The position numbers and the translations under genes are program-made. Below, piece by piece: positions 1 through 47,734 of a DNA stretch of 47,734 nt (position 1 is the first letter of the stretch; every line of letters starts with the position of its first letter). The stretch is from an uncultured Collinsella sp. (lineage in GTDB: Bacteria > Actinomycetota > Coriobacteriia > Coriobacteriales > Coriobacteriaceae): NCBI GenBank assembly GCA_944321445.1, contig CALULJ010000013.1:1-47734 (forward strand). The letters are read 5' to 3'. A model generated the notes under the pieces. The model searched no databases. It was not told the origin of the DNA and was given only the letters and a program-made list of their open reading frames with translations.

Positions 1-442
1 ATGCGCGGGGAGCACATGACCGTGCAGATGCCGTTCTCGTTGAGGGTGGGATCATCCCCGCATGCGCGGGGAGCACGCACATGTATACGAAACGAGACCA
101 CAACAGTCGGGATCATCCCCGCATGCGCGGGGAGCACGACACCTGGGAGTTGGTGAGCGTCGTGCAGGAGGGATCATCCCCGCATGCGCGGGGAGCACTT
201 CAGGGCGAGCCCATCGAGGTTACCGGTACCGGGATCATCCCCGCATGCGCGGGGAGCACTGCTCGGATAACGTCCGTTTCGTATCATTAGGGGGATCATC
301 CCCGCATGCGCGGGGAGCACGTTTTCGAGCAGTCGGGCCAAGAGCAGCAGTTGGGATCATCCCCGCATGCGCGGGGAGCACCCGCGCTCGATAAAGCAGT
401 AGCACGACAACTTGGGATCATCCCCGCATGCGCGGGGAGCAC
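1..442 (-). CRISPR. Type I-E CRISPR array (left end cut by the window)
   Basis: Seven complete 29-bp repeats begin at 48, 109, 170, 231, 292, 353 and 414, and an eighth is cut at position 1. The period is exactly 61 bp, so all complete spacers are 32 nt. On the minus strand each repeat has a CCCCGC-GCAT-GCGGGG hairpin followed by ATGATCCC. This is the Cas6e substrate geometry and predicts an 8-nt 5' handle. The repeats are identical to each other. The neighbouring cas genes and the hairpin polarity show that transcription runs on the minus strand, so the newest spacer is the one at 382-413. Short open frames across the array come from the repeats and are not genes. Confidence 0.98.
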
Positions 443-504
443 ACTTAAAATCCTGCGGCTACTCGCCCATCATCTCAGTGTTTGCTTCAGTTTATCAGCA
501 ATCG
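443..504 (-). promoter_or_regulatory. CRISPR leader
   Basis: This is the interval between the cas2 stop codon and the first leader-proximal repeat (414-442), read on the minus strand. It is more AT-rich than the array and ends in GGATTTTAAGT directly against the repeat. At about 62 bp it is short for a leader, so leader functions such as the promoter or an integration-host site may extend into the 3' end of cas2. No clear promoter hexamers were recognised. Confidence 0.6.
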
Positions 505-867
505 TCAATGCGAACCATACTTCCTGGCCCGTTGATGCTTCCTCGCATTGCTCCAACCTTTGCCGCTGGTACCCACGAGCGATGCGTCATCGGTTCCATG
601 AGGGCGCTTAACTAGCTCAACCCCTTCGCAGTCAACAACTTGCCAGTCTGGCTGAAATGTCTTGAAAGAGTAATGCTGCTCATTTCTTGCCGGGTATACC
701 ATAATTGCCCTGCCATCCCTCAGCATGTTGATTATTCTCGCCCAAAGCCTCTCCCGCAATCTGGCGGATATCCTGCCGACAAATACGCCTGGAGCAATCT
801 CCAGAAGCCATCTGCTCAAATCTCCCTTAACTCCAGCGGGGCACGATGTAAGCACAATCACCGTCAT
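505..867 (-). CDS. cas2: CRISPR-associated endonuclease Cas2, I-E type (Cas2e)
   Basis: Cas2 is the dimeric scaffold of the Cas1-Cas2 spacer integrase. The product (120 aa) starts MTVIVLTSCPAG and has the Cas2e pattern, with RWLLEIAPGVFVGRISARLRERLW at residues 19-42 and FKTFQPDWQVVDCEGVELVKR near 68-88. The start at 867 is chosen because its ATG overlaps the cas1 stop in an ATGA. An in-frame upstream start at 879 would add four residues. Typical Cas2e ends near residue 90-95; here a hydrophilic basic tail of about 30 residues follows, close to the leader. It is the last gene of the cas operon. Confidence 0.95.
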   Translation of the reverse strand: MTVIVLTSCPAGVKGDLSRWLLEIAPGVFVGRISARLRERLWARIINMLRDGRAIMVYPARNEQHYSFKTFQPDWQVVDCEGVELVKRPHGTDDASLVGTSGKGWSNARKHQRARKYGSH

Positions 868-1841
868 AGAGACTCCCAATCATCACTGGCATACAGCTTT
901 CCTGCGGGAACTTCGCCCTTGCGCTCATCCCAGATACCAACATGATTCTCTGCGCTATCTTCAGCGTCGTCCGAGGCAAACAGGTGCTTGATATCTGCCA
1001 CTACCCTATCAAGAATCGAAAGGTCATACATCGCATCGCGCATGGAACGTCTCACAGCCTGCCCGACATCTACCGGCTGCGAGGCAACGGTGCGGAACGC
1101 CACGGGAATCGACAGCTCGGCTTTATACAAATCGGCCATGTCGTACACAAATGAACGCTCATGACCAGTGTGCACAAAACCTAGTCCTGGAGAACAACCC
1201 ACTGCAACTATCGCCGCGTGCACTACGCCATACAAGCATGCATGCGCAGCCGATAAAGCCATATTGATATCGTTCGAATCAAAGTAATCATCAGGGTTGT
1301 AATCGCGACGGTCCCACTTAACGCCAGTTTCTTCAGAAAGCGCACGATAGACGCGACGAACACGGGCGCCTTCTTTGCCGCGCAGCTGCTGCATGGTAAG
1401 GCCGCTGACGTCCTCCCCGGGAAAACGCATTCCGTACATCATGCGGGCAACCCTCAAGCGCGATCGAGTATTGGACACAAGCTTCGCCTGCTTCTGAAGC
1501 AATGCGCTTGAATGGGTAAGCGGCCTGCCGAACGCGTACATCCGCACTCCGCGCTCCCCCACCCAGACAACTGTCGCACCGCTCTCGCCTATGGCGCTCA
1601 TGGCCTTATGGGAAACGGTCGTTCCTGGTCCAAGCATGAGCACACTCAAAGAGGCGGTAGGGATCCGTATCGTCCCCTCATCATCCAAAATGGTCAGGGC
1701 ATTATCATCTTGGTTGATCTTGCAGCGTTCAAAATAGAGAAATGTAATACGGTCAGAAACACGTGTAAGGTCTGCAACTTCAACGGGGGAAGCACTCGGA
1801 TGGGCGCTTCCCCCGTTAGACTCGGTGGCAGCTCTGTTCAT
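864..1841 (-). CDS. cas1: CRISPR-associated endonuclease Cas1, I-E type (Cas1e)
   Basis: This is the catalytic subunit of the spacer integrase (325 aa). The metal-binding residues of the family are visible: the Glu in RGKEGARVRRVY (middle of the protein), and the His and Asp in GLGFVHTGHERSFVYDMADLYK. The N-terminal beta domain contains IPTASLSVLMLGPGTTVSHKAM, a characteristic Cas1e stretch. The first ~20 residues and the last ~40 are low in conservation signals. An AAAGG ribosome-binding site precedes the ATG. It lies 43 bp after cas6e and overlaps cas2 by 4 bp, implying translational coupling of the two integrase subunits. Confidence 0.97.
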   Translation of the reverse strand: MNRAATESNGGSAHPSASPVEVADLTRVSDRITFLYFERCKINQDDNALTILDDEGTIRIPTASLSVLMLGPGTTVSHKAMSAIGESGATVVWVGERGVRMYAFGRPLTHSSALLQKQAKLVSNTRSRLRVARMMYGMRFPGEDVSGLTMQQLRGKEGARVRRVYRALSEETGVKWDRRDYNPDDYFDSNDINMALSAAHACLYGVVHAAIVAVGCSPGLGFVHTGHERSFVYDMADLYKAELSIPVAFRTVASQPVDVGQAVRRSMRDAMYDLSILDRVVADIKHLFASDDAEDSAENHVGIWDERKGEVPAGKLYASDDWESL

Positions 1842-1884
1842 GATTTGCCTTTCATACGGTTATCAAGGTACATAGATCGAATAA

Positions 1885-2553
1885 CTACAGGGAAGCTATG
1901 GTCATCATGCCGCAACCGAAGCCCTTGGCGCGCCCGATACCAAATCCGAGAGCACGCCTGAACCGATCCGAATCCTTAACGCGCAGGACGCCATCGAATT
2001 GTGCCGTAACCAGCGTGACCTTTCGACCAGCGCGATCGAACACCTCGCGTGACCTATGGGAAACGACAACGTCGGAGACATCGTTCACGAGACTGAACCC
2101 GTTTGGCTCGGCATGGCTTTCCAGCCATTCCAGCTGCTGCGTAACAGTCACATGGCCTTGAATCGTGCCAACAACCCCCTCATTGGGTCGCCGTCCCTTG
2201 TCTACCAAAACGCGCCTCACGGGATTTGCCTTAAGGCGAAATCGCCAAACGCCCCCTTGTGCCACTTTTGAGGAAAAAGGGAGGTAGTCTTTCGATGCAA
2301 CAGCATTCTCGTCGACCCCGAAACGCACGACAGCCTCTGACACTGCAGGGGCATCGGGGCTCACGATATACAGGCGAGCGCGCTCCGGTGACCCGCCATC
2401 GTCCACTCTCCAGAGAATTCGACAATTCGAATCCTCGTGAGCCGCATCGGAACCGAACAGCCCCTCAATTGCAGCATGCGTACGATAAGGAGAAGTGACC
2501 GTCTCCAGCGTTTTCCTGTGAGACAAATCGAGATCGATGCAGGATAGATACAT
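1885..2553 (-). CDS. cas6e: crRNA-processing endoribonuclease Cas6e (CasE/Cse3)
   Basis: Cas6e cuts the repeat RNA at the base of its hairpin and stays bound to the crRNA 3' stem as a Cascade subunit. The 222-aa product begins MYLSCIDLDLSHR, as in the family. Tyr23 and His26 match the catalytic pair described for the Thermus enzyme. A glycine-rich C-terminal loop, GIGRAKGFGCGMMTI, is present. The start at 2553 is preferred over the upstream in-frame one (2592), which would overlap cas5e, because a GGAGG sits 8 bp before it. It probably also processes the degenerate repeats at 6823-6911. Confidence 0.95.
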   Translation of the reverse strand: MYLSCIDLDLSHRKTLETVTSPYRTHAAIEGLFGSDAAHEDSNCRILWRVDDGGSPERARLYIVSPDAPAVSEAVVRFGVDENAVASKDYLPFSSKVAQGGVWRFRLKANPVRRVLVDKGRRPNEGVVGTIQGHVTVTQQLEWLESHAEPNGFSLVNDVSDVVVSHRSREVFDRAGRKVTLVTAQFDGVLRVKDSDRFRRALGFGIGRAKGFGCGMMTIASL

Positions 2554-2569
2554 GACAAGCACCTCCAAT

Positions 2570-3280
2570 CTATAACATCGCCATGGGATCATGGTCAGGA
2601 ACAGCTACAGCGCTTGCACGCCTGCTCGTCTCCGGCAGTCCGTCGGGATTGGGCACCCTAAACCGCACAACGGGACGGCACGCGTATCGCCTGCCGGTAA
2701 GGCCGAAGCTCAAGGGGTAATCGGCCTGGCTCTCGCAAGCCTCCCCATCGCGGGCGTCACATACCATCTCGAGCTCCTCGCCTTCGCGGCGACGACGATT
2801 CCACTCGGAGACGCACCATGGCTCGCCAGCAAGAACATCCCTTGCGTCTACGTCCTCTTCCAGCAAACGCACAAAAACGGGCGCATCGGGCGGGCATGAC
2901 CTTCGCCCTAAGAAAAGAGGCCACCGCGGCGCAAGTAGCGCGTTCTTGAGCTCGAGCAGGAAATCCAGCGGACCTCCAAGTGCGACAAGAAACTTCGCAT
3001 CGCTCAGATAGAAGCGGTGCGATAGCGGAAGCGCCTTCCCGTCCTCTAGTCGCTCTGTCTGAAAATCACGGATGATCTTCCCGGGCTGATCGATGCGTAT
3101 GACCAACTCAAGTTGAGCCAAATCGTCTACGGACTCCTCGCGGCCCCTGCCCAGTGCAGCAGCAAGCAGACCAACCACACCGCTTTTGGTCGGCTCATGC
3201 CTGGTCAGGCGTCGTGTGAAACGGGAAGAATCTCCCCATGACTGCATCGGTCCCGAGAAGCGCAAAACCAAAACGGCCAT
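2570..3280 (-). CDS. cas5e: Cascade subunit Cas5e (CasD)
   Basis: Cas5e binds the 5' handle of the crRNA and caps the Cas7 filament. The 236-aa product opens with MAVLVLRFSGPMQSWGDSSRFTRR and continues with TKSGVVGLLAAALGRGREE, both hallmarks of the RAMP-fold Cas5 of type I-E. Its start codon overlaps the cas7e stop by one base (TAATG), and cas6e follows 16 bp downstream. The handle it must recognise here is ATGATCCC. The degenerate unit at 6884-6911 keeps seven of these eight bases. Confidence 0.95.
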   Translation of the reverse strand: MAVLVLRFSGPMQSWGDSSRFTRRLTRHEPTKSGVVGLLAAALGRGREESVDDLAQLELVIRIDQPGKIIRDFQTERLEDGKALPLSHRFYLSDAKFLVALGGPLDFLLELKNALLAPRWPLFLGRRSCPPDAPVFVRLLEEDVDARDVLAGEPWCVSEWNRRRREGEELEMVCDARDGEACESQADYPLSFGLTGRRYACRPVVRFRVPNPDGLPETSRRASAVAVPDHDPMAML

Positions 3281-4410
3281 TACTCCTCCTCGGACAGCAC
3301 CTCGAGAGCCCCAGCCTTAACGGATTCGAGCAGCGTCGAAAGTGTCACGCGCTCGACACCATCCTCGAACTTCGGATCATCGTTCGTCGAAACAAGCCAC
3401 GCCTTCTCAGGCTTAACGCCATACGCATCGTCAAATCGCTTCATCTCCTTAGCAAGACGATTCTCTGCCTGTTCGGAAATCGACGAGCCTTCCATCGGAC
3501 GAACGGGATCCTCAAAAGCGCTCACAACATTCACGGGCTGCGACTTCCTGAAAGCGACAACCACGGTGCTCGGCAGCGTACGGTTCGCAAACGTATTCTG
3601 CTTACCAGTCGGCATCGAACGCACGAAGGCCTCAACAAATGCGGTGAGCCCTTCTGCCGTTGCCTGAGCATCTCCAAGCTGCGAAAGGAGGTTGTTCAAG
3701 TCAACAGTAGCGTAGCGGTACAGCGTAGAAGAATTGAATTCCACCGAACCGATCATCCCAGCACCGGCGTTATCTTCAGAAACGCAGTCATCCACAGCGG
3801 TGAAGTAGTCGTATTCTTGGGTCACACGATCAACCGAGAGCGCATGGGCAACCTGGCAAGAAGCATCGGTGTTCAGCGCCGGAGCATCGGCGAGCATGCG
3901 GCCGAACAGTGCGATATCAACTGCTTGAACACCATGGAATACATCGGCAGTCTGCTTCTTCATGTCCTTATCAACCTTAGAGAGGTCCTTCCCGGCATCT
4001 ACCCAACTGATGGCAACGTCGGCAAGCTCACTGAGCTCCCTTTTAGCGATGAACACGAGGTAATCCGTCTCCTGCACTCCCTCGGTCTCGCCCTTACGCT
4101 TGGATGCCTTCGTTTTGACACCAATTGCATTCAGTACGGCGATGCCCATCGCCTCCGCTTGGTTCCCCAAATCAGGACGCTTCTCGGTGATGATATCGTC
4201 AATCAGAGACACAGCGAGCTTGGTGCGAACGCCGAGCTTCTCCTTGGGAAGCAGATTCTTGAAGCTCAGACGCATGGCGCGCTTCCATGCCTGACTCGAG
4301 ACGCGAGCGCGCAGTGAGCCTCCGTACAGCGCGGTTTTCGGACTGCCAGTGTCGTCGCGGTTGATATTGCTCGAAGGAACGTTCTGGATTGCGTACAAAT
4401 CAACAAACAT
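3280..4410 (-). CDS. cas7e: Cascade backbone subunit Cas7e (CasC/Cse4)
   Basis: Cas7e is the repeated backbone protein that holds the guide in 5-nt segments, with every sixth base flipped out. The 376-aa product begins MFVDLYAIQNVPSSNINRDDTGSPK and contains GGSLRARVSSQAWKRAMR, both characteristic of Cas7e. The middle has the acidic, basic-rich thumb region expected of the family. Only 2 bp separate it from cse2 and it overlaps cas5e by one base, so the Cascade genes form one translationally coupled operon. Confidence 0.96.
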   Translation of the reverse strand: MFVDLYAIQNVPSSNINRDDTGSPKTALYGGSLRARVSSQAWKRAMRLSFKNLLPKEKLGVRTKLAVSLIDDIITEKRPDLGNQAEAMGIAVLNAIGVKTKASKRKGETEGVQETDYLVFIAKRELSELADVAISWVDAGKDLSKVDKDMKKQTADVFHGVQAVDIALFGRMLADAPALNTDASCQVAHALSVDRVTQEYDYFTAVDDCVSEDNAGAGMIGSVEFNSSTLYRYATVDLNNLLSQLGDAQATAEGLTAFVEAFVRSMPTGKQNTFANRTLPSTVVVAFRKSQPVNVVSAFEDPVRPMEGSSISEQAENRLAKEMKRFDDAYGVKPEKAWLVSTNDDPKFEDGVERVTLSTLLESVKAGALEVLSEEE

Positions 4411-4412
4411 GG

Positions 4413-5078
4413 TTAGTTCTCCCCTTCCTCAGGAGCCGCAGCATCCGAAACTGACCCGTCACGAGTCGTGAAAGCCCGGTAATAATCGCGCGACCAGCGC
4501 ATGAACACGTCGTCGCGACAACCATCAAATTGCATGAGATAAAGGTCACGAGCCAGCAAGTAGTAATCGACGGGAACATCATTCGCCCTCATGAGCTGGA
4601 TGAGTCCGCGCAGGCAGTTCTCGATACCGGCGAAATCCCTCGCCGCCTCCACCGATACCAACCGGCGCACGACGCCCGCAGCATTATCGATATCGGGCTC
4701 AATCTGCCGACACGACCAGCCAAACGTCCGGCGCGAACTATAGTTGTCGTCGTCAGCATCTTTAGGATTCAAGGCCATTGGCTTCTGCTTGGACTGCTGG
4801 TGCAGCGCATAGAGCTTGAGCGAAGCTTTGATAGTCTTGAGCATGCGGTCCTCGTCTTTTCGAGAGGCACCGATATCCGGAAGTCCCGAAAACAGTTCAT
4901 CTCCCGCTGAAGCCCAAGCCCCTCCAGATGGCTTATCGAGCCTCCTCAAGCGCGCAAGCGATGCGCGCGCGTCGGCAGAGCCTGAGCCAGAACCAAGAAA
5001 CGCCGATTGCAATCTCAAAACTTTGCGCGCGACATATGCGCCGATCAGATTCGCATTCTGATAGATAGATGTCGACAT
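4413..5078 (-). CDS. cse2: Cascade small subunit Cse2 (CasB/Cas11e)
   Basis: Cse2 dimerises along the belly of Cascade and stabilises the displaced strand. The product is 221 aa and mostly helical. Family-like segments are YVARKVLRLQ near the N-terminus, ARASLARLRRLDKPSGGAW, and LRGLIQLMRANDVPVDYYLLARDLYLMQFDG near the C-terminus. It follows cse1 by 16 bp. A start at 5078 after GAGG-type purines fits the spacing. The acidic C-terminal tail (EEGEN) has no assigned role. Confidence 0.92.
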   Translation of the reverse strand: MSTSIYQNANLIGAYVARKVLRLQSAFLGSGSGSADARASLARLRRLDKPSGGAWASAGDELFSGLPDIGASRKDEDRMLKTIKASLKLYALHQQSKQKPMALNPKDADDDNYSSRRTFGWSCRQIEPDIDNAAGVVRRLVSVEAARDFAGIENCLRGLIQLMRANDVPVDYYLLARDLYLMQFDGCRDDVFMRWSRDYYRAFTTRDGSVSDAAAPEEGEN

Positions 5079-5094
5079 GATCCTCCTTCCTCAG

Positions 5095-6798
5095 CTATTC
5101 CTGAGCAGAGCCGTTTCCAGAAGACTCCACTTGTCCTTGACCTACAGATGGCAAACCGAGTAGCTTGTTTAGACTCACCCGGAGCCTTTCCAATGCTCTT
5201 CCCGCTGGCATCGCACCTCCGCCGAAGATTGAGACGTCCGATTCTGACAAATAGTCTTCGGCGATTCGCCAGAGAACTCTGCGCACTTCCTGCAGCCAAG
5301 ACGCGCTGTAGGCATATGGATCGTCTTCCGGCGTAAAATGAGCAATTCTGCTACGGAAGATGCCATCAAGCTCATCAAACGCCTGCGTAGCAACATCTTG
5401 CCGCGCGGCACCAGCAGCAGCATCTCCCATCGTGCTGTAACGCCGCTTGTCTCCCTGGGCAATCGAAACGTTCTGGACAAACCTGATGAGGGAACCGACC
5501 GCTGCATCAGTCTGCGCAATCACCTCGAGCGTTTTGACCGTCGCCACATCATCATGCCGGAGCATCATGGCATGCAACGACACCGCATCATCAACTCCAT
5601 CGGTGAAAACACTGTCCTGCGTGCCGTACTCCATGCCTTGGGCATGAATCGTCACGGTCGCACCCTTGTCTAGAGCTCCCTCGTCTTCCAATCTTTCGAC
5701 CCACCGAACAACGCCTGGACGCAAATCCGGCTGACCATCGGAACCCGCGCCGCCGTAAGCCAGCAACGACGAGAGTCCACGCCAAATACTCTTATTGGGA
5801 TCGTGCTTCCGCGCCATCCAAGGAACATACGGGAGCGACCATTTCTTCTGCTGCGCATCGCTCTTGCGCCAAGGGGTCATCATCTCGATACCCTGCTTGT
5901 CGATGGGCTTCATCGCGTCGCCGTAACAAAGCGCAACTCCTTTGACGCACGAATGATCGTCATCGAGAACAAGACGAATGCGCCGGCTTTGCCACGTGAG
6001 CAGCTGAACTGGGCCCACCGGCTCGCACTGGACCATATCGGGGCCGATATCCGTTCGCTCCCAAGGCGGCAAATCGCCGTCGATTCCAAAGAGCCCCTGC
6101 GAGCCGGAAAGGTCATCGAAAAGCACCCAGTTGAGCATAAGCGTCTCGAACAGGTTGCTTCCTTCGATGAACGTACCGCCGATGCCACCGCAGTTACCCG
6201 TACCCGGCAAGCCCTTCGGGGGATACACTTTTCCCTTATTGACATGGGTGTTGCCGGTTACTGGCGTTTTAATGCCAGAAGTGTCGTACCCCTGAGTCAC
6301 CACAAGGTACCGCGCTGCCTCGTCGAACGCGAGCGTTTCTGCATGTTTGATCGAGCGCATGGCGAACAGTGTCTTGTCTGCCTTAGCGGGCACATCGGGC
6401 ATGAGCGCACCGATGGGAGAAGGTTCTGCCGCAGCATACGACAACCCCGCCACCTGGTAGAACGGACGATCGCCAAAGAGATCGAACCCCTCGCGGCATG
6501 TAGAGAAATAATACGAAATGTCCTCCTGGGGGAACATGCCGTTATTCCAGAGGTCCGTCCACAAACCAAGAAGTTCGCCCTCCCGCATGCCCGGTGCTCC
6601 GAAGGCGCGATAGAGAATCGCCTCGCACAGGCGCAGCGTAACGAACTGCATCTGAGGGAGTTCTCCCGATATACCTCGAATCATGTGAGCATCGAAGAAC
6701 AATCTCTCGAGACCGACTTTCCGAGTTGACCCATCAAGCATTTCAACCTGAATCCAAGGTTCCGACAGCAGGTTGAATGTCGGGTCCCGTTGTTCCAT
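5095..6798 (-). CDS. cse1: Cascade large subunit Cse1 (CasA/Cas8e)
   Basis: Cse1 reads the PAM and recruits Cas3 after a full R-loop forms. The 567-aa product opens with the family signature FNLLSEPWIQV (residues 7-17). It has GELPQMQFVTLRLCEAILYRAF and a glycine-loop segment, GNCGGIGGTFIEGSNLFETL, in the middle, then a helical C-terminal half. The start at 6798 is chosen over 6828 because a strong AAGGAGG lies 5-8 bp upstream. About 200 bp of untranslated DNA separate it from cas3, unlike the tight spacing elsewhere in the operon. That gap holds the degenerate mini-CRISPR. Confidence 0.95.
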   Translation of the reverse strand: MEQRDPTFNLLSEPWIQVEMLDGSTRKVGLERLFFDAHMIRGISGELPQMQFVTLRLCEAILYRAFGAPGMREGELLGLWTDLWNNGMFPQEDISYYFSTCREGFDLFGDRPFYQVAGLSYAAAEPSPIGALMPDVPAKADKTLFAMRSIKHAETLAFDEAARYLVVTQGYDTSGIKTPVTGNTHVNKGKVYPPKGLPGTGNCGGIGGTFIEGSNLFETLMLNWVLFDDLSGSQGLFGIDGDLPPWERTDIGPDMVQCEPVGPVQLLTWQSRRIRLVLDDDHSCVKGVALCYGDAMKPIDKQGIEMMTPWRKSDAQQKKWSLPYVPWMARKHDPNKSIWRGLSSLLAYGGAGSDGQPDLRPGVVRWVERLEDEGALDKGATVTIHAQGMEYGTQDSVFTDGVDDAVSLHAMMLRHDDVATVKTLEVIAQTDAAVGSLIRFVQNVSIAQGDKRRYSTMGDAAAGAARQDVATQAFDELDGIFRSRIAHFTPEDDPYAYSASWLQEVRRVLWRIAEDYLSESDVSIFGGGAMPAGRALERLRVSLNKLLGLPSVGQGQVESSGNGSAQE

Positions 6799-6822
6799 CC
6801 CTTCCTCCTTCCTCACGTCGTT

Positions 6823-6911
6823 ACCCAAAGCCCCATATAAGTGGGGAACAAACTTAAGGAACAGCTACTATCAACTCCCATTAGGGATCACCCCGCAGGC
6901 GCGCTGGATCC
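6823..6911 (-). ncRNA. Degenerate mini-CRISPR, predicted crRNA-like regulatory RNA (CreR/CreA-like)
   Basis: Read on the minus strand, 6911-6884 is a degenerate repeat that matches 19 of the last 21 bases of the array repeat with one gap; the handle bases TGATCCC are intact. Exactly 32 nt follow (6883-6852, beginning TAATGGGAGTTGATAG). A second degenerate repeat at 6851-6823 then keeps 14 of the first 21 bases, including the CCCC/GGGG stem. In that stem one G-C pair is replaced by A-T on both sides, a compensatory change. The first repeat has lost two stem pairs. Guide length equals the array spacers. It sits inside the cas operon, which is where CreA and CreR RNAs are known to occur. Function is inferred, not shown. 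Confidence 0.8.
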
Positions 6912-6966
6912 GGAAGGGCAAACCGAATCCAGCGCATACGGGATCACACATGTTCCTTAAGCGCAT
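6871..6966 (-). CDS. Possible 31-codon ORF in the cas3-cse1 gap (CreT-like candidate or chance)
   Basis: An ATG at 6966 opens a frame of 31 codons ending in TGA inside the guide of the mini-CRISPR. The first codons are ATG CGC TTA AGG, and TTA and AGG are rare in a GC-rich genome. Known CreT toxins act through rare codons placed just after the start. Against this, there is no clear ribosome-binding site, and if the TAGAAT hexamer is the -10 element the ATG would not be transcribed. The protein has no recognisable domain. This is recorded as a possibility only. Confidence 0.2.
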   Translation of the reverse strand: MRLRNMCDPVCAGFGLPFRIQRACGVIPNGS

Positions 6967-7004
6967 TCTAACTAATGTGAGTTATAGCTTAACTTCTTAT
7001 CCGC
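6966..7004 (-). promoter_or_regulatory. Putative promoter of the cse1 operon with a seed target of the mini-CRISPR guide
   Basis: The plus strand at 6973-6983 reads TAATGTGAGTT, matching the first 11 guide bases except position 6. It is preceded by AAC at 6970-6972, a plausible AA-type I-E PAM; C is also the last base of the repeat. Beyond position 11 the guide does not match. On the minus strand two -10-like hexamers lie here: TATAAC (6986-6981) and TAGAAT (6971-6966). No convincing -35 was seen. The full protospacer would cover 6973-7004, including the end of cas3. Cascade bound here would sit on the promoter, while the short seed match should not trigger Cas3 cutting. Confidence 0.65.
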
Positions 7005-10000
7005 GAACGGCAGACAATCCACTCTGTCTGGAATACCCAACCCCCCATCCGAGAACTTCAGCCTGAAACATCTGCTCAGCACACTCACGCAGCGGAATGA
7101 TGAGCGAACCCGACAACCATCGCGAATCCTGCCATGCACCCACATATGGCCCGCTCATTTCCTCGAGTGCATCGAGCAACTCATCGATATCCCCACCGGG
7201 GCTCATTTCCAACGGCAAACGCACAGCACATCTCGAGAGTACCTTGGAAACCTGATCGTCTGGCTCAAATCTCGTGGGTATCCAGGCGCCCTTCTCAATA
7301 CCATGTTTTTCATCGCCAATCCACGGCAACAGGTGAAGGCCGTCATCTCGCTCGCATGCCAGTAGCACTTCAACGGTCTCCTGCGTGTCACGAACCGCGC
7401 GCGGGCCCCTGTCGTCATCGTGGCCACGCATCGCGTTTCTGCCCGTGTCCGCCCCATCCTCAAAGAGACCGACCAAGCTCTTGTGGTTCTTAACCAGATC
7501 ATCGATGGACTTGAGCAGACATGCATTGGCGCGATGTTTCTTCTCTTCCCAATGGAGACTCCTACGATCAACAGCCTCTGCATACCGTTCAGCCCAGCCC
7601 TGGGGCATAAACGATGCGGCATCTGAACCGTAGGCATTCTGGACCAAGCGCTCAATATCAGCAGGCAGATTAAGGCACACAACGTCATCGATATCCAAAA
7701 GACCAGCTACCGCGAGCGTTTCCATGAGTGCCGCCCGTTCATATACCGATTCAATTCCGCGGTCGAACTGGACCTCAGACTCGTCAATACCCAGAATACC
7801 GCGCACGAAACAACTCGCCCCACGTACGCTGGAAGGCCTGTCGCCCTCCCCTTCTCCGCGACGATGCCGATGCAGACGACCGACACGCTGCAAAAGAAGA
7901 TCGATTGGCGCTATGTCCGAAACAAGAACATCGAAGTCGATATCCAAGGATTGCTCGATTACCTGCGTGCCGACGACAATTAAGCGCTTTGGGCGCTCTC
8001 CGTTGGATGCATTAGCTTGCGGGCCGAGCAGCTTCCTGAGTTTTTGCTCGTTCTCCATCCTGTCGATGTCGGTAAAGCGGGAGTGCGTCAAAAGCACCTC
8101 ATCGGCCCCAAAGGCTTCTGACAGCACAGAGAACGAACGCTGTGCGCGCTTCACCGTATCGCAAACGACTCCTGCGCATCCGCCTTCGGCGAGCAGGCAC
8201 TTCAGCGTCTGGACCAATGAGAGTTGCTCATCCGGCAAGATGGAAAGCTTGATGCTCACTGAGCGAGACGACGGTTCCATAGCCTGGGAAAGCCTTTTGT
8301 TTCCGGATGTGTAAGTAATCAAGGGGTATCCCTCAACGCACGAAGACTCTGCGCAGTCCCTTTCCGAGCTGGCAGAGGAAACAGCCATTCCCATACGGCG
8401 CCGTCTTGTAAGTTCGATAAAGCTGATTTTCTCAGCACCGTACTCAGAAGCATCCTGCCCGGAATCCCCGTCCAGAGCAGTCCTCCCCCTGAGGTATGAG
8501 ACCACGAATTGATCGCGCTGCTCCGCAGGAAGCGTTGCTGAAAGCAAAATCACCGGAGCGTCCCATGAGCCAAGCCATTCGAGAGCGCGATTGAGGTATT
8601 GCTGCATGTACATGTCGTACGCATGGCACTCGTCGATGATCACGACCTTGTTAACGAGAGCAAGGTGGCGTAGAGAAAGATGCTTCATGTTGAGTGCGCC
8701 CATAAGCACCTGGTCAACCGTGCACACGACGAAGTTCGCGAGCATACCCTTCTTGCGCCCCTGCATCCAATCGGATACCTCGGCAACCGGAGAAGCGGAG
8801 ACCGATGAGTGCGGGCGGCCCCAGTCCAACAAGTCATCTTGATCGATGGCGCCGTACCTTGCCTGACGCGAAGCGCGAATCAGCCCCTGATATTCCTCGT
8901 TGAGGCCCGCCTTGCCGTGCGCCAAGAACATGCTCTCGGGATCATCGCCCTCGTGAGGCAGACGCTCAATCCAAGCATGGACACGACTGAACATCGCGTC
9001 GGTTGTTGCCATGGTAGGCAGCGCCACGCAGACTCCACCTCGAGAGCATCGATATCCAAGGATTTCCGCAACGGCTAACGCGGCTTCCGTCTTGCCCTCG
9101 CCCATTGGTGCTTCGATGATCATGAGGCCGGGACGATCGACTCCGAGAGCGATTTGCATCGCAGCCTCTTGCACGGGTCTTGGAGAAGCCGACTTGGGCA
9201 GCCCGAAGCGATCGACAAACGAATAGGTATCCCGGTTAACTGATGCAGCATTCCAACAAGAATGTATGTCGATATCATTCCAGGCACTCCGCGCGCGACG
9301 CTCGTACCACTCGGAAATCCCGCCTTCTTCGCTGGGCTCCCGCCCTGAAGGAATGACGGGCAATAACGGGTAGCAGCTTTGGTTACTCGCTATCCAATCC
9401 GCCATGATGACCAGTCCGGAGATCGCGCTCTCCACATTGACAGGCATCGAATCTGCATCGCGCACAGCCTTCTCGGAAGGATCGAATCCCGAAAGACGCT
9501 GGGCATATTCGATGAGCTCCTCTTGGACCTCCCGCCATGAATCCTCATGAGGTGCATCCCATCCAAGTGCTGGAGACAGCTTCTGAGCGCGCGCAATCTT
9601 TCCCAGTACGGACGGCTTGCCATGGTGAGACCCCACGATGCTTGCAAGGGCGCGAGCTTGTTCCCTGCTCCAGCCGCATGAATGTCGGAGATAGTCTTCA
9701 AGGATAACCTCGCCGGCAGCAGTATGCCTCACTCCACGCTCGGAAATAAGACAAGGCAAGATGTCGAGTCCAGCTCGTTCGGCCTTCCAAGAGAGGTCGC
9801 CTTCCTCGGAATCAAAACGTCCACGAGAGCTGATTTGGAACACTGGGGTCGCCTTTCCGATGTCATGGACAGCACCGAGAAAACCCACGAGCTCGCCGAG
9901 GCGCTCTTCTGCGATACCGCACTCGCGCGCAAGCATCGCCTTTACGCCAGAAGGCATCCACGTCTGCCAAAGCCTCGTGATGACGTCAAAACTGTCGTGC

Positions 10001-10161
10001 ATATGCACGACCAGCGGCAGCCACTCTTCACCGACCCCATAGTCAGACTTCGCCCATAGAGAACACGCCCGCTGAGACAAATCGTTCTGATTGGCTGCCC
10101 AGTCCATATCCACCCCTGCCGGATTGAAACCGCATTGCTTAGCGACACTAGTATCTCCCAT
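6997..10161 (-). CDS. cas3: CRISPR-associated nuclease-helicase Cas3
   Basis: Cas3 is the 3'-5' translocase and ssDNA nuclease recruited by target-bound Cascade. The 1054-aa product has an N-terminal HD nuclease domain (H53, H99-D100 in GAVHDIGKA, H146, H179-H180) and an SF2 helicase. In the helicase, Walker A APMGEGKTEAA lies near residue 350, DECH near 509, SATLP follows, and motif VI QRVGRLHRHRR lies near 760. All catalytic motifs are intact. The start is uncertain: 10161 lacks a ribosome-binding site, and an in-frame ATG at 10107 follows AGGGGTGG. It is 44 bp after the exonuclease gene and about 200 bp before cse1. Confidence 0.96.
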   Translation of the reverse strand: MGDTSVAKQCGFNPAGVDMDWAANQNDLSQRACSLWAKSDYGVGEEWLPLVVHMHDSFDVITRLWQTWMPSGVKAMLARECGIAEERLGELVGFLGAVHDIGKATPVFQISSRGRFDSEEGDLSWKAERAGLDILPCLISERGVRHTAAGEVILEDYLRHSCGWSREQARALASIVGSHHGKPSVLGKIARAQKLSPALGWDAPHEDSWREVQEELIEYAQRLSGFDPSEKAVRDADSMPVNVESAISGLVIMADWIASNQSCYPLLPVIPSGREPSEEGGISEWYERRARSAWNDIDIHSCWNAASVNRDTYSFVDRFGLPKSASPRPVQEAAMQIALGVDRPGLMIIEAPMGEGKTEAALAVAEILGYRCSRGGVCVALPTMATTDAMFSRVHAWIERLPHEGDDPESMFLAHGKAGLNEEYQGLIRASRQARYGAIDQDDLLDWGRPHSSVSASPVAEVSDWMQGRKKGMLANFVVCTVDQVLMGALNMKHLSLRHLALVNKVVIIDECHAYDMYMQQYLNRALEWLGSWDAPVILLSATLPAEQRDQFVVSYLRGRTALDGDSGQDASEYGAEKISFIELTRRRRMGMAVSSASSERDCAESSCVEGYPLITYTSGNKRLSQAMEPSSRSVSIKLSILPDEQLSLVQTLKCLLAEGGCAGVVCDTVKRAQRSFSVLSEAFGADEVLLTHSRFTDIDRMENEQKLRKLLGPQANASNGERPKRLIVVGTQVIEQSLDIDFDVLVSDIAPIDLLLQRVGRLHRHRRGEGEGDRPSSVRGASCFVRGILGIDESEVQFDRGIESVYERAALMETLAVAGLLDIDDVVCLNLPADIERLVQNAYGSDAASFMPQGWAERYAEAVDRRSLHWEEKKHRANACLLKSIDDLVKNHKSLVGLFEDGADTGRNAMRGHDDDRGPRAVRDTQETVEVLLACERDDGLHLLPWIGDEKHGIEKGAWIPTRFEPDDQVSKVLSRCAVRLPLEMSPGGDIDELLDALEEMSGPYVGAWQDSRWLSGSLIIPLRECAEQMFQAEVLGWGVGYSRQSGLSAVRG

Positions 10162-10176
10162 AACGCAGACATAGTT

Positions 10177-10193
10177 CTTAGCTCGCGGCTAAG
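10177..10193. repeat. Short inverted repeat between exonuclease and cas3
   Basis: CTTAGC, a 5-nt gap, then GCTAAG form a perfect 6-bp inverted repeat within the 44 bp before cas3. It could be a small hairpin in the joint mRNA or an operator. No T-run follows, so it is not a standard terminator. Confidence 0.4.
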
Positions 10194-10205
10194 CGGCAGC
10201 ACATG

Positions 10206-10820
10206 CTATTCGGGACGATGACCTATGCTTGTCAGGTACGGAATCGTTCCAGGCGCCCTATAGCGCGTACCGTCATCGTCAAGCATTCTTTTGAAGCACA
10301 GCATGGTAGCCCGTATATCCGACAGCGCATCATGGGGCGAGAACTCGATGCCATAATGCTGTGCGCATTCATGCAAAGGCCGCCACAAATTCTGGCCGTC
10401 TCTACCCCGAACCCGTGCAACAAACGCGTATTCCCTCATCACGTCAAAATACCAACACCTTGGCAACTCGATTCCAGCAGCTTTAAGAAAGCCGAGGTCA
10501 AAACGAAGGTTGTATCCCACAAGCAGCTCCGTATCTCGAAGAGTTTCAACGATTCGGCGCTTGTGATACTCGAAGAGCGGCTTATCGGCAACGTCGCTCG
10601 GAGATATGCCGGTCACCTTCTGTGCTGCCGGCCATGTTGAACGTCTTTCAGGCTTTACAAGCTCATTGAGCAGCGGCTCTCCGCCCCCGTTGACTATAGC
10701 GATCTGCAGAATCTCATCTTTGTCAGAGTTGAGCCCCGTGGTTTCCAGATCGATGCCTCGAATGCAATGAGGGTCGATCCCACGTAAACGAGCAATGTCT
10801 TTCGGTGAACAATGACGCAT
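10206..10820 (-). CDS. DnaQ-like DEDDh 3'-5' exonuclease, next to cas3
   Basis: This is a stand-alone 3'-5' exonuclease of 204 aa. All DEDDh residues are present: D24 and E26 in GIDLETTG, D108 in GYNLRFDLGFL, and H163 and D168 in PHDALSDIRAT. It has no polymerase or helicase domain. A strong AGGAGG precedes the ATG. It lies directly upstream of cas3 on the same strand (44 bp). In some type I-E systems a DnaQ domain is fused to Cas2 and trims prespacers; here Cas2 has no such domain, so a role in spacer capture is an attractive inference. A role in general DNA repair or with the upstream cassette is equally open. Confidence 0.88.
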   Translation of the reverse strand: MRHCSPKDIARLRGIDPHCIRGIDLETTGLNSDKDEILQIAIVNGGGEPLLNELVKPERRSTWPAAQKVTGISPSDVADKPLFEYHKRRIVETLRDTELLVGYNLRFDLGFLKAAGIELPRCWYFDVMREYAFVARVRGRDGQNLWRPLHECAQHYGIEFSPHDALSDIRATMLCFKRMLDDDGTRYRAPGTIPYLTSIGHRPE

Positions 10821-10893
10821 GCCGTCCTCCTGAAAGATGGGCTCGTTCGCCCGTTCCCAGTAGCGCTAAATCTCTCCTCAGACCACGAACGCC

Positions 10894-11124
10894 TTACAAA
10901 TCCGCGGCACCCCAGACCTCATCAACAAGATACGAAGCGTCGAGATAACGAACCCCGAATTCGTTGTCCTCAACCATTTTGGCAAGATCGCTCGCAAAAT
11001 ATCGTTCCATTGCCTCTTCAGGTGACAAAGCCAAACGGGAGGCAAGCTCATCGACGATTTCTGCCTCAAGCCGCACCTTACGAACATCTCCGAGCTTGTC
11101 GACCATGTCCTGTGTAACGTTCAT
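10894..11124 (-). CDS. Small third protein of the DUF3791-DUF3990 cassette
   Basis: The 76-aa product begins MNVTQDMVDKLGDVRKVRLEAEIVDELASRLALSPEEAMERYF and ends with a VRYLDASYLVDEVW segment. The ATG overlaps the stop of the DUF3990 gene (ATGA), so the two are translationally coupled. The helical first half with LSPEEA resembles small proteins that accompany DUF3791/DUF3990 pairs. I cannot assign a family with confidence. A role as antitoxin or adaptor is inferred only from position and size. Confidence 0.7.
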   Translation of the reverse strand: MNVTQDMVDKLGDVRKVRLEAEIVDELASRLALSPEEAMERYFASDLAKMVEDNEFGVRYLDASYLVDEVWGAADL

Positions 11125-11606
11125 GAGGTCGAGACCTCCCAGCTCCGAACAAATGTCAGCAACTCGTCAATGGCCTTTTGCGAAACGAAGCACCATTGAT
11201 CGTTAATGTGGTAAAACTTGAGTGCTTTAAGCGTCGTATCCATGTCCCACAACCCCTGGAAGAACATATCTACCGCATAGAACACCTTGTCATCAGCAAC
11301 ACCGCCAATAATGAGGTCATAGTCCAGATATTCCGTTCCACCCCGGCGACAGTCACAAACGAAGCGAACCCAACGCTCGTCGGCATCATCAAACTTAAGG
11401 ATCTTCAAATCGCTAGCTGAATCCAAGCAGTCGTACTCGTTAACAATCGCCGGACCCTGCGTAAAGTGGGCCTTACGTTCGGCCCAATGCTCCGCCTGCT
11501 GAACATACGAAGTTGTATAGAATCCTCTGCCGAAGTCGAGATGCGCTCGAGAATGGGCAATATCGGGTCGAGTTATTACGCTAAGCGATCCATGGTACAG
11601 CTTCAT
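11121..11606 (-). CDS. DUF3990 protein, predicted ADP-ribosyltransferase-fold toxin
   Basis: The 161-aa product starts MKLYHGSLSVITRPDIAHSRAHLDFGRGFYTTSYVQQAEHWAERKA. LYHGS and DFGRGFYTT are the typical DUF3990 blocks, a family placed in the ADP-ribosyltransferase fold by sequence analysis. The YHGS element would be the NAD-binding start. It is flanked on both sides by 4-bp ATGA overlaps with small genes, an arrangement typical of toxin-antitoxin modules. The target of modification cannot be inferred. No signal peptide is present, so it would act in the cytoplasm. Confidence 0.82.
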   Translation of the reverse strand: MKLYHGSLSVITRPDIAHSRAHLDFGRGFYTTSYVQQAEHWAERKAHFTQGPAIVNEYDCLDSASDLKILKFDDADERWVRFVCDCRRGGTEYLDYDLIIGGVADDKVFYAVDMFFQGLWDMDTTLKALKFYHINDQWCFVSQKAIDELLTFVRSWEVSTS

Positions 11607-11827
11607 GCAATAACCCCGCGCTTTCTAGCAAGCAGTGTGACGTCCTCAATCAGCGCCTCTTTTCCCATCGTGTGCAGCACGTCGTAGCACGGAAAGAGGT
11701 ATCCGTTCACTATGTTGGCATCCTGCAGGAGCCGATACGTCTCAGCGGTCGACTTGCCCCATGCCTTGGAAACGCCGTCCAGAAGCCAAACGACGAAGAA
11801 GACGACATCTTTATCATGATCGGTCAT
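11603..11827 (-). CDS. DUF3791 protein, probable antitoxin partner
   Basis: The 74-aa product (MTDHDKDVVFFVVWLLDGVSKAWGKSTAETYRLLQ...) has the DUF3791 pattern, including NGYLFPCYDVLHTMGKEALIEDVTLLARKRG. DUF3791 genes commonly precede DUF3990 genes. The ATG at 11827 is preferred over an upstream TTG at 11854 because GGGAGG lies 6 bp before it. The stop overlaps the DUF3990 start. It is the first gene of the three-gene cassette and lies just downstream of a palindromic site. Confidence 0.82.
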   Translation of the reverse strand: MTDHDKDVVFFVVWLLDGVSKAWGKSTAETYRLLQDANIVNGYLFPCYDVLHTMGKEALIEDVTLLARKRGVIA

Positions 11828-11865
11828 GCTTGGCCTCCCAAACGGATTGGACAAGATGAACAGAG

Positions 11866-11896
11866 AACGAAGGCACCTTCGTTACCACTTACTATA
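11866..11896 (-). promoter_or_regulatory. Promoter and palindromic operator of the DUF3791 cassette
   Basis: AACGAAGG, two bases, then CCTTCGTT form a perfect 8+8 bp palindrome at 11866-11883. A TATAGT -10-like hexamer on the minus strand lies at 11896-11891. The palindrome therefore falls at or just after the transcription start, where a self-repressing antitoxin would bind. No strong -35 element was recognised. Confidence 0.55.
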
Positions 11897-12039
11897 CCCG
11901 TTGCCAAACGCGCTCGCGTCAGAACGCGCGACGTTGCGTCCTCTCGCTTTGTCTTACAGTCTCCTCAGGCATACTGGTTGATGCTACATTTCTCCTATCG
12001 ACAAGAACGTTGCCAATCGAGGCGAACTGTGTTCATAAA

Positions 12040-12069
12040 GCCGCGACCGGAAATACCTCCGGTCGCGGC
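12040..12069 (-). terminator. Hairpin terminator after the SLH gene
   Basis: A perfect 12-bp stem (GCCGCGACCGGA with its complement) encloses a 6-nt loop. On the minus strand TTTATG follows. It lies just after the stop at 12091. The rest of the gap up to the DUF3791 promoter holds nothing else that I recognise. Confidence 0.8.
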
Positions 12070-12090
12070 ATTTCATGCATGTCAGGCAGG

Positions 12091-14472
12091 CTATTTGGCA
12101 AGAACTCCCACATCGACTGCGTTGAGCATCATCGCGGCCATTTCGGCACGGGTGATATCGCGCGTCGCTGAGAGCACACGCGTGCCGTCGGCTTGCTCCT
12201 CACCGTTCAACAGCCCCTGCTCAACTGCCCATGCAACCGAAGGACGAGCCCAAGAGCTGACATCTGCCGCATCGGGGAAGGCATTGAGGACCGAAAGGTC
12301 CGCATCCGCGGTGTCCGCATCCACCACGTTGGCGATAACGGCGCAGAATTGCTCGCGGGTAAGGGCGTCGCCCACGCCGAATCGGTTGGCTCCGTCATAC
12401 CCGTTCATGATGCCGTTCGCAAGCGCCCAGTTAAGCGAGGTGGCATACCACGCCGATTGATCGACATCGGAGAGTGTGGCGGCAGGCGCGCTCTCATCGC
12501 CCCCCCTCCAGGTAGTTGTACAGAACCGCAGCTGCCTGCTCGCGGCACAGCGGATCGTTGGGGCCAAACGTCCCGTCGCCATACCCGTTCATGACCTTGT
12601 TCGCAAAAGCCCAGTCCACAGCCTCGTGATACCACTGTCCGGAATCGATATCTGAAAACGCGTCAGCCGCGCACAGATCATCGCATATAACCTCCGCAGA
12701 CACCTTATAGGTTCCGGGCTCCTCAGGCGCCGTCACGTACATGCCCCAATGATTATCAGTCGAGAACTCAGTGGTAAACACCCGCTGCTCATCGTCGACA
12801 TCAGTGAAGGTCACCGTGGCTTTAAGGGGATGATCCGCTGCCTCGACCGTCTTAAGAACATTGCCCTGCCCATCAACCGGATCGAGAATCCAAAACTCAA
12901 GCCGGTCCCCCGTATAGGGCTCCTCATCGCCGAAGTATTCAAGGTCGCCCGTGAACTCGTTGCCGATGCTCACCGCGTTGGCGTCAGCCCCGACCGTCAG
13001 GTTTGAGTCCACGTTGAAGGCGCAGTCACCGCACCAAAGGTTGAGCTCCACCTCTTGGGGACCCTCCTCCACGAGAAGAGATCCACCCGATGTGAACTCC
13101 TGCTCCGAAACGGAGAATCCGGTATCCGACCTCACGGATACAGAGCCGACCGGCGAGAAGGCATCCGACCAAGAAACGGTGACGTCGCGCAGCTCGGAGG
13201 CCGCCTCGTCAATGGAGAGCACGCAGTCTTCGGTCACATCCCGTGTCATATTGCTGACAAGCGGAACCCCATTGCTCTCATGCGTGACGGAAAAATCGTA
13301 GGTTCCGCCAGACAGGAAGAATTCGCTTCCTTGCAAGGGAAGCACATAACCGTTCCACTGCGCCGATGCCCGCCGAATAGTCCAGTCGTCGGATGCACTC
13401 GTGAATGTCACCCGATTAAGATCCGCACAGTCGAGAACGACAGGATCCTGCTGCTCCGATACATCGATATGCTGTCCGGAGCCGTCGTCGCCGAGAACCT
13501 GAACCAAAAAACGCCTTATTCGAGGCGTAGACGAGCGTGTAGGCGGCATTCGCCTCATCCAAATCGGCGAGTTGGACGGGGCTATCAACCCAGCAGCTCA
13601 ACGAGCTAGTCGCCGCATCGAAAGCGTAGTCCATGGAGAGCAGTCTCCAAACGTCAGACTCGGAATAATACACGAGCAGTTGCGCCGAGAACTGCTGTCC
13701 ATCGCTTCCGATAATTTGGAATGTATACGTGCGCACATAATCGCTGATATTCACGGTCTGATCGCCCTGTGTGACATCCACGACGGCGAAGGTGTTGATA
13801 TCGATTCCGTCCACCGTTCCCGTGAAATACACGTTGTACGTGCACGGCGCGAGCTTGATGGACCCATCAGCCGGCAGCGGAATGTCCGCAATGAGATACG
13901 AGTCGTCGTCGACGTCGATCACGCCAATCTCTGCCGACGAGAGCTTAGAGCCCTCGGGAATCTCAAAGCTCAGTGTGCGGAGATTCGAATCGTCGAGATG
14001 TATCTCGGCAGCCATATTCTCCACGAATACGCTCTCATTGCACACAACGACCAACATGTAGCTCTCGGGAGAATCGAGCATCTCGGGAGTCATCGCGTAT
14101 CGGTACGAGCCGTCCTCACTCCGCTCGAACGTAGCTTCTTGCAACGAACTACCATGGAACAGGGTTAACGGGGTCGGTGTACCCCTCGGGCAGATAGATT
14201 CGACCATACTGCTGAGCGGCGTCCGCGGATTCGTCGTCGGGCGCAGATGAGGTGTCGGCAGTGCGATCGATGCTGGTCGATTCCCGCGCGCTATCCGAGG
14301 AATCGTCCGACTCACCCTTAACCGTGATGGTCTGGTCGTAAAAACCCATTATCTTGATTACCTGCTCAGAGCTCCCCTCCGCCTCAGCGGCATATGCAAC
14401 CGTTGAGAAGGATAGGAACATCAGGCAACCAATCAGGATTGTGGATAGCACCTTTCTGCCTAGCAGCTTCAT
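12091..14472 (-). pseudogene. Secreted S-layer homology (SLH) protein gene broken by three frameshifts
   Basis: One secreted protein of roughly 790 aa can be pieced together from four minus-strand frames. It starts with a signal peptide (MKLLGRKVLSTILIGCLMFL..., cleavage near AYAAEA), followed by a long beta-rich acidic region. Three SLH repeats lie at the C-terminus: AFSDIDSGQWYHEAVDWAF, TLSDVDQSAWYATSLNWAL and AFPDAADVSSWARPSVAW. SLH domains anchor proteins to cell-wall polymers. The frame changes by +1 near 14150, at a run of six T (13506-13511) and at a run of seven G (12500-12506). It is decayed, phase-variable or mis-sequenced; two breaks in homopolymers leave all three possible. Confidence 0.8.
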
Positions 14473-14492
14473 GGAAACCCCCGTTCCTTCAA

Positions 14493-14795
14493 TCAAGGGC
14501 GCATCCTGGCCGCCCGTTCAGCCAGGGCGTTGATTAGCTGTATTGTATTTTGGATGGTGCGGGCAGCGCGTTTCCAGCGGGTAATCATGCAGTCAGCTTT
14601 CGGCGTAAGGTCGATTTGCGAAAGCGAGAGTCTTGGTTGAAGGGGCTTTGGGCGACGGGCTGCGGAGGCATCTCGCGGGGCGAGTGCTTCAAGGTTGTTA
14701 TTCAGCGCGTGTTCCAATTCCATCTGAATGTCCATACGCTCCGTTATCCATACCCTATTCACGGCTCTCCACGATTCAACTGCCTGACGGAGCAA
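14493..14795 (-). CDS. Unrecognised small ORF in a gene-poor stretch
   Basis: This 100-aa frame is basic, with a helical C-terminus (RAARTIQNTIQLINALAERAARMRP). I recognise no family and see no clear ribosome-binding site. It may be a fragment of an older gene. The surrounding interval from 14473 to 15218 holds no other convincing gene, only the perfect hairpin at 15035-15076. Confidence 0.25.
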   Translation of the reverse strand: MLRQAVESWRAVNRVWITERMDIQMELEHALNNNLEALAPRDASAARRPKPLQPRLSLSQIDLTPKADCMITRWKRAARTIQNTIQLINALAERAARMRP

Positions 14796-15034
14796 GAAGC
14801 TCTAGGAGTCATCCTGGGTAGAAGATGGCGCACCTGGCATATCAGAGAGCCGTAAGCCAATACTGAGCAGAGAGAACCGGTATCACCAGTCGAGACTCAC
14901 ACCCCGAGCCCATCCGTTCACTATGGAGCAAACGAGGCGCTCTGATGCCCCCGCGCAACGGGCAAGCTTCCGTTGCGTAAGTTCCATCGCCTAATTTCCC
15001 TGCAGAATGTAGTGGGTCCATGGCGTTCCAATAG

Positions 15035-15076
15035 CGGCAGAATAGTGCCGCTCAGCATATCGGCACTATTCTGCCG
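15035..15076. repeat. Perfect 16-bp inverted repeat (REP-like hairpin)
   Basis: CGGCAGAATAGTGCCG is followed after 10 nt by its exact reverse complement. It lies in non-coding DNA between the SLH gene and the PH-domain gene. No T-run follows on either strand. Its core GGCACTATT recurs in the hairpin at 41698-41726, suggesting a dispersed palindromic family. Confidence 0.7.
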
Positions 15077-15218
15077 GTTCAAGCCGGACGAGAGAATAGC
15101 CTGGTTGAAATCGGTGCACGCTGGGAGGATCCTAGCCGAAGAGTCTCGTGTCACACCTCTCAAAATCCGAAAGACGCATGCGATCGAGTGGCCTGGGAAT
15201 CAGGAGCGAGTGCCGCGT

Positions 15219-15581
15219 CTACATCACGTACTCGGCGATGATTTTGTCGAAGCGGCGCACATCGATGCCCTTCTTGAGGTTGAGCTTGATGTGCCCGGCG
15301 CGCGTCCAAAACTCGAGCTCGCAGTTGATGTCGATATGTCCGGCGTTCTCGCTCGACCACATGTCCACCGACTTCCACGGAAGGGAGTAAATCTCGACCT
15401 TCTTGCCCGTGAAACCTTGTACATCGCGCATAATCAGTCTCTTGTTCGTGATCACCGCAACGTCGCGCACCGTCTTGTACGCCGCGACGGGCATCTCGCC
15501 CGCGACCAACATGCCCGACACGTCTGCCGGCACGTCGCATTCGCTCACAAACGTCCACATCATCATCGAGGGCTCAGCCAT
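15219..15581 (-). CDS. Bacterial PH-domain protein
   Basis: The 120-aa product (MAEPSMMMWTFVSECDVPADVSGMLVAGEMPVAAYKTVRDVAVITNKRLIMRDVQGFTGKKVEIYSLPWKSVDMWSSEN...) has the pattern of the bacterial pleckstrin-homology family bPH_1: VAVITNKRLIMRD, then EIYSLPWKSVDMWSS, and a C-terminal helix DVRRFDKIIAEYVM. The start at 15581 follows GGAAGG. There is no membrane segment or enzyme motif. The cellular role of this family is unclear; some members oligomerise or respond to envelope stress. It is a single gene. Confidence 0.85.
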   Translation of the reverse strand: MAEPSMMMWTFVSECDVPADVSGMLVAGEMPVAAYKTVRDVAVITNKRLIMRDVQGFTGKKVEIYSLPWKSVDMWSSENAGHIDINCELEFWTRAGHIKLNLKKGIDVRRFDKIIAEYVM

Positions 15582-15754
15582 GGGAATATCCTTCCGTGCA
15601 TCTATGGATTGACGGGAAGATTGTAATCCATCGATGACTTCTCGACCTATTCCAGCGCGCACATGCTTGACCTCAAGCGTTTCTAGGCAGCAAACGGAGC
15701 CCCTTCATCTTCGAAGCTCGCATCTCCCCTCGCGCCGCAAGCACCGCATTCACC

Positions 15755-15830
15755 CTACTCGTTCATCGGCCCCGTGTTGTCCGCGAGGATCACCTTCAAC
15801 GGGTCGGTCGGCAGGCACGCCTTGTTAAAC
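15755..15830 (-). pseudogene. Possible C-terminal gene remnant in the 15582-15945 gap
   Basis: On the minus strand a short frame reads WFNKACLPTDPLKVILADNTGPMNE and then stops. It looks like a protein C-terminus without its body, but I do not recognise the family. The rest of the gap contains an AT-rich stretch before the MazG-like gene, where its promoter must lie. Confidence 0.2.
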
Positions 15831-15945
15831 CATCGTCATACTCTCAAGACTTGACGCGAGAATGTCGACAGCATAGGTTCGTTTTATCAGAGATTCCAAG
15901 CGGAAAAAATAAGCCGCTTATCGAGACGCCACCTCGGAGGACGCC

Positions 15946-16278
15946 ATGACGTTCGAAGAAATCCAGAAGGAAGCCCTTGCTTTTCGCGACAGGCGCGACT
16001 GGAAGCAGTTTCACAATCCTAAAGACCTGGCGATTTCTATCTCTCTTGAAGCCGCCGAGCTACTTGAATGTTTTCAGTGGACAGGAAGCAATCTCCAGCC
16101 CCATGATGCCGATGCCCTAAAGGACGAGCTGGCAGACGTCATAATCTATAGCATCTATCTTGCCGATACACTGGACCTGAACCTCACCCAGATTCTGCAA
16201 GACAAGATACGCAAAAACGCGTCCCACTACCCTGAAGACAAGGCGCGGGGCACAGCGAAGAAATATACAGAGCTCTAG
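15946..16278 (+). CDS. MazG-like nucleotide pyrophosphohydrolase
   Basis: Enzymes of this group hydrolyse (d)NTPs to the monophosphate and pyrophosphate. The 110-aa product is of the small RS21-C6/dCTPase type. The metal-binding signature is visible as SLEAAELLECFQW (the EExxE-type helix) followed by KDELADVIIYSIYLAD. GGAGG precedes the ATG by 5-6 bp. It converges with the GIY-YIG/DUF2075 gene with only 28 bp between stops. Pyrophosphohydrolases of this type occur both in housekeeping sanitation and in phage defence; the island setting suggests the latter, by inference. Confidence 0.88.
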   Translation: MTFEEIQKEALAFRDRRDWKQFHNPKDLAISISLEAAELLECFQWTGSNLQPHDADALKDELADVIIYSIYLADTLDLNLTQILQDKIRKNASHYPEDKARGTAKKYTEL

Positions 16279-16306
16279 CTAGCGATCCAGCAACTCTATG
16301 CTCAAG

Positions 16307-18394
16307 CTAATCGGCCGTCGGCATATACGCATCCTTCTGAGCAGCAAGCAGCGCCTTTTGAAGCTGCTCGTCCACTGCAAAAAGATACAGCCCATGAACA
16401 CCTCGCTTGAGCAGGACGTTCAGCTCATTGCAAAGGTTCTCGGTTGAATAATCGACAACGCCTCCACGGCGCATTTTCGCCTTACCATTTTCGCTTGCAC
16501 TTGGATCGAACACGATATGTCCGTCCCGATACGTAACCGATGGACCGATGATGACGCCGACGTAATTCAAATCGAAACCTTGAATCGTGTAGGTCGATCC
16601 AATCTCATCAATTGTCTCAGGCTTTTCCGCCCAAGCGGTCTCCTGCTCGAGCTCGGATCCTCCCATAGGAACCAGCTCATAGTTCCACGGATGACAGAAC
16701 CGATTGGGATTGCAATACTCGGCATCCTTTATAAACCCTGATGAATCATCTGGAGCCAATCCCATCGCCCAGGAGCCTGAGGCATCTTTATGCAACTCAA
16801 CACTCCAAAGCCCGTCTTTGGAATCCTCGTTCTTCTTGTTCTGCTTATATGGCCAATCGTAAGTCGCGACAATGCGGGATAGGCCTTTGTCGCCTTCAGC
16901 TTCAGCCTTCTCCCTAATTGCGCCGAACAGCTCGACAGGAGAATCGAAGACCTTTATTTCGTAAGGAACGCGAATCTCATCCCCGTCATCGTACTCGCCG
17001 GGATCCAGCGGAATAGAACTGATCTTCCTCCCGGCGGCAAAGTCCTCGATCCATGTCACGACTTCCTTGCTCGCAACAATACGAAACTGCCCATAGAGAC
17101 AAATCGATGTCCGCTTGATTGATATGCCCGAAGAAAGCTGAACGGGGGAATATACTCCTTCGTCGCGATTATCAAGCAGCACCTTAAGGTCATCGGGGTC
17201 CCAGCGCTGCGCCGTCTGCAGAATCTGATCGGGGTCGAACACCGCAATGGTAACTGCGGCGCGACGCATAATATCGAGCAGCATGTTCTTGCCAGAATAC
17301 CCCTGGTCGCCCTGTGTAAGAAGAAGGTGCGCCTCATCGACAAGAGCTACGCCGATATGCTTTGAAGGCAGTGTCACATCGGGCCTGTTGCTTTCTGGGT
17401 TCTTTTCGCTGTGCTTGTTGATAAAAGAGCTCGGCTTCATGACGCGTTCGTCAGACCTTTTCTGAATTCCAAGCTTTTTTGCAATCTGGTTGTACACATG
17501 CCGCTGCTCATTGTGTCTAACCAATAATACCGCATCTTGCTCAACGTCCGGTCCGAACTTCATGATGTCATCCACGTCGCCATTCGAAGCGGAATCTTCA
17601 AGCACAAGCTGCGCCAAACGATTGAACAAATGACTAATTAGTACGGTCTTGCCCGTACCCGCAGCGCCCTTGACCAGAATCAACCGGCCATAATCGCCAT
17701 CATTGATACCGTAATTCAAAATATCCTGGCGAGTATCATCTATCGCCCGAAGAATGAGATCTTCCGCCTTGTCCTGCTCGCGAGTAAGCTGATGAAACGG
17801 GGAAGCTTTGAAGAGAGCTGAATCACGTATGACCGCCTCAGATGGAAAGAGCGTCGGATTCTTCCGGTGAAGCTCAAGCCAAGCTGCAGAGAAGATCCGG
17901 TCGAGCTCATCATGCGTGTAATACAGCCCCTGTGCATTCGCACGACGATTGTTAACCTGCTTGACGGCGTCTACACCCAGCAGATATTGCATCATCCGAT
18001 TCTCGATATCGAGTGTAAGCGACTTATTAAAGTGTGGGTGGCCAATTACGAACTGCTTGACTGACCGCTTATTCTGCTTGATTCGGAAAGCAAATTCTCT
18101 CCAGTCATCACGGCTCCTCGCATCGGTAGTCAAATGTTGACGAGATCTCGAAACTATGTCATTCGTCTCGCCAACGTAAACCGCGAAGGTTGGCGATTCA
18201 GCATGGCTATCCCGATTTCCCCCATCCCTGCTAAGCACCTGGCAATACACTACATAAACAACGGGGTAGTCATAAAGATACGTACGCTCAAGCGGATTGA
18301 TATCCTGCGGTTGAAGCTCCTCAAACGAGCCATCGCGAAACATCCAATACTCGTATTCATGAATAATTGGCTTTTGCAGCTTCGCGCTTTTCAT
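16307..18394 (-). CDS. GIY-YIG nuclease-DUF2075 P-loop ATPase fusion
   Basis: The 695-aa product has two parts. Residues ~40-110 resemble a GIY-YIG nuclease (VVYVVYCQV, then FAVYVGETNDIVSRSRQHL). Residues ~210-690 form a DUF2075 helicase-like P-loop ATPase with Walker A VKGAAGTGKT, Walker B ALVDEAHLLL, a Q/S-rich motif VFDPDQILQ, and a C-terminal STYTIQGFDLNYVGVIIG motif like those of SF1 helicases. A nuclease fused to a helicase-type ATPase suggests action on nucleic acid, possibly restriction of foreign DNA. It is in the island with CRISPR and toxin-like genes, and is a single gene with a weak ribosome-binding site. Confidence 0.88.
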   Translation of the reverse strand: MKSAKLQKPIIHEYEYWMFRDGSFEELQPQDINPLERTYLYDYPVVYVVYCQVLSRDGGNRDSHAESPTFAVYVGETNDIVSRSRQHLTTDARSRDDWREFAFRIKQNKRSVKQFVIGHPHFNKSLTLDIENRMMQYLLGVDAVKQVNNRRANAQGLYYTHDELDRIFSAAWLELHRKNPTLFPSEAVIRDSALFKASPFHQLTREQDKAEDLILRAIDDTRQDILNYGINDGDYGRLILVKGAAGTGKTVLISHLFNRLAQLVLEDSASNGDVDDIMKFGPDVEQDAVLLVRHNEQRHVYNQIAKKLGIQKRSDERVMKPSSFINKHSEKNPESNRPDVTLPSKHIGVALVDEAHLLLTQGDQGYSGKNMLLDIMRRAAVTIAVFDPDQILQTAQRWDPDDLKVLLDNRDEGVYSPVQLSSGISIKRTSICLYGQFRIVASKEVVTWIEDFAAGRKISSIPLDPGEYDDGDEIRVPYEIKVFDSPVELFGAIREKAEAEGDKGLSRIVATYDWPYKQNKKNEDSKDGLWSVELHKDASGSWAMGLAPDDSSGFIKDAEYCNPNRFCHPWNYELVPMGGSELEQETAWAEKPETIDEIGSTYTIQGFDLNYVGVIIGPSVTYRDGHIVFDPSASENGKAKMRRGGVVDYSTENLCNELNVLLKRGVHGLYLFAVDEQLQKALLAAQKDAYMPTAD

Positions 18395-18547
18395 CTCACA
18401 TATCCAATCGGCTCAAAACGTCGTTCTCGCTCTGAATTGTATGTCAAAAAACTGAGTTGGATGCCTGCCCGCGAGCATATACAACTCGTCGTCCTGCAGT
18501 GCTACCATACTCCCGGACATATCCCTACTAAAACAGGAGGCATCCCT

Positions 18548-19939
18548 ATGGAGCGTCCGAACGCATGGAAGAAGTACGGCGACGCCGACGTCGCCGAGCT
18601 CGAGCGCCTGTGCGCCGACTACCGCGCCTTCATCAGCGCGAACAAAACCGAGCGTGAGTGCGTGGCCGCCGGCGTCAAGCTGGCCGAGGCCGCGGGCTAC
18701 GTGAGCCTCGAGGCCGCCGTGGCGGAAGGGTGCGCCCTCACCGCCGGCAGCAAGGTCTACGCCGTGTGCCACAACAAGACCCTCATGCTCGTGAACCTAG
18801 GCTCCGCGCCCCTCGAGCAGGGCGTAAACATCCTGGGTGCGCACGTCGACTCCCCGCGCCTCGACCTCAAGCAGAACCCGCTCTACGAGGCCGGCGACAT
18901 GGCCTACCTCGACACGCACTATTACGGCGGCGTGAAGGCCTACCACTGGGTGGCCACCCCGCTCGCCATCCACGGCGTCATCTGCAAGAAGGACGGCACC
19001 ACCGTTGAGGTCGCCGTGGGCGAGGACGCCGCAGACCCCGTGTTCTGCATCTCCGACCTGCTGATCCACCTGGCCTCCGACCAGCTGAAGAAGCCTGCCT
19101 CCGAGGCCGTCGACCACGAGAATCTCGACGTCATCGTGGCCGGCCGTCCCGTGGTCATCGAGGGCGACGACGAGCCCAAAGAGCCCGTCAAGCAGATGCT
19201 CCTGAACATCCTGTCCGACAAGTACGGCATCACCGAGGAGGACTTCCTCTCCGCCGAGCTCGAGGTCGTGCCCGCCGGCGCCGCCCGCGAGATGGGACTC
19301 GACCGCTCCATGATCTTGGGCTACGGCCAGGACGACCGCGTGTGCGCCTACACTTCGCTCGCCGCGCAGCTGGATGTGCCGACCGTCGAGCGCACCTCCG
19401 TCACGCTGCTCGTGGACAAGGAGGAGATCGGCTCCGTGGGCGCCTCCGGCATGACGAGCCGCTTCTTTGAGAACACCATGGCCGAGATCCTCGAGCTCGC
19501 CGGCCAGGGCGGTCCGCTGGCGCTGCGCCGCTGCCTTGCCAACTCGCGCATGCTTTCCTCCGACGTGTCCGCCGGCTTCGATGCGCTCTACGCCGACCGC
19601 TTCGAGAAGAAGAACGCCGCCATCATGGGCCACGGCCTGTGCTTCAACAAGTACACCGGCGCGCGCGGCAAGTCCGGCTCCAACGACGCCGACGCCGAGT
19701 ACATGGCGCTCGTCCGCGACATCATGGACGAGGCCGGCGTGGACTTCCAGACCTGCGAGCTCGGCCGCATCGGCGCGGGTGGCGGCGGCACGATCGCCTA
19801 CATCCTGGCCGAGTACGGCATGGACGTCATCGACTCCGGCGTGGCGGTGCTCTCCATGCACTCCCTGTGGGAGGTCACCAACAAGGCCGACGTCTACGAG
19901 GCCTACAAGGGCTACAAGGCGTTCATCGAGCGCGCGTAG
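18548..19939 (+). CDS. M18 family aminopeptidase
   Basis: This is a cytosolic, metal-dependent aminopeptidase (463 aa) that removes N-terminal residues, in the family usually preferring acidic ones. Metal ligands and catalytic motifs are seen in order: GAHVDSPRLDLK, DTHYYGGVKAYHW, LLVDKEEIGSVGASG, GHGLCFNKYTGARGKSGSNDADAE and VAVLSMHSLWEV. The start at 18548 follows AGGAGG; the longer upstream in-frame frame lacks any support and overlaps the DUF2075 gene. It is GC-rich with uniform codon use and marks the return to backbone sequence. A terminator follows. Confidence 0.95.
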   Translation: MERPNAWKKYGDADVAELERLCADYRAFISANKTERECVAAGVKLAEAAGYVSLEAAVAEGCALTAGSKVYAVCHNKTLMLVNLGSAPLEQGVNILGAHVDSPRLDLKQNPLYEAGDMAYLDTHYYGGVKAYHWVATPLAIHGVICKKDGTTVEVAVGEDAADPVFCISDLLIHLASDQLKKPASEAVDHENLDVIVAGRPVVIEGDDEPKEPVKQMLLNILSDKYGITEEDFLSAELEVVPAGAAREMGLDRSMILGYGQDDRVCAYTSLAAQLDVPTVERTSVTLLVDKEEIGSVGASGMTSRFFENTMAEILELAGQGGPLALRRCLANSRMLSSDVSAGFDALYADRFEKKNAAIMGHGLCFNKYTGARGKSGSNDADAEYMALVRDIMDEAGVDFQTCELGRIGAGGGGTIAYILAEYGMDVIDSGVAVLSMHSLWEVTNKADVYEAYKGYKAFIERA

Positions 19940-19963
19940 GCGCTCACCGCAATTAGGTGTTCA

Positions 19964-19999
19964 GGGCTCCGCAGTGCACGTGCGCTGCGGAGCCCTTTT
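19964..19999 (+). terminator. Rho-independent terminator after the M18 aminopeptidase
   Basis: GGGCTCCGCAG and its exact complement form an 11-bp stem with a 10-nt loop. TTTTGTTG follows on the plus strand, 24 bp after the stop codon. Confidence 0.93.
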
Positions 20000-20011
20000 G
20001 TTGTCTCTGTC

Positions 20012-21004
20012 TTAGCCATTGCGGATGGCGTCGAGGATCTCCGCGCAGCGCACCGAGGCCGCAGGCGGCATGATGGGGCTTTCCCCGGCACCCGTGCGCA
20101 CAAGACCGCAGAAGTGCGCGATCTGCGGATAGAAGTCATCCACTTCATACGGCATACGTACCTCGCGTGGCTCGGCGTCAACCGGGCATGCAATGCGCAG
20201 CGCGTCGGGGCGATGCGGCAGGTTGACCTCGATGACGCCCTTGGTGCCCACCACGCGCGCCGTCCGCGGGCCGGGGCGATCGCAGCCGCACTCCAGCAGC
20301 GCCGTCACACCGTTGGGCGCCGCAAACTCCGCGCGGTCCCACACGTCCACGCCGTGCACGCAAGCGCGCTCCACGCGTGTGACCGCCAGATCTGCCGGCA
20401 GCAGGTCCGCAAGCCAGCTTGCGCAGTACGTGCCCATATCCAGCAGCACGCCGCCTTGCACCGGGTCGAAGTAATACGACGACGCCTCGAGCGCCTGCAG
20501 GTCCGCCTCCCCCAGCAGCCGCGCCTCCACACGCGTGACCTCGCCGATGGCACCGGCATCTAACAGGCGGCGCAGTTCGCGGTACGCCGGCTCAAAGCGC
20601 ACCTTCATGGCCTCCATGAACAGCGCACCGTGCGCGTGCGACACAGCCGCAACCTCGCGCATCTCGGTAGCCGAAAGCATCGCCGGCTTTTCGCACAGCA
20701 CCGCCTTGCCCGCTTCCAGCGTGCGAAGCGCCCACATGTGATGCAGCCCATGCGGCAGTGCCAGGTAGATGGCATCGATATCGGAATCTGCAAGCAGCTG
20801 CCGGTGGCCGGAGTCTTCCCCATCGACATCCGTGTAGACGCGCTCGACGCCGAATTCCCGCGCGAACGCTTCCGCCTTAGCGGGCGTACGGCAGCTGATG
20901 GCCGCAAGCACGCTTCCCGGCTCGTGCGCCAAGCTCCTCGCAAAGCGGTGCGCGATGCCGCCCGCCCCTAGGATTCCCCAACATATTGCTGCTCGTTGCG
21001 CCAT
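20012..21004 (-). CDS. Gfo/Idh/MocA family oxidoreductase
   Basis: This is an NAD(P)-dependent sugar-type dehydrogenase (330 aa). The Rossmann motif is GILGAGGIAHRFARSL near residue 8. The family signature is AGKAVLCEKPAMLS, in which Lys is the catalytic residue, with LPHGLHH before it. The C-terminal domain contains the substrate-site stretch GGVLLDMGTYCASWLADLL. The start at 21004 (MAQRAAICWGILG) is preferred over 21091, which would overlap the yaaA start region. The substrate cannot be inferred. It is divergent from yaaA with 89 bp between them. Confidence 0.9.
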   Translation of the reverse strand: MAQRAAICWGILGAGGIAHRFARSLAHEPGSVLAAISCRTPAKAEAFAREFGVERVYTDVDGEDSGHRQLLADSDIDAIYLALPHGLHHMWALRTLEAGKAVLCEKPAMLSATEMREVAAVSHAHGALFMEAMKVRFEPAYRELRRLLDAGAIGEVTRVEARLLGEADLQALEASSYYFDPVQGGVLLDMGTYCASWLADLLPADLAVTRVERACVHGVDVWDRAEFAAPNGVTALLECGCDRPGPRTARVVGTKGVIEVNLPHRPDALRIACPVDAEPREVRMPYEVDDFYPQIAHFCGLVRTGAGESPIMPPAASVRCAEILDAIRNG

Positions 21005-21093
21005 TGTGCCGACCTTTCGCCCGTGTGCCCGCTCCACTCGCACGGGACGCTTCGTGATACTGTAAACCATACCCGTATCTGTCAGGAGCACCC

Positions 21094-21909
21094 ATGCTGC
21101 AGGTCATCATCTCCCCCGCCAAGCAAATGCGCGTCGCCGCCGACACGTTCGCACCGCGCGGCATCCCGCCGTTCCCCGCGCGCACCGAACGGCTGTACCG
21201 CGAACTCGTTGCCATCGAGCGCGCGCAGGGCCCCGAAGGCCTGCGCAGCCTGTGGCGCGTGAACGATAAGCTGCTAGCCGAGAATATCGACCGCCTGCAC
21301 GACTTTGTGCCCGTGCGCGACGACGCGCAACTCGACGACCCGCTTGTCGCGCGCGCCGTCTCCCCCGCCGTGTTCTCGTACGTGGGCATCCAGTACCGCA
21401 GCATGGCGCCCGAGGTCATGGGGTTCACCGAGCTCGAATGGCTGCAGGAGCACCTGTGGATTCTCTCGGGCTTCTACGGCTGCGTACGGCCCTTCGATGC
21501 CGTGGTGCCCTATCGGCTCGAGATGGGCGCCAAGCTTGCCGTTGATGGAGCGCGCGACCTCTATGCCTTCTGGGGCGATGTGCTGGCACAGGCGATCTGC
21601 GCCGTCGACGACCCCACGACCGTCGTCAACCTAGCAAGCGTTGAGTACGCGAAGGCCGTACTACCCCACCTGCCCGAGAGTACACGGGTTGTGACCTGCA
21701 TCTTCGGTGAAGACCTGCGAAACGGCCGCCCCGTACAGCGCGCCACAGCAAGCAAGATCGCTCGTGGCTCTATGGTCCGCTGGATGGCCGAGCACGGCAC
21801 CGTAGACGCCCGCGACCTCGAGCACTTCGACGTGGGCTACACCCTCGCACCAGACCTGTGCAGCGAGCGCAACCGCGAACGTGTCCTCGTGTTCATGCAC
21901 ACCCCATAG
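21094..21909 (+). CDS. yaaA: Peroxide stress protein YaaA (UPF0246)
   Basis: In E. coli, YaaA lowers free intracellular iron and limits oxidative DNA damage under peroxide stress. The 271-aa product begins with the family signature MLQVIISPAKQM. It contains SPAVFSYVGIQYRSM, LWILSGFYGCVRPFDAVVPYRLEMG, VVNLASVEYAKAV and KIARGSMVRWMAEHG, all characteristic. Length is slightly above the usual ~257. It stands alone with GGAG upstream of the ATG. Confidence 0.93.
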   Translation: MLQVIISPAKQMRVAADTFAPRGIPPFPARTERLYRELVAIERAQGPEGLRSLWRVNDKLLAENIDRLHDFVPVRDDAQLDDPLVARAVSPAVFSYVGIQYRSMAPEVMGFTELEWLQEHLWILSGFYGCVRPFDAVVPYRLEMGAKLAVDGARDLYAFWGDVLAQAICAVDDPTTVVNLASVEYAKAVLPHLPESTRVVTCIFGEDLRNGRPVQRATASKIARGSMVRWMAEHGTVDARDLEHFDVGYTLAPDLCSERNRERVLVFMHTP

Positions 21910-21990
21910 CACCTGGAACGGCGACTGGCTAGTCCAGCCCCAAAGCCATCCATCTTTTCACGCCAAGAGCCGTAGATCCAGCGGCAACTT

Positions 21991-22194
21991 GTGCGTCAGT
22001 TTTTGCAGGTTTTTCCGACTTGTAGACTCCCTCAATTCGGACCTACGAAGTAGCCCACGTTTCTGCATGCTCACGGCAGCAAATCCGCAGGTCGCGAAAC
22101 GCTCCTTCATGCCATTTTTCCGAGCGCCATATTTCTGCAGTCTACAAGTTGGAAAAACCTGCAATTGTAGGCAGTCCTGCTGCCACTGACGCAC
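21991..22194. repeat. 204-bp inverted-repeat element (MITE-like or hairpin repeat)
   Basis: The outer ends are a perfect 10-bp inverted repeat: GTGCGTCAGT at 21991-22000 and its complement at 22185-22194. Nested inside are 26-bp arms at 22003-22028 and 22139-22164 with one mismatch (TTGCAGGTTTTTCC... ). The centre is about 110 bp without a gene. It lies between the convergent ends of yaaA and the DUF6054-like gene. Nothing in it encodes a transposase, so it could be a non-autonomous element or a structured RNA. Confidence 0.7.
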
Positions 22195-22267
22195 GATTAC
22201 CGTCCCAGCACCATAGGAATGCGCCCAGAATCACGCCAGCCGGCACCGATTTGCATCATGCTTACTC

Positions 22268-22600
22268 TCACTCGTAGCCGGCGTCGCGCATTGCGTGCTC
22301 GAAGTCCTCGGCAAAGCACTTGTCTGCGCCGAGCCGAATGTTGAGTGCGCCCCCTCCCGCGCCCGCGGGAATCGCCTCCACGCGCGAGCAGGCGTCGTCG
22401 CCCGTTACCACAATGGTCAGGCTTGTGTAGTCACCGGTGCGCAGGAAGTACTTCTCGATTACGATGACGTAGAGCTCCGCGTCGCCCAAGCTGTGTTCGA
22501 GCTTGCCCGCGACCTCAACCGACACGCCAAGCTGCGTGATAGCGCGGCGAACAAGCGCCTTCGCATCCTCAAAAGCAAGATTTGTCTCAAGCTCAACCAT
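22268..22600 (-). CDS. DUF6054-like small protein
   Basis: The 110-aa product (MVELETNLAFEDAKALVRRAITQLGVSVEVAGKLEHSLGDAELYVIVIEKYFLRTGDYTSLTIVVTGDD...) resembles the DUF6054 family. Its signature is a central strand VIVIEKYFLRTGDYTSLTIVV and a glycine-rich loop AGAGGGALNIRLGADK. It is cytosolic with no enzymatic motif and its function is unknown. It follows the EF-hand-like membrane protein gene by 9 bp on the same strand, so the two are likely co-transcribed. Confidence 0.75.
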   Translation of the reverse strand: MVELETNLAFEDAKALVRRAITQLGVSVEVAGKLEHSLGDAELYVIVIEKYFLRTGDYTSLTIVVTGDDACSRVEAIPAGAGGGALNIRLGADKCFAEDFEHAMRDAGYE

Positions 22601-22609
22601 CGCGACCTC

Positions 22610-22813
22610 CTAGCGTCCTCCCAGCGTGCCCAGCACGCACACTAGAGCAACGACCACTGCTACGACAACCAGAAAGCACCCGCAACCACATCCCCCGCTG
22701 TCCCGCGAGCCACCGCTATGGCGCGAGAGCTCGTTCACGAGCATCTCGGTGATGGCGCCGTCGCCCATACCGACGCGCCCGTCACGGTTCCAATCGAGCG
22801 GATGATGCGCCAC
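22610..22813 (-). CDS. Small EF-hand-like single-pass membrane protein
   Basis: This is a 67-aa protein. Residues 7-18 (DWNRDGRVGMGD) fit a calcium-binding EF-hand/dockerin-type loop (D-x-N-x-D-G-x-V-x-x-x-D). A glycine-serine linker, a GCGCGC cysteine cluster and one hydrophobic helix (FLVVVAVVVALVCVLGTL) follow. It could sense or bind a divalent cation near the membrane; that is inference. The start at 22813 follows AAGG purines. It is paired with the DUF6054-like gene. Confidence 0.75.
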   Translation of the reverse strand: MAHHPLDWNRDGRVGMGDGAITEMLVNELSRHSGGSRDSGGCGCGCFLVVVAVVVALVCVLGTLGGR

Positions 22814-23013
22814 GGTCTACCCCTTCCTGCCTTAGGTCGAGTATATGCGCCTCACGAGCCACACGGCCGGCAATCCGCAAGCGCAAACTTCGCGCGTCCC
22901 GGCGGCAATCACAAAGACGACCCGTCCGCCATCGAGCATTTGGAGAACGAACATGGCCTATAACGCACTGGTCACTTCGCGCGATATCTCGAACCTCAAA
23001 CGGACAAACGGGC

Positions 23014-23135
23014 TATAATCTAACCCGACAATCGCATATCACGGGGAGCTTGCAGGACACCACGGCAGGCTGAGAGGGGGCGCGTCCCGTCCCGACCCGA
23101 CGAACCTGATATGGGTAATGCCAGCGAAGGGAGAA
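23014..23135 (+). promoter_or_regulatory. TPP riboswitch and promoter of thiC
   Basis: A TATAAT -10 hexamer lies at 23014-23019. The TPP-aptamer (Thi box) signatures follow: ACGGGGAGC near 23041, GGCTGAGAGGGGGC near 23068, CCCGACCCGACGAACCTGA near 23091, and ATGGGTAATGCCAGCGAAGGGA ending at about 23132. The aptamer ends a few bases before the thiC start, and its last purines (AAGGGAG) double as the ribosome-binding site. Control is therefore most likely at translation initiation, with TPP closing the site. Confidence 0.95.
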
Positions 23136-23140
23136 TGTGT

Positions 23141-24472
23141 ATGGATACATCTACCGAAAAGAGTCTTGTCACCCAGCTCGACTACGCGCGGGCGGGCATC
23201 ATCACCGATGCCATGCGCGCCGTCGCCGAGCGCGAGGGCCGCGACCCGGAGTTCATCCGCGCCGGCGTGGCCGCCGGGCGCATCGCCATTCCGGCGAACA
23301 TCCGTCACCTGGAGATGGGGCTCGAGCCGCGTGGTGTGGGCGCCGGGCTTTCCACCAAGGTGAATGTCAACCTGGGCATCTCGGGCGACGTCGCCAATGC
23401 CGACGTGGAGTGGGAGAAGGTGGCAACCGCGGAAAGGTTCGGCGCGGACGCCATCATGGACCTCTCCAATTCCGGCAAGACGCGCTTCTTCCGCCAGGAG
23501 CTCGTGCAGAAGACCCCGCTCATGGTGGGCACCGTGCCCATGTACGACGCCATCGGCTACATGGAAAAGCCGCTCGTCGAGCTCACGGTCGACGACCTGC
23601 TCGAGGTCACGCGCGCGCATGCCGAGGACGGCGTGGACTTCCTCACCATCCACTGCGGCATCAACAAGAGCGTCATCAAGACGTTCAAGGAGACCGGCCG
23701 CCTCATGAACATCGTGAGCCGCGGCGGGTCGCTGCTGTTCGGCTGGATGGAGGTCACCGGCAACGAGAATCCCTTCTATGAGTACTACGACGAGATCCTG
23801 AAGATTTGCCACGAGTACGACGTGACCATCTCGCTGGGCGATTCGTGCCGCCCGGGCTGCCTCTACGACGCGAACGACGCCACCGAGACCGCCGAGATGA
23901 TCGAGCTCGGCAAGCTCACGAAGCGCGCGTGGGACGCCGGCGTACAGGTGATGATCGAGGGCCCCGGCCACATGGCCATCAACGAGATCGCCGCCAACGT
24001 CGAGCTGCAAAAGCGCCTGTGCCACGGCGCACCCTACTACGTGCTGGGGCCACTCGTCACCGACATCGGCGTGGGCTATGACCACATCACCGCGGCCATC
24101 GGCGGCGCCATCAGCGCGAGCGCGGGCGCGGACTTCCTGTGCTACGTGACGCCGGCCGAGCACCTGTGCCTGCCGGACGCCAAGGACGTGCTGGATGGCC
24201 TCATCGCCACGAAGATCGCCGCGCACGCAGCCGACATCGCCAAGGGCGTACCCGGTGCGCGCGATGTGGATGACCGCATGGGTGACGCGCGTCGCCGCCT
24301 TGCGTGGGACGAGATGTGGCAGTACGCGCTCGATCCGGTGACGTCCAAGGCTCGCTATGAGGCCTCCCCCGCAAGCACCGAGGGCACCTGCACCATGTGC
24401 GGCAAGATGTGTGCGGTGCGCACGGTCAACAAGGTGTTCGAGGGCACGACGATCGACCTCGACGCGCAGTAG
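23141..24472 (+). CDS. thiC: Phosphomethylpyrimidine synthase ThiC
   Basis: ThiC is a radical SAM enzyme that converts aminoimidazole ribotide to hydroxymethylpyrimidine phosphate. The 443-aa product has the conserved NVNLGISGD, DLSNSGKTRFFR, HCGINKSVIKTF, SLGDSCRPGCLYDANDATE, EGPGHMAINEI and DIGVGYDHITAAIGGA blocks. The C-terminal iron-sulfur motif is CTMCGKMC. The start at 23141 is chosen for spacing from the AAGGGAG of the riboswitch; starts at 23135 and 23111 are possible but overlap that site. It provides the pyrimidine half of thiamine for ThiD and ThiE. Confidence 0.97.
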   Translation: MDTSTEKSLVTQLDYARAGIITDAMRAVAEREGRDPEFIRAGVAAGRIAIPANIRHLEMGLEPRGVGAGLSTKVNVNLGISGDVANADVEWEKVATAERFGADAIMDLSNSGKTRFFRQELVQKTPLMVGTVPMYDAIGYMEKPLVELTVDDLLEVTRAHAEDGVDFLTIHCGINKSVIKTFKETGRLMNIVSRGGSLLFGWMEVTGNENPFYEYYDEILKICHEYDVTISLGDSCRPGCLYDANDATETAEMIELGKLTKRAWDAGVQVMIEGPGHMAINEIAANVELQKRLCHGAPYYVLGPLVTDIGVGYDHITAAIGGAISASAGADFLCYVTPAEHLCLPDAKDVLDGLIATKIAAHAADIAKGVPGARDVDDRMGDARRRLAWDEMWQYALDPVTSKARYEASPASTEGTCTMCGKMCAVRTVNKVFEGTTIDLDAQ

Positions 24473-24481
24473 GTCGTTCGG

Positions 24482-24572
24482 GCGGAGGGCGGGCATATCG
24501 CCCCGTCCTCAAACAGCTTCGCTCGCTGCGCTCGCTCAGAACTGCGGGCGGGACGATACGCCCGCCCTCCGC
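24482..24572. repeat. Long GC-rich inverted repeat between thiC and thiM
   Basis: GCGGAGGGCGGGC at 24482-24494 is repeated in exact inverse at 24560-24572, about 65 bp apart. The region between holds partly complementary sequence. It could end thiC transcription or be a dispersed repeat. No second TPP aptamer is seen in the 252 bp before thiM, and no ORF there is convincing. Confidence 0.65.
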
Positions 24573-24724
24573 ATAACGGCAACGTTGTGCGCGGCGAGGT
24601 CGATCGGCGTGGCGCGACACTCGCTGACGCGATGCGGTAGCTGGGATTGTTGTTGGAGCGATTTGCCTATAGGTGGGGCGAGCTGCTTGAGACGGAAACT
24701 CATGTTTTGGAAGGATGACTTCTT

Positions 24725-25558
24725 ATGGATAGCAAGGTTTTGGGTTTGACGCTGGATAACGTTCGCTCGCAGGTGCCGCTGGTGCATTGCATCACCAACT
24801 ATGTGACGGTGAACGACTGCGCGAACGCGCTGTTGGCGTGCGGCGGGTCGCCTATCATGAGCGACGAGCCGGAGGATGTGGCCGACATCACGTCGATCTG
24901 CGGCGGCCTGGTGCTGAACATCGGCACCCTGAACAAGCGCTCTATCGAGGGCATGCATGTGGCAGGCGCTCGTGCCGGTGAACTGGGACACACCATCGTG
25001 CTCGACCCGGTGGGCGCTGGTGCTTCCGCCCTGCGCACCAAGACGGCCGCCGACCTCATCGACACGCTGCCCATCACTGTGGTGCGCGGCAACATGAGCG
25101 AGGTCAAGACCATTGCCGGTACCGCCGCCGCCACCCGCGGCGTCGACGTCAACCCTGATGACGCGGTGACCGAGGACAACCTCGCCGCGAGCGCCTCCTT
25201 CGCCCGCGAGCTCGCCTCCAAGCTCGGCTGCGTCGTGGCCATCACCGGCGCCATCGACATCGTCGCTTCGGCCGACCGTACCGTCGCCATCCGCAACGGC
25301 GTTGCCACCATGGGCAAGATCACCGGCACGGGCTGCATGCTCACCTGCGTGGTGGCCGCCTATGCCGTTGCGAACCCCGACGACGTCTTCGGTGCCACCG
25401 TGGCCGCCATCGCCGGGCATGGCTTGGCCGGCGAGGTCGCCGCGGCGCGCATGACGCCTGCCGACGGCAACGGCAGCTTCCGCACCTACCTGCTCGATGC
25501 CATCTGCAACATGACCGCCGAGCAGCTCATGGCCGGTGCCAAGATCGAGGAGCTGTAA
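24725..25558 (+). CDS. thiM: Hydroxyethylthiazole kinase ThiM
   Basis: ThiM phosphorylates 4-methyl-5-hydroxyethylthiazole for thiamine salvage. The 277-aa product has VPLVHCITNYVTVNDCANALLACGGSPIM near the N-terminus, VLDPVGAGAS in the middle, and the kinase anion-hole motif GKITGTGCMLTCVVAAYA near residue 197, with Cys in the conserved GTGC. GGAAGG lies about 10 bp before the ATG. The stop overlaps thiE by one base. No thiazole synthase (thiG/thiH) is in the window, consistent with thiazole salvage plus de novo pyrimidine synthesis. Confidence 0.96.
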   Translation: MDSKVLGLTLDNVRSQVPLVHCITNYVTVNDCANALLACGGSPIMSDEPEDVADITSICGGLVLNIGTLNKRSIEGMHVAGARAGELGHTIVLDPVGAGASALRTKTAADLIDTLPITVVRGNMSEVKTIAGTAAATRGVDVNPDDAVTEDNLAASASFARELASKLGCVVAITGAIDIVASADRTVAIRNGVATMGKITGTGCMLTCVVAAYAVANPDDVFGATVAAIAGHGLAGEVAAARMTPADGNGSFRTYLLDAICNMTAEQLMAGAKIEEL

Positions 25559-26241
25559 TGGGTGCCGCTGCGGGCGGCCCCGTGCAGCGCGGCGCCTTCT
25601 CGCCCGCGGACATTCGTCGCGCGCTTTTGCTCTACGGCGTAACCGATTCCGCTTGGCTTCATGGTCGCACGCTTGCCGACTGCGTGCGCCAGGCCATCGC
25701 CGGCGGCACCACCTTCATTCAACTGCGCGAGAAGCACATGACCACCGATGAACTCGTTGCCGAAGCGGCCACGATTCTGCCCGTCTGCCGTGCGGCAGGC
25801 GTGCCGTTCCTCATCGATGACGACGTGGAGGCAGCCCTGCACTCGGGTGCCGACGGCGTGCACGTGGGCCAGTCCGATACCGCATGCGCCGAAGCGCGGC
25901 GTGTCTTGGGGTCCGATGCCATCATCGGCGTCTCGGCCCAAACCGTGGAGCAGGCGCTTGCCGCCCAGGCTGCCGGTGCCGACTACCTGGGCGTGGGCGC
26001 GCTCATTCCCACACCTACCAAGCCCGATGCCGTCGACGTCACGAAGGAGGAGCTTACCCGCATCTGTGCGGCCGTGGACATCCCCGTCGTGGGCATCGGC
26101 GGTCTGCACCTGAACACGCTCGACGTCCTTACGAGCACGGGCGTTGCCGGCGCGGCCGTGGTCTCGGCGATCTTTGCTGCCGATGACATCGAGGCCGCTG
26201 CTCGCGATCTCGCCTCCGCCCTCCGAAACATGAACCTGTAG
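25558..26241 (+). CDS. thiE: Thiamine phosphate synthase ThiE
   Basis: ThiE joins hydroxymethylpyrimidine diphosphate and thiazole phosphate to thiamine phosphate. The 227-aa product has the TIM-barrel signatures GTTFIQLREKHMTT, VPFLIDDDVEAALHSGADGVHVGQSD, IIGVSAQTVEQA, GADYLGVGALIPTPTKPDA and VVGIGGLH. An N-terminal extension of about 20 residues precedes the barrel. It overlaps thiM by one base (TAATG), so the two are translationally coupled. Confidence 0.96.
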   Translation: MGAAAGGPVQRGAFSPADIRRALLLYGVTDSAWLHGRTLADCVRQAIAGGTTFIQLREKHMTTDELVAEAATILPVCRAAGVPFLIDDDVEAALHSGADGVHVGQSDTACAEARRVLGSDAIIGVSAQTVEQALAAQAAGADYLGVGALIPTPTKPDAVDVTKEELTRICAAVDIPVVGIGGLHLNTLDVLTSTGVAGAAVVSAIFAADDIEAAARDLASALRNMNL

Positions 26242-26252
26242 CAGCGACGCAC

Positions 26253-26283
26253 GACGCACTTCTCCCCTGTGGAGAAGTGCGTC
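26253..26283 (+). repeat. Hairpin between thiE and thiD
   Basis: GACGCACTTCTCC and its exact complement form a 13-bp stem with a 5-nt loop, 12 bp after thiE. No T-run follows, and thiD starts 19 bp later. It may protect or trim the upstream mRNA segment, or attenuate thiD. Confidence 0.7.
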
Positions 26284-26301
26284 AGACTGAAAGGAGTTGC
26301 C

Positions 26302-27120
26302 ATGAAGACGTTTAGCGTGCCCGCGGTGCTCTCTATCGCCGGCTCCGACTCGAGCGGCGGGGCGGGCATCCAGGCAGACATCAAAACCATCGCCGCCAAC
26401 GGGCTGTTCGCCGAGACGGCCATCACCGCGCTCACCGCGCAAAACACCACGGGCGTGCGCGACGTGCTGGAGGCGACGCCCGCCTTCGTGGCCGAGCAGA
26501 TTGATGCCGTGTTCGAGGACATCCCACCTGCCGCTGTGAACATCGGCATGGTGTCGTCGGCCGCCCTCATCGCGGCCATCGCCGCGCGCCTTGTGCACTG
26601 GAACGCGACGAACATCGTGGTCGACCCTGTCATGGTGGCAACCTCGGGCGCCCGCCTCATCAGCGATGACGCCGGAGCCGCTCTGACCAACCGTCTGCTG
26701 CCCCTCGCACGCGTCATCACGCCGAACATCCCCGAGGCAGAGGCCCTCACAGGCACGCACATCGACTCCGAGCAGGCACAGGAGGCCGCCGCGCGCGACC
26801 TCACCGCGCGCTATGGCTGCGCGACGCTCGTGAAAGGCGGCCACGGCATTGCGGATGCCAACGACGTGCTCGCTGAGCGCGACGGCGACACGGGCGCCAT
26901 CCGCACCGCGTGGTTTCGCCACGAGCGCATCGACACCGCGAACACCCACGGCACGGGATGCACCCTCTCCTCAGCCATCGCCTGTGGGCTCGCGCGCGGC
27001 CTTACCGTGCCCGACGCCGTCGACGCGGCCAAAGCCTACCTCACGGGAGCCCTCGCTGCCGGCCTCGACCTGGGTCACGGCTCCGGCCCCGTCGACCACA
27101 TGTGGGCACATCGCGCCTAG
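26302..27120 (+). CDS. thiD: Hydroxymethylpyrimidine/phosphomethylpyrimidine kinase ThiD
   Basis: ThiD performs two phosphorylations that convert hydroxymethylpyrimidine to its diphosphate, the ThiE substrate. The 272-aa ribokinase-fold product has VLSIAGSDSSGGAGIQADIKTIAANGLF at the N-terminus, VVDPVMVATSGARL, ITPNIPEAEALTG and the anion-hole motif NTHGTGCTLSSAIACGLA. The start at 26302 follows AAGGAG, and an upstream in-frame start at 26269 falls within the hairpin. It is the last gene of the thiM-thiE-thiD group. Confidence 0.97.
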   Translation: MKTFSVPAVLSIAGSDSSGGAGIQADIKTIAANGLFAETAITALTAQNTTGVRDVLEATPAFVAEQIDAVFEDIPPAAVNIGMVSSAALIAAIAARLVHWNATNIVVDPVMVATSGARLISDDAGAALTNRLLPLARVITPNIPEAEALTGTHIDSEQAQEAAARDLTARYGCATLVKGGHGIADANDVLAERDGDTGAIRTAWFRHERIDTANTHGTGCTLSSAIACGLARGLTVPDAVDAAKAYLTGALAAGLDLGHGSGPVDHMWAHRA

Positions 27121-27166
27121 CGCCTAGCAAAGCCCCCGCCGCGCTCTCCAACAAAACATGTTAAAG

Positions 27167-27204
27167 CCGACGGCTAGCGCCCATAATAGGCAACTAGCCG
27201 TCGG
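27167..27204. terminator. Hairpin between thiD and the pentapeptide gene
   Basis: CCGACGGCTAG and its exact complement form an 11-bp stem with a 16-nt loop, between the convergent ends of thiD and the pentapeptide-repeat gene. It is likely a shared terminator, although a T-run is lacking on both strands. Confidence 0.6.
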
Positions 27205-27245
27205 AACGGGCACGCCCTGTTAACCGCAGCGCACCAACGCGCCGC

Positions 27246-27908
27246 CTACTCCTCCGCGATTACGCCCAGAAGTTCGGCCAGCGTCACCGCTTGCTCGGCG
27301 CTCACCTTCGCGCCGCGCAGCTCGCGGTAGTCGGCAGAAAGCACCGGGGCAGCAAATGCGCACGTTGACACATCGATGCCGGAAAGCGGCGTGCCGAACA
27401 CATCGATGCGCGTGAGATCGCACCCGTCGAACACCACTCGCTTCAGCCGAGCGCGCTGCAGCGCCGCCTCCACAAATCGCGTATCGCGTGCGAAGAGCTG
27501 GTCGATGGAGGTCTCCGACACGTTGGCATAGCTCAAATCGCACGATGACAGCGCCACGCTCGCAAGCCGCGCCTGCACAAGGCTCAGCCCGGGCGCCGAG
27601 CAGTCCTGGAAGTCCATGCGGTTCAGCCATGCACGATCCATGGTGCAGCGCACGAATCGGCACCCGCGAAAGCGCACGTCGCGAAAGGTGCAGCCGCTGA
27701 AGTCCACCCCGTCGAACGTGCAGGATCGAAACAGCACCGTGTCGAACGTCGTCTCGCCCGCATCCTCGTAGGCCAGCTCCAGCCCCGAAAACGCGGTGTT
27801 CGTCACCAGCCCGTCGCCCTCGGCAAAGGCGTCGAGCAGCGAATCCTCATCCATATGCGCGCCCAGAGTGTCGGACACCTGGGCAAACGTCTTGGCCTTC
27901 CGCACCAT
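27246..27908 (-). CDS. Pentapeptide-repeat protein
   Basis: From about residue 50 to 190 of the 220-aa product the sequence follows a five-residue A(D/N)LXX-type rhythm (TFDTVLFRSCTFDGVDFSGCTFRDVRFRGCRFVRC...), which folds as a right-handed quadrilateral beta helix. Some members mimic DNA and protect gyrase, but the role of most is unknown. The start at 27908 overlaps the stop of the upstream PARG-like gene by one base (TAATG), so the two are translationally coupled. An in-frame start at 27926 is less likely. Confidence 0.88.
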   Translation of the reverse strand: MVRKAKTFAQVSDTLGAHMDEDSLLDAFAEGDGLVTNTAFSGLELAYEDAGETTFDTVLFRSCTFDGVDFSGCTFRDVRFRGCRFVRCTMDRAWLNRMDFQDCSAPGLSLVQARLASVALSSCDLSYANVSETSIDQLFARDTRFVEAALQRARLKRVVFDGCDLTRIDVFGTPLSGIDVSTCAFAAPVLSADYRELRGAKVSAEQAVTLAELLGVIAEE

Positions 27909-28825
27909 TACAGGTACTTCCGCCAATCGTCCTCTTCCTCATCCTCTTCCTGCACGGCTGCAGCCTCAGCCGCCTTGGCGGCAGCGCGGGCAGCCTGCGC
28001 GTCGGCGAAGGACTGGTCATTTGCATCGGGGAACGTTGCGAGCGCATGCTCGAAACGCGGGAAGTTATCGTCGTAGCGCGTCTCGGGAACGGCGAACACC
28101 ACCTGCTCGACGCCGTGCGTCCCGGCGGCAAGCTCCGCGCGGAACATCTCCGCCACCTCGCTCGCATCCCAACCGAAAACGCCGCAGCCGTAGGCGCCCA
28201 GCACGACCTTCTTGATGCCGCGTGCATCGAGGATGTCGAGCACGAAGCGAATACGGTCGCGCATGGCGTCGGCCAGCAGGTTGTCGGCGACCTTGTACTC
28301 GGAGCGGGCGCGGCGCGCGTTGGGTGCGGCGACCACGATCACATCGGCATACGCGTGCACCTTGCCGCGGCCGAAACGCACCGCCGGCACCAGCAGGCCG
28401 CGGTTGCGGTACAGCTCGCAGTTGAGATTGCGGCGGCGGTTCTCGGCGTACCAGTCGCCGAAGCGCTCGAGCACGTTGGCGAGGAACGACTCGCGGCACA
28501 ACGACTGCTCCTGGCCCGCCGCGCCGCGCGCATAGCCGCCCGCAGGGTTCACGAACGACGCGAAGTCGAGCACCGCCAGGTCGCAGAACGACGCACGGCC
28601 GCGGCCGCGCTCCAAGATGACGGAGGTCGTATCCTGAGCGACGACCTCGACGGTGGGCACGCAGCCCTCGAAGCCCTCCGGATGTGCGGGAGCCCCGTCA
28701 TAGCGCACGGTCACCTCGGCTGCCTGGTCGATCTCGCGCCCGTAGCGCGCGGCCATCTGCTCCATGTGCTTCTTGGCCGCCTCTGCGCGCGCCTGCTTGC
28801 GAGGGTTCACGTTTCGCTCCGCCAT
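27908..28825 (-). CDS. TIGR02452/PARG-like macrodomain protein
   Basis: The 305-aa product resembles the TIGR02452 family, related to microbial poly(ADP-ribose) glycohydrolases that remove ADP-ribose from proteins. Motifs in order are VLDFASFVNPAGGYARGAAGQEQSLCRES (the G-G-x6-QE element with the catalytic Glu pair), ADVIVVAAPNARR, and KVVLGAYGCGVFGWDASEVAEMF. The C-terminus has an alanine-rich coiled segment and an acidic tail, EEDEEEDDW. The start at 28825 follows AAGGAG. It is coupled to the pentapeptide gene. Confidence 0.88.
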   Translation of the reverse strand: MAERNVNPRKQARAEAAKKHMEQMAARYGREIDQAAEVTVRYDGAPAHPEGFEGCVPTVEVVAQDTTSVILERGRGRASFCDLAVLDFASFVNPAGGYARGAAGQEQSLCRESFLANVLERFGDWYAENRRRNLNCELYRNRGLLVPAVRFGRGKVHAYADVIVVAAPNARRARSEYKVADNLLADAMRDRIRFVLDILDARGIKKVVLGAYGCGVFGWDASEVAEMFRAELAAGTHGVEQVVFAVPETRYDDNFPRFEHALATFPDANDQSFADAQAARAAAKAAEAAAVQEEDEEEDDWRKYL

Positions 28826-29130
28826 GTCGAATCTCCTTACCGACTGCCGTATCGGCCGTTTTGCTACCTGCGCACCATGATAGGCCAACCGCCCGCGTGC
28901 GCCCGTCCCGTTGCCGCGAATGGTCGCCACGGCAAGCCGGAAAGCGACGCCGCAGACGGCGCGCGCCGCCCGCGGACACCGCCGCGCTGGTCCTTCATTT
29001 CGCGCCAAAACGGCCCCACTCGGTGATATGACCGTGAGGACCGGCCATCCGTGTCTATCTGCGAATGAAAGTCCGGTATCATGTCGTAGATTCTGAACAT
29101 CTCGTCCGCAAACGGTGGTACCTCCTGCCC
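28826..29130. other. Intergenic region between divergent genes, no gene seen
   Basis: About 305 bp separate the PARG-like gene from the sugar-phosphate transferase gene. It is GC-rich. The long frames that cross it are mirror images of neighbouring codon bias. Promoters for both divergent genes must lie here, but I see no strong hexamers or repeats. Confidence 0.5.
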
Positions 29131-30384
29131 ATGGATTTCGTGATTCCATACATCTGCGTGGCTGCAGCCGCCTTCATCACCACGTTTGCGTGCGTCCCTC
29201 TTGCCAAGCGCATCGCCATCCTCGTGGACGCCGTCGACTACCCCTCGAAGCGTCGCATCAACAAAAAGCCGATTCCCCGCCTGGGCGGACTCGCCGTGTT
29301 CGCGGGCCTCATCGTCGCTTTCATCGTGCAGCTTCTGGGCACGTGGTATCTGGGCTGGCCGCCCGTGCTCATCCCCCACCCCAGCATGGCCATCAACTAC
29401 CCGCTGCTGGGCGTTTCGTTTTTACTCATCGTCATCACCGGCGCAATGGACGACATCATCCAGCTGAGCCCCAAGGCCAAGCTGGCCGGCCAGGTCCTGG
29501 CCGCGCTGTGCGCCGTGATGAGCGGCGTGGCCATCCACGCCATCGTCGACCCCTTCGAGGGCGACTACATCCAGTTCGGTTGGATCGCCTACCCCATCAC
29601 GGTGCTCTACCTGGTGGCCTACACGAACATCATCAACCTCATCGATCGCCTAGACGGCCTGGCCGCGGGCATCTCGGCCATCGCCTCGGTCTCGATGTTT
29701 TCGTTCGCCGTGCTAGCCGGACGCGTGGACGCGGCGGCGCTCGCCATCGCGCTCGCCGGCTCGTGCCTGGCCTTCCTGCGCTATAACTTCCACCCCGCGA
29801 GCATCTTTCTGGGCGACTCCGGATCGCTTCTGCTGGGCTTCGCGCTGGGCACCATCTCGCTGCTCAACGTGTCGCGCACCGCGGCGCTCACCTCGCTCAT
29901 CATCCCGCTCATCGTGGCCGGCGTGCCCATCATCGACACGCTGTCGGCCATCGTCCGCCGCACGCGCGCCCATGTGAGCATCGGCCAGGCAGACAAGGGC
30001 CACATCCACCACCGCCTCATCGAGGAGGGCTACGACCAGCGCCAGGCTGTGCTGCTCATCTATCTGTGGTGCATCCTGCTGTCCATTGGCGCCGCGACCA
30101 TTAACCAGGTGGGCATCGAGGCGCGCATCGTGATCTTCCTCGTGCTGCTGGCGTGCTCGGCGGCCTTCGCCATGCGCCTGCACCTGTTTGAGCCCGTGCT
30201 GCGCCACCACTACAACCCCAAGACGCACAAGGACGAGATCGTCACGCCCGACGACCCGGCCTTCGCGCAGGAGGAACAGGCGCAGCGCCAGCACCGCCGT
30301 GAGCTTCACGAGAAGCATCGCGAGCAAATCGACCACGCACTTCACCGCACCGCCCGTCGCGGCGGCGACCGCAAGGACCAATAA
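29131..30384 (+). CDS. Undecaprenyl-phosphate sugar-1-phosphate transferase (WecA/TagO/MraY family)
   Basis: This enzyme transfers a sugar phosphate, probably GlcNAc-1-P, onto undecaprenyl phosphate to start a wall polymer. The 417-aa product has about ten membrane segments. Conserved motifs are PIPRLGGLAVFAG, the DDxxD-like AMDDIIQLSPKAK, NIINLIDRLDGLAAGISAIA, FLGDSGSLLLGF and the histidine motif DKGHIHHRLIEEGY, all typical of the family. A hydrophilic, His-Arg-rich tail of about 60 residues follows the last helix and is unusual. The start at 29131 lacks a good ribosome-binding site; 29065 is an alternative. Confidence 0.9.
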   Translation: MDFVIPYICVAAAAFITTFACVPLAKRIAILVDAVDYPSKRRINKKPIPRLGGLAVFAGLIVAFIVQLLGTWYLGWPPVLIPHPSMAINYPLLGVSFLLIVITGAMDDIIQLSPKAKLAGQVLAALCAVMSGVAIHAIVDPFEGDYIQFGWIAYPITVLYLVAYTNIINLIDRLDGLAAGISAIASVSMFSFAVLAGRVDAAALAIALAGSCLAFLRYNFHPASIFLGDSGSLLLGFALGTISLLNVSRTAALTSLIIPLIVAGVPIIDTLSAIVRRTRAHVSIGQADKGHIHHRLIEEGYDQRQAVLLIYLWCILLSIGAATINQVGIEARIVIFLVLLACSAAFAMRLHLFEPVLRHHYNPKTHKDEIVTPDDPAFAQEEQAQRQHRRELHEKHREQIDHALHRTARRGGDRKDQ

Positions 30385-30394
30385 GGAGACGACT

Positions 30395-31444
30395 ATGCCC
30401 AACGAACGCAGCTACGAGACCGCGCTTGAGCGCAGCAACCAGATTCGCGCCGACCTGGCGGAAAACCCCGGCAAGTACACCATGCTCACCGGCGACCGCC
30501 CCACCGGTCGGCTGCACCTGGGCCATTACTTCGGCACCCTCAAGGGCCGCGTTGAGCTGCAGAACATGGGCGTGAACACGAGCGTGCTCATCGCCGACTA
30601 CCAGGTCATCACCGACCGCGACACCACCGAGCACATCCAGGACAACGTGTACAACATGGTCATGGACTACCTCGCCTGCGGTATCGACCCCGAACGCACG
30701 ATGATCTACGCGCACTCCGCCGTGCCGGCGTGCAACCAGCTCATGCTGCCGTTCCTGTCGCTCGTGTCCGAGGCCGAGCTGCAGCGCAACCCCACCGTCA
30801 AGGCCGAGATGGAGGCGTCGGGCCACGAGCTCACCGGCCTTCTGCTCACCTACCCGGTGCACCAGGCCTGCGACATCCTGTTCTGCAAGGGCAACGTTGT
30901 GCCCGTCGGTCGCGACCAGCTGCCGCACATCGAGCTCACGCGCCTCATCGCCCGCCGCTTCAACAACCGCTACGGGCGTGTGTTCCCCGAGGTCGACGCG
31001 CTGCTGTCCGACACGCCGCTGCTGCCGGGCCTCGACGGTCGCAAGATGAGCAAGAGCTACGGCAACGCCATCTCGATTTCCATGACGCCGGAGGAGACCG
31101 CCAAGCGCATCAAGAAGAGCCAGACCGACTCCGAGCGCATGATCACCTTTGACCCCGAGAACCGCCCCGGCGTGTCCGGCCTGCTGTCCACCGCTGCCAT
31201 CTGCACCGGCCGCAGCGAGGTCGAGATCGCCGAAGAGATCGGCATGGGCGGCTCCGGCCAGCTGAAGAAGTACGTGACTGAAGCCGTGAACAGCTACTTC
31301 GAGCCCATCCGCGAGCGCCGTCACCAGTTTGAAAACGACCTCGACTACGTGAAGGACGTGCTCGCCGAGGGTAACCGCCGCGCTAACGAGATCGCCGAGG
31401 CAACCCTTTCCGAGGTTCGCGAGGCCATGGGGATGGTGTATTAG
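30395..31444 (+). CDS. trpS: Tryptophanyl-tRNA synthetase
   Basis: This class I synthetase charges tRNA-Trp. The 349-aa product has the HIGH-type motif GRLHLGHYFGTLK near residue 39, the KMSKS loop as DGRKMSKSYGNAI, and the tryptophan-pocket region YPVHQACDILFCKGNVVPVGRDQLPHIE. The start at 30395 follows AAGGAG and is 10 bp after the transferase stop; the longer upstream frame is a shadow of that gene. It appears to be co-transcribed with the wall-polymer transferase. Confidence 0.97.
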   Translation: MPNERSYETALERSNQIRADLAENPGKYTMLTGDRPTGRLHLGHYFGTLKGRVELQNMGVNTSVLIADYQVITDRDTTEHIQDNVYNMVMDYLACGIDPERTMIYAHSAVPACNQLMLPFLSLVSEAELQRNPTVKAEMEASGHELTGLLLTYPVHQACDILFCKGNVVPVGRDQLPHIELTRLIARRFNNRYGRVFPEVDALLSDTPLLPGLDGRKMSKSYGNAISISMTPEETAKRIKKSQTDSERMITFDPENRPGVSGLLSTAAICTGRSEVEIAEEIGMGGSGQLKKYVTEAVNSYFEPIRERRHQFENDLDYVKDVLAEGNRRANEIAEATLSEVREAMGMVY

Positions 31445-31471
31445 TTCCGGCGTTCTACCGAACGCCGGAAC
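31444..31471 (+). terminator. Hairpin at the trpS stop codon
   Basis: A perfect 12-bp stem (GTTCCGGCGTTC and its complement) with a 4-nt loop begins at the last base of the trpS stop codon. A T-run is absent. The following 31472-31690 holds no gene that I can support. Confidence 0.6.
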
Positions 31472-31690
31472 ATCTCGACGCTGCGCGGCGGCCAGCCGGG
31501 CATCTTGCCCCTCAATCGTCGGGCGCGGGCAAGAAGCCCTGCGCCCTCCTCTTTCAGGGCAATCTGCTCCGGCTGGCCGCCGCTCGCTGACTGAGTACTC
31601 GACCTGCAGGTCACCACTGCTGACTTTTTTGGTGTCTCTCACCCCCATCCCCAGAGACGCCATGCAGAACACCGTACGAAGGAGATGGCC

Positions 31691-32533
31691 ATGTATAGGC
31701 TCATTGCGAGCGATATGGATGAGACGTTTTTGGGCGAGGGACACATCGTGCCGCCGGCGAACGTTGCGGCGCTTGAGCGCCTGCGCGAGCTTGGAGTGCT
31801 GTTTGTTCCGAGCTCTGGCCGTCCGTACCGCTCCATCATGGCAAGCCTTGCCGACATCGACCCGGCGCTGTTGGCCGGAAGCTACGTCATCTCCTATAAC
31901 GGAGGCTTCATCAACCGCTACGGTGACGAGACCCCGCTGCTGCGCACCGTTATGGACCGCGACGTCCTGCGCTGGCTGTACGACTATGCCGTCGAACGCC
32001 GCATCTGCATGCACGTCTACACCGAAAGCGGTCGCATCCTCACGCAATTCGTGAACGACGTCGAGCGCAGCTACATCGAGAACCTCTCCGACATCGAAGA
32101 GCTCCCCGACGGTGCCGACGCCATCGAGGCAGCAGGTGGCGAGGAGTTCCCCAAGATCATCTTCATGGATCCGGATTTCTCGAAAATGAAGGCGCTGGGC
32201 GCCAAGCTCCGCCCCAAGCTTGATCCCGCGCTCGTGGACATCACGTACTCCTCGAACCGCTACGTGGAGTTTGTCCCCCACGGCGTGAACAAGGGGACGG
32301 GCCTGGCGCACCTGGCCGAGCTACTGGGTATCGACATGAAAGACACCATCGGCATCGGCGATTCGGAAAACGACTTGGCCATGATCCAGGCGGCCGGACT
32401 CGGCGTGGGCGTCGCGAACGTCTCGGACGGAACGCGCCCCTTCTGCGACATGGTGCTCGATACCACGGCGGATGACGGTGCCCTCCCCGAGCTGCTGAAG
32501 CGCGTTATCGAACCGGAGCATAACGCCCGGTAG
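31691..32533 (+). CDS. Cof-type HAD phosphatase
   Basis: This is a HAD-superfamily phosphatase of the Cof subfamily (280 aa), probably acting on sugar phosphates or flavin-type phosphates. The nucleophile motif is LIASDMDETFLG at the N-terminus, and motif IV is IGIGDSENDLAMIQAAGLGVGVAN near the C-terminus. A type IIB cap lies between. The start at 31691 fits GAAGGAG better than the ATG two codons upstream (31685). It stands alone and ends before a strong hairpin. Confidence 0.92.
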   Translation: MYRLIASDMDETFLGEGHIVPPANVAALERLRELGVLFVPSSGRPYRSIMASLADIDPALLAGSYVISYNGGFINRYGDETPLLRTVMDRDVLRWLYDYAVERRICMHVYTESGRILTQFVNDVERSYIENLSDIEELPDGADAIEAAGGEEFPKIIFMDPDFSKMKALGAKLRPKLDPALVDITYSSNRYVEFVPHGVNKGTGLAHLAELLGIDMKDTIGIGDSENDLAMIQAAGLGVGVANVSDGTRPFCDMVLDTTADDGALPELLKRVIEPEHNAR

Positions 32534-32561
32534 ACCGCAGGCTTCGGCATCGCGACCTCGC

Positions 32562-32611
32562 TACATGAAGACGCCCCGTAACCCAGCTAGGTAACGGGGC
32601 GTCTTCATGTA
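32562..32611. terminator. Strong 18-bp hairpin after the HAD phosphatase
   Basis: TACATGAAGACGCCCCGT and its exact complement enclose a 14-nt loop, 28 bp after the stop. The stem is perfect and symmetric, so it could stop transcription in both directions, although no T-run follows. Confidence 0.8.
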
Positions 32612-32698
32612 CAACGTTGATCGCACAGAGGGGAGGGATGCAATCAAACTCGGCGGAGCGACCATTATTTCATCGCCTGCAGTCTGCTCCGTCGCTGA

Positions 32699-32779
32699 GT
32701 TAACTATAGTAAACTGATAGGAAGTTGCGTGCGAGAATGGCGGGCTTCACACCCTCTCCATAAGTTAGCCATAGGTAAC
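32699..32779. promoter_or_regulatory. Two copies of a GTTA-N8-AAC palindrome upstream of the MGMT-like gene
   Basis: GTTAACTATAGTAAAC (32699-32714) and GTTAGCCATAGGTAAC (32764-32779) share half-sites and spacing. A third copy, GTTAGCATTGGGAAAC, lies at 36933-36948 before the DUF3793-flavodoxin genes. The first is nearly a perfect palindrome (AGTTAACTATAGTAAACT). The form resembles operators of metal-responsive DtxR-type regulators, but that assignment is inferred. Apart from these sites I see no gene between 32612 and 32857. Confidence 0.5.
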
Positions 32780-32857
32780 CATTGTGCGCAGGCGCAGGAT
32801 GCCTTGCCCAAGCGTGCTACCATCGATGCAGCGAACCCCTATGAAGCAGGAGGCACC

Positions 32858-33190
32858 ATGGCAGAATCGGCGGAGCGCGCGGGCTTCTTTGCACGCGTGT
32901 ACGAAACGGTCGAGCAGATTCCCGAGGGATTCGTTGCCACCTACGGGCAGATCGCCAAGCTTGTCGGCGAGCCGCGACGCGCCCGCTACGTCGGCTACGC
33001 CCTGCACTCCAATCCTCGCCCCGGCGAGATCCCGTGCCACCGCGTCGTGTTCGCCGACGGGCGCATCTGCGAGGGTTTCGCCTTCGGAGGGCCCGAGGTG
33101 CAGCGCGCCCTGCTGGAAAAAGAGGGCGTCGCCTTTCGCGACGACACGCGCGTGGACCTCGATATCAGCCGCTGGCCCGCCGGACTGTAG
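32858..33190 (+). CDS. Small MGMT-family (alkyltransferase-like) protein
   Basis: The 110-aa product consists only of the C-terminal DNA-binding and active-site domain of O6-alkylguanine transferases: VEQIPEGFVATYGQIAKLVGEPRRARYVGYALHSNP, then GEIPCHRVVFADGRI. The active-site Cys is kept in PCHR, whereas classical non-enzymatic Atl proteins have Trp there. It could be a minimal transferase or a damage-flagging protein feeding nucleotide excision repair. The start at 32858 follows AGGAGG. A second, full-length Ogt lies at 42982-43512. Confidence 0.88.
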   Translation: MAESAERAGFFARVYETVEQIPEGFVATYGQIAKLVGEPRRARYVGYALHSNPRPGEIPCHRVVFADGRICEGFAFGGPEVQRALLEKEGVAFRDDTRVDLDISRWPAGL

Positions 33191-33235
33191 CCAAGGGCGC
33201 CCCCGCGTCTCGGCGTTTCCCCAGGATTAACTTCT

Positions 33236-33376
33236 TACGTAGGCGTTGTGTATGGGTTTTAGGGCATCGACCGAGTAGACACGACCACGCAAGTGAATAA
33301 AACGCCAGATAGAGCACGTGCACATAATTCGGTCTACTTCGCATGTCGGCCAAAACCCATACACGACGCCTTCGTA
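33236..33376. repeat. 141-bp inverted-repeat element
   Basis: A 25-nt arm at 33236-33260 is repeated in inverse at 33352-33376 with two mismatches (core GTGTATGGGTTTT). Weaker complementarity continues inward (GTAGAC on both sides). The centre of about 90 bp is AT-richer and non-coding. It lies between the convergent MGMT-like and PAP2 genes and resembles in design, not sequence, the elements at 21991 and 42777. Confidence 0.65.
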
Positions 33377-33449
33377 AAACATTAATACCGCTCCGGGCCC
33401 GCGGGATTACAGGGTTTTTGGCTCCACAAACGGCATCAGGACTCGTTTT

Positions 33450-34196
33450 TCACGCCCGGCGCCGGGCCGAGGCTACGTTTGCGACGTTACTCCCCCTATT
33501 CTGCGACGGCGCATCCAAAAACAGCGGCACAGCAACCTTCGTATAGAGCGCCAGCCAAATGAGCGAAGCGCAAAAGCCGCCCAGCACGTCGGACGCATAA
33601 TGGACACCCAGATAGATTCGACTGATGCCTACCAGCACAGGCAGTGCGCAAAACACGACGGTGAGCAGCGCGCGCCGACGGCGATCGCTCTCATAGCGCC
33701 ACACATACCATGCCAGCAGGCCGAAGAACGCGCATGCCGCCATGGAGTGCCCTGAAGGAAAGCTGAACCCGTGCTCGACCACCAGGGCGATCCCCTCGGG
33801 CCGTTGGCGCTGAACCAAGAGTTTGGCCAGCCCGTTCACGAGCGTCACAAGGCCAACGTTGACCGCACAGCACCACATCAGTCGGCGTCGGGACGCAACT
33901 GCGGCAATCAGCAGCAGCATCACGATGACGACCACCGGCGTCGCCAGCGCAGAGAACGCCTCCATGATGGGCGTGAGCCAGTCGGCACGCAAATGGTCGA
34001 CGATAAGCCAATGCGCCCAGGTATCGATGCGCACGGCCTCGCCGCGCAGCACCTCGGACAACAGCAGCAAAAAGACCGCAAGGCACACTGCGACAAGCAC
34101 GAGCGCACGGTGCGCGACGAGCAGCTCGCCCAGCTGCGCCAGTACGGTACGCGGTTCGCGACGTGCGCTCTTGTGCTCGGTGTTCGTGTCTTTCAC
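33450..34196 (-). CDS. PAP2-type membrane phosphatase
   Basis: This is a membrane-embedded lipid phosphatase (248 aa), possibly acting on undecaprenyl pyrophosphate or phosphatidic acid. The three catalytic motifs are intact: KLLVQRQRP (K-x6-RP), SFPSGHSMAA (PSGH) and SRIYLGVHYASDVLGG (SR-x5-H-x3-D). About five or six transmembrane helices are visible, with short charged termini. It is a single gene, divergent from the Y-family polymerase and its SOS boxes. Confidence 0.93.
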   Translation of the reverse strand: MKDTNTEHKSARREPRTVLAQLGELLVAHRALVLVAVCLAVFLLLLSEVLRGEAVRIDTWAHWLIVDHLRADWLTPIMEAFSALATPVVVIVMLLLIAAVASRRRLMWCCAVNVGLVTLVNGLAKLLVQRQRPEGIALVVEHGFSFPSGHSMAACAFFGLLAWYVWRYESDRRRRALLTVVFCALPVLVGISRIYLGVHYASDVLGGFCASLIWLALYTKVAVPLFLDAPSQNRGSNVANVASARRRA

Positions 34197-34281
34197 GTTG
34201 CCGCTCCCTTCGCTTCGCTCCGTCCATTGTACCCACGCCTCACGCCTTCCTGCGCGTTTGACAGATGTCCGCGCCAGACCG

Positions 34282-34316
34282 TATTATCGAACAGACGTTC
34301 ATAGAACATGTGTTTG
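34282..34316 (+). promoter_or_regulatory. SOS promoter with two LexA boxes
   Basis: CGAACAGACGTTC (34288-34300) and GAACATGTGTTTG (34304-34316) both fit the Gram-positive LexA box (CGAAC-N4-GTTCG type), 3 bp apart. A TATTAT -10-like hexamer lies at 34282-34287 directly before the first box. LexA bound here would block the start of transcription of the Y-family polymerase, 17 bp downstream. Confidence 0.85.
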
Positions 34317-34332
34317 CGGAAAGGAGGGCGCC

Positions 34333-35916
34333 GTGGAGCAGGCTGCCGCAGACCAGCGCATCTACCTGTGCATTGACCTCAAGACGTTTTACGCGTCGGT
34401 GGAATGCGCCGACCGCGGGCGCGACACGCTCACCTGCAACCTGGTGGTGGCCGACCCCGACCGCGGGCGCACCACCATCTGCCTGGCCGTGTCTGCCGCC
34501 ATGAAGAAGCTCGGCGTGCGCAACCGCTGCCGCATGTTCGACATCCCGGAAAACATCGACTACATCGTGGCCAAACCGCGCATGCGCCACTACATGGAGG
34601 TCTCCGCGAAAATCTACAGCATCTACCTGGAGTTCGTAAGCCCCGATGACATCCACGTCTACTCCATCGACGAATGCTTCATCGACGCGACGCCTTACCT
34701 GACGCTGTACCACACCACGCCGCGCGCGTTCGCCCGCGAGCTCATGGACGCGGTGTTCACGCGCTGCGGCATCCGCGCCACAGCGGGCATCGGCACGAAC
34801 CTGTTTTTGGCCAAGGTCGCGCTCGACATCACGGCCAAGCACGTGGACGACGGCATCGGGTACCTGGACGAGCAACGGTTCCGCGAGCAAATATGGCGAC
34901 ATCGGCCCATCACGGACATATGGGGCATCGGCCCGGGTATCGCCGCGCGGCTGGCCAAGTACGGCGCGCAGGACCTCATGGGCGTCGCAGCTCTTGACGA
35001 GGACTTGCTGTACCGCGAGTTCGGCGTGACGGCTGAATACCTCATCGATCACGCGCAGGGCGTCGAGCCCTGCACCATCGCCGAAATCCACGCCTACAAG
35101 CCCGAGGCGACCTCCATCGCAAGCGGCCAGGTCCTGCCGCGCAACTATACCTACGAAGAGGCGCAGACCGTGCTGCGCGAGATGGTGGACTCGTCTGTGC
35201 TTGATTTGGTGGACAAGCATGCGGTGTGTGACGGCATATCGCTCTATGTGGGCTACGCGAGCGATCGGCGCGACCTTGCGCGCCTGGGCGCAAGTGGCAA
35301 CGCACGCGCCGCTGGCTGCACGTCCGCGCCCACCGCTGACGGCTCCACCGTGCGCGAGCAGGCCGAACAGCGGCGGGCCACACTCGAAGACGAGCAGATC
35401 GGGGCACAGCGGCGCCGGCGCGATGGCGCTCGTGCGGTCGCGCCCGCCGAAAGCGGCTACCAGGCAACAGAGGTCCGCCAAGCACAGGCGCGCGGGGTGC
35501 AGCGGCGCGATGCGGACACCGGACAGCCGGCGCTCTTTGTGGGCGAGCACGGGACGCGGGCCGTCCGCGGAAAGCGCATCTACGGGCATACAGAGGCCTC
35601 GCGCAAGCTGGGCGAGCGCACGAATTCGTTCAAGCGGCTCATGGCTCGCTTCGACGCCCTGTACCGCGAGATCGTTGACCCCGCACGGCCCATCAAGCGC
35701 GTCAACATCGGCTTCGCGGGCCTTATGCCCGAAGAGTTCGCCACAAGCGATCTGTTCCGCGACGAGGCGGCCGAGCAAGCCGAGCACGACCTTGCCGAGG
35801 CTGTGCTCGCCGTGCGCGAACGCTATGGGAAAAACTCGCTGCTGCGCGGCACGAGCTACAAGCAGGGTGCCACGGGGCGAGAACGAAACGAGCAGGTAGG
35901 AGGACACCATGCCTAG
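34333..35916 (+). CDS. Y-family DNA polymerase (UmuC/DinB-like), SOS-induced
   Basis: This is a translesion polymerase of 527 aa with a GTG start after AAGGAGG. The palm motifs are YLCIDLKTFYASVEC (Asp near residue 14) and VYSIDECFIDATPYL (Asp-Glu). The helix-hairpin-helix is TDIWGIGPGIAARLAKYG, and YTYEEAQTVLREMVDS begins the little-finger domain. Within that domain lies an unusual insert of about 100 residues, rich in Ala, Arg and Gln (about residues 320-415), before the final RINIGF-like strand. It overlaps the YolD-like gene by 8 bp and sits under two LexA boxes. Confidence 0.93.
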   Translation: MEQAAADQRIYLCIDLKTFYASVECADRGRDTLTCNLVVADPDRGRTTICLAVSAAMKKLGVRNRCRMFDIPENIDYIVAKPRMRHYMEVSAKIYSIYLEFVSPDDIHVYSIDECFIDATPYLTLYHTTPRAFARELMDAVFTRCGIRATAGIGTNLFLAKVALDITAKHVDDGIGYLDEQRFREQIWRHRPITDIWGIGPGIAARLAKYGAQDLMGVAALDEDLLYREFGVTAEYLIDHAQGVEPCTIAEIHAYKPEATSIASGQVLPRNYTYEEAQTVLREMVDSSVLDLVDKHAVCDGISLYVGYASDRRDLARLGASGNARAAGCTSAPTADGSTVREQAEQRRATLEDEQIGAQRRRRDGARAVAPAESGYQATEVRQAQARGVQRRDADTGQPALFVGEHGTRAVRGKRIYGHTEASRKLGERTNSFKRLMARFDALYREIVDPARPIKRVNIGFAGLMPEEFATSDLFRDEAAEQAEHDLAEAVLAVRERYGKNSLLRGTSYKQGATGRERNEQVGGHHA

Positions 35917-36370
35917 CGGCCACAGCACGCGTCGCATCGCATCGCCCTGGGGCGATCTCGAGCTCACCCCGGTTGAGCGCCCGCGTAACGCGCCGAGCGG
36001 CCCCGGCAACCCAGACCCTGCCCCGGCACGCTCCCCACGCCCGGAGCGCCGTGCGGACGGGCGCCCGCGCGCAAGCCGCGCCGCCCAGTTCATGCCCTTC
36101 GCTGCGCTCACCGGCTACTACGACCTCGTGCGCGAACAAGAGATCGTCACCGAACCGCGCCACGAGCTCACCGAAGAGGAGGCCGAAGAGCTCTCGCGCG
36201 CCATCCTGCAAACGCGCCGGGGAGACCTCATCCGCCTCACCTACTACGACCGCGGCGGCTACAAGACGCGCGCCGGCGTGGTGGAGGCGATTGACCCCGT
36301 GCGCCGCAGCCTGCGCTTGGGCCAGCAAGCCATCGCATTCGACGACATCTGGAAGCTCATCCGCGCCTAG
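35909..36370 (+). CDS. YolD-like protein, partner of the Y-family polymerase
   Basis: The 153-aa product has a disordered, Pro/Arg-rich N-terminus, then RAAQFMPFAALTGYYDLVREQE, the signature of YolD-like proteins, and a small beta domain (GDLIRLTYYDRGGYKTRAGVVEAID...). In Firmicutes such proteins are coupled to UmuC-type polymerases and are thought to play a UmuD-like role. The 8-bp overlap with the polymerase gene supports that pairing. AGGAGG precedes the ATG. Confidence 0.85.
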   Translation: MPSGHSTRRIASPWGDLELTPVERPRNAPSGPGNPDPAPARSPRPERRADGRPRASRAAQFMPFAALTGYYDLVREQEIVTEPRHELTEEEAEELSRAILQTRRGDLIRLTYYDRGGYKTRAGVVEAIDPVRRSLRLGQQAIAFDDIWKLIRA

Positions 36371-36388
36371 CGGCCAACCGACTGGGAA

Positions 36389-36775
36389 CTACAGCTTGAC
36401 GACGTAATACCCCGCATCGCGCACAGCCGTCTCATAAACATCCAAATCAATCGGATGCTTCACGCGAACATGTGCGGTCTTGCTGGCCAAGTCGACCGTA
36501 GCCCATGTGCCCTCGATGGCGTTCAGCGCATTGGCGACGTTCGCGGCGCATCCTTCGCAACTCATGCCGCCAATGGGCAAATCGACCTCATAAGAGTAGT
36601 GTGTCTCGTCGGTATCAGTCACCTTGACTGAGCGGACCTTACGGCCGTCGACCCCATCCGTGCAGCAGCTCTCCCCTTTTGTGAGCCCACCAATAGCGCG
36701 CCGTACGCCCACTACCAAACCTATTGCCACGATAACGAACACGATGATGTTTCCCGGCGTGAAGATATCGCCCAT
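36389..36775 (-). CDS. Membrane-anchored heavy-metal-associated (HMA) domain protein
   Basis: The 128-aa product has one N-terminal membrane helix (IIVFVIVAIGLVVGVRRAIGG), a CC pair (GESCCTDG), and an HMA domain with the metal-binding loop GGMSCEGCAANVANAL. The fold resembles copper chaperones and the N-terminal domains of copper ATPases. The helix plus GxxKGESCC segment resembles small FeoB-associated proteins. The start at 36775 follows GGAGAAGAGG. It is divergent from the DUF3793-flavodoxin pair, so metal homeostasis is a sensible theme here. Confidence 0.85.
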   Translation of the reverse strand: MGDIFTPGNIIVFVIVAIGLVVGVRRAIGGLTKGESCCTDGVDGRKVRSVKVTDTDETHYSYEVDLPIGGMSCEGCAANVANALNAIEGTWATVDLASKTAHVRVKHPIDLDVYETAVRDAGYYVVKL

Positions 36776-36932
36776 ACCAGCCTCTTCTCCTTGACACCGC
36801 GCCCAAATGCGAGCGTACGCGCAGCATCTAACGATGCTCCTTTCCCATACTCTACCCGAGAACATGCCATGCATCGCAAAGAAGTTCTATTTGTCTTACT
36901 TTTTTCTTGACCAGGCGGGGCAGCCCGTATAA

Positions 36933-36948
36933 GTTAGCATTGGGAAAC
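36933..36948. promoter_or_regulatory. GTTA-N8-AAC palindrome before DUF3793-flavodoxin
   Basis: GTTAGCATTGGGAAAC is the third copy of the motif seen at 32699 and 32764, and sits within a longer ATAAGTT-N10-AACTTAT inverted repeat (36929-36952). It is 36 bp before the DUF3793 start, where a repressor would act. A metal-responsive regulator is suggested by the neighbours. Confidence 0.5.
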
Positions 36949-36984
36949 TTATGAAAGACCGTGCATGCCTTCCAAGGAGGAGCC

Positions 36985-37662
36985 ATGACCCGCACCATTG
37001 ACGAGACGACCCTCGAACGCACCATCGTGCGTCATTGCTCCCCTACGCTCGCCGGGCTCAAACCCGCGAGCCTGTTCACCTTTCCCGGTGATTTTGTCAG
37101 CGACAGCGACGCCGCTAGCCGGCGTCTTCGCCTCCAGCAAGCCCTTCGCTCCTGCGCGGGCCAAATCAAATCCGCCGGACTCTCCATCCGCGTGCTCGCT
37201 TGGCGCTCGTGCGGCGCGCTCATCTACGTGTACCGTCCGCACGAACTGACGACCTATCTCGCCGATCCGCGCGCCGCTCTTCCACTTGCCCACATCGGCT
37301 ATCACGTCAGTTCTCTCGACGCGTGCCTCAAGCTGCTTGGCGAACGCCTTTCCTCCATGAACGGTGATACACGCCGCAGGCCATCCCATGCATCCGAGCC
37401 GTGTCCCTGCACGCAAGGCGGATGCTGTCGCGAGTTTCCCCATGAGCTCGGGTTTTTCCTTGGCTACCCCTACGCCGATGTCGAGGGCTTCATCGCGCAC
37501 GGAGGTCGCAACTACCTCGCCGTCGGCCCTTGGAAAGTCTACGCGAACCTCGAAGGCGCGCTTGCCATGTTCGAGCGCTTTCGTCAATGCGCCGACGAAT
37601 TGCGGCGCGCACAGCAAGACGGATGCAGCCTTACGCAGCTCGCCGTCGCCACCTCTTGGTAA
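36985..37662 (+). CDS. DUF3793 family protein
   Basis: The 225-aa product matches the DUF3793 pattern: CSPTLAGLKPASLFTF near the N-terminus, then SAGLSIRVLAWRSCGALIYVYRP, and FPHELGFFLGYPYADVEGFIAHGG with WKVYANLEGALAMFERF near the C-terminus. Cysteines cluster at CPCTQGGCC (about residue 142-150). The family is typically next to flavodoxin and iron-transport genes and its biochemical function is unknown. The start at 36985 follows AAGGAGG. It is followed by flavodoxin with 46 bp between. Confidence 0.88.
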   Translation: MTRTIDETTLERTIVRHCSPTLAGLKPASLFTFPGDFVSDSDAASRRLRLQQALRSCAGQIKSAGLSIRVLAWRSCGALIYVYRPHELTTYLADPRAALPLAHIGYHVSSLDACLKLLGERLSSMNGDTRRRPSHASEPCPCTQGGCCREFPHELGFFLGYPYADVEGFIAHGGRNYLAVGPWKVYANLEGALAMFERFRQCADELRRAQQDGCSLTQLAVATSW

Positions 37663-37708
37663 CGCGTCCGGAACCAACCGGACCTACAGCTCAACAGAAA
37701 GGATCATC

Positions 37709-38128
37709 ATGAGCAACATCGCAGTCGTTTTTTGGAGCGGCACTGGCAACACCGAGGCCATGGCAAACGCCGTGGCAGAAGGCGCTACCGCCAAGGGCGC
37801 CGAGGTCAAGGTCGTGCCGGCCGTCGATTTCGCCGCGGCAAACGTCGCCGACTTCGACGCCATCGCCTTCGGCTGCCCCGCAATGGGCGCTGAAGAGCTT
37901 GAAGAGGGCGAGTTCCAGCCCATGTGGGACGACGTCAAGCCCGAGCTTGCCGACAAGAAGATCGCCCTGTTCGGCAGCTACGATTGGGGCACCGGCGAGT
38001 GGATGGACACTTGGCGCGAGGATGCGGAGGACGCCGGCGCCAACGTGGTAGACACCGTCATCGCGAACAACGAACCCGACGATGATGCGCTTTCCGCCTG
38101 CTCCGAGCTGGGCGGTTCGCTGGCATAG
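37709..38128 (+). CDS. Flavodoxin
   Basis: This is a small FMN electron carrier (139 aa). The phosphate-binding loop is VVFWSGTGNTEAMA near residue 6; later FMN-contact segments are AFGCPAMGAEELEEGEFQPMWDD and ALFGSYDWGTGEWMDTW. It is typical of short-chain flavodoxins that replace ferredoxin under iron limitation. Pairing with DUF3793 and the palindromic site upstream fit iron control. An AAAGGA site precedes the ATG, and a strong terminator follows. Confidence 0.94.
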   Translation: MSNIAVVFWSGTGNTEAMANAVAEGATAKGAEVKVVPAVDFAAANVADFDAIAFGCPAMGAEELEEGEFQPMWDDVKPELADKKIALFGSYDWGTGEWMDTWREDAEDAGANVVDTVIANNEPDDDALSACSELGGSLA

Positions 38129-38157
38129 GTCTCTGGGCACAAGCTCTGCGCTGCATC

Positions 38158-38227
38158 AAACGGGGCGTGGTCGCTTCGCCGCAGCAGCTCTGGCTGCACC
38201 GGCGCAAAGCGGCTGCGCCCCGTTTTT
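38158..38227 (+). terminator. Terminator after flavodoxin
   Basis: AAACGGGGCG at 38158-38167 pairs with CGCCCCGTTT at its far end, enclosing a secondary stem-loop. The right arm continues into a TTTTT tract. It ends the DUF3793-flavodoxin transcript. Confidence 0.85.
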
Positions 38228-38281
38228 CTTGAGTGGGCTGGGTACAATGGGTGCAACGCATCCGCAAACGAGAGGGGCACC

Positions 38282-38920
38282 ATGGACGAAGCAAAGCGCG
38301 CCGCGTATCGCAGCACCGCGCAAACCGTGATCAAGAACCTGCAGCGCCGCAACATGGAGGGCTACTACTGCGAAACCGCCGAGGAGGCCGTGCAGCTTGT
38401 GTGCGACATGATTCCCGCCGGCGACTCCATCACCTGGGGCGGCTCAGTCACCTTTACCGAGACCGGCATGCGCGCCGCGCTCGAGGCGGGCGACTGGCGC
38501 ATGCTCGACCGCTCGACGGCCACCACGCCCGAAGAGCAGCGCGAGATGTGGCGCGACCGCGCGAGTGCCGACTGGTTCTTCATGAGCGCAAATGCCCTCA
38601 CCGTTGGCGGCGAGCTCGTGAACATCGACGGCAACTCCGACCGCCTGTCGCTGCTGCTCCACGGGCCCGAGCACGTCGTCGTCCTCGTGGGCATGAACAA
38701 GCTCGTGGCCGACGTCGACGCCGGATTCAAGCGCACCCGCACCACCACCTGCCCGCTCAACGCCGCGCGCCTGCACACGAACACGCCCTGCGAGGTCGCG
38801 GGCGCATGCTCCGAGTGCCACAGCGAGCGTTGCATGTGCTGCCAGATGGTTGTCACCCGTCACTCCCGCCACGCAGGCCGCATCAAGGTCGTGCTCATCG
38901 GCGAGAACCTTGGGTATTAA
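38282..38920 (+). CDS. LUD-domain protein (lactate utilisation type)
   Basis: The 212-aa product has the LUD (DUF162) pattern: NLQRRNMEGYYCETAEEAVQLVCDMIPAGDSITWGGSVTFTETGM, ADWFFMSANALTVGGELVNIDGNSDRLSLLLHGPEHVVVLVGMNKLV, and a cysteine-rich C-terminus (CSECHSERCMCCQMVV). LUD proteins of this short type are related to LldG/LutC of lactate oxidation complexes, but no LldE/LldF partners are nearby. The C-terminal Cys cluster could hold a metal or iron-sulfur centre. The ATG follows GAGGGG. Confidence 0.9.
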   Translation: MDEAKRAAYRSTAQTVIKNLQRRNMEGYYCETAEEAVQLVCDMIPAGDSITWGGSVTFTETGMRAALEAGDWRMLDRSTATTPEEQREMWRDRASADWFFMSANALTVGGELVNIDGNSDRLSLLLHGPEHVVVLVGMNKLVADVDAGFKRTRTTTCPLNAARLHTNTPCEVAGACSECHSERCMCCQMVVTRHSRHAGRIKVVLIGENLGY

Positions 38921-38994
38921 GATAGGGCTGTTACCAAACGAGATCGCAGAGCGCCCCGCTGGGCGCCCTGCGCCACCAGCATGAAAGGCTGTGT

Positions 38995-40239
38995 ATGTAC
39001 GACTTTAATTTTTGGTCCCCCACCCGCTTCGTCTTCGGACGCGGCGCCACCGACCGCACGGGCGAGGAACTTGCCCGCCTGGGCTACAAGAACGTCCTGA
39101 TCGTCTACGGCGGCGGCTCTGTTGTGCGCACAGGCACGCTCGACCGCGTCAAGGCCTCGCTCGATGCCGCGGGCATCGCTCATGTTGAGCTGGGCGGTGT
39201 GCGCCCCAACCCCGAAATCGCTTCCGTGCGCGCAGGCATTGAGCTCGCGCGTGAGCACAAGGTCGACCTCGTGCTACCCGTGGGCGGCGGCTCGGCCATG
39301 GACGCCGCCAAGGCCATCGCGTTGGGCACCCCCTACGACGGCGACGTGTGGGACTTCTTCGCCAAGCGCGCCGTGCCCGCCGAACACCTTCCCGTGGGCT
39401 GCGTGGTCACCATTCCCGCTTCCGGTTCCGAGGCTTCCAACTCCTGCGTCATCAGCAACGACGAGCTGCACCTCAAGAGTGGCTGCAATACCGACCTCAA
39501 CCGACCGGTCGTCGCGATTCTTGACCCCGAACTCACCTTCACCCTGCCGCCCTACCAAACGGCAGCAGGTATCACCGACATGATCGCCCACATCATGGAG
39601 CGCTTCTTCTCGGGCGCGCCGGCGGTCCCCGTGACCGACAACATCGCCTGCGGCATGATCCGTGCCGTTGTCGACGCCGCGCCGCGCGTGATGGAAAACC
39701 CCGAGGATTACGATGCGCGCGCCAACATCATGTGGGTGGGTACGCTCGCACACAACGGCCTTGCGGGCAACGGCCTTATGATCCCGGGCACCGGGCGCGA
39801 TGGCGACTGGTCGTGCCACGGCCTGGAGCACGAGCTTTCCGCCTTCGACACCACCATCACCCATGGCGCCGGCCTCGCGGTGATCTTCCCCGCCTGGATG
39901 CGCTATGTGTGGCGTGAGCATCCCGAGCGCTTCCTGGAGTTCGGCAGCCAGGTCTTTGGTATCGAGCCCGTCGATCCTGAAATCGATGATCTTTCCGACA
40001 TCGACGAGGAGATCACGCCGGAGCGCGCCATCGAGGACGCCGTCGAGGCAACCATCGACGAGCTGCAGGACTTCTTCGTGTCGCTGGGCATGCCGCGCAC
40101 GCTGGGCGAGCTCGGCATCGAAGAGGATGACATCGAGAAGCTCATCCCCGGTCTTAAGACCAACAAGGGCGAAAAGTTCGGTACGTTCAGGCCGCTCACA
40201 CTCGATGACGCGCGCGCCATCTACCGCAGCGCGCTGTAG
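38995..40239 (+). CDS. Iron-containing alcohol dehydrogenase (YqhD/BDH type)
   Basis: This is a group III alcohol/aldehyde dehydrogenase (414 aa), likely NAD(P)H-dependent and reducing aldehydes such as butyraldehyde. The nucleotide site is VLPVGGGSAMDAAKAIALG, and a second signature is TIPASGSEASNSCVISND. Metal ligands are seen in AAGITDMIAHIMERFF (Asp, His) and HGLEHELSAFDTTITHGAGLAVIFPAWM (His, His). An acidic insert (EIDDLSDIDEEITPE) near residue 325 is specific to this protein. It is preceded by AAAGG and ends at a terminator. Confidence 0.94.
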   Translation: MYDFNFWSPTRFVFGRGATDRTGEELARLGYKNVLIVYGGGSVVRTGTLDRVKASLDAAGIAHVELGGVRPNPEIASVRAGIELAREHKVDLVLPVGGGSAMDAAKAIALGTPYDGDVWDFFAKRAVPAEHLPVGCVVTIPASGSEASNSCVISNDELHLKSGCNTDLNRPVVAILDPELTFTLPPYQTAAGITDMIAHIMERFFSGAPAVPVTDNIACGMIRAVVDAAPRVMENPEDYDARANIMWVGTLAHNGLAGNGLMIPGTGRDGDWSCHGLEHELSAFDTTITHGAGLAVIFPAWMRYVWREHPERFLEFGSQVFGIEPVDPEIDDLSDIDEEITPERAIEDAVEATIDELQDFFVSLGMPRTLGELGIEEDDIEKLIPGLKTNKGEKFGTFRPLTLDDARAIYRSAL

Positions 40240-40291
40240 CGAGAGCCAAGGCGTAACGCCTGGCGCGCCAGCACTCATCCAAACGACTTTG

Positions 40292-40315
40292 AAGGCCCGC
40301 TTAGGCGGGCCTTTT
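40292..40315 (+). terminator. Rho-independent terminator after the alcohol dehydrogenase
   Basis: AAGGCCCGC, a 4-nt loop, and GCGGGCCTT, followed by TTCAATT. A classic compact stem-loop about 50 bp after the stop codon. Confidence 0.93.
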
Positions 40316-40417
40316 CAATTGGGAGTTGATGACCCGCGAGAGGATGCTGGCAAATCCGTGAACGGCAGCGCCATATAGTAGAGTTTGCGCTGCTGAATCG
40401 CGTTGAAAGGACTTTGC

Positions 40418-41692
40418 ATGCCCGCTTCCCAGAACATCTCCCGCCGCAACTTCGTTGCCGCCGGTTCGTTTGCCCTCATGACCGCCGGCCTTGCCGCATG
40501 CGGCAACGACCATGCCTCGAGCGGAAGCGCGCCGAAGGGCACCGTATCCGTTTCCAAAGATGAACCTGAAAAGGCGCCTGTCGAGGATCAGCCGGCATCC
40601 GAGCCCGAACGCGATCCCGAGCTCGAACCCTCTGTGGTCGACCGTCTGCTGGCGGCCATGACCATCGAGCAGAAGGTTGCCCAGATGTTCATGGTGACGC
40701 CTGAGCAGCTCACCGGTACCGAAGTCGCCACTGTCGCCGGCTCCATGACCGAGCGCGCCCTCGCTGAGATCCCCGTCGGCGGCCTGGTCTACTTCGGCCA
40801 AAACATCACCGGCAACCAGCAGCTGCGCAACCTGCTTTCGGGAAGTCTCGAGCTCTCGCGCGGCGCCGGCGCGGGAATCCCGGCGTTCTTGGGCGTAGAC
40901 GAGGAGGGCGGCAAGCTCGTCGCGCGCGTGGCGAACTCTGGTCACTTCGACGTGCAGCACTTCCCCAACATGGCAGACATCGGTGCCACCGGCGACCCCG
41001 CGCGCGCCGCCGAGGTCGGTAGCGTCATTGGCACCTATCTGCGCGAGATTGGTTTCAACCTGGACTTCGCTCCCGACGCCGACGTGCTCACCAACCCCGA
41101 AAACCCCGTCATCGGCGTCCGCTCCTTCGGCAGCGACCCGGCGCTCGTCGCCTCCATGGTTGCCGCCGAGGTCGAGGCTATGAACGAGACGGGCGTCGCT
41201 CCGTGCGTGAAGCATTTCCCCGGCCACGGAGACACGGCCGGCGACTCGCACACCGGCGCCGTCTACACCGAGCGCACCCTCGAGCAGCTCCAGTCCTGCG
41301 AGTTCGAACCCTTCCGCGCCGCCATCGAAGCGAACGTTCCCTTTGTGATGGTCGGCCACATCGAGACCCCCAACGCGGCGGGCGACGGCCTCCCCGCGTC
41401 GCTCTCCCCCGTCATGATGCAGGACATCCTGCGCGGCGACTTGGGATTCGACGGCGTGATCATCTCCGACTCGTTCGCCATGGGCGCCATCACGGAGAAC
41501 TTCACGCCCGACGAGGCAGCTGTCCAGTTCTTCACCGCAGGCGGCGACATGCTCCTCATGACCGCCGACCTCAAGGCAGCCTACAACGGCGTGCTTGAAG
41601 CGGTGAATGCGGGAACCCTCACGGAGGATCGCATCGACGAGAGCGTCCGCCGCATCCTCACCGCCAAAGAGCAGATGGGCCTCATCGCATAG
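40418..41692 (+). CDS. GH3 beta-N-acetylhexosaminidase lipoprotein (NagZ-like)
   Basis: This is a family 3 glycoside hydrolase (424 aa) that probably removes N-acetylglucosamine from cell-wall or mucin glycans. The N-terminus has a twin-arginine motif (SRRNFVAAGSFALMTAG) and a lipobox (LAAC, Cys near 28), so it is predicted to be an exported lipoprotein. An acidic Pro/Glu linker follows. Catalytic features are KHFPGHGDTAGDSHTG (His-Asp dyad of the NagZ type) and DGVIISDSFAMGAI (Asp nucleophile). The start at 40418 follows GAAAGGA. Confidence 0.93.
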   Translation: MPASQNISRRNFVAAGSFALMTAGLAACGNDHASSGSAPKGTVSVSKDEPEKAPVEDQPASEPERDPELEPSVVDRLLAAMTIEQKVAQMFMVTPEQLTGTEVATVAGSMTERALAEIPVGGLVYFGQNITGNQQLRNLLSGSLELSRGAGAGIPAFLGVDEEGGKLVARVANSGHFDVQHFPNMADIGATGDPARAAEVGSVIGTYLREIGFNLDFAPDADVLTNPENPVIGVRSFGSDPALVASMVAAEVEAMNETGVAPCVKHFPGHGDTAGDSHTGAVYTERTLEQLQSCEFEPFRAAIEANVPFVMVGHIETPNAAGDGLPASLSPVMMQDILRGDLGFDGVIISDSFAMGAITENFTPDEAAVQFFTAGGDMLLMTADLKAAYNGVLEAVNAGTLTEDRIDESVRRILTAKEQMGLIA

Positions 41693-41697
41693 CGCAC

Positions 41698-41726
41698 GGG
41701 AAAATAGGGACAGGCACTATTTTCCC
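41698..41726. terminator. Hairpin shared by the convergent ends of the GH3 and nfo genes (REP-like)
   Basis: GGGAAAATAG and its exact complement CTATTTTCCC enclose 9 nt. The stem starts 6 bp after the GH3 stop and overlaps the stop codon of nfo. The loop side reads GGCACTATT, the same core as in the hairpin at 15035-15076. It may serve as a terminator and belong to a dispersed palindrome family. Confidence 0.7.
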
Positions 41727-42589
41727 GCCTGCAGCCCGCGCAACAGCTCGATCTCTGCGGCGTACCCCGGCAACTCGTTTGGCGTTTCCAAGATGAACGG
41801 CAGGTCGCGCAGGGCGGGATGGGACACGATGTGCGCGAACACCTCGGGACCTCCTCCCAATTCCGCCGACCCCAAATAGCCCTCACCAATCTTGGCGTGC
41901 CGGTCCTTGTGCGCCCCGCACGGGTTCTTGGAATCGTTGATGTGCACGGCATGCAGGCGCTCGAGCCCCACCACGCGGTCGAACTCAGCGAGCACGCCGT
42001 CCAGGTCGCCGATGATGTCGTAGCCCGCGTCGCTCACGTGACAGGTGTCCAGGCACACGCCCAAATGCTCTGCAAGCTCGGGCGCGCGCTCGGCCACGCC
42101 TGCGATGATGGCGGCGATTTCCTCGAAGCTGCGTCCCACCTCGGTGCCCTTGCCCGCCATGGTCTCAAGCAGCACCGTGGTGCGCATACCCTCGAACATC
42201 ACCTGGCAAAGCGCGTCAACAATGAGCGCGATGCCGGCTTCGGCGCCCTGACCCACGTGCGCGCCGGGATGAAAGTTGTAGTAGTTACCCGGAAGCGCCT
42301 CCATGCGCTGCAGGTCCTCGGCCATGGCCTCGAGCGCGAATTCGCGCGCCCGCTCCTTAGCTGAGCAGGGGTTATACGTGTAGGGTGCGTGCGCCACAAG
42401 CGGACCGAAGCTATGCTCGTCGAGAATGCGCTGCAGCGCTGCGACATCATCCAGGTCAAGCTCTTTCGCGTTGCCGCCGCGCGGGTTGCGCGTGAAGAAC
42501 GCAAAGGTGTTGGCACCAATGGACAACGCCGTCTCGCCCATCGCCTTGAAACCCTTGGACGTGGACAGATGGCAACCGATGGTAAGCAT
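41717..42589 (-). CDS. nfo: Endonuclease IV (AP endonuclease)
   Basis: This zinc enzyme cuts DNA at abasic sites. The 290-aa TIM-barrel product begins [17 protein letters not shown]. The zinc ligands are seen in [81 protein letters not shown] and FILETPNE. The start at 42589 fits GAAAGG 8 bp upstream; the ATG two codons before (42595) is possible, and 42682 lacks support. It groups with ogt and alkA in a base-damage repair neighbourhood. Confidence 0.96.
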
Positions 42590-42776
42590 GTGCATGGCCT
42601 TTCGCAGGAGGTTCGACCCACGTATTGTAGGCCAGCGAATCGCATAACAGAAGGCCACAAATATTCCCGGAGGAAGATGCATAAGATTTGCGCGCGACCT
42701 GTGGTTTTATCAACTCGTATGCATACATTTTGCTCGAAGTGCAGTGAGCTACCTCTGAAACGCTTTCACCGAATGC

Positions 42777-42907
42777 GTTCGGGACGAAATTTCGGTCTCC
42801 AACCGCCATAGGGAAAATACCGCTCAAGAAAAGCCCAGTTGTTTCCTGCGGTCTTGTTGACGTGTATTTCCCATACGAGCAGATGACACCCAAATTTCGT
42901 CCCGAAC
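42777..42907. repeat. 131-bp inverted-repeat element
   Basis: Perfect 16-bp arms (GTTCGGGACGAAATTT at 42777-42792 and its complement at 42892-42907) enclose a 99-bp centre. It lies in the 392-bp gap between nfo and ogt, which contains no gene that I can support. Flanking ATACAT-rich sequence on both sides may extend the symmetry. Confidence 0.65.
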
Positions 42908-42981
42908 TTGCTATACATGGTTTTTGACACGCACCTTCAGCCCGTATCCTCCATTCGGACCGCAGCCTAGCGCCTCTTTTC

Positions 42982-43512
42982 CTATACGCGCACGCCTTCG
43001 AGTTCCAACAGCGCCCGTTTGCGGTCGACACCGCCAGCATACCCCGTGATGGCACCGTTCGCTCCAAGCACGCGGTGGCACGGCACGATGATCGAGACGG
43101 GGTTGCGCCCGACGGCACCGCCCACGGCCCGCGCCGACGTGCGCGAACCGAAGCGATGCTCAAGCTCACGCGCCAGCGCACCGTACGTGGTCGTCTGGCC
43201 ATACGGGATCTCAAGCAGAAGCTGCCACACGCACTGCTGAAACGGTGTGCCCATTAGATGCAACGGCGGCAGCCCGCTCGAATTATCGCCAGCGAAATAC
43301 GCGTCGAGCCACGCACGTGCCTGCGCAAGAACACAAGCCTGCGCCCCGTCGCCCGCATTGCCCGGGCGCTCGAAATCGCCCACCAGCGTGTTCCACACCG
43401 ACCCGAACTCGCCATAGTGCCGCTGACCTGCGAACCATGCGCCCGCAAGGCCCTCGACGTCTGCCGCAAGCACGAGTCCGCCCAACGGGGAGTCGTAAGT
43501 CTCGGTTCTCAT
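42982..43512 (-). CDS. ogt: Methylated-DNA-protein cysteine methyltransferase (Ogt)
   Basis: This suicide repair protein moves alkyl groups from O6-alkylguanine to its own cysteine. The 176-aa product has an N-terminal ribonuclease-like domain (TYDSPLGGLVLAADVEGLAGAWF), the helix-turn-helix with the arginine finger RTSARAVGGAVGRNPVSI, and the active site IIVPCHRVLGANGAITGYAGG. The ATG at 43512 overlaps the alkA stop by one base; a GTG at 43515 is closer in spacing to AAGGAGG. It is translationally coupled to alkA. Confidence 0.96.
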   Translation of the reverse strand: MRTETYDSPLGGLVLAADVEGLAGAWFAGQRHYGEFGSVWNTLVGDFERPGNAGDGAQACVLAQARAWLDAYFAGDNSSGLPPLHLMGTPFQQCVWQLLLEIPYGQTTTYGALARELEHRFGSRTSARAVGGAVGRNPVSIIVPCHRVLGANGAITGYAGGVDRKRALLELEGVRV

Positions 43513-44192
43513 CACGCTCGTGCCTCCTTATCACGTCGCGGCGTCGAGGCAGCCGGTCTCCTGGGCGCCCAGTCCCGCATCCCCGGGATGGCCCCACCCG
43601 CGATCGCCCACAGGTACAGGCTCGCGACGCTGCCGTACGGGCTGTAGCGCCGCCGGTACTTGGCAAACAGCTGCGGCGTGATCTTCCGGTGATGGTAGAG
43701 CATGCGCATGCCGCGCTGGATGGCCAAGTCGTCGTAGGCCAGCACGTCGGGCCGCTGCAGACAGAACAGCAAGATCATCTCCGCCGTCCAGCGGCCGATG
43801 CCCCTGAGCTGCGACAGCGCGGCGATGGCGTCCTCGTCCGACATGGCCGCCACGGCGTCGAGGTCAAACGCCCCACTCTCCACCCGCTCGGCGAAATCCA
43901 GTAGGTAATCAGCCTTGCGAAATGTCATACCCAAGCCTTGCAGCCCGTCGCGCCCGCACGCGAGCACGGACGCCGGCGTCACCTCACCCAGACGCGCGCA
44001 CATGCGCTCCCAGATGGTCGCCTGCGCCTTCGTGGAAATCTGCTGCCCGATGATGTGGTGCATGACCGACGAGAACAGGTCGGGATCGACCTCACGCTCC
44101 ACGTGCCCGATTGCATCGATCGCCTCCGCCAGCCGCGCATCTCGAGAGCGCAGATGGGTGAGCTCGGTCTCGCCATATGCAAAGCACGCCAT
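43512..44192 (-). CDS. DNA-3-methyladenine glycosylase II (AlkA family)
   Basis: This glycosylase removes alkylated bases to leave an abasic site for endonuclease IV. The 226-aa product has the HhH-GPD motif: LFSSVMHHIIGQQISTKAQATIWERM, then LSQLRGIGRWTAEMILLFCLQRPDVLAYDDLAIQRGM. Within it the hairpin LRGIGRWTAEM and the catalytic Asp (YDDLA) are intact. It lacks the N-terminal beta domain of E. coli AlkA, as many short members do. The start at 44192 is an ATG with a weak AAAGG upstream. It overlaps ogt by one base. Confidence 0.92.
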   Translation of the reverse strand: MACFAYGETELTHLRSRDARLAEAIDAIGHVEREVDPDLFSSVMHHIIGQQISTKAQATIWERMCARLGEVTPASVLACGRDGLQGLGMTFRKADYLLDFAERVESGAFDLDAVAAMSDEDAIAALSQLRGIGRWTAEMILLFCLQRPDVLAYDDLAIQRGMRMLYHHRKITPQLFAKYRRRYSPYGSVASLYLWAIAGGAIPGMRDWAPRRPAASTPRRDKEARA

Positions 44193-44229
44193 CGCCCGCA
44201 CCGCCTTTCATGTATCGAGAGCGCCGCCC

Positions 44230-44874
44230 CTATTGTCCCGCGGGCGCATCCTGCCGGTAGAGCGCGCGCTCGAGCAGCGCAAGCAGAACCTCGCAATCGG
44301 TGCTCCCCTCACGCAGGGATCCGTACATGCTGTCCCACACGAATCGAGCCAAATCGCTCAGTCCGATACGCTCGACTACCGCCGGGTCGATACCGGCATC
44401 ACCCTGTATCACACGCTCAATGCTCTGGTGGATATGCGCAAAACACGACCGTTCCGCCCGATGCCCCCGTGAGCGCATACGTGCATCGAGCGGCGCCGCC
44501 TCCGCCAACCAACCCTCCCGAAAAACCGAGAGCGCGCGGGACAGCTCGCCATACGAGCGCCGGCAAAATCCAACCAGGCTCTCCCCCGCCTCGTACGCAA
44601 AGCACGACCGACATGGCGACGCCGGGCCTCCGCCACGCTCAGCCGAACCCACAGCGCAAGATGGCAGGCCGAATGCCACGCCTTCCCAAAACAACTCAAT
44701 CACCTTCGTCACGAGCGTCGCCTTGTCGGGAAAGTAGTTGTAGATCGTCCCGACCGCCACGCCGCACTCCCGGGCGATCGACCGGATGCTCAACGCGGCG
44801 AGCCCATCCGACCGCGCCCGCTCATATGCGACGCGCGCGATCTCGTCGCGCGAGATACTCGACGTGCTCGACAT
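44230..44874 (-). CDS. TetR/AcrR family transcriptional regulator
   Basis: This is a 214-aa repressor with an N-terminal TetR helix-turn-helix (SRDEIARVAYERARSDGLAALSIRSIARECGVAVGTIYNYFPDKATLVTKVIE) and a variable ligand-binding domain containing a CRSCFAYEAGE cysteine pair. The ATG at 44874 follows AAGGAGG; the GTG at 44883 overlaps that site. It is divergent from the HsmA-like gene, and a tandem palindromic site lies between them, so it probably represses both itself and that gene. Confidence 0.93.
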   Translation of the reverse strand: MSSTSSISRDEIARVAYERARSDGLAALSIRSIARECGVAVGTIYNYFPDKATLVTKVIELFWEGVAFGLPSCAVGSAERGGGPASPCRSCFAYEAGESLVGFCRRSYGELSRALSVFREGWLAEAAPLDARMRSRGHRAERSCFAHIHQSIERVIQGDAGIDPAVVERIGLSDLARFVWDSMYGSLREGSTDCEVLLALLERALYRQDAPAGQ

Positions 44875-45025
44875 AGGCTGCACTCCTCCTTCACGCTCGA
44901 CTGCGCCGCACGCCCGCTCCCTAGAGACCCCGCGCTGAACATCGCTGTGAAGCGTTCAGGGTAAATCCCTCTCGGCAGCAGCGTATCGAACGTTTTTCTT
45001 GTACGCGATGTTCGTCGATTGTAGC

Positions 45026-45055
45026 ATGAACATAGTTCATATGAACAGTGTTCAT
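45026..45055. promoter_or_regulatory. Tandem TetR-type operator
   Basis: Two adjacent 15-bp palindromes, ATGAACATAGTTCAT (45026-45040) and ATGAACAGTGTTCAT (45041-45055), share the form ATGAAC-N3-GTTCAT. They lie between the divergent TetR and HsmA-like genes, 20 bp before the latter's start. They are likely the binding sites of the neighbouring TetR protein. The 3-bp centre distinguishes them from LexA boxes. Confidence 0.8.
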
Positions 45056-45075
45056 AGCTAGGAAAGGAGTCATCC

Positions 45076-45561
45076 ATGCCCGTTACCCTCATGCTTGCCA
45101 GCGCCGCGATCACCCTCGCGCTCGTTTTCTACACCTTCGGAGTATTCTCAGAGCGAAAGTCGGGACATCTTTCCGGCGCGCATGTCGCGCTCTTTTGGTG
45201 CGGCCTCGCGTTCGATACGACCGGCACCACCTTCATGACCGCCATGGCACATGAGAGCGCCGGCTCGGCATCGGCAACCCACGGCATCACCGGCGCCGTC
45301 GCCATCGTGCTCATGCTGGTCCACGCCCTGTGGGCAACGCTCACATGGCTGCGACGCGACGGCCACCGCGAGCAGACCTTCCACCGCTTCAGCACGCTGG
45401 TCTGGCTGCTGTGGCTTATCCCCTACCTCAGCGGCGTCATGGTGGGCGTCCCGTTCATCACGCTGGGCGATACGGCATCGATCCTCGTCAGCGCTGGCAT
45501 CGTCGCGCTGCTCGCCCTCGTGCTCAACCGCCCGCGCAGCCGCCGCGTGGTAGCGGGCTAG
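45076..45561 (+). CDS. HsmA/TIGR03987 family membrane protein
   Basis: The 161-aa product has four transmembrane helices. It matches the HsmA (TIGR03987) pattern: LALVFYTFGVFSERKSGHLSGAHVALFWCGLAFDTTGTTFM, then HGITGAVAIVLMLVHALWATLTWLRRD, and FSTLVWLLWLIPYLSGV. Histidines in the second and third helices could bind heme or metal. It was named for a link to heme or stress phenotypes in some bacteria; the exact role is unsettled. It is likely repressed by the divergent TetR protein. Confidence 0.88.
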   Translation: MPVTLMLASAAITLALVFYTFGVFSERKSGHLSGAHVALFWCGLAFDTTGTTFMTAMAHESAGSASATHGITGAVAIVLMLVHALWATLTWLRRDGHREQTFHRFSTLVWLLWLIPYLSGVMVGVPFITLGDTASILVSAGIVALLALVLNRPRSRRVVAG

Positions 45562-45576
45562 GGCATTCGCGCACAC

Positions 45577-45621
45577 AAAAGCGCGCCGCTGCGAAAGGCA
45601 AGGCCTCTCGCAGCGGCGCGC
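45577..45621 (-). terminator. Terminator after DAHP synthase
   Basis: GCGCGCCGCTGCGA (45581-45594) and its exact complement (45608-45621) form a 14-bp stem. On the minus strand TTTTGTG follows at 45580-45574. It ends the aroF-type gene and also faces the HsmA-like gene. Confidence 0.9.
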
Positions 45622-45644
45622 GACGATCGAGCTCGCACCGAGCG

Positions 45645-46673
45645 CTACACGCGGTCGGCGATCTCCAGCACCAGGCGCTCGGTCTTCTCCCAGCCAAGGC
45701 ACGCGTCGGTGATCGACTTGCCGTACACGCCACCGTCGACCGGCTGGTTGCCGTCCTCAAGGTAGCTCTCCACCATGAATCCGCGCACGAGGGTGCCGAT
45801 CGCCGGCGAGCGGCGGCACGAGTCGAGCACCTCCTTCATGATGCGGATCTGCTCGAGCGGACGCTTGCCGGAGTTGTCGTGGTTGCAGTCGATGATGGCC
45901 GCGGGGTTCGCGAAATCGGCCTCGGTGTACTTGGCCGCCAGGCGCTCCAGGTACTCGTAGTGGTAGTTCGGGTAGTTGAGCCCGTCCTCCCCGATGTAGC
46001 CGCGCAGCACCGCGTGGGCGAACTTGTTGCCCGTGGTCTCGACCTCCCAGTTGCGGAACAGGAAGGTCTGCGGCTGCTGCGCCGCGTAGATGGAGTTCAG
46101 CATGACATCGGTCGAGCCGCCGGTGGGGTTCTTCATGCCCACGGGCATGGGCACGCCGGACGCCACCAGGCGGTGCTCCTGGTTTTCCACGGAGCGCGCG
46201 CCCACGGCGATGTAGCCCAGAAGGTCGATCAGGTACTGGTAGTTGGAGGGGTACAGCATCTCGTCGGCCGTGAACATGCCGGTCTCCTCCACCACGCGCA
46301 GGTGCATGCGGCGGATGGCCTTGACGCCCTCGAGCAGGTTGGGTGCGCCCTCGGGGTCGGGATTGTGCAGCAGGCCCTTGTAGCCGGTGCCCTTTGTGCG
46401 CGGCTTGTTGGTGTACACGCGCGGGATGATGACGAACCGGTCGCGCACGCGGTCGGCAAGCGCGGCCAGGCGCGTCGCGTACTCGAGCACCGAGTCCTCG
46501 CGGTCGGCCGAACACGGGCCGATGATCAGCAGAAGGCGCGGGTCCTTGCCGGCAAGCACGTTTGCCACCTGCGCATCGAAGGCAGACTTCTTGCGCGCCA
46601 TGTCATCGGAAAGCGGCATCTCCTGGCGGATATCCTTGGGGATGGGCAGCAGGCGCTTGAAGTGCATGGACAT
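45645..46673 (-). CDS. 3-deoxy-7-phosphoheptulonate (DAHP) synthase, type I
   Basis: This is the first enzyme of the shikimate pathway, condensing phosphoenolpyruvate with erythrose 4-phosphate. The 342-aa product is of the AroFGH type: LLLIIGPCSADREDSVLEYA, IIPRVYTNKPRTKGTGYKGLLHNP, RSVENQEHRLVASGVPMPVGMKNPTGG, AIIDCNHDNSGKRPLEQ and RGFMVESYLEDGNQ. The metal-binding Cys (GPCS) and the His in DCNHDNSGK are present. The start at 46673 fits AAGGAGACGCCC; in-frame ATG codons upstream are possible. The aromatic amino acid that inhibits it cannot be told from sequence by eye. Confidence 0.96.
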   Translation of the reverse strand: MSMHFKRLLPIPKDIRQEMPLSDDMARKKSAFDAQVANVLAGKDPRLLLIIGPCSADREDSVLEYATRLAALADRVRDRFVIIPRVYTNKPRTKGTGYKGLLHNPDPEGAPNLLEGVKAIRRMHLRVVEETGMFTADEMLYPSNYQYLIDLLGYIAVGARSVENQEHRLVASGVPMPVGMKNPTGGSTDVMLNSIYAAQQPQTFLFRNWEVETTGNKFAHAVLRGYIGEDGLNYPNYHYEYLERLAAKYTEADFANPAAIIDCNHDNSGKRPLEQIRIMKEVLDSCRRSPAIGTLVRGFMVESYLEDGNQPVDGGVYGKSITDACLGWEKTERLVLEIADRV

Positions 46674-46825
46674 GGGCGTCTCCTTCATGGGCATCGAACG
46701 TGCGCGGGGCGCAAGTGCATACGGACAATCATGTAACGGCGATTATCGCGCGACCGCCTTATCGCGCAAAAGGGCATATGGTACCGAAACCAAAATGTTT
46801 ACAAACGGTTGCAGGTTCCTCGGCC

Positions 46826-46858
46826 GGCGTTGCCGTTTGTGCAGCAAACGGCAACGCC
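46826..46858. repeat. Perfect 14-bp hairpin in the aro-GNAT intergenic region
   Basis: GGCGTTGCCGTTTG, a 5-nt loop, and the exact complement. It lies between two divergent genes, about 100 bp before the GNAT-like start. It may be part of that gene's 5' leader or an operator. No other gene is seen in 46674-46956. Confidence 0.6.
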
Positions 46859-46956
46859 CTGTTACCGATGCGTTACCGGTGGCACACCCGCCGCACGCGT
46901 GCGCATCCGACGGGGTACAACGGGATGCGTATCAACTCGAAATGAGAGGTGACCTC

Positions 46957-47241
46957 ATGGATACCAACCAGTTTGAGATTCACTCCAACGCCGTGCGCTA
47001 TGTTGACCCCGAAGGGACCGTGCTCGCCGAGGTGACGTTCCCCGCCGAGGACGGCAGCGTGGTCAACATCAACCACACCTTTGTGGACCCGTCGCTGCGC
47101 GGCCAGGGCATAGCCGGGAAGCTGCTGGAAAACGTGGCGCAGGAACTCGAGGAAACCGGCCGTCGTGCGCACCCCACCTGCAGCTACGCCGTCACCTGGT
47201 TCGAGAAGCACCCCGAGCGAGCATCGCTGCTCGCGTCGTAG
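46957..47241 (+). CDS. Small GNAT-fold N-acetyltransferase (YjdJ-like)
   Basis: The 94-aa product belongs to the short GNAT-like group that resembles YjdJ: VRYVDPEGTVLAEVTFPAEDGSVVNINHTFVDPSLRGQGIAGKLLENVAQELEETGRRAHPTCSYAVTWFEKHPE. The acetyl-CoA motif A is LRGQGIAGKLL. A conserved Cys in PTCSYAV is typical of the group. The start at 46957 follows GAGAGG. The substrate is unknown. Confidence 0.9.
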   Translation: MDTNQFEIHSNAVRYVDPEGTVLAEVTFPAEDGSVVNINHTFVDPSLRGQGIAGKLLENVAQELEETGRRAHPTCSYAVTWFEKHPERASLLAS

Positions 47242-47295
47242 GAGCATCCGGATCGAACGCGTGAAGGCGGGGCCTGCGCGTCCTCCCCAGATTCG

Positions 47296-47679
47296 CTACA
47301 GCAGGGCAAGCGCCAGAAGAACCGCCAGGAACGCCACGTTCCACGCCGTGAACATCACGAGGTAGCGGCCCTTGTGGGCGGGCAGCCACAGCGCGAGCTG
47401 CTTGTAGGAGATGAGGCTCGCCATGGAGGCGATGAGCGTGCCCAGCCCGCCGATGTTCGTGCCCACGATGAGGGCCGGAAGGTCGGATGTGAAGCCCGAC
47501 AGCAGAATCGCCGTGGGCACGTTGGAGAGCACCTGGCTCGCCACGACAGACACAATGAGCTCGTGGCCGGCGACCACCGACGCGATGAAGGCGTCGATCG
47601 CCTCGATACGGCCCATGTTGCCCACCTCGGCCTCACCAGAGGCGCCGTAGGTCTGGGCGAGATGAGAGATTTGCAGCAT
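47296..47679 (-). CDS. C-terminal part of an SLC13/ArsB-type permease, with its own start
   Basis: The 127-aa product contains only the last third of an anion-permease-like transporter: VVASQVLSNVPTAILLSGFTSDLPALIVGTNIGGLGTLIASMASLISYKQLALWLPAHKG. The usual length is 380-430 aa. The ATG at 47679 has a good AAGGAGG and a promoter-like TATAAT upstream, and no stop or frameshift joins it to earlier transporter sequence in the window. It may be a truncated remnant that gained a promoter, or a small half-transporter. The C-terminus is complete. Confidence 0.8.
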   Translation of the reverse strand: MLQISHLAQTYGASGEAEVGNMGRIEAIDAFIASVVAGHELIVSVVASQVLSNVPTAILLSGFTSDLPALIVGTNIGGLGTLIASMASLISYKQLALWLPAHKGRYLVMFTAWNVAFLAVLLALALL

Positions 47680-47700
47680 AGGGGATACCTCCTTGCATCT

Positions 47701-47725
47701 TTTGTATTAGCGATTATAATACAAA
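47701..47725 (-). promoter_or_regulatory. Promoter with palindrome upstream of the truncated permease
   Basis: TTTGTATTA, 7 nt, and TAATACAAA form a perfect 9-bp inverted repeat. On the minus strand TATAAT lies inside it (47718-47713). A regulator binding here would block transcription. The -35 element was not identified, and the window ends a few bases upstream. Confidence 0.65.
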
Positions 47726-47734
47726 CAATCCGCC

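Follow-up and report, generated by a model that had tools for sequence, protein, structure and literature searches.

A self-matching mini-CRISPR in the cas3-cse1 gap of Coriobacteriia type I-E operons is a likely CreR-type regulator of Cascade

CRISPR-Cas systems of types I-B, I-E and V-A are described as repressing their own cas genes through CreR, a mini-CRISPR RNA with partial complementarity to the cas promoter (Liu et al. 2023, Cell Host Microbe, as presented in excerpts of PMC13131331; CreR is also treated in PMC12737573 and PMC12948488). For the haloarchaeal type I-B RNA CreA, mutations established that seed positions 1–5 and 7–11 are required and that positions 6 and 12 are free (excerpts of PMC8501985), and in the type I-B system of H. 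hispanica, spacers of 21–24 nt repress strongly and those of 20 nt less so, with interference and primed adaptation gone at 24 nt (excerpts of PMC10989794). The phage RNA anti-CRISPRs known as Racr are likewise repeat mimics outside arrays, but they are viral inhibitors and not guides directed at a host promoter (PMC10651486). CreR is therefore already known for type I-E, and the elements that we describe here in Coriobacteriia appear to belong to that kind; CreR-type reports for the Collinsella lineage were absent from the matches listed in our literature searches (full text; titles and abstract starts; few subscription papers covered). Autorepression is also known from Cas9 (excerpts of PMC13131331). 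What it shares with CreR-type control is that the effector represses its own operon and that anti-CRISPRs relieve the repression. Its mechanism uses a long-form tracrRNA and a Class 2 effector and involves neither Cascade nor a mini-CRISPR.

The window analysed here, a 47,734-nt stretch of contig from an uncultured Collinsella sp., opens with a minus-strand type I-E locus in the order DnaQ-like gene, cas3, gap, cse1, cse2, cas7, cas5, cas6, cas1, cas2 and array (Table 1). The 198-nt gap between cas3 and cse1 houses two degenerate repeats, psiR1 and psiR2, with a 32-nt guide between them, where a first-pass annotation had placed a degenerate mini-CRISPR. A canonical CRISPR array was considered and ruled out for this module, since its repeats are degenerate and its guide is self-matching, and an Rfam search of positions 6500–7300 returned nothing at E-values up to 1. 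Elsewhere in the locus, the DnaQ-like exonuclease gene (10206–10820) lies immediately upstream of cas3 and is matched in the cas regions of 9 of 13 relatives. A second array of 26 spacers, with a repeat identical to that of the window, lies elsewhere in this genome, close to the end of contig C24 (L147, G000:C24:31986-33762), and is probably the continuation of the window array.

Table 1 Features of the type I-E locus and its mini-CRISPR module in the window
Feature	Positions	Strand	Remarks
Partial type I-E array	1..443	(-)	Truncated at contig end; 7 copies of 29-nt repeat, 61-nt period
cse2, cas7, cas5, cas6, cas1, cas2	505..5078	(-)	
cse1/casA	5095..6798	(-)	First gene behind mini-CRISPR module
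psiR2, degenerate 3′ repeat	6823..6851	(-)	Hairpin CCCCAC-TTAT-ATGGGG
Guide TAATGGGAGTTGATAGTAGCTGTTCCTTAAGT	6852..6883	(-)	32 nt
psiR1 core	6884..6903	(-)	19 identities, one mismatch, one gap versus last 21 nt of array repeat GTGCTCCCCGCGCATGCGGGGATGATCCC
Handle-like GTGATCCC within psiR1	6884-6891	(-)	
Extended psiR1 hairpin, predicted	6886..6945	(-)	About 22 bp, 9-nt loop; fold of leader 6823-6961, z -6.3
Leader arm CTTAAGGAACA	6951..6961	(-)	Complementary to distal guide half 6853-6863
Predicted -10 of cse1 promoter, TAGAAT	6965..6970	(-)	By consensus only
PAM AAC	6970..6972	(+)	Equals array PAM
Seed target TAATGTGAGTT	6973..6983	(+)	Mismatch at position 6
Full 32-nt protospacer footprint	6973..7004	(+)	Inferred from guide length; over weak predicted -35
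Predicted -35, TTAAGC	6987..6992	(-)	Weak, 3/6; 16 nt from -10
cas3	6997..10161	(-)	

The alignment of psiR1 to the array repeat bears out the earlier claim that the 5′ repeat keeps 19 of the 21 terminal bases with one gap. Its 5′ half is more than worn: the canonical 6-bp hairpin is missing, and a long hairpin is predicted there within a leader fold that buries part of the guide. What had been said of the 3′ repeat also stood: psiR2 retains the CCCC/GGGG stem of the array hairpin, and its fifth pair has changed in a compensatory manner from G-C to A-T. The sixth pair is broken (C/A). The distal half of the guide (6853–6863) pairs exactly with 6951–6961, which is the predicted start of the leader. 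In Collinsella tanakaei (L015), an analogous pairing joins the distal guide half and the leader start in other letters.

The start of the guide (TAATGGGAGTT) agrees with TAATGTGAGTT at 10 of 11 positions; the annotated match, its sole mismatch at position 6 and the AAC directly 5′ of it were all borne out by the sequence. Dinucleotide shuffling of the target region, repeated 1000 times, never gave a full score at the ten read seed positions. With position 6 left free, the seed is present only at the guide and its target in the entire window, and AAY followed by the window seed has a single occurrence in the 2.36-Mb genome.

To place this module among its relatives, cas operons were collected through Cse1, for which 148 relatives gave 14 positives and 396 genomes sampled from the class gave 31 (own genome included). 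A profile (alignment) search of genome contigs yielded 74 named Cse1 loci; a query with a single Cse1 gave 59 stretches of genome contigs, no relative among them. The comparison set comprised 31 distinct Coriobacteriia loci including the window, with duplicates counted once and with G357 left out (its cse1 match fell in two pieces). In 10 of these loci cas3 and cse1 overlap, and in the other 21 they are separated by a gap of 122–272 nt. A handle-like stretch, a guide, a psiR2 and a matching site flanked by AA(C/T) were found in 20 of the 21 long-gap loci, whose hosts include C. tanakaei, C. ihumii, C. massiliensis, Parafannyhessea umbonata, Thermophilibacter mediterraneus, Enorma burkinafasonensis, Olsenella and Ca. 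Aveggerthella. The sole exception, L021 (gap of 272 nt), has no recognisable guide-site pair, possibly through loss; together with the 20 element loci it forms one Cse1 branch (SH-aLRT 100 in a quick tree of 31 rows). psiR2 alone folds as a hairpin in all 20 loci, with altered arms in L022; by visual count, 13 of the 20 have a short hairpin of 4–8 bp immediately preceding the handle. The letters of these pre-handle stems differ, which suggests that the fold has been conserved as the sequence drifted. The hairpin is lengthened in both the window and C. tanakaei, where the leader start also pairs with the distal half of the guide. L022 (Collinsella sp. BA40) is also of note in that its psiR1 is a nearly intact repeat, its psiR2 is strongly altered and its site is found at the end of cas3.

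The first-pass annotation had named relatives with independently drifting seed and site as grounds for its refutation, and this check did not refute it: the 20 loci carry 19 different seeds among their guides and 20 among their targets, and each guide matches its own target at 8–10 of the 10 read seed positions. In a matrix of all guides against all targets over these positions, own pairs averaged 9.05 of 10 (a mean that takes L138 too low owing to a cut region, its rescored value being 10) compared to 6.44 off the diagonal, and the observed fit was matched by none of 100,000 label permutations. Only 9 of 380 crossed cells reached 9 of 10, and none reached 10. Four loci (L023, L029, L033 and L034) have a seed score of only 8 and are singly weak (shuffle p 0.04–0.06). 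Across nine pairs that are phylogenetically separate, 90 seed cells were compared: 29 had changed on both sides yet remained paired, 50 were unchanged, 10 had changed on one side and 1 had changed on both sides to an unpaired state; at positions 6 and 12 of the same pairs, paired double changes were found in 0 of 18 cells.

The match between guide and site also has a rhythm along its length. Counts of matching loci at guide positions 1–21 (n = 20) were 20, 20, 16, 20, 20, 5, 20, 20, 15, 18, 17, 4, 17, 13, 14, 9, 12, 4, 8, 6 and 4, against a chance level of about 29% per position. Within the first 18, positions 6, 12 and 18 are thus at chance (5, 4 and 4 of 20), with lesser dips at positions 3, 9 and 16 and a fade to chance beyond 19; position 6 differs from the other seed positions with a Fisher p of 1.3e-11, a value that ignores the relatedness of the loci. 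The profile over positions 1–20 did not depend on whether targets were chosen chiefly by the ten read seed positions or by all 11 with equal weight. Guide positions 6, 12 and 18 are the ones flipped out by type I Cascade. Judged on sequence, the free positions are the footprint of Cascade base flipping. The earlier statement that pairing stops after 11 nt needs qualifying: the window does pair by its seed only, but several relatives pair beyond nucleotide 11.

The flanks of the self-sites are AAC in 16 loci and AAT in 4 (n = 20), with AAY making up 146 of 2396 background positions (6.1%). In type I-E, the last base of the repeat derives from the PAM, as known from E. coli. Among 699 array repeats that base was C in 594, T in 79, G in 20 and A in 6. 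Phage searches were performed with the arrays of L015, L020, L019 and L023, and PAMs were taken from the L015 matches only: protospacers were flanked by AAC at 4 of 4 places for one spacer behind a repeat ending in CCC, by AAG at 2 of 2 behind CCG and by AAT at 1 of 1 behind CCT, and for one further spacer behind CCT the PAM was GAG and not AAN. Array repeat ends and L015 protospacers together indicate that the self-site bears the PAM of the system itself. The stretch L149, matched in many Collinsella genomes, aligned to no L015 spacer. In the same searches, several pieces per phage record (JX006077.1, MT835722.1, OL455886.1 and kin) aligned to the array queries with identities of about 70%, and these pieces may be type I-E-like repeat arrays.

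In the window, the seed site sits between the predicted -10 and -35 of the cse1 promoter. A strict sigma-70 promoter scan of 6780–7080 found none, and a terminator scan likewise found none. Across 19 loci (L138 left out), boxes of the TAnnnT type, with a start allowed anywhere between the final PAM base and a point 7 nt further on, gave a summed score of 84 compared to 50 ± 7.5, a value equalled in none of 500 shuffles. Five of six consensus bases are present in 10 of these 19 loci, and only three in L016 and L022. In L016 and L138, site and guide are so closely spaced that there is barely room for a promoter between them.

The anatomy, the match, the identity of the PAM and the persistence of the match across 20 loci of differing sequence, in which positions 6, 12 and 18 are free, are direct observations. 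The element is very likely a CreR-type autoregulator, in which guide-loaded Cascade would bind the seed site and repress the predicted cse1-cas2 promoter. Transcription would start just beyond the PAM, which would place the guide inside the 5′ leader of the Cascade mRNA, and Cas6e would cut at psiR1 and psiR2 to release one guide per transcript. Cascade bearing this guide would cover the -35/-10 region, and the limited pairing (seed only in the window; guides of 20–21 nt in most relatives) would leave Cas3 unrecruited and thus the chromosome uncut. Once Cascade is drawn off by array crRNAs or anti-CRISPR proteins, the promoter would become available again. The CRISPR machinery would then act as a thermostat on its own production, a role made likely by the guides and sites of 19 relatives, which differ from those of the window yet still largely match each other.

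The closest alternative is an addiction module of the CreTA type, in which the repressed promoter would drive a small toxin RNA encoded by the leader, with the guide serving as the antitoxin CreA. The elements do resemble CreA of CreTA in their two degenerate repeats and seed rule, and CreA of H. hubeiense also regulates its own promoter (excerpts of PMC8501985 and PMC9458426). However, the estimated leader from transcription start to psiR1 is at most 61 nt in 19 of 20 loci, absent in two (L016 and L138) and different in each locus, and in the window it is occupied by the extended hairpin. The next gene, moreover, is cse1, whose start codon lies 32–59 nt past the psiR2 hairpin. Unlike in CreTA, no toxin was found, there is little or no room for one, and the target would drive cse1-cas2; the earlier mention of CreA is unsupported in its toxin sense. 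A toxic RNA of very small size may nevertheless be encoded, but we consider this alternative very improbable. Slightly less probable still is a riboregulator that operates without Cascade, whereby guide and site, which are indeed complementary on the operon strand, would form the arms of an RNA stem in a cas3 read-through mRNA that controls cse1. Such a stem would account for neither the AA(C/T) PAM in 20 of 20 loci nor the free positions 6, 12 and 18, it leaves the handle and the hairpins at the guide ends unexplained, and the site would be untranscribed if the predicted promoter holds. An operator bound by a transcription factor would be consistent with the inverted repeats present (for example, 6853–6863 and 6951–6961), but the diversity of seeds among the 20 loci argues against one conserved operator and makes this reading exceedingly unlikely. 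Equally implausible is that a decayed remnant of an array matches the site by chance, a reading for which the degenerate repeats might speak but which the permutation, PAM, positional and co-change tests over 20 loci contradict.

Returning to the CreR-type autoregulator, the length of its guide is a further feature shared across loci. The annotated 32 nt hold true of the window but are exceptional among its relatives, as the guide measures 20–21 nt in 18 of 20 loci and 33 nt in L015; array spacers are nearly all 32–33 nt. A more specific form of this reading, to which we give even weight for and against, is that a leader-encoded CreR is ancestral to an entire branch of Coriobacteriia type I-E systems, provides one guide per Cascade transcript with a length set on the 6-nt Cas7 ruler, and thereby keeps count of unoccupied Cascade, with Cas3 never being armed. 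On such a ruler, guides of 20–21 nt would be two steps short and would form a binding-only Cascade, and those of 31–33 nt would be full length.

A further scan covered the region upstream of cas3 and the gap in 57 loci, mostly from other Actinomycetota, after 15 of 72 had been dropped beforehand for lack of a detectable repeat. A mini-CRISPR-like guide was found in 33 of them, and in 15 it had a seed score of 9–10 with an AAN PAM, compared to 0.3 loci expected from shuffles and an average of 2.0 when five other dinucleotides served as control; in view of that control mean, some of the 15 may be chance (L077 and L078 look weakest). The nine gap-less Coriobacteriia loci in the same scan gave no seed of 9. 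Among the 15 candidates, positions 6, 12 and 18 match in 3, 6 and 3 cases, and guides measure 20–21 nt in 11 and 31–33 nt in 4. Over all lineages (35 loci), guides are thus 20–21 nt (29) or 31–33 nt (6) with nothing between. All 15 pairs whose layout was placed (14 of the 15 candidates and L042) have their guide upstream of the site and outside the unit to be repressed; the Coriobacteriia layout is unlike this, its guide lying within the predicted leader of the unit that it would repress. CreR-like pairs at likely cas promoters were noted in L040, L043, L047, L054, L055, L057, L061, L063, L065, L070, L079, L090, L091 and others; the hosts of these actinobacterial type I-E pairs include Bifidobacterium minimum, Microbacterium, Mobiluncus, Corynebacterium and Frankia, among others, and the pairs have mostly 20–21-nt guides and AAN PAMs. 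In the L070 gap of Frankia nepalensis, the guide matches two adjacent sites (AAT with a seed of 10 and AAC with a seed of 9), possibly a doubled operator.

With published CreRs the Coriobacteriia elements share an ectopic, degenerate mini-CRISPR beside the cas genes, a PAM-flanked seed match at positions 1–5 and 7–11 and the joint maintenance of guide and site. The likeness is one between elements predicted from sequence and CreRs known here by their description in the excerpted sources, and within that comparison the placement of the guide in the predicted leader of the unit that it would repress and the guide lengths of 20–21 or 31–33 nt are possibly distinctive.

The natural covariation is a strong argument for type I-E Cascade having been retained as a gene regulator throughout one bacterial branch, since the 20 pairs, for all their differences in sequence, have preserved seed, PAM and 6-nt rhythm alike. 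These pairs are also test objects for short-guide Cascades that would bind without cutting and for how a CRISPR system may sense its own load. Furthermore, the 15 additional candidates among 57 operons, mostly from other Actinomycetota, suggest that self-regulating guides may be common there.
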